Of a DNA stretch of 21,064 nt, positions 1 through 21,064 are shown in pieces. Under the pieces are notes generated by a model. That model was not told where the DNA came from and did no database searches. It saw nothing but the letters and a program-made list of their open reading frames with translations. Both the position numbers and the translations under genes were made by a program. How positions within the stretch are numbered: position 1 is the first letter of the stretch; every line of letters begins with the position of its first letter. Source of the DNA: a virus; IMG/VR virus record IMGVR_UViG_3300030012_001439, positions 1 to 21,064 of that record, one strand, 5' to 3'.

Positions 1-2508
1 TCCACCGCCACCACCACCGATAGCACCCCAAGCACCTCCTGCATAACCTTCAAATGCATTATCATCACTGTTGTACCTAAACATACCATTAGCAGGAGAA
101 CCTGTTCTTTGTGCTGTAGTCCCTACAGGTACTTTAAAAGATCCAGTTAGAGAAGATGTAAGGTCTGTTGTAGTTAAATCTAAACGTTCATTACCGCCTA
201 CATAAAACTCCATTTTATTGCTACTTTTGTCACCAGTAATTGCAGGTCTAGATGAGCCACCTCCCCAACCAATAAACTGACCATTATCTATATCCATACC
301 TGCACTAAAAGTTTGCTGTGCTGTAAAGTCTTGAGCACTTGAAAGTAATGCCACTGTGCCTGTAGCATCTGGTATTGTAATTGTTCTAGCAGCAGTTGGA
401 TTTGTAAAACTAACTGTAGTATCATTACCATCATCACTAGAACCCTCTACAGTAAAACCTGAGTCGTTAAGGTGAAGACCAGTTACAATAGGAGTGGTAA
501 TAGTAGGAGATGTAAGAGTTTTTTGTGTTAAAGTTTTTTGTGTACTTGAAAAGTAAGTATCAAGTAAATCTACATCAAAGTATCCTATACCTCCACTACC
601 ACTGTTGGCAGATGCATCAAATATAGCAATACCATCATCTGCTGCAATTGCTGTGCTTGTATCGATAGTAATTGCTGATACATCTGCCACTGCGTTAATC
701 TCTGCACCTGAAGCATTAAGTCCTGTAACATTGTTAGCAGAACCTGCTACTGAGTCTACGTAAGCTTTTACAGATTGTTGAGTAGGAATAAGTGTAGCAC
801 TGTTGGATGCCATGTTGTCTTCATCAACAAATGCTGTGACTGTAATAGTTCCATCAGATAGGTTAGCAAATTGAATAGTGCCAGAAGAGGTTACATCACC
901 AGATAAGTTACCTGTAATTGTATTAGAAGCTTGAAGAGTTGTAAAACTACCTGCTGCAGGATTACTTTGACCTACAATACCGTCAATATTACCTGTTACA
1001 TTACCCTCAAGGTTAGCAACCATAGTACCTGTAGTAATTGTAAGATCGCCAGTAGATGCACCCGTAAATGTACCAGTACCTACTGTAAACTTATCTGCTG
1101 ATTCATCAAAACCAATAAAGGCATTATTTTCTGAACCACGTTCAATAACAATACCTGCATCGTTAGATGGAGTGCCTGTTGTTCCTGTACCTAATTCTAT
1201 AAGAGCATCTTTAACTGTTGTATTTACTGTATCAATAGTTGTAGTAGAGCCATTAACAGTAAGGTTGCCTGTAATTGTTGCATTACCAGCTACAGATAAA
1301 TTTGAATCTAAAGTAGCAACACCTGTAACATCTAATGTACCAGCAAAGTCTGCATTAGCACCACTAAATGTTACGGCTGTAGTAGGAGTGCTTCCACTTT
1401 GTATAACAAGCTCACCAGAGGAGTTCTTTAAATTAGCATAGGTAGTACCGTCATCTTTTAGTGTAACGTCACCACCATCAGCATCAAGAATAATATCACC
1501 AGCTACATCAACTGTCAAGTCACCAGAGCTAAGATCAATTTCTGTACCATCAATAGTTATGTTATCTACGTTAACACCTGCATTGGCTGTAACTGCACCT
1601 GTAACTGCAAGACTATCAGATAGGGTAGTAGCACCTGTTACACCTAGTGTACCAGCTATAGCAGTATTACCAGAAGAAGAGGCCACAGTAAATTTGTTTG
1701 TATTAATATCAAAGTCACCATCAATGCCTGTTGCACCTGTAACATCCAAACTAGATGATAAAGTTGTAGCATTAGTTACAGCAAAAGTTCCACCTACAGT
1801 AGCATTACTTGATGCAGCCATAGTAGTAAAAGATGCTGCAGCAGTAGCGTTACCACCAATAACTGCACCATCAATTGTACCACCGTCAATGTCAGCAGTA
1901 TCAGCTACAAGAGAATCTATGTTTGCTATGCCATCTATATGTAAGTTACGCCATTCAGCACCTACAGCACCAAGGTCATGTGTATCATCAGCAGAAGGAA
2001 TAAGAGGAGAGGCAACATCGGCAGTAAAAGTAACAGTATCTGTAGCTGCATCACCAAGAGTAGTATTTCCATTTACAGTAAGGTTTGCAGTAATAGTAGC
2101 ACTTTCATCTACAGTAAGAGTATCTATCGTAGCTGTGCCATCAATAAATAAATCTTTAAATTCTGTTCCTGAAGCACCAAGATCAATATCATTATCAGTT
2201 ACAGGAACAATAGCACCGTCTTGTATTCTTACTTGTTCTGTAGCAGAACCTCCAACTTCCACAAAAACACCAAATCTATTATTAGACTGATCTACTGATA
2301 GATGATTTTTTTTATCTAAGTCAGCTATAAAAGGAACATAAGATCCTTCGTCAGATGAACCATCATGCCTATGTCCTGTTACACCTGTGTCATGTTGAGT
2401 AAAAGCATCTCTTAATTTATCAAACTCAGCATTAATAGGTGAAGCTCTTACAACAGCTGTAGGTATAATAGAAGCTGATGATTGTCTGCTATAACCTGAT
2501 CCTGACAT
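1..2508 (-). CDS. Long repetitive tail fibre, C-terminus beyond window
   Basis: The minus strand is open without a stop from an ATG at 2506-2508 to position 1, giving at least 836 residues. The start follows a strong AGGAGAT Shine-Dalgarno site and lies 3 bases after the stop of the upstream tail gene. Residues 20-60 (RASPINAEFDKL, then GHRHDGSSDEG) resemble virion-attachment ends of podoviral fibres. The rest is made of Gly/Thr/Asp/Val-rich beta repeats, including the related units DIDLGASGTEFKDLFIDG (about 107) and HDLGAVGAEWRNLHIDG (about 177), and stretches like GDIILDADGGDVTLKDDG. The end of the visible part (GMFRYNSDDNAFEGYAGGAW, then a Gly run) resembles the segment just before the receptor-binding or chaperone tip of many phage fibres. 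The role, host recognition by a trimeric fibre, is inferred from composition and gene order. The tip and stop codon lie outside the window. Rightward open frames across this stretch are shadows. Confidence 0.85.
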   Translation of the reverse strand, partial: MSGSGYSRQSSASIIPTAVVRASPINAEFDKLRDAFTQHDTGVTGHRHDGSSDEGSYVPFIADLDKKNHLSVDQSNNRFGVFVEVGGSATEQVRIQDGAIVPVTDNDIDLGASGTEFKDLFIDGTATIDTLTVDESATITANLTVNGNTTLGDAATDTVTFTADVASPLIPSADDTHDLGAVGAEWRNLHIDGIANIDSLVADTADIDGGTIDGAVIGGNATAAASFTTMAASSNATVGGTFAVTNATTLSSSLDVTGATGIDGDFDINTNKFTVASSSGNTAIAGTLGVTGATTLSDSLAVTGAVTANAGVNVDNITIDGTEIDLSSGDLTVDVAGDIILDADGGDVTLKDDGTTYANLKNSSGELVIQSGSTPTTAVTFSGANADFAGTLDVTGVATLDSNLSVAGNATITGNLTVNGSTTTIDTVNTTVKDALIELGTGTTGTPSNDAGIVIERGSENNAFIGFDESADKFTVGTGTFTGASTGDLTITTGTMVANLEGNVTGNIDGIVGQSNPAAGSFTTLQASNTITGNLSGDVTSSGTIQFANLSDGTITVTAFVDEDNMASNSATLIPTQQSVKAYVDSVAGSANNVTGLNASGAEINAVADVSAITIDTSTAIAADDGIAIFDASANSGSGGIGYFDVDLLDTYFSSTQKTLTQKTLTSPTITTPIVTGLHLNDSGFTVEGSSDDGNDTTVSFTNPTAARTITIPDATGTVALLSSAQDFTAQQTFSAGMDIDNGQFIGWGGGSSRPAITGDKSSNKMEFYVGGNERLDLTTTDLTSSLTGSFKVPVGTTAQRTGSPANGMFRYNSDDNAFEGYAGGAWGAIGGGGGG

Positions 2509-2511
2509 TAT

Positions 2512-4644
2512 TTATCTCCTGTCTCCTAAACCATATGTAATACTATACGCTTGTATTGTATGACTAGGTTGGTCTGCATTTGTAACATAACTGATAGAAA
2601 CTGATTTACCAGAGCCTGTTATATCAGTTGAACGTATTGGTGATGGATTACCATCATATATTTCATTTGAATCAAACAAGGCTGTATCATAATAAGCGGC
2701 TGCATCTTCTGTAGTAAAACTAAAATCATTAGGTAAGATAAGATCTGTATTACCATAATCATACTCAATACCTAATACAACTTCAACAATACCTTCTGAT
2801 CTTAAATAAGTAGTAACGTTGTGCATTGTTTTTCTTGTTTCTGGGTCATCCATATAAACGAAGGGTGTTTGGTATACACTAAAAATGCTATTACCACCAA
2901 AGTTATCACCTGATTCTTGTCTAAATACTCTACCTATTGAATCACCATGTATTACATATTCTTCATCATCTATATAGCCACTGTCACCAGCCAAAACATC
3001 AATACCTACAAGTTGTGCATATTCAAAACCTTTACCAGATTGACCAGCTCTTCTAATAGAACCAATAATACCTAAAGAGTTTTGATTAGGAAAAAACAAC
3101 CTAAATTGAGATTTCTTTTTAATTACAATAATTTTAATTGTAGATGGATCTTCATTTGCAATATAGTTTTCAAAAATAGATTGTATAGGTTTAGATAAAG
3201 TGCTTAACTCAATATCACCAATTCTATCTGTACCAGAAATAGGTCTTATACCATCAGGTGCAACAAATATTAAATCACCGTTAAACTCTACAACACTATC
3301 TGGAGCTATACATCCTAAATTATCTGTAACACTTCTTAATACAAAATTACCCCTGTGATTACCAACAAGTTTTTTAATTTTATTATTACCAAATATAAAA
3401 AGTTCATTACGAAAAGCTTTAATTTGAACAATTTTAAAACCTACATTAATTACTCCAGATCCATTTGAAGGATTAAAATCTGTTTCTGCTAAAGGAGAAC
3501 TAAAATATAAATTATAAGGTTCAGAAGCATCTCCAGATAAAAATAAATGATTACTAAAACTAGTAATTAAAGTAGGGTCTGTAGGTGCATTACTATCTGT
3601 TATTTGTATATAGTTAGTTCCATCATAAACTGCTGCTGGATTAATACCATCTACTAATGCAAATTTAGCTCCACTCCAATTAAAAGATTCAAAGCGTATC
3701 TTAGTTACACCTGTCATGGTAGGATTAGAAGGTCTATACTGTCCAGCTCCAGAACCTACTGTAATTGCTGCTGCTGTTGCACCATCTATAGCTATTTGTG
3801 TAATAGTATTAAAAAATTTAGTACTTTCTACAGTACTATTATTAGGACCAACCACCACCTCCGTTTGAGCAGTACCCAAAAAGTCTGTGCCTGTGATCGT
3901 AAAGTTTCTACTAGACTCATTACCTGTGCCTGTAAAAGTAACTTTCCTAGGTTGTTTAGATGCAGCAGTAGTAAAGTTAATAGATCCACCATCAGCTAAA
4001 GCACCATTAATTGTTAAGTTACCAGAACCGCTAGGTGTTTGAGATGCACACACTCCATCAGGATCATTAGCTACAAAACTAGAGTCTATTTCTTGCCATC
4101 CAAAAACAGTTGGAGTTCCTGTTACAGTTGTAGAAGAACCTGAAAGACTTCCTGTAATAACGTTATTAGTATCAAAAGTTGAAGATGGTAATTTACCAAA
4201 ATTTACTGTTAAACTATTAGAATCTTTAGCAACAACAGTTCCTGTAGCCAATATAACTGTACTATCACTGCTACTAACAACACCTGTTAAAGTTTCTCCA
4301 ACAGTAAAACTAGATCCTGTACCATTAGTTACAGCGACTGTATAATTGTGATTAAAATGATGTAAATAGTTACTACCTGATGCTGGTTCTCTTGCTCCAA
4401 ATACTCCTTGTTTTACACCAGATGATATATGTAAACCTAAAACTGGTTTATTAGTACCACCTGTTAAAGTGCCATAAGAGTTTTCATACCCACTAATACG
4501 TCTATAGCCACCTACTAGAGATGGCTCATAATTAATTAATCTATAGGCTGAACCTGCTAATTGACTAGCTTGTGTTAATGGATCTAAATTTGTAACTAAA
4601 CCAGAACTGCAAGCAGCTGAAAAAGTACGTAACTGATCAGGCAT
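2512..4644 (-). CDS. Tail nozzle / stabilisation-type structural protein (710 aa)
   Basis: Large virion protein lying between the adaptor gene and the tail fibre, where podoviruses encode the tail nozzle (T7 gp12, P22 gp10). The N-terminus (LASQ-type LDPLTQASQLAGSAYRLINY, then GGYRRISGY) looks like the conserved start of such proteins in marine phages. Residues about 90-185 are a Ser/Thr/Gly-rich stretch with FTVGETLTG that could be an inserted beta domain. The middle (FSNHLFLSGDASEPYNLYFS, then AFRNELFIFGNNKIKKLVG and EFNGDLIFVAPDGIRPISG) has the repeated strand pattern of a beta-propeller. ATG at 4644 follows a GAGG-like site. I place it with the nozzle or packaged-DNA stabilisation group by position and pattern, not by a verified match; a different distal tail protein is possible. 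Confidence 0.65.
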   Translation of the reverse strand: MPDQLRTFSAACSSGLVTNLDPLTQASQLAGSAYRLINYEPSLVGGYRRISGYENSYGTLTGGTNKPVLGLHISSGVKQGVFGAREPASGSNYLHHFNHNYTVAVTNGTGSSFTVGETLTGVVSSSDSTVILATGTVVAKDSNSLTVNFGKLPSSTFDTNNVITGSLSGSSTTVTGTPTVFGWQEIDSSFVANDPDGVCASQTPSGSGNLTINGALADGGSINFTTAASKQPRKVTFTGTGNESSRNFTITGTDFLGTAQTEVVVGPNNSTVESTKFFNTITQIAIDGATAAAITVGSGAGQYRPSNPTMTGVTKIRFESFNWSGAKFALVDGINPAAVYDGTNYIQITDSNAPTDPTLITSFSNHLFLSGDASEPYNLYFSSPLAETDFNPSNGSGVINVGFKIVQIKAFRNELFIFGNNKIKKLVGNHRGNFVLRSVTDNLGCIAPDSVVEFNGDLIFVAPDGIRPISGTDRIGDIELSTLSKPIQSIFENYIANEDPSTIKIIVIKKKSQFRLFFPNQNSLGIIGSIRRAGQSGKGFEYAQLVGIDVLAGDSGYIDDEEYVIHGDSIGRVFRQESGDNFGGNSIFSVYQTPFVYMDDPETRKTMHNVTTYLRSEGIVEVVLGIEYDYGNTDLILPNDFSFTTEDAAAYYDTALFDSNEIYDGNPSPIRSTDITGSGKSVSISYVTNADQPSHTIQAYSITYGLGDRR

Positions 4645-4648
4645 TTAA

Positions 4649-5422
4649 TTAACCTCGTAAATCACGATCTACTGCACCTACTCCTGCTGTTGTGCTGCTA
4701 CTAAGAGGTTCAAGATTAAAAGCATTTCCATTTGTATGAGTAGATGATATAAATAGTCTATCATCTTGAAGTATTCTTCTCATATCAGACATGCCCTTTC
4801 TAAATTTAACTTCGTGCATTTGAGCACCAGTTTCATTTCCTCTATGACGCATCATGTACATCATAGCACCATCTATAATAATATACTTAAACTTGTCAGG
4901 TATTATAGTTGTATCATTAAAAGCAGATAAGTCATTAGGAGACTTATAGTACAAAAACTCAATAGAATATGTTTGGTCAGGAATTGGAGTTACACCGTAA
5001 GACTCGTCATGTGTTTGATACACTATAATAGGATTAGACCTAGTGCTTGCACCTAACTCATCAGAACTTCTGTATTGAGATAAATAACTGGTGTAAGGAA
5101 TAACTTTAAGTTTTCTAGCGGTAACTTCTCTAGTACCAGAAGTATACCTTGGAAAATAAAATGAATCCCAATCTACAACAAGTGTATCTGTTGGAAATGC
5201 ATATGTACCTGTGCCAACAACAAGAGTATCTGTTTGTTTAACAAGAGAAAACGGCCATTCTTGATTATGTTGTAGTATTTCTCTTATAGAGTTATTAATA
5301 GCATCTTTTGATAAAGATTGAATACCTCTAACTGTTGCAAACCCATCACCACTAGTGTCAAGAATAGTATCATTTAATCTACGAAGTAATTCATTAACTA
5401 GTTGAACATAAGTTACAGACAT
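4649..5422 (-). CDS. Head-to-tail adaptor (gp11/gp4-like)
   Basis: A 257-residue protein just upstream of the nozzle-type gene. It has the profile of podoviral tail-tubular A or adaptor proteins: an alpha-helical N-terminus (VTYVQLVNELLRRLNDT, then AINNSIREILQHNQEWPFS), a central beta stretch (LVVGTGTYAFPTDTLVVDW) and a helical C-terminal part (FKYIIIDGAMMYMMRHRG). The motif of several short helices followed by the Trp-Pro turn is what I recognise from this family. It should form the ring that docks to the portal and closes the head. ATG at 5422 follows AGAG-type pairing, and a GC-rich hairpin separates it from the upstream capsid genes. Assignment rests on pattern plus gene order. Confidence 0.65.
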   Translation of the reverse strand: MSVTYVQLVNELLRRLNDTILDTSGDGFATVRGIQSLSKDAINNSIREILQHNQEWPFSLVKQTDTLVVGTGTYAFPTDTLVVDWDSFYFPRYTSGTREVTARKLKVIPYTSYLSQYRSSDELGASTRSNPIIVYQTHDESYGVTPIPDQTYSIEFLYYKSPNDLSAFNDTTIIPDKFKYIIIDGAMMYMMRHRGNETGAQMHEVKFRKGMSDMRRILQDDRLFISSTHTNGNAFNLEPLSSSTTAGVGAVDRDLRG

Positions 5423-5447
5423 ATTATTCTCTTTGTATAAAGGGTTA

Positions 5448-5473
5448 AAGGGGCTAACCTAAGTCAGCCCCTT
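5448..5473 (-). terminator. GC-rich hairpin after the capsid genes
   Basis: Perfect 8-bp inverted repeat: AAGGGGCT at 5448-5455 and AGCCCCTT at 5466-5473, with a 10-base loop. It starts 8 bases after the stop codon of the decoration-like gene and lies before the adaptor gene. Read leftward, the stem is followed only by a weak T-containing stretch (TTTAACCC), so it may be a leaky terminator or an RNA-stabilising 3' structure that keeps capsid mRNA above tail mRNA, rather than a full stop. Confidence 0.6.
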
Positions 5474-5480
5474 AAGTATT

Positions 5481-5990
5481 TTATGCTAGTAGATCACGAT
5501 CTACATCAGTAGCTTGATCTGCACCATTATTATGAGTCAGATTTGCTATCAATGCCCATACACGAATTTTACCAGCACTTAGTGTACCAGCAGTTCCTGC
5601 AAAAGTTAGAAGCATATTACCTGCTGATGTAAAGCGTTGTGGTAATGTTGCTGTAGCATCATCTCTAGTACCATAAGCACCAGCTGAAGCTCCATCAATA
5701 TCAAAACCATCAACCCAATAGTCAACATCGCCACCTTCGTTGCCCATGTCTACTGTAGCATCTGTTTGATCAGATGTTAAAGCAGTTACAACTTCAAGAC
5801 CAGCTTCAAAACAAACAGTGTTAGCTGGTATTGAAAGACAAGCGATTGTGCTTCCGTTAGGGTCAATATTGTTATCAGAGAAGTCGATGAATTGCTCTAG
5901 CAGTTCCATCTGAGGTCCATTATTGCGACCTCTTGTGACATTCCCATAGTTAGTGTTGGTTTGTGCCAACGTTTGAGTGGTTGCCGCCAT
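5481..5990 (-). CDS. Capsid decoration-like structural protein
   Basis: A 169-residue protein immediately downstream of the major capsid gene (20-base gap). It has a near-perfect AAGGAGGA Shine-Dalgarno site at 5998-6005, seven bases before the ATG. The body reads as a small beta-rich domain: SIPANTVCFEAGLEVVTAL, then DATVDMGNEGG, DYWVDGFDIDG and KIRVWALIANLT. I recognise this pattern (anchoring strand, TVDVG-like strand, DGFLDG-like turn, VRVWA strand) from structural proteins encoded next to capsid genes in marine phages. Position and very strong ribosome binding fit an abundant outer-capsid or head-fibre protein. No enzyme motif is visible. The decoration role is inferred. Confidence 0.6.
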   Translation of the reverse strand: MAATTQTLAQTNTNYGNVTRGRNNGPQMELLEQFIDFSDNNIDPNGSTIACLSIPANTVCFEAGLEVVTALTSDQTDATVDMGNEGGDVDYWVDGFDIDGASAGAYGTRDDATATLPQRFTSAGNMLLTFAGTAGTLSAGKIRVWALIANLTHNNGADQATDVDRDLLA

Positions 5991-5997
5991 ATCTCAG

Positions 5998-6005
5998 TCC
6001 TCCTT
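5998..6005 (-). promoter_or_regulatory. Strong Shine-Dalgarno site of the decoration-like gene
   Basis: AAGGAGGA on the minus strand, 7 bases before the ATG at 5988-5990. It is almost fully complementary to the 16S rRNA tail and matches the site in front of the major capsid gene; most other genes here have weaker sites. It fixes the start and predicts high translation. Confidence 0.8.
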
Positions 6006-6010
6006 TTCGA

Positions 6011-7078
6011 TTAAGCTGCGTGATATCGAGCACGAACAAGAGCTTCTGGTCGAAGGATCTTACGTCCGTATAGATGCATTCCTCTGACAATATCAGCAAA
6101 TGAATCTGGGTCACGATATGTTTCAGTTTTATTGATTTGCTCTGCTGTTGCAACAGCTGATCCATGACCTGCTAGGAGTATACCATAGTTGTCATCATTG
6201 TGTGATGCTGTAGCAGTTCCTGGTCCATTACCATGTTGAGGTAAGTTACTAGAAACATAGATACGCATACCCAAGATATTTGGCACTGCAAGACCATTTC
6301 TCAATCCACCGTTCTCACCGAAGTCAGAATCAAAGAATCTTGAATCTTCATCTTGTAGTAGTTCCATAAACACAGGGTCAACAACAGCCCAACGGTCTGC
6401 TTTATCAACTTGTTGTTGATCTAACAAACGGTTCATACGAGCAATCATTGTTACAGGTGAGATAGTGTTTGCAGCCTGTGATCCTTTACGTGGAGTAATA
6501 GGAACACCGTCTCCAGCACCACCACCAGCAGCAAAGAAACTTGCATCGTCAAGAGTCATTGATGACAATAGACCATTAGCATTAGCTGATGACACAGCTT
6601 TAACGCCACTTTCAGATGTAGCATCTGTTTCAGCAGCACCTACAGAATGGTTGCCTGATGCACGTGATACACCAGCCATGTATGCAAGAATTTCTTGGTC
6701 ATGGTTATCAGCCAAGCGATATGCTGCTCGGTTAGTAGCCAAGTCCATGAAATCTACATGAGAATGAGCTTCTTCAATATCATCAATCTTAAAAGCAAAA
6801 TAGTTTGCTTGATCAATTACTAAAGAAAACTCTTCGTCATCTAAGTCTTGAGCTGATACAGTTGTACCACGTTTGTACTCTTGAACTGAGATTTCTGGTT
6901 CTTTTAGAATTTTGACTGTGTCGCCTTGAGCAGCGATTTCACCAAAATAATCTGAGTTTGTAATGTCACCTACAACCGTAGTTTTACGGAATGCAAGCTG
7001 GACCTTTCTGGAATAAATCTCGCTAGAGAAATTTCCATTGGGCAGGTTACCATGCCCTACTGCACTTGTAAAAGCCAT
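6011..7078 (-). CDS. Major capsid protein (HK97-fold type)
   Basis: A 355-residue protein with the features of a podoviral major coat protein. The N-terminal arm is MAFTSAVGHGNLPNGNFSSE, followed by SRKVQLAFRKTTVVGDITN, then a Gln-Gly-Asp-Thr-Val strand and EISVQEYKRGTTVSAQDLDD. The helical spine FKIDDIEEAHSHVDFMDLA precedes RLADNHDQEILAYMAG. Further on come NRLLDQQQVDKADRWAVVDP and the C-terminal IVRGMHLYGRKILRPEALVR. The gene follows an acidic scaffold, has its own extended -10 promoter at 7275-7303 with a roughly 190-base leader, and has a near-perfect Shine-Dalgarno site at 7085-7092. Both suit the most highly made virion protein. The fold assignment is by family resemblance. Confidence 0.85.
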   Translation of the reverse strand: MAFTSAVGHGNLPNGNFSSEIYSRKVQLAFRKTTVVGDITNSDYFGEIAAQGDTVKILKEPEISVQEYKRGTTVSAQDLDDEEFSLVIDQANYFAFKIDDIEEAHSHVDFMDLATNRAAYRLADNHDQEILAYMAGVSRASGNHSVGAAETDATSESGVKAVSSANANGLLSSMTLDDASFFAAGGGAGDGVPITPRKGSQAANTISPVTMIARMNRLLDQQQVDKADRWAVVDPVFMELLQDEDSRFFDSDFGENGGLRNGLAVPNILGMRIYVSSNLPQHGNGPGTATASHNDDNYGILLAGHGSAVATAEQINKTETYRDPDSFADIVRGMHLYGRKILRPEALVRARYHAA

Positions 7079-7084
7079 AATAAA

Positions 7085-7092
7085 TCCTCCTT
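7085..7092 (-). promoter_or_regulatory. Strong Shine-Dalgarno site of the major capsid gene
   Basis: AAGGAGGA on the minus strand, 6 bases before the ATG at 7076-7078. It is the same octamer as in front of the decoration-like gene and is close to the ideal anti-16S sequence. Confidence 0.85.
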
Positions 7093-7135
7093 ATTAGATG
7101 TTTGGCTTATTTAATGTAACCAGACAATCACTTTA

Positions 7136-7230
7136 AGAGGCTGGTTTTCAAGGGTGGCTTTCGCGGCCTCTAATAACACAGGTAAGTCTTTGAGTTGATT
7201 TGTAATGGTTTAATGTTGGTATAACCAACA
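7136..7230 (-). promoter_or_regulatory. Structured 5' leader of the capsid gene
   Basis: The leader between the promoter at 7275-7303 and the capsid ATG holds two inverted repeats. One is a perfect stem with 7-bp arms and a 3-base loop at 7214-7230 (TGTTGGT / ACCAACA). The other is a longer loop closed by AGAGGC (7136-7141) and GCCTCT (7166-7171), enclosing a GCGAAAGC mini-hairpin. Such elements could protect the capsid mRNA 5' end or control translation. No known riboswitch class is recognised. Confidence 0.45.
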
Positions 7231-7274
7231 ACAGATAGAGAGTAGTCGTAAGAGGTCTCTATTTAGTACGTACA

Positions 7275-7303
7275 GTTATACCATATAAAATATCTAATGT
7301 CAA
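7275..7303 (-). promoter_or_regulatory. Strong leftward sigma70-type promoter before the capsid gene
   Basis: Minus strand: TTGACA at 7298-7303, 17-base spacer, TATAAC at 7275-7280, with TG-G just upstream of the -10 box (extended -10). The block ATATGGTATAACTGTA is shared with the promoter at 19930-19958. It lies between the scaffold stop (7311) and the capsid start, and the predicted transcript starts near 7268. Confidence 0.85.
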
Positions 7304-7310
7304 GCTTTAA

Positions 7311-8294
7311 TTAACGATTTTTATTAGTAATATCGTAAATAAAACGTCCTGATCGTTGAGCTTCCATTATGATATCTAAATTCTCTTCAAATTCTTTATC
7401 AGACATTTTTCTTATATCTGATTCTTTAATTGTTCTACTAGTATCATTAGCATCAATAGAAGAGCGAGATGATTTTTTAGATACATCTTTAGCTGCTTCT
7501 TTAGCTTTATTTTTCTTAACTTGTTTAGTAAGACCTTTGTCTACTTTATACAAATCAATAACTCTAATTACTGATCTAGCATCATCTTCATTTTCGTACA
7601 GAGCATCTTGCACCCATTTTGGTTGCTCGTCTACCCAGCTATGAAACTCATCTGAAGCTTTTAAATCATCAAAGTCTTCGTGAGACTTACGTATCGTAGC
7701 TTCTGCTGTAGCTTTACTAACTTCATACTTTGCTTCATCAAGTTCTCTTAGTCTTTCTTCTGCTGATGCAAACCTTTCATCAGCTTTTTGACTTGCTATA
7801 GTTTCAACAATAGCTGCTACATCAGGATACTTTTCAGCCCATGCCTCAAGTTCTTCGTTTGATTTAGGTGCTCTTACTGTTTTACCTTCAAGTTGATCTT
7901 CTAAATCAGAGATACGTTTAACAAATTCTTTTTCTTTATCTGCTGAGTATCTTCTTAAGTCACCATATCTTTTCTTAAAAGACTTTTCTTCAGCACTTAA
8001 ATCAACGTCATCTTCTTGTGCTTCTTCTTTCTCTGTAGCTTTAACTTCTTGTTCTGTATCACCTGTGGCTTGAACTTCGGTGTCCTCAGTAGCCTCGCTA
8101 TTGGGTTCTTCTTGTTCTTCGGTAGTTTCATCTTCTTCACCAGATACAGCTTTTTTAACTAGTTTATTAAGTTCTTCTTCTTCTTTTTGAAGTCTTCTTT
8201 GTTTTGTTGCATAAGATGTTGATCTATTCATCATTACCTTTGGTGTTGCATCTTTAATAGTTGTTTTATTATTAGTTTGTTGTACTTCAGCCAT
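7311..8294 (-). CDS. Capsid scaffolding protein
   Basis: A 327-residue, highly charged protein directly upstream of the major capsid gene, the usual place for a podoviral scaffold. The N-terminal third is very acidic, with long Glu/Asp runs (EEDETTEEQEEPNSEATED and on). Residues 110-150 and 175-205 are heptad-like charged helices (KEKEFVKRISDLEDQLEG, then ASAEERLRELDEAKYEVS). A Trp-containing helical segment (WVDEQPKWVQDALYENEDD) precedes a Lys-rich C-terminal part, typical of the capsid-binding end of scaffolds. AAGGA sits about 9 bases before the ATG. The family is recognised by composition, coiled coil and position; sequence identity among scaffolds is usually low. Confidence 0.8.
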   Translation of the reverse strand: MAEVQQTNNKTTIKDATPKVMMNRSTSYATKQRRLQKEEEELNKLVKKAVSGEEDETTEEQEEPNSEATEDTEVQATGDTEQEVKATEKEEAQEDDVDLSAEEKSFKKRYGDLRRYSADKEKEFVKRISDLEDQLEGKTVRAPKSNEELEAWAEKYPDVAAIVETIASQKADERFASAEERLRELDEAKYEVSKATAEATIRKSHEDFDDLKASDEFHSWVDEQPKWVQDALYENEDDARSVIRVIDLYKVDKGLTKQVKKNKAKEAAKDVSKKSSRSSIDANDTSRTIKESDIRKMSDKEFEENLDIIMEAQRSGRFIYDITNKNR

Positions 8295-8372
8295 ATCTGT
8301 ATATCCTTCTTTTTATATGGGGTCAAGACATAATGTCCTGAGTAGCCTTATTGGTACTATACTAATTAGTAC

Positions 8373-9677
8373 TTATTTTGGTTTTTCTACTAAACTACCT
8401 TTAGCAAAACCTCTTCTAATACCGCGTTGCATATCTCTTACGGCAGATTGTGTTCTTCTCATAGCGTCTCTTCCAGACTGAGTTTTTAGTGCTTTTTTAC
8501 CTGCAGCACTCTTCTTATATCTATTAATATCTGTCTGTGCTCTTTTACCAGCTTTCTTAATAGTTTCTCTTCGTTTTCTTCGTTTCATTCTATCTTTAGA
8601 TGATGATTTAGATGCTTTTGTATCTGCTTTAACTTTATCAGCTTCATCCAGCATACCACCAAACTTATCAGCGTACATGCCACCTGTAGCTATAACACCT
8701 TCTAATGCTTTAATACCAAAGCCACTATCAGCTATTTTATCTTCTACTAGTTCATTAAGGCTTTTTGCTAAATCAGGATTACTTTTTTCAATAGCAGTAG
8801 AGTATCCTCTTATTTTAGCAATATCACCTAAAGTATCTCCAAGACCTACCATGCCACCTAATCCAGCTGGTGTTTCAGATAATAAACTTTTAGCCATAGC
8901 TAATGGATCTTCTGCACTATGAAAGTTATCAAACCATTTTTGATTACGTTCTTGAGCCTGTTGTTGTATATCTTTGTGTCTGTCTATTAAAGACATTAAT
9001 GAGTTTGTCTCTGAATCTCCCTGTGGTTTAGAATCTTCTCCTGTTGTTTTTTTAGTATAACCATCTGGAACAGGCATGGTAGGATTACCATCTGCATCTA
9101 TAGGGATCATCATAGTTTGACCATTAGGTCCAACATATTCTGCAAAACCAACTGATTGTTTTTGTTGAGTATTGTTTTCTGCTTGTTGCTGTGCTTGTGC
9201 TTGATTAAAAGCTGTAAAAGATCCTGGAGTTGAAAATTGACCATAGTCTACTTGTGGTTTAAGACCTTGTTGAATAACTTTATCTCCAACCTGTTCTAAA
9301 CCTTCTTTATTAATATTAAGGTCACCACCAGTGTCCATCTTAAGAACATCTTCTAGTTCTTTCATCTCATCAGATGATAACTCACCTTCTAGAGTAGGAG
9401 ATGGATCTATAGGCTCACCATTTATACGACCATCTTCAGCCATTTGATCAATACCTTTTTTAGCTTTGTCTCTAAGCTTTTCAAAAAAACTTACCCCAAA
9501 GTATCTTACAACATCGGCTGGTACAACATATTCACCATCAGATAGTTGAGCTGGTACATCATCTCTAACCTCTTCAGCATTAGAACCAAGAGGTACTTCA
9601 TTTCCTGATATAGGATCTACTGGTAATCCATCAGTTTTAAGACCACCTGTTTCCTCTAGATTATCCATTGATTCCAT
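8373..9677 (-). CDS. Conserved phage virion-associated protein, function unknown
   Basis: A 434-residue protein between portal and scaffold. The N-terminus (ETGGLKTDGLPVDPISGNEV, then NAEEVRDDVPAQLSDGEYVV, PADVVRYFG and FEKLRDKAKKG) is a motif I recognise from many phage genomes near portal or capsid genes, usually annotated as hypothetical or structural. Residues about 150-230 are Gln-rich and low in complexity. A Gly-rich segment (SETPAGLGGMVGLGDTLGDI) follows. The last 90 residues are strongly basic (KDRMKRRKRRETIKKAGKRA), suggesting contact with packaged DNA. The ATG at 9677 is supported by AGGAGAT 8 bases upstream. It could be an internal or assembly protein; the exact role is not known to me. 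Confidence 0.6.
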   Translation of the reverse strand: MESMDNLEETGGLKTDGLPVDPISGNEVPLGSNAEEVRDDVPAQLSDGEYVVPADVVRYFGVSFFEKLRDKAKKGIDQMAEDGRINGEPIDPSPTLEGELSSDEMKELEDVLKMDTGGDLNINKEGLEQVGDKVIQQGLKPQVDYGQFSTPGSFTAFNQAQAQQQAENNTQQKQSVGFAEYVGPNGQTMMIPIDADGNPTMPVPDGYTKKTTGEDSKPQGDSETNSLMSLIDRHKDIQQQAQERNQKWFDNFHSAEDPLAMAKSLLSETPAGLGGMVGLGDTLGDIAKIRGYSTAIEKSNPDLAKSLNELVEDKIADSGFGIKALEGVIATGGMYADKFGGMLDEADKVKADTKASKSSSKDRMKRRKRRETIKKAGKRAQTDINRYKKSAAGKKALKTQSGRDAMRRTQSAVRDMQRGIRRGFAKGSLVEKPK

Positions 9678-9688
9678 TACACTATCTC

Positions 9689-9895
9689 CTAAAATTTATC
9701 TGCTTGTGGACCATTAATTTTATCTCTTAAAGTTTTAAGACTACGAAGAGATTTAATTTCACCCTGAAGTCTGTATAAATCTTCTATTGTTGTAAGTATT
9801 TCCATTTGTTTATGATAGAAAGATATACGAGAATCTAGTTCTTTATTTAAAGAGTCCCACATATTTTTATCATTTACTAAAGATTTTATACTCAT
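9689..9895 (-). CDS. Small conserved helical phage protein
   Basis: A 68-residue protein wedged between two head-module genes with 6- to 11-base gaps. The body is predicted mostly helical (LVNDKNMWDSLNKELDSRIS, then TTIEDLYRLQGEIKSLRSL) and carries the pattern of a WD-x-L-x-x-E-L-D helix followed by a Leu-rich helix. I recognise similar small proteins in the same position in marine phage genomes, but no function is assigned to them. It could be an assembly chaperone or minor virion component. No membrane segment or catalytic motif is visible. Confidence 0.6.
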   Translation of the reverse strand: MSIKSLVNDKNMWDSLNKELDSRISFYHKQMEILTTIEDLYRLQGEIKSLRSLKTLRDKINGPQADKF

Positions 9896-9901
9896 AGATT
9901 A

Positions 9902-10231
9902 TTATCTCATATCTTTTTTCATAGCTACTTTATTGCCCATAGGTTTACCTGCCATATAAGCTGTAGCCCCCATGTAAGCTGCTACAATACCAGTTTGAGC
10001 GATATAAAATAAGCCAAGTAAGTCTGCTAATGCTGCTACTCTTGTATCTGACATCATAGGTGTAAACAAAAAGACTGTAAACCCAATCATCATTACCATA
10101 GCAACCCAAGCCATTTTCTTTTGTGACTCTGCTTTTTCTTCACGTAGCTCTATTTCAAGCATACGTTCTTTCATTGATACTTCTTCTGCTGTGATTTTAC
10201 CATCACCATCAATGTCAAAATCTACTACCAT
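9902..10231 (-). CDS. EF-hand-like membrane protein
   Basis: A 109-residue protein whose ATG overlaps the portal stop codon (TAATG); GAGG lies 7 bases before the start. Residues 6-17 (DIDGDGKITAEE) match the 12-residue EF-hand calcium loop exactly: Asp at loop positions 1, 3 and 5, Gly at 6, Ile at 8, Glu at 12. Only five residues precede the loop, so the entering helix of a full EF-hand is missing. A charged helix follows (MKERMLEIELREEKAESQKK), then two membrane helices at about 41-60 and 72-95 and a basic tail. Two helices would suit a holin or an inner-membrane assembly factor. Calcium binding and role are inferred; I have only seen similar phage proteins listed as hypothetical or holin. 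Confidence 0.65.
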   Translation of the reverse strand: MVVDFDIDGDGKITAEEVSMKERMLEIELREEKAESQKKMAWVAMVMMIGFTVFLFTPMMSDTRVAALADLLGLFYIAQTGIVAAYMGATAYMAGKPMGNKVAMKKDMR

Positions 10232-12342
10232 TAAATATCCTCACCTGTATTAGCTGGAAAACCTTCTTCTCCTGGAGTTGGTGCTGTACCTGTACCTATA
10301 TTACCACCACCAGATCCTTGAGTATCACCTACTTGTACACCAGCAGGAGGCTCAGGTGTTTCTTCTACAGGAGCTTCTTCTGCTTGCATACCTTTAAGTA
10401 TCTCAGCCATAAGAGCAGCTTCTGACATATTGTTAGTAACTTTATCAGGGTCTAAATCCATAGACTCAGCTATCTCTCTTATAAGATAATCCATCTTAGT
10501 AAATGGTGCAAGCATTGGATTTTGAACTACACCCAAGAACTGCATTAGTCGTTGAGATCTTACTTCATTAGCCATTAAAGATGCTGTGCCTTGTGCTTTA
10601 ACCTCTAGGTCACCTTTAATAGAAGGATCAAAGTCAAATTGCATATTAAAATTAAAGAAAGATTTACCTAGTGGTGCTAAAAGATAATCATCTACATTTT
10701 TAATAACAGTACGTATGCTACCGTTGGCAGCAGACATAAGCATAGAAATACCAGAAGCAGTACGACCCACTCCTTGTATACCTGTCTGACCATGAGCGAA
10801 AGAAGGAAAGCCAGTTGATTCATCTGCTAATACTCTTGCTTTGTCAAACATCTGCATATTTTCATTAGATACGTTAGGAAACTTAGTTCCAAAGATAGAT
10901 TGACCAGGAGCACCTCCCTGCCTTGTAAAGACCTTGCCAGGATATACTGTTAGATCTTGACCTGGAGTCATATTTGTTTCATCTATTTCTATAATCAAGT
11001 TACCTGATAAAGCTGCATTATCTACAGCCATACGCATAAAACCATTCATCAGTGTTTGAGTGTCATCCATATTTTCAGCTAAACCTACACCAAAAAAGCT
11101 ATATGGGTTTACTTCATAAGGTACAGCATAGTAAGGTAAATACGTAGGTGTAAATGGATTCATAACTAAGCGTAAGACACGATTATTACATATCCATATA
11201 TTTACAGAAACTTGCTCAGAGTCTTGTAGTTCTTTAGGAATATCTACAGAATATTCTTCTAATAAATCTGTATCAATGTAACCCCAAAACTCTAATACTT
11301 CAAATCGGTCAGGATTAGTATCCTGAGCGTCATCTTGCATTAATGTTTCCCAATACTCAGAATAGTAATTCTCACCATTCATTACCGCATCATCAATAGC
11401 ATTCTCTCGAAAGAATGGTCTTTTCTTAAGACTACGTAGTTGAGACCTAGACATTTTATGTCTTTCAACAATATACTCTGCCTCATCCATGTTATTAGCA
11501 TCAGGATCTGGGTAAAAGTTCCAGATCGATACTGAAGAACACTTAGGAACTGTCTTAATAATAGGGCTATAGTTACCATCTGCATCCCAGTTAGGATACT
11601 CTTTGTCTATAGCAAATGGTCCTTTCATGATACCTGTGCCAAACAAAGAACATTCAAAAGCTGCTGTTCTAAGTTGTTTACTAGCGTTAGATTCTTCTAA
11701 CTGATCATGTATTTTCTTCTCCATCTTCTTAGCAGCTTCTAAAGCTGGAAAAAAGTTTACTGATTCTCCAGTAGAGCCAGTACCTTCAACTAACTTATCT
11801 TGAACTGGCTCAAACTTATCTTGTAACTCAGGAGATAGTTGATTAAATATCAGAGCTGTAGGTGATGGTTTAGGAGCTTCTATGGGAGGAGCAGGGGGCA
11901 TTGGAGGAGAACCAGGAGTGGGGGGAACTGCTGGAGCAGGTTGTTGATCTTTTTTAAAGTGAACAGCTGCTTGTATACCCTCTGGAAGGGTTGTAGGATC
12001 TATTGTTATAGGAAACTTATTGTTACCAAATAATACATCTACTAGTTGACTATATGCAGCTAATACTTTTGTTTTAGTAACTTTAACAAATACTCTAGAC
12101 TTTTCAGAGTTAGTAAAAGCTACGTCAGGTCCATAAAGACCACGATAGTTTCTGTAGGCTTGCAGCCATCTTTGTTCATCTGTATACCTATGATCTTTAG
12201 ACTTGTTGTATTTTTCACGTACAAGTTGTACAACACTGCCTACATCTTCATCTGCTGTACCTTCTTCATCTGAGTCTTCGATAAAAGAGGATTGAGCATC
12301 ATCCATGTAAAGCTCATCTATTCTTACTTCTTCTTCTGCCAT
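10231..12342 (-). CDS. Portal protein
   Basis: A 703-residue protein right after the terminase large subunit, with ATG at 12342 and an AGAGGAAG site before it. It has the size and order of podoviral (P22-type) portals: an acidic N-terminal arm, then DEQRWLQAYRNYRGLYGPDV and TKTKVLAAYSQLVDVLFGNN in the early helical region. A long central stretch includes YIVERHKMSRSQLRSLKKRP, ICNNRVLRLVMNPF, YYAVPYEVNPYSFFGVGLAE and NMDDTQTLMNGFMRMAVDN. The TGIQGVGRTASGISMLM motif sits before the barrel region. Residues about 134-162 form a Pro/Ala-rich insert, probably a flexible loop. The Glu/Gly/Pro-rich C-terminus is disordered. It should form the dodecameric DNA channel at one vertex and bind the terminase. 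Confidence 0.85.
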   Translation of the reverse strand: MAEEEVRIDELYMDDAQSSFIEDSDEEGTADEDVGSVVQLVREKYNKSKDHRYTDEQRWLQAYRNYRGLYGPDVAFTNSEKSRVFVKVTKTKVLAAYSQLVDVLFGNNKFPITIDPTTLPEGIQAAVHFKKDQQPAPAVPPTPGSPPMPPAPPIEAPKPSPTALIFNQLSPELQDKFEPVQDKLVEGTGSTGESVNFFPALEAAKKMEKKIHDQLEESNASKQLRTAAFECSLFGTGIMKGPFAIDKEYPNWDADGNYSPIIKTVPKCSSVSIWNFYPDPDANNMDEAEYIVERHKMSRSQLRSLKKRPFFRENAIDDAVMNGENYYSEYWETLMQDDAQDTNPDRFEVLEFWGYIDTDLLEEYSVDIPKELQDSEQVSVNIWICNNRVLRLVMNPFTPTYLPYYAVPYEVNPYSFFGVGLAENMDDTQTLMNGFMRMAVDNAALSGNLIIEIDETNMTPGQDLTVYPGKVFTRQGGAPGQSIFGTKFPNVSNENMQMFDKARVLADESTGFPSFAHGQTGIQGVGRTASGISMLMSAANGSIRTVIKNVDDYLLAPLGKSFFNFNMQFDFDPSIKGDLEVKAQGTASLMANEVRSQRLMQFLGVVQNPMLAPFTKMDYLIREIAESMDLDPDKVTNNMSEAALMAEILKGMQAEEAPVEETPEPPAGVQVGDTQGSGGGNIGTGTAPTPGEEGFPANTGEDI

Positions 12343-12357
12343 TTAGTCTTCCTCTTT

Positions 12358-13926
12358 CTAATAACCAAATTTTGGATCAGCTTGTTGAAATCCACTACGA
12401 GATGCTGTAGGATTATAGTTCCAGATATTATTAGAACGTGCTCTAGTCATAAGACCATACCTAAGAGCATCATATCCATGATCTATAGGAGAGTTTGTAT
12501 CTATATCTTCTGAATTATTTTTATCTAAAGGTAGTGCAGGTAACTCACTTACAATGTTTCTGCAAGTATTAAAAAATACTAGTCTAGGTTCATCAGTAAG
12601 ATCATCTATTTGTAATCTTCTATGAACTTCATTTTTACCAGCTATTCTAGAACCTCTTGATCTATCTGATGGTCTCCAACGACAACCTTTCATAATCATT
12701 TGCTCTGCTAAACTAGGACCAGTATCTCCTCTTTTATGCCAAAGAGAAGAGTCTAAAACACCGTATCTTATTCTATCTTCTTGTTCTAAATCTAAAATTA
12801 AATCAGCTAAATCACTTGCTGTTGTTTTATTAACGTATAACTCTCTGTATACTATAAGCTGCTCTGATGGTGATACAGCAAACCATAAGACTGCTGTCAT
12901 AGAACCGTATCCATAGTCGCAAGCTCTAAAGCGAGTCCAAGAGCGCGGTATGTCAAATGGTTCAATCACGTGATCCTTGTAACTGAACTCTGTGAAGGCA
13001 GCACCCTCGGAAATTGACCAGTCACCTTCAAGAAGCTGTCTACGTTGATGCTCTGGTAAAGATAGTAGATTAGCTTCGTACATACCATCATCTGCTAGGT
13101 ATGGGTTATTAAATAGTGTAGCTGGTATAAACCTACGTTTAAATAAAGGTTCTCCAGCCCTAGAATGTCCTTGTGGTAATGTTAAAATATCACCATTTTC
13201 GTCTGTTGCCCAAAAAGACTCATTAGGTGGACAAGGGTCTACAAAGTATTTTTTAACCCATGTATGCCCAGGTCCACCTGGGTTGCTTGTAGCTCTCATA
13301 TAGAGAGGTAAACCTGACTTGCCTGTAGAACGTAACCTTGATCTCATATAGTTCCAAGGATAAGGTGTTGCCCATTGTGTAAGCTCATCAAAACCTATCC
13401 ATGAAAAAGCTTGACCTTGATAACGCATAACGTCATCTTCTCTATCTAGGTATGACATCCAAAGTGTAGCACCTGATGGACATACCCATGTCTTGTCTCT
13501 TTCCATAAACTTTATTCCTGGAATAGCTTTAGGATATAAAGTTTTAGATACTGATACAAGTTCTCTTAGTTCTTCTGTGCTACGTCTAACAAGTAGTCCT
13601 CTAAATAAAGAGTTATTAAAGTAACGTACAGGATCAGCAACCATTGCATAACTTTTACCACCACCTGCTGCCCCACCATATAAAACTTCTTGTTCTGTAG
13701 AGGCTAAGAAGTCTGTTTGTGGACCTGGATTAGGTTCAAAGACAATATCTTTAGTTGCTTGCTCTACATCTATATCAGGAGCTTTGACTGTCGCTGGAGT
13801 AGTATGTTCTTGTTCCTTGACCTCCAAGACGTTCTTCTTCAAGGACTTTCGCTTTGTTCGCGGCTTTTTCCGCTTCCCTTGAATAGATTCTGTAATGGCT
13901 CGCTGTCTTGCGCCTTCGTTCTTCAA
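12358..13926 (-). CDS. terL: Terminase large subunit (ATPase and nuclease)
   Basis: Packaging motor protein. The ATPase half shows Walker A GGAAGGGKS (residues 84-92 from the TTG used here), the helix RGLLVRRSTEELRELVSVS, Walker B WIGFDE followed by LTQW (about 176-185), and the coupling motif TSNPGGPGH. The C-terminal nuclease half shows FRACDYGYGS, YGVLDSSLW and DHGYDALRYGL, which supply the acidic residues expected of the RNase H-like fold. No ATG exists before Walker A. The longest frame starts at a TTG (13924-13926) with only GAGAG in front, and overlaps the upstream gene by 152 bases. The true N-terminus is therefore uncertain: TTG start, a later TTG, or entry by frameshift. Confidence 0.93.
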   Translation of the reverse strand: MKNEGARQRAITESIQGKRKKPRTKRKSLKKNVLEVKEQEHTTPATVKAPDIDVEQATKDIVFEPNPGPQTDFLASTEQEVLYGGAAGGGKSYAMVADPVRYFNNSLFRGLLVRRSTEELRELVSVSKTLYPKAIPGIKFMERDKTWVCPSGATLWMSYLDREDDVMRYQGQAFSWIGFDELTQWATPYPWNYMRSRLRSTGKSGLPLYMRATSNPGGPGHTWVKKYFVDPCPPNESFWATDENGDILTLPQGHSRAGEPLFKRRFIPATLFNNPYLADDGMYEANLLSLPEHQRRQLLEGDWSISEGAAFTEFSYKDHVIEPFDIPRSWTRFRACDYGYGSMTAVLWFAVSPSEQLIVYRELYVNKTTASDLADLILDLEQEDRIRYGVLDSSLWHKRGDTGPSLAEQMIMKGCRWRPSDRSRGSRIAGKNEVHRRLQIDDLTDEPRLVFFNTCRNIVSELPALPLDKNNSEDIDTNSPIDHGYDALRYGLMTRARSNNIWNYNPTASRSGFQQADPKFGY

Positions 13927-14233
13927 TAGAAACTCTCTTTTTTAATCCTGCATGGCTTATATATCTGCCAGATTTTTTACTTAACCAATCTGCTACAACT
14001 CTTAAAGAATACTCTCTTAGATATTGTTTAGCTTGATCAAGTAACTCTAGTTCTTCTGGGATAGGTATAAGTATATGCTTGTCATCAGGGTCTTGATAAT
14101 ATCCAAAAGGTATTGTTCTACCTACTCTTACTAAAGGATACCATTCACCATCTTTACCTTTTTTAGGTATCCGATACTTAACTGCTTTTCTTCGACCTTC
14201 TGATTTACCTGCTATTCTTTTTTTATCTGCCAT
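13775..14233 (-). CDS. Basic HTH-like packaging protein upstream of terL
   Basis: A 152-residue basic protein. The N-terminus is RKAVKYRIPKKGKDGEWYPL, followed by RTIPFGYYQDPDDKHILIPI. The middle (EELELLDQAKQYLREYSLRV, VADWLSKKSGRYISHAGLKK) has the helix-turn-helix look of a recombinase- or resolvase-type DNA-binding domain. A charged helix closes it (EERRRKTASHYRIYSREAEK). I associate this domain with the start of marine phage packaging modules, either as a second small subunit or as an N-terminal part of TerL. Its last 152 bases overlap the terL frame. The ATG at 14231-14233 directly abuts the -10 box at 14234-14239, so it must be translated from an upstream transcript or use another start. 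Confidence 0.7.
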   Translation of the reverse strand: MADKKRIAGKSEGRRKAVKYRIPKKGKDGEWYPLVRVGRTIPFGYYQDPDDKHILIPIPEELELLDQAKQYLREYSLRVVADWLSKKSGRYISHAGLKKRVSIEERRRKTASHYRIYSREAEKAANKAKVLEEERLGGQGTRTYYSSDSQSS

Positions 14234-14262
14234 ACTATAACATATTATTTAGTAATTGTCAA
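14234..14262 (-). promoter_or_regulatory. Leftward sigma70-type promoter in the packaging module
   Basis: Minus strand: TTGACA at 14257-14262, 17-base spacer, TATAGT at 14234-14239, with TG-T directly upstream (extended -10). The -35 box overlaps the stop of the terminase small-subunit candidate. The -10 box touches the ATG of the next gene, so a transcript from here would start inside that gene. It probably boosts terL, portal and head genes. Confidence 0.65.
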
Positions 14263-14621
14263 GAGTCTTTTTCTTTAGAAGGTAAAATAAATACTGGCTC
14301 TTTAGATGTTACTTCTATTTTATCTGTTTTTACTAAGCCAGCTCTGTCCATAATATCTTTAGCTGCAACCATACGTTCTTTAGCCCCTAATAAATCATCC
14401 TCTCCCATAACAGAATACATAGTATATGCAGCTTTAGTAGATGACTGTGCTATAAACTTTTTAGTTCTTTCATATATTTCATCAGATAGTTTTGATGTTA
14501 TTGCAGATGTTGCTGTATTTTTAGAGTATCCAGCTAATTTTTTAGCTAAAACAGGATCACCTTTTGCTTCATCAAATAAAACATCTAAAAATTTTTGTTC
14601 CATTTCTGTTAAGTTTGACAT
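14259..14621 (-). CDS. terS: Terminase small subunit candidate
   Basis: A 120-residue helical protein upstream of terL. The N-terminal part (EMEQKFLDVLFDEAKGDPVL, AKKLAGYSKNTATSAITSKL) has the short-helix and turn pattern of the DNA-binding half of small terminases. The middle (ERTKKFIAQSSTKAAYTMYS) suits the oligomerising helices. The C-terminus (MVAAKDIMDRAGLVKTDKIE, TSKEPVFILP) closely resembles the end of many phage small-terminase or packaging-recognition proteins I know, including the Pro-Val-Phe-Ile-Leu-Pro tail that contacts the large subunit. It should recognise the packaging site and load TerL. Family placement is from memory. Confidence 0.75.
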   Translation of the reverse strand: MSNLTEMEQKFLDVLFDEAKGDPVLAKKLAGYSKNTATSAITSKLSDEIYERTKKFIAQSSTKAAYTMYSVMGEDDLLGAKERMVAAKDIMDRAGLVKTDKIEVTSKEPVFILPSKEKDS

Positions 14622-14622
14622 A

Positions 14623-14973
14623 CTAACTTACTTCCTTAAATATTAACTTACCTGATACTGATAAATCAAGAGCATTAGCATTTCTATGAGCTACAATAGA
14701 ATCACCAGACTTTAAATGTATAACACTACCACCCTCTAAAACATTTTTAAATGTATTTGCTGCTATAGAAAATTTTCTTAATAGATGAGTATATGCACTA
14801 TTTCTTTTAATTTGAATGTTTGTATCAGTGCTTCCTGTATCACCTGAACTAAGAAGTAATAATGTAATTTCTGCTTCATACTTTGTAGGTACTGTAAAAA
14901 CAACAGTAGCGTCATCTCCAGCAGAAGTTGCTGTTATAGAAGAACTTTCAAAAAAAGAAAAGAATTCTTCCAT
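14623..14973 (-). CDS. Small beta-rich hypothetical protein
   Basis: A 116-residue protein, ATG overlapping the previous stop (TAATG), GGAAG close upstream. The sequence alternates hydrophobic and polar residues in strands (ATVVFTVPTKYEAEITLLLL, VIHLKSGDSIVAHRNANALD, LSVSGKLIFKEVS), giving a compact all-beta domain similar in layout to capsid decoration or tail-knob proteins. It sits just before terS, so it is co-expressed with packaging genes. I do not recognise a family; virion location is a guess. Confidence 0.6.
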   Translation of the reverse strand: MEEFFSFFESSSITATSAGDDATVVFTVPTKYEAEITLLLLSSGDTGSTDTNIQIKRNSAYTHLLRKFSIAANTFKNVLEGGSVIHLKSGDSIVAHRNANALDLSVSGKLIFKEVS

Positions 14974-15149
14974 TATTTACTTCCTTTCATTAGTTTTAAA
15001 AGTGTTTGTTGTAAACGATAATTTTCTGTTTCAAAACCATCTTCTTTATTCATACTTCCAACAGTGTTACCAAATACATCTATAATTTCTTTGTTTTTAA
15101 TAAAATAACCGTATTGAGCTAGTTTTTCTTCAAACTTCTTTAGTATCAT
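14973..15149 (-). CDS. Small hypothetical protein (58 aa)
   Basis: Minus-strand frame of 59 codons, ATG at 15147-15149 and TAA at 14973-14975. The start overlaps the upstream stop by four bases (ATGA) and the stop overlaps the next ATG (TAATG); this translational coupling on both sides is the main support. The protein starts MILKKFEEKLAQYGYFIKNK, has a short strand-turn piece (IIDVFGNTVGSM) and ends in a basic helix (NYRLQQTLLKLMKGSK). No family recognised. Confidence 0.6.
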   Translation of the reverse strand: MILKKFEEKLAQYGYFIKNKEIIDVFGNTVGSMNKEDGFETENYRLQQTLLKLMKGSK

Positions 15150-15445
15150 GTTTTTCTTTTTTTAGATTTAGTTGTTTTTCTTTTTACAGCTGAAACTCGT
15201 CTAGGCTTACCAGCAGGTTGACCAAGAGCTTTTTTCTCTTTTACTTTTTTAGCCTTCTCAGCTGAAGACATTTCTTTAGTTGTTTTAGGTGTCTTACTGC
15301 TTATTCTTTTAGAAGGGCGACAGTAAGGTGTACCCCTACCATCACCCTTCTTACGTCCACAAGCCTTGCCTGTGCTAACGTCTTTCCAGTCTTCTTTAAA
15401 CCAACGCTTAAGAGCTAGACCAGCTTTTGTTTTACGAACAGCCAC
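15146..15445 (-). CDS. Very basic protein with a Cys/Arg/Gly core (DUF5872-like)
   Basis: A 99-residue protein started by GTG at 15443-15445, one base overlapping the upstream TAG, with GAGG eight bases upstream. The first half (LALKRWFKEDWKDVSTGKAC, GRKKGDGRGTPYCRPSKRIS, SKTPKTTKEM) matches a domain of unknown function that I associate with marine phages and large eukaryotic DNA viruses (I believe DUF5872). Two Cys residues flank the GRKKGDGRGTPY core. The second half is a Lys/Arg tail (AVKRKTTKSKKRKT). The composition suggests nucleic-acid binding; the role is unknown. Confidence 0.65.
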   Translation of the reverse strand: MAVRKTKAGLALKRWFKEDWKDVSTGKACGRKKGDGRGTPYCRPSKRISSKTPKTTKEMSSAEKAKKVKEKKALGQPAGKPRRVSAVKRKTTKSKKRKT

Positions 15446-15600
15446 TACTTTTTCCTCTTTTTACCACCAGAAGCTTTTTTCTTTCTACACTTAGCAATCA
15501 TCCCAGAAGCATAAGCACTAGGAAATACTTTATGTGCTGCTTTAGCTTTGTAGTAACAAGCGTCTTTCTTAGTTCCTGATTTTTTCTTTTTAGCTGCCAT
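15445..15600 (-). CDS. Small basic Cys-containing protein (51 aa)
   Basis: ATG at 15598-15600, TAG at 15445-15447. The protein starts MAAKKKKSGTKKDACYYKAK, continues AAHKVFPSAYASGMIAKCRK and ends in KKASGGKKRKK. The core with two Cys and the PSAYASG motif is one I recognise from small conserved proteins of marine phages. It is flanked by other Lys-rich genes with 1- to 2-base spacing, so it belongs to the same operon. Function unknown; composition suggests nucleic-acid binding, and the two cysteines could form a disulphide or metal site. Confidence 0.7.
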   Translation of the reverse strand: MAAKKKKSGTKKDACYYKAKAAHKVFPSAYASGMIAKCRKKKASGGKKRKK

Positions 15601-15602
15601 GA

Positions 15603-15965
15603 CTACTTTTTCTTACCACCTTTTGCTCCACCTTTAGCCATACCTTTTTTCATCATAGCTCCACCCATAGCCATACCCTTTTTCTTAGGATTGTCTACAG
15701 AGCTTTTAACCATGCCACCTACATTAAAGGTCATAACCTTACCACCTTTAGCATATGCTTTCTTCTTAGGCATCATAGCTCCACCTTTAGCCATACCTTT
15801 TTTCTTTTTAGCCATACCACCTTTATTCATTTTGCCTTTACCATCAGCAGCGTAAAAAGGAACCATTTTTCCATCTGGACCTTTTACCATTTTTAAGCCA
15901 CCTTTAGACATGCCTTTCTTTTTCATTTTGGCTCCACCCATTGAATAACCTTTTTTCTTCATCAT
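15603..15965 (-). CDS. Met/Lys/Gly repeat protein
   Basis: A 120-residue low-complexity protein with about 35 Lys and 19 Met. It is built from degenerate copies of KKKGMAKGG and KGGAMM: GYSMGGAKM, KKKGMSKGG, KKKKGMAKGGAMM, KKKAYAKGG, KKKGMAMGGAMM, KKGMAKGGAKGGKKK. A non-repeat island (VKGPDGKMVPFYAADGKG) and MTFNVGGMVKSS break the array. The ATG overlaps the upstream stop by four bases (ATGA). No globular fold is expected. The repeats could neutralise packaged DNA or bind RNA or membranes. I have seen similar Met-Lys-Gly proteins in marine phages but know no function. Confidence 0.7.
   Translation of the reverse strand: MMKKKGYSMGGAKMKKKGMSKGGLKMVKGPDGKMVPFYAADGKGKMNKGGMAKKKKGMAKGGAMMPKKKAYAKGGKVMTFNVGGMVKSSVDNPKKKGMAMGGAMMKKGMAKGGAKGGKKK
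15603..15965 (-). repeat. Degenerate coding repeat (KKKGMAKGG units)
   Basis: At DNA level the same gene carries repeated blocks such as CCACCTTTAGCCATACC on the plus strand (for example near 15629, 15782 and, diverged, 15898). The units vary in length and codon choice, so this looks like old internal duplication under amino-acid selection rather than a fresh tandem expansion. Confidence 0.55.
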
Positions 15966-16645
15966 TGTTCTTGATCCTCACTATATAAATTGTTAAAGAC
16001 TCGTTGCGTATCCCATACGTAGTCTACGTTTTCTTTTGAATTATAGATGTTTTGATTAGGTCTGAAGTCTGGCGCACCTTGACCTGTCTCAAACCATGCT
16101 GGGTGAGTTACTCTCACTCTGTTATTGGGTAACGCAACTATGTTACCAGTGTATTCACCAGCATCTAACAACTCTAGTACATGAGATTGTTTATGTTGTG
16201 CTGGATCGTCTGCTACTTCACTATCTGTATAGTCAACAGTAAAATAATATTTAGCTGGATAGAACTCACCATCTACCTTTGCTATCCAAGGAGCTGGTGA
16301 TGCTCTTTCTATCTTATAGACACTATGTGTATGAGACATACAATCCCAAGGTTGTGCTAAATATGGTGGTAACTCTGTAGGCCATTCGTCTAAAGGGGTA
16401 TCTGCTACAAGTGCCGTTAGAGGCATTCTAGCCCACATAGCACCACCATGTACATTTGGTTCATCGTTGTAGTCTGATTCACATCCTGTAAATATAACTT
16501 GAAAGCTTAGAGTTCTGTTTGGCATTGTTGTTACAGCTACAACCATACAATGTAAGAACTCGCCATGATACTCTTCGTAATTCTTAGTATATTCTCTTCT
16601 TACCCATGCTTTGAAATAGGGTATGCTGCTTTGTAAATACGGCAT
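15962..16645 (-). CDS. Conserved hypothetical protein (227 aa)
   Basis: The only mid-sized globular protein in the small-gene cluster. It starts MPYLQSSIPYFKAWVRREYT and contains VVAVTTMPNRTLSFQVIFTG, NVHGGAMWARMPLTALVADT, YLAQPWDCMSHTHSVYKIE, KYYFTVDYTDSEVADDPAQH and TGNIVALPNNRVRVTHPAWF. Many aromatic and His residues (HSHxH-like around MSHTHSV, also HKQSH) could bind a metal, but no catalytic family is certain. I recognise the sequence as a strongly conserved marine-phage protein of unknown function. The stop overlaps the next start, so it is coupled with the Met/Lys/Gly protein. Its balanced amino-acid use sets it apart from the basic neighbours. Confidence 0.65.
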   Translation of the reverse strand: MPYLQSSIPYFKAWVRREYTKNYEEYHGEFLHCMVVAVTTMPNRTLSFQVIFTGCESDYNDEPNVHGGAMWARMPLTALVADTPLDEWPTELPPYLAQPWDCMSHTHSVYKIERASPAPWIAKVDGEFYPAKYYFTVDYTDSEVADDPAQHKQSHVLELLDAGEYTGNIVALPNNRVRVTHPAWFETGQGAPDFRPNQNIYNSKENVDYVWDTQRVFNNLYSEDQEQ

Positions 16646-16660
16646 TTAACATGCTCTTTC

Positions 16661-16951
16661 TTATTTGTTATGCTCTTTTTTAAGCTGTGCTTTAGCTGAT
16701 TTAAACGCTGCTGCTATAGCTGTCTTACCCATTACCTTAGCTCTTTGTTCAGCTACAGTAAGTATTTGGATCTTTCGAGCATATGGTTTCTTAATCTTTC
16801 TTACTTTTGCTATTGTAGCTCTTGCATCAGCCATTGTAGCAAATTTAATTGATACAGTATCTTTAGGGTTTTCATCTGTATAAAGTCTACGTCCAGAACC
16901 TTTAGGTTTTTTTCCTGTACCTACTTTAGGATCTCTTTTTCTTTTTGCCAT
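16661..16951 (-). CDS. Basic protein, DUF5824-like
   Basis: I choose the ATG at 16949-16951 over a TTG two codons upstream, giving 96 residues that begin MAKRKRDPKVGTGKKPKGSG. The middle reads RRLYTDENPKDTVSIKFATM, ADARATIAKVRKIKKPYARK and IQILTVAEQRAKVMGKTAI. This is a recognisable domain of unknown function that I associate with marine phages and algal or giant viruses (I believe DUF5824). It is strongly basic with a Lys-rich tail. The start lies inside the last 26 bases of the upstream mini-gene. Role unknown; nucleic-acid binding is plausible. Confidence 0.7.
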   Translation of the reverse strand: MAKRKRDPKVGTGKKPKGSGRRLYTDENPKDTVSIKFATMADARATIAKVRKIKKPYARKIQILTVAEQRAKVMGKTAIAAAFKSAKAQLKKEHNK

Positions 16952-17063
16952 TACCAACTAAACCTTTTAAAGTCTTTGCCTGACCTTGGTGTGTTTTTAC
17001 AGCTTTGTTTAAACCTTTTATAACACCTTTTACTTTTTTCTTATTACCTTTTGATAAAGCCAT
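16926..17063 (-). CDS. Tiny Lys-rich protein (45 aa)
   Basis: ATG at 17061-17063 with AAGG eight bases upstream; TAA at 16926-16928. The product, beginning MALSKGNKKKVKGVIKGLNK and continuing AVKTHQGQAKTLKGL, is almost entirely a basic amphipathic helix with a KKKKRS end. It overlaps the next gene by 26 bases in another frame. The good ribosome site and tiling of the gap between neighbours support it. No known function. Confidence 0.6.
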   Translation of the reverse strand: MALSKGNKKKVKGVIKGLNKAVKTHQGQAKTLKGLVGNGKKKKRS

Positions 17064-17066
17064 TTT

Positions 17067-17162
17067 TTATACCTTACAGTTACATTTGGGTCCACAGTTT
17101 TTATTTAAAACTGCACATCCTATTCTTTTAAAATATCTACATAACCATTTTATTATTTTCAT
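17067..17162 (-). CDS. Cys-rich mini-protein (31 aa)
   Basis: ATG at 17160-17162 behind AAGGAG at 8 bases, TAA at 17067-17069. Sequence starts MKIIKWLCRYFKRIGCAVLN and ends KNCGPKCNCKV: five Cys in 31 residues, with a basic amphipathic N-terminal half. The CGPKCNC end could bind a metal ion or form a disulphide-rich knot; the N-terminal half could sit on a membrane. It is supported by the strong ribosome site and close fit between genes. Confidence 0.6.
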   Translation of the reverse strand: MKIIKWLCRYFKRIGCAVLNKNCGPKCNCKV

Positions 17163-17173
17163 AACTTAACTCC

Positions 17174-17377
17174 TTATACCAATACTGTAGCTAATGATAA
17201 AAGTATAACAATTAGAACTATCCATACCCAATTATCTTTACAAAGTTGAAAAATATTCCAAGTATAGGCTTCGTTCCATAGAGTATTAGGATCATCTTTT
17301 ACAAACTCACCTTTTTTATTTCTAGCTCTTTTTCTATGTTTTAATATACTATCTAATAAGTTTTTCTTTAAAATCAT
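17174..17377 (-). CDS. Small C-terminally anchored membrane protein
   Basis: I start it at the ATG at 17375-17377, one base after the upstream stop, giving 67 residues; a longer frame would overlap the upstream gene by 41 bases. The N-terminal part is basic (MILKKNLLDSILKHRKRARN). Residues 27-45 contain several Trp and acidic residues. The last 22 (DNWVWIVLIVILLSLATVLV) form one membrane helix ending at the C-terminus. This is a tail-anchored layout, cytoplasmic head and membrane tail. Possible small holin, antiholin or envelope modifier; nothing decisive. Confidence 0.6.
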   Translation of the reverse strand: MILKKNLLDSILKHRKRARNKKGEFVKDDPNTLWNEAYTWNIFQLCKDNWVWIVLIVILLSLATVLV

Positions 17378-17378
17378 T

Positions 17379-17741
17379 TTATTTACTATTCCTTGGGTCA
17401 ATAAGTTCCATATGATCACGATTCATAAATTTAATAGTATTTTCTAATAAAGCTAGTCTTTGTTGTAAATCAGTAATTTTACCTATTGTCAAAGTTAAAC
17501 TTTCTGTCTCTTCCCAAAGTTCTTCTATTTCCTCAAACGCACTATCGATATAATCCATATTGTCTTTTACATCACGCTTAAGGTTGACATTATCTTCTAC
17601 AGCCATTTTACTAGCAAACTGTTGTACAGATTCTTCTAAGCTTGCTATAGTAGCAGCTTGCTGAGATACCCACCATACACCACCTGCTAGTTGTATAGCC
17701 ATTGCAGCCACGAGAGCTACTGGTAATTTTAAGTTATCCAT
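17379..17741 (-). CDS. N-anchored coiled-coil membrane protein
   Basis: A 120-residue protein with one N-terminal membrane helix (LPVALVAAMAIQLAGGVWWV, residues 6-25) and then an acidic heptad-like stretch to the end (QFASKMAVEDNVNLKRDVKD, EEIEELWEETESLTLTIGKI, DLQQRLALLENTIKFMNRD). The topology, a short inner-membrane anchor and long coiled coil, is what an inner-membrane spanin subunit (i-spanin, Rz-like) would show, but small phage membrane factors look alike. It is followed one base later by the tail-anchored gene, so they may act together. Confidence 0.6.
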   Translation of the reverse strand: MDNLKLPVALVAAMAIQLAGGVWWVSQQAATIASLEESVQQFASKMAVEDNVNLKRDVKDNMDYIDSAFEEIEELWEETESLTLTIGKITDLQQRLALLENTIKFMNRDHMELIDPRNSK

Positions 17742-17766
17742 TTGTATGTTTGCCTTTTAATTAAAG

Positions 17767-18066
17767 TTAACATCTCCACCGTCTTCTTGCTTGCCTTAAT
17801 CTTGAGTTAGGATTTTTAGCTGCTTTAGGAAACTTCTTCATTTGTCCTGCTGATCTAGCACAAAATGACTTTCTTCTAGCAGCTCTCTTACCTTTAGGAT
17901 TCTTTTCAGTAACAGCAGTCTTAAGTTTAGAACCAGGATTTTTACGTCTGTATGCAGCTACACCTTTAGCTGTCATACCAGCACCTTTTTTAGTTGGACG
18001 CTTGTGACCACCTTTAATGGTCAATCCTTTCATTCCAGTGCCTTTACGCTTCTTCCTCGCAGCCAT
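17767..18066 (-). CDS. Very basic conserved viral protein (DUF6321-like)
   Basis: A 99-residue protein, ATG overlapping the HNH stop (TGATG). The N-terminus is Lys/Arg rich (MAARKKRKGTGMKGLTIKGG). The core AGMTAKGVAAYRRKNPGSKL, KTAVTEKNPKGKRAARRKSF, CARSAGQMKKFPKAAKNPNS and the RRRWRC end match a domain of unknown function I have met in marine phages and large DNA viruses (I believe DUF6321). Two Cys, in SFCARSAG and at the last residue, may pair or bind metal. The high positive charge fits DNA or RNA binding. Confidence 0.7.
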   Translation of the reverse strand: MAARKKRKGTGMKGLTIKGGHKRPTKKGAGMTAKGVAAYRRKNPGSKLKTAVTEKNPKGKRAARRKSFCARSAGQMKKFPKAAKNPNSRLRQARRRWRC

Positions 18067-18353
18067 CAGCTTTTCCTTTTACCATTACCATATTTCTTAG
18101 AATTAGTTTTTCTAGAAAAAGATCTGTTAGACTTAGCAGACTTAACCCTTAGATTAGACTTTCGATTATCTTTAGGATTACCATTCTTATGATCTACTTC
18201 TTTGCCATCACCTTTTTTTACAACACCCTTTTTTTCTAAAATCCTTCTAGCTTTCTTACGACTAGAATTAGCAGCCCTACTAGATGCTGGTGATCTAAGG
18301 GCTACTTCTCTTTCTCTTTTATAATTTCTTTTATAATTAGAACTACTAGGCAT
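18066..18353 (-). CDS. HNH-type small nuclease-like protein
   Basis: I prefer the internal ATG at 18351-18353 (95 residues, MPSSSNYKRNYKREREVALR) because the first ATG, nine codons earlier, has no ribosome site and the family begins with this motif; AGGA lies upstream of the chosen start. A basic helix (SSRKKARRILEKKGVVKKGD) leads to EVDHKNGNPKDNRKSNLRV, the core of an HNH motif with Asp54-His55, Asn63 and Asn67. It lacks zinc-binding Cys pairs. Small HNH proteins beside packaging genes often assist terminase cutting, but here it is about 4 kb from terL. Catalytic activity is not certain. Confidence 0.75.
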   Translation of the reverse strand: MPSSSNYKRNYKREREVALRSPASSRAANSSRKKARRILEKKGVVKKGDGKEVDHKNGNPKDNRKSNLRVKSAKSNRSFSRKTNSKKYGNGKRKS

Positions 18354-18399
18354 TATTGGTTGAATCCTTGTAATTATCATTTATTCATTAAAATTAAGT

Positions 18400-18765
18400 T
18401 TATTTATATTTACTTTTTTTACCAAATAAAGATAATATAAAGTTCATTATACCTCTACCTATTTCTGTAGGTGTTGGTAAAAGCCAACCTAAAAGTAATA
18501 AAAGCATTACCCAAGGTGGTATGTTTGTATTTATAATATCTAATCTTCCCACTGATCCTGTTTCTACTTCTTTTATTACTTCAGTTTGAATAACATCTCT
18601 GCCTGCAGTAGCCTCTTCAGTCTGCTCAACACTCACCCCTGATTGTCTATTCTCTGCACCTATTTGTGCATTGCTATTTACAGTTGGACCATCTGAACTT
18701 CCAAAGGGAATTAGAGACATAAGACCACACCCAGACAATAAAAAACAAAGAACTAACCATCTCAT
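18400..18765 (-). CDS. Lipoprotein with C-terminal membrane helix, possible u-spanin
   Basis: A 121-residue protein. The N-terminus MRWLVLCFLLSGC is a lipoprotein signal with lipobox Leu-Ser-Gly-Cys13. The mature part is a polar, Gln/Glu/Thr-rich segment (VNSNAQIGAENRQSGVSVEQ, then DVIQTEVIKEVETGSVGRLD). After a Pro-Pro it enters a membrane helix (WVMLLLLLGWLLP, about residue 87-99) and ends amphipathic and Lys-rich. An outer-membrane lipid anchor plus an inner-membrane helix in one chain is the design of unimolecular spanins such as T1 gp11, which fuse the two membranes at lysis. Position after endolysin and holin-like genes fits. The function is inferred. Confidence 0.65.
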   Translation of the reverse strand: MRWLVLCFLLSGCGLMSLIPFGSSDGPTVNSNAQIGAENRQSGVSVEQTEEATAGRDVIQTEVIKEVETGSVGRLDIINTNIPPWVMLLLLLGWLLPTPTEIGRGIMNFILSLFGKKSKYK

Positions 18766-18992
18766 TATTTATCTCTCAATGCTTGTTCTATATTATCTAG
18801 TTTATTAAAAATTGCCTTAACAGTTTCTTTTAGCTCTTTCATTTCTCTATCATAGGCTAATGTAGCAGATTCATATTTTGCTTGTAGTACAGCTATATCT
18901 CTTTCATTTTTAGTTGACTTCATAAATAAAAACCAAACAACAAAAGCAAGAGGTGCAGCTAACCACTGTATTATGAATTGAAGCATTTCCAT
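18765..18992 (-). CDS. Holin-like one-helix membrane protein
   Basis: Start taken at the ATG at 18990-18992, one base after the upstream stop and with AGAGG at about eight bases (75 residues, MEMLQFIIQWLAAPLAFVVW). A longer frame would run back into the previous gene. One membrane helix (residues 4-24) is followed by a charged coiled coil (KNERDIAVLQAKYESATLAY, then KELKETVKAIFNKLDNIEQA). Position between the endolysin region and the spanin candidate suggests a holin or holin regulator, but no catalytic or signature motif exists, so this is a context-based call. Confidence 0.6.
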   Translation of the reverse strand: MEMLQFIIQWLAAPLAFVVWFLFMKSTKNERDIAVLQAKYESATLAYDREMKELKETVKAIFNKLDNIEQALRDK

Positions 18993-18993
18993 G

Positions 18994-19197
18994 CTATTGC
19001 CTCTGATCTTTATGGTAGCAATCAAACTGCAAGCCTAGATATTTATTCTCTTCATATTTTTTCCAGTTTGCATTTTGAGCAATTATTTGACACTGTTGCT
19101 CAGTAAACAGCTCTTGCATAATATACTGATTGCCTGTGTATACCCACTCTTCTCCAGTGTTACCCCACATACTTATAACTAATAAAAACTCTTTCAT
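18994..19197 (-). CDS. Small conserved protein in the lysis cluster
   Basis: A 67-residue protein overlapping the endolysin stop (TAATG). The motif SMWGNTGEEWVYTGNQYIMQ, then FTEQQCQIIAQNANWKKYEE and YLGLQFDCYHK is one I recognise from marine phages near lysis genes. Two Cys residues (about 36 and 60) and several Trp/Tyr suggest a small compact fold, perhaps with a disulphide. The first ten residues are hydrophobic but too short for a clear signal peptide. Function unknown. Confidence 0.65.
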   Translation of the reverse strand: MKEFLLVISMWGNTGEEWVYTGNQYIMQELFTEQQCQIIAQNANWKKYEENKYLGLQFDCYHKDQRQ

Positions 19198-19664
19198 TAC
19201 ATTAATTCAAAATGAGGTGCATCAATAAAGGGTCTACGACCTTGAGATCTTCTAAGATCTACATAAGCCATCATAGCGTCTTCTGCACTTCCTGGATAGG
19301 ATCTTATATCTCCTTCAGACCATGCAGCACCCCATTTAATAGAAGCACCTGTTTCTCTTGCTGCTTCAGCAAATGCATCACAGATATCATCATATAAATT
19401 TAACTCCCATGATACATCTGATCCTATATAGGCTACAACATCAACTGCATGGCTAAAGCCATCATCTTGTAGTAAATGCTTACTAGCCATTGTTTGAGAT
19501 CTACCAGCCGCTACATTAGCTTTTTGTTCCTCTAAAGTTCTTACACCTTGAGTAACTCCAAAGTCTACCTTTGTAAGTTGGATAGCTCTTTCAACAACTC
19601 CTGTCATTGCAGGATGAACACCTTCTAGTTTATCTAATGATCTTTGGCTTAATCTAAAAGTCAA
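19197..19664 (-). CDS. Endolysin, M15-type peptidoglycan peptidase
   Basis: A 155-residue protein with the pattern of VanY/T5-type M15 peptidases: RLSQRSLDKLEGVHPAM at the start, TQGVRTLEEQKANVAAG around residue 39, then SKHLLQDDGFSHAVDVV with His63 and Asp75, and the terminal DAPHFELM with His151. These three are the expected zinc ligands. It should cut peptide bonds in peptidoglycan cross-links to release progeny. Translation starts at TTG (19662-19664), preceded by AGGAGCTGGGAG; the next Met (residue 20) would delete the conserved N-terminus. No signal peptide is visible, so it depends on a holin. Confidence 0.88.
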   Translation of the reverse strand: MTFRLSQRSLDKLEGVHPAMTGVVERAIQLTKVDFGVTQGVRTLEEQKANVAAGRSQTMASKHLLQDDGFSHAVDVVAYIGSDVSWELNLYDDICDAFAEAARETGASIKWGAAWSEGDIRSYPGSAEDAMMAYVDLRRSQGRRPFIDAPHFELM

Positions 19665-19916
19665 TTACTCCCAGCTCCTTTTTCTTTGTGGATCTAGAAC
19701 ATCATTTGCTGAAAGCATACCTTCAAGGTACATAGATCTTTCTATTCTGTCTAGAGATTCCCAGTTGTCAGTATCTTGATAGTATTTCTCTCTGGTATAA
19801 AAGACTTCACTTCGGGGTATGTGCATCTTAGCTAAACTTCTAATATCATCGCCAGCTAGAGCAAGATAGAATTGAGAAATAATATCGTCTTGTTTGTGAG
19901 TCTTTAGTTTAGTCAT
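19665..19916 (-). CDS. First gene of the late operon, unknown function
   Basis: An 83-residue protein from the ATG at 19914-19916; a longer frame starting at TTG (19956-19958) would lie inside the promoter -35 box and is rejected. The body is helical and acidic-to-neutral (HKQDDIISQFYLALAGDDIR, SLAKMHIPRSEVFYTREKYY, QDTDNWESLDRIERSMYLEG). I have seen the MHIPRSEVFY motif in marine phages beside endolysin genes, without an assigned function. The promoter at 19930-19958 would start RNA only about seven bases before this ATG, so the first gene may be translated almost leaderless. Confidence 0.6.
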   Translation of the reverse strand: MTKLKTHKQDDIISQFYLALAGDDIRSLAKMHIPRSEVFYTREKYYQDTDNWESLDRIERSMYLEGMLSANDVLDPQRKRSWE

Positions 19917-19929
19917 TTGAATAGCTACA

Positions 19930-19958
19930 GTTATACCATATGTTTTTAAGATTGTCAA
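19930..19958 (-). promoter_or_regulatory. Strong proximal late promoter
   Basis: Minus strand: TTGACA at 19953-19958, 17-base spacer, TATAAC at 19930-19935, with TG-G directly before it (extended -10). It shares TATGGTATAACTGTA with the capsid promoter. The predicted start is near 19923, only seven or so bases before the first gene. Confidence 0.85.
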
Positions 19959-19965
19959 GGCTTTT

Positions 19966-20016
19966 TTAACATATTTGTATTATTTCCTTAAAGTGGTGCG
20001 ACAAAAAATTAACCAT
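19966..20016 (-). CDS. Possible 16-codon leader peptide
   Basis: A short frame (MVNFLSHHFKEIIQIC) begins at the ATG at 20014-20016 with AAAGGTGA upstream and ends at 19966-19968. It would be carried only on transcripts from the distal promoter at 20137-20164. Two His and two Ile do not make a clear attenuator code. It may be chance. Confidence 0.15.
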   Translation of the reverse strand: MVNFLSHHFKEIIQIC

Positions 20017-20046
20017 ATCATCATCACCTTTGATTATTCTTATACT

Positions 20047-20131
20047 TTAAGTATTACTTAGAGTATTACTAACTAAAAGGTATTACTTGATAGGTGATAA
20101 GACTTAGAGTATACCTTTAAGTATTACTTAA
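20047..20131. repeat. Operator-like palindromic repeat cluster
   Basis: TTAAGTATTACTTA occurs at 20047-20060 and again, extended to the perfect odd palindrome TTAAGTA-T-TACTTAA, at 20117-20131, 70 bases apart. Two partial copies lie between: GAGTATTACTAA (20061-20072) and AGGTATTACTTG (20079-20090). The second full copy covers the predicted start site (about 20130) of the distal promoter. The layout is that of multiple binding sites for a dimeric phage regulator. Confidence 0.65.
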
Positions 20132-20136
20132 TGTAT

Positions 20137-20164
20137 ATTATACCACAAATTTACAAAATGTCAA
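20137..20164 (-). promoter_or_regulatory. Distal late promoter with consensus boxes
   Basis: Minus strand: perfect TTGACA at 20159-20164, 16-base spacer, perfect TATAAT at 20137-20142, with TG-G before the -10 box. Its start site falls within the palindrome at 20117-20131, which suggests repressor control. It reads leftward toward the lysis, packaging and virion genes. Confidence 0.85.
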
Positions 20165-20258
20165 GACTTTTTTATAAAAATAGTAAAATAATTTTAAATA
20201 GTTGTAAAAATATCTGTACTATCTGTCTGTAAACCTATAAAACACGTTGTGGTTTACA

Positions 20259-20270
20259 TTGTGATCACAA
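20259..20270. repeat. 12-bp perfect palindrome TTGTGATCACAA
   Basis: Perfect 12-base palindrome in an AT-rich setting upstream of both late promoters. It contains TGTGA and TCACA half-sites like those of CRP-family sites but without the usual 6-base gap, so a different dimeric regulator is more likely. Confidence 0.5.
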
Positions 20271-20895
20271 ATTTTACTACAGAATCACTGGGACTCTACC
20301 CTAGATTTAGCCAAATTTGGTCATGTACCCCCTTTTTGTTGCAGGTATGGTGCAACTAGCTGTAGTGACAGACTGTCGCACCCTTGTAAAACAGACTGTA
20401 TACCCTCTAACCCCTTGTTTTTAAAGTAAAAAACCTAAATTCTGGCAGAGCGTGTACATACGGTACGCACCGCCCCCCAGTGGCGCATGCTGCACCCATG
20501 CAACACCTGTTGCAAAAATGTCACACAGTCACAGTAGTAGGGTTTCAGCTGGGAAATCTGCCCCGATTGTATACAATTGTATCTCATTGTACTGACAGAC
20601 CGATATTTCAGACAGTTTAACACAGTAATAAGGGAAATGTGTACAATCTTGCATTTTTAAAACAATTGAAAACATTTGTATTCAACAGCATTAAACTGAC
20701 AGATTTCCAGACAGTAAGAACCAATTGTATACTATACCCTCAGATTATGACTTTCAGAGACCCCACCCCATCTGAGCTAGGTTTGTATGCTGTTGTATTC
20801 TATTGCACTAAGTTAGCCAAAGATAATACAATTGGATACAATGGTATACTAAATAGCACCAGCTGGGCTGGATATCTGCCGTATATCCTCAATAT

Positions 20896-20925
20896 GCTCT
20901 CAGAGGCTCTCAGAGGCTCACTGAG
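20896..20925. repeat. Three tandem 10-bp palindromic units
   Basis: GCTCTCAGAG at 20896-20905, again at 20906-20915, then GCTCACTGAG at 20916-20925. Each unit holds an odd palindrome (CTCT-C-AGAG or CTCA-C-TGAG), and the third copy keeps its palindrome although two bases changed. The period of 10 is close to one DNA turn, so bound proteins would stack on one face. Confidence 0.6.
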
Positions 20926-21064
20926 TAGCTTTAGCCCTTTTAGGTATACTAACTCATAAAAAAGCTCTTCCCCTATTTACCCTACCTTTGTTCTCTATAT
21001 GTTCTCATATATTCACATATGTTCTACTTTTCAGTAGGTTTTCTGCTGCTTTTACCCAGAACAA

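Follow-up and report, generated by a model that had tools for sequence, protein, structure and literature searches.

An out-of-frame overlap between an HTH-like gene and the large terminase subunit gene in HMO-2011-type marine phages

The terL locus and its relatives

The window analysed here is a 21-kb virus record (IMG/VR IMGVR_UViG_3300030012_001439; 21,064 nucleotides) that is related to HMO-2011-type phages. On its minus strand lie, in this order, terS, an ORF for an HTH-like protein, terL and a gene at the portal position (Table 1). The TerL product is a homologous ATPase with a Walker A motif; it is placed in the HMO-2011/CRP clade of the TerL tree and is 77% and 76% identical over 450 aa to the TerL proteins of roseophages CRP-13 and CRP-9, respectively (tblastn; 76.7% for CRP-13). 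A preliminary description, made from the letters of this DNA alone, had remarked that terL has no ATG before its Walker A motif and that it overlaps the HTH-like ORF in the +1 frame, and both observations were borne out. The terL frame opens at 13941, after an in-frame TAA that stands 18 bases before a TTG, and the first ATG, at 13644, comes just past Walker A. Counted from this TTG to the end of the HTH-like ORF, 152 nt are shared; two other TTGs occur further downstream in the terL frame, at 13842 and 13827. The codons CGA, AGG and CGC, which had been singled out as odd in the upstream frame, are consistent with the base composition, the GC content of the overlap being 0.47 and thereby higher than in the HTH-only part (0.34) or the remaining terL (0.38).

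Table 1. Features of the terminase locus in the window
Feature	Position	Strand	Basis or remark
terL, large terminase subunit	12358..13926	-	522 aa if begun at TTG 13926; PHROG 979, E 1e-58; Pfam Terminase_6N, E 4.5e-05
HTH-like protein, 152 aa, with C-terminal charged helix	13775..14233	-	hhalign to fused TerL N-termini; AlphaFold2
Predicted dual-coding overlap, 152 nt	13775..13926	-	+1 stop in 0 of 325 relatives; HTH third-position divergence halved
Putative terL start codon TTG	13924..13926	-	position 11 of family alignment
Shine-Dalgarno-like AGAGAG, 6 nt 5' of TTG	13933..13938	-	duplex energy -4.4 kcal/mol; modest evidence
In-frame stop TAA, upstream limit of terL frame	13942..13944	-	sequence inspection
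Walker A motif of TerL, GGAAGGGKS	13651..13677	-	sequence inspection
terS, small terminase subunit, upstream of HTH-like gene	14259..14621	-	PHROG 2538 terminase small subunit, E 7.7e-08
Gene at portal position	10231..12342	-	gene order

Elsewhere in the window, the first start codon is GTG or TTG in the minus-strand ORFs at 15146-15445, 16661-16957, 18765-19025, 19197-19664 and 19665-19958, and non-ATG starts may therefore not be exceptional in this phage. A short minus-strand ORF at 15603-15965 consists of repeats rich in lysine, glycine and methionine (KKKGMAKGGA-like).

Relatives were drawn from seventeen annotated phage regions and six IMG/VR scans, which together gave 422 distinct junction regions. 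The IMG/VR loci were chosen by HTH or TerL protein similarity, with overlap being no criterion, and the counts given here are of distinct loci that, having been retrieved by similarity, are partly non-independent. The two genes overlap in 325 distinct loci, are fused in 73 (by automatic scoring) and abut in HTVC115P; 20 loci were too short to score, and three (L323, L371 and L373) carry a lone frame break that is absent from their sister loci and is probably a one-base assembly error. In every one of the 325 overlapping loci terL stands in the +1 frame relative to the HTH frame, and the overlap is also present in ten isolate or named genomes. The alignment with related phages proposed in the preliminary description recovered both in-frame fused proteins and a conserved overlap, and its statement that some marine TerL proteins carry such an N-terminal domain was right (CRP-3, CRP-212, CRP-235 and CRP-738, and also phiM6 and RHph_N3_19).

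Three readings of the junction had been offered at the outset: a dual-coding overlap with a TTG start, a programmed +1 frameshift, and a one-base error. Only the first has stood, on the grounds of the start codon, the two-frame constraint and the 325 loci. The last of them holds that an assembly or sequencing error has broken a gene that is truly fused, as it is in CRP-3. Fused homologues do exist, and the breaks in L323, L371 and L373 are just what such errors look like, but an error cannot recur across 325 distinct sequences and ten isolate or named genomes that all have the same +1 layout. Furthermore, the window falls inside the overlap clade of the TerL tree rather than the fused clade, and both frames show purifying selection (see below). 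We regard an error as refuted for the family and as having next to no chance of being the explanation.

The terL start codon and constraint on both frames

Position counts rest on the HTH protein alignment, with HTH codons numbered from the I of the ISHxGL motif. An ATG, GTG or TTG follows the last terL-frame stop by HTH position 12 in 325 of 325 loci, nearly always at positions 2-11. It stands at position 11 in 215 of these (TTG in 133, ATG in 81 and GTG in 1), and the loci that start elsewhere do so mostly at position 8 (GTG) or 2 (ATG). Stops in the terL frame are common at positions 3, 5 and 9 and number zero from position 11 through the overlap end in the 325 loci. The predicted terL products open with MS, MN, MK or similar. 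At position 11 the HTH gene encodes Asn by AAT in 65 of 65 cases (48% elsewhere), Val by GTT in 16 of 17 (32% elsewhere) and Leu by CTT in 40 of 43 (23% elsewhere), and ATA is used for Ile in 0 of 106 (46% elsewhere), a bias which suggests that HTH codon choice has been bent toward making the terL start. Mapped onto a tree of 162 TerLs, the start state shows 11 changes and not one loss. The window lies within a supported clade of phages with GTG at position 8, yet itself has TTG at position 11, and from the conservation of the start region we infer that its exact start is TTG 13926. A putative ribosome binding site provides modest additional evidence, the family mean of the Shine-Dalgarno duplex energy being -4.5 kcal/mol versus -2.6 after synonymous recoding.

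When the window's HTH gene was recoded synonymously, a start in place and an open +1 frame were both kept in about 1.3% of trials; over the family the average was about 10%, versus 325 of 325 observed. These low rates argue that the overlap is more than chance. The HTH frame is also unusually quiet where it is shared: over 113 independent close pairs, its third-position divergence was 0.111 within the overlap versus 0.228 outside. The value is already low (0.076) in the first 45 nt of the overlap, which indicates that the constraint begins at the start codon. For HMO/CRP-type loci only, the overlap/outside ratio was 0.53 (CI 0.45-0.61); in HTVC033P-like phages, where the ratio was 0.28, the terL frame dominates the overlap and the charged helix seems to be TerL's. 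In the fused relatives, used as a control, the stretch before the TerL core varies freely (third-position divergence 0.238), and 72 of 73 fused loci have +1 stops compared with 0 of 325 overlap loci. A point against the dual-coding reading is that the +1-frame product is more variable within the overlap (aa difference 0.161) than is the TerL core (0.022). As far as sequence comparison can tell, purifying selection acts on both frames in the overlap.

These measurements bear on the possibility that the true terL start is downstream of TTG 13926 or near the overlap end (e.g. TTG 13842 or 13827), with the open +1 frame being a by-product of the charged helix. Such a helix is naturally poor in +1 stops, and the deposited terL starts of CRP-345, CRP-603 and CRP-207 are well past the conserved site. 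However, recoding leaves the +1 frame open in only 26% of cases on average, and in 9% for the window, against 325 of 325 observed; the constraint begins directly after the upstream start; and the later TTGs are unconserved (82 of 325 loci at position 39 and 52 of 312 at position 44). A downstream start is, in our judgement, very unlikely.

A programmed +1 frameshift, in which ribosomes translating the HTH gene would slip forward by one base within the overlap to give a fusion resembling the single-ORF TerL of CRP-3-type phages, agrees with a frame relation that is +1 without exception and with the covalent joining of the HTH domain to TerL in the sister clade. Our reasons for rejecting it are that: (i) the second ORF is not start-less, a start codon being kept in all 325 loci; (ii) constraint on the terL frame begins at that codon and not at a later shift site, and the 111 loci with an in-frame stop at position 9 would confine any shift to within about two codons of the start codon; (iii) in HTVC115P, terL is an independent ORF that has an ATG start and (iv) no shift motif is conserved in the overlap or around the HTH stop, where no heptamer exceeded 47% at any aligned position and where, in place of a conserved stop context, 89 different last-codon/stop contexts were found. 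We would leave this mechanism a slim chance at most.

The two proteins and a model for their expression

By hhalign (99.1%, E 1.3e-18), residues 38-98 of the upstream protein, its HTH domain, match the N-termini of fused TerLs as far as ISHxGL, the motif at which the terL start region opens. AlphaFold2, run on an alignment built from the retrieved loci with rows from annotated phage records left out, predicted with confidence a small domain and, after it, a single long helix (mean pLDDT 81.5; helices 59-71, 77-88 and 94-137). Pfam and PHROGs searches of the HTH-like protein gave no confident family, and a PDB fold search gave no match at E <0.001, the weak best being a serine recombinase (E 0.49). 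We rejected an assignment to the serine-recombinase family 'Recombinase' (PF07508) as mere resemblance, given this PDB result and a score for the fused homologue of 13.4 bits versus a cut-off of 21.1. A BFVD search found close viral homologues of the HTH-like protein, with W8FPY0 at E 0.0033; the 668-aa length of W8FPY0 is that of the CHOED TerL, its name being absent from the BFVD output. The HTH-like protein is probably a detached TerL domain and, because relatives carry that domain covalently on TerL, the two are likely to be partners. Read in the terL frame, the overlap encodes a tail that is basic, residues 13-40 having a mean net charge of +7.7.

We think it highly probable that a separate HTH-like gene and terL overlap out of frame and that terL initiates internally. 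The frame relation, the conserved start and the homology to the fused domain can be read from the aligned genomes, and by the same sequence evidence the dual-coding overlap is conserved across a large group of phages that are abundant in the sea. On this reading, the HTH-like gene would be translated as far as its stop at 13775, and TerL would be made in the +1 frame from a start of its own within that gene (TTG 13926 in the window). Initiation at the TTG would have to be fresh, since the HTH stop is 150 nt downstream and ribosomes that terminate there cannot provide it by reinitiation. The shared 152 nt would then specify both the charged helix and tail of the HTH-like protein and an N-terminal TerL tail that is basic and probably flexible. 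In packaging, the HTH domain would probably be a detached subunit that works alongside TerL. In favor of internal initiation, the genes of HTVC115P abut and TerL there has its own ATG; speaking against it, the window start is a TTG with a modest Shine-Dalgarno match. It is improbable that, beside internal initiation, a few ribosomes also shift +1 near the overlap start to give a covalent HTH-TerL fusion; if they did, these phages would have two TerL forms, one resembling the fused TerL of their sister phages.

The arrangement has consequences for annotation. The terL 5' end is inconsistent in public records because the true start, in many cases a TTG or GTG, is probably located within the preceding gene. 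In CRP-603, CRP-345 and CRP-207 the deposited terL starts are inconsistent, often being downstream of the conserved start, and for CRP-207 the annotation covers no more than a 52-aa fragment of the HTH gene, the frame being open further upstream. TerL serves as a marker gene for this group, which is dominant among marine phages. In addition, the natural series, in which the genes are fused, abut or overlap in either of two ways, could serve as a model for the splitting of a domain from an essential motor protein, for the overprinting of a new basic tail on an old helix and for start-codon turnover under two-frame constraint.

Comparison with known systems and history of the join

In the TerL tree the overlapping HMO/CRP clade is sister to the fused CRP-3/Rhizobium clade, with HTVC033P-like overlaps and HTVC115P outside both. 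Grouping all split forms into one clade was rejected (AU p 0.006), which suggests that the domain split at least twice, or split and then re-fused, although HTVC115P and the outgroup are on long branches and caution is called for. That relatives are variously fused, abutting or overlapping likewise indicates that the join has been altered at least twice. The long TerLs of more distant Aeromonas, Vibrio and Pseudoalteromonas phages carry what looks like a comparable domain at the N-terminus and were taken as fused.

HMO-2011, CRP-1, -2, -9, -13, -207, -345 and -603 and ctYwJ313 share the gene order, +1 overlap and start region of the window; the window differs from its nearest HMO-2011-type relatives in having TTG at position 11 where they have GTG at position 8. 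CRP-3, -212, -235 and -738, phiM6 and RHph_N3_19 have, like the window, a homologous HTH domain beside a homologous TerL, but in these CRP-3-type and Rhizobium phages the two form a single fused ORF of 619-659 aa and the corresponding +1 frame is not open. In HTVC033P and HTVC115P the HTH domain and TerL are separate genes, as in the window, and the HTVC033P overlap is likewise +1 (terL start ATG at position 2). Unlike in the window, the charged helix of these HTVC-type pelagiphages seems to sit in the TerL frame; in HTVC115P, where the HTH gene (2678-2935) and terL (1062-2678) share one base, it lies at the start of TerL.

In the part of the literature covered, we found no report of a terL overlap, frameshift or split terminase of this arrangement, and papers on HMO-2011-type phages discuss TerL with the overlap unmentioned. 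The HMO-2011 GenBank record already gives both ORFs, overlapping by 122 nt, so that the arrangement was visible, yet we found no remark on it. Our search on terminase overlaps and frameshifts returned only a possible bypass in Hau3, whose terminase gene is also said to be read from two frames; there the bypass is proposed at a UUA codon, whereas the second frame of the window has its own start codon. Overlapping genes are already known as a kind. Viral overlapping genes from phiX174 on (review PMC8227390) include, like the window, same-strand out-of-frame dual coding with an internal start. Unlike viral overlaps in general (PMC8227390), the one described here lies at the junction of a domain and a TerL that are fused in sister phages.
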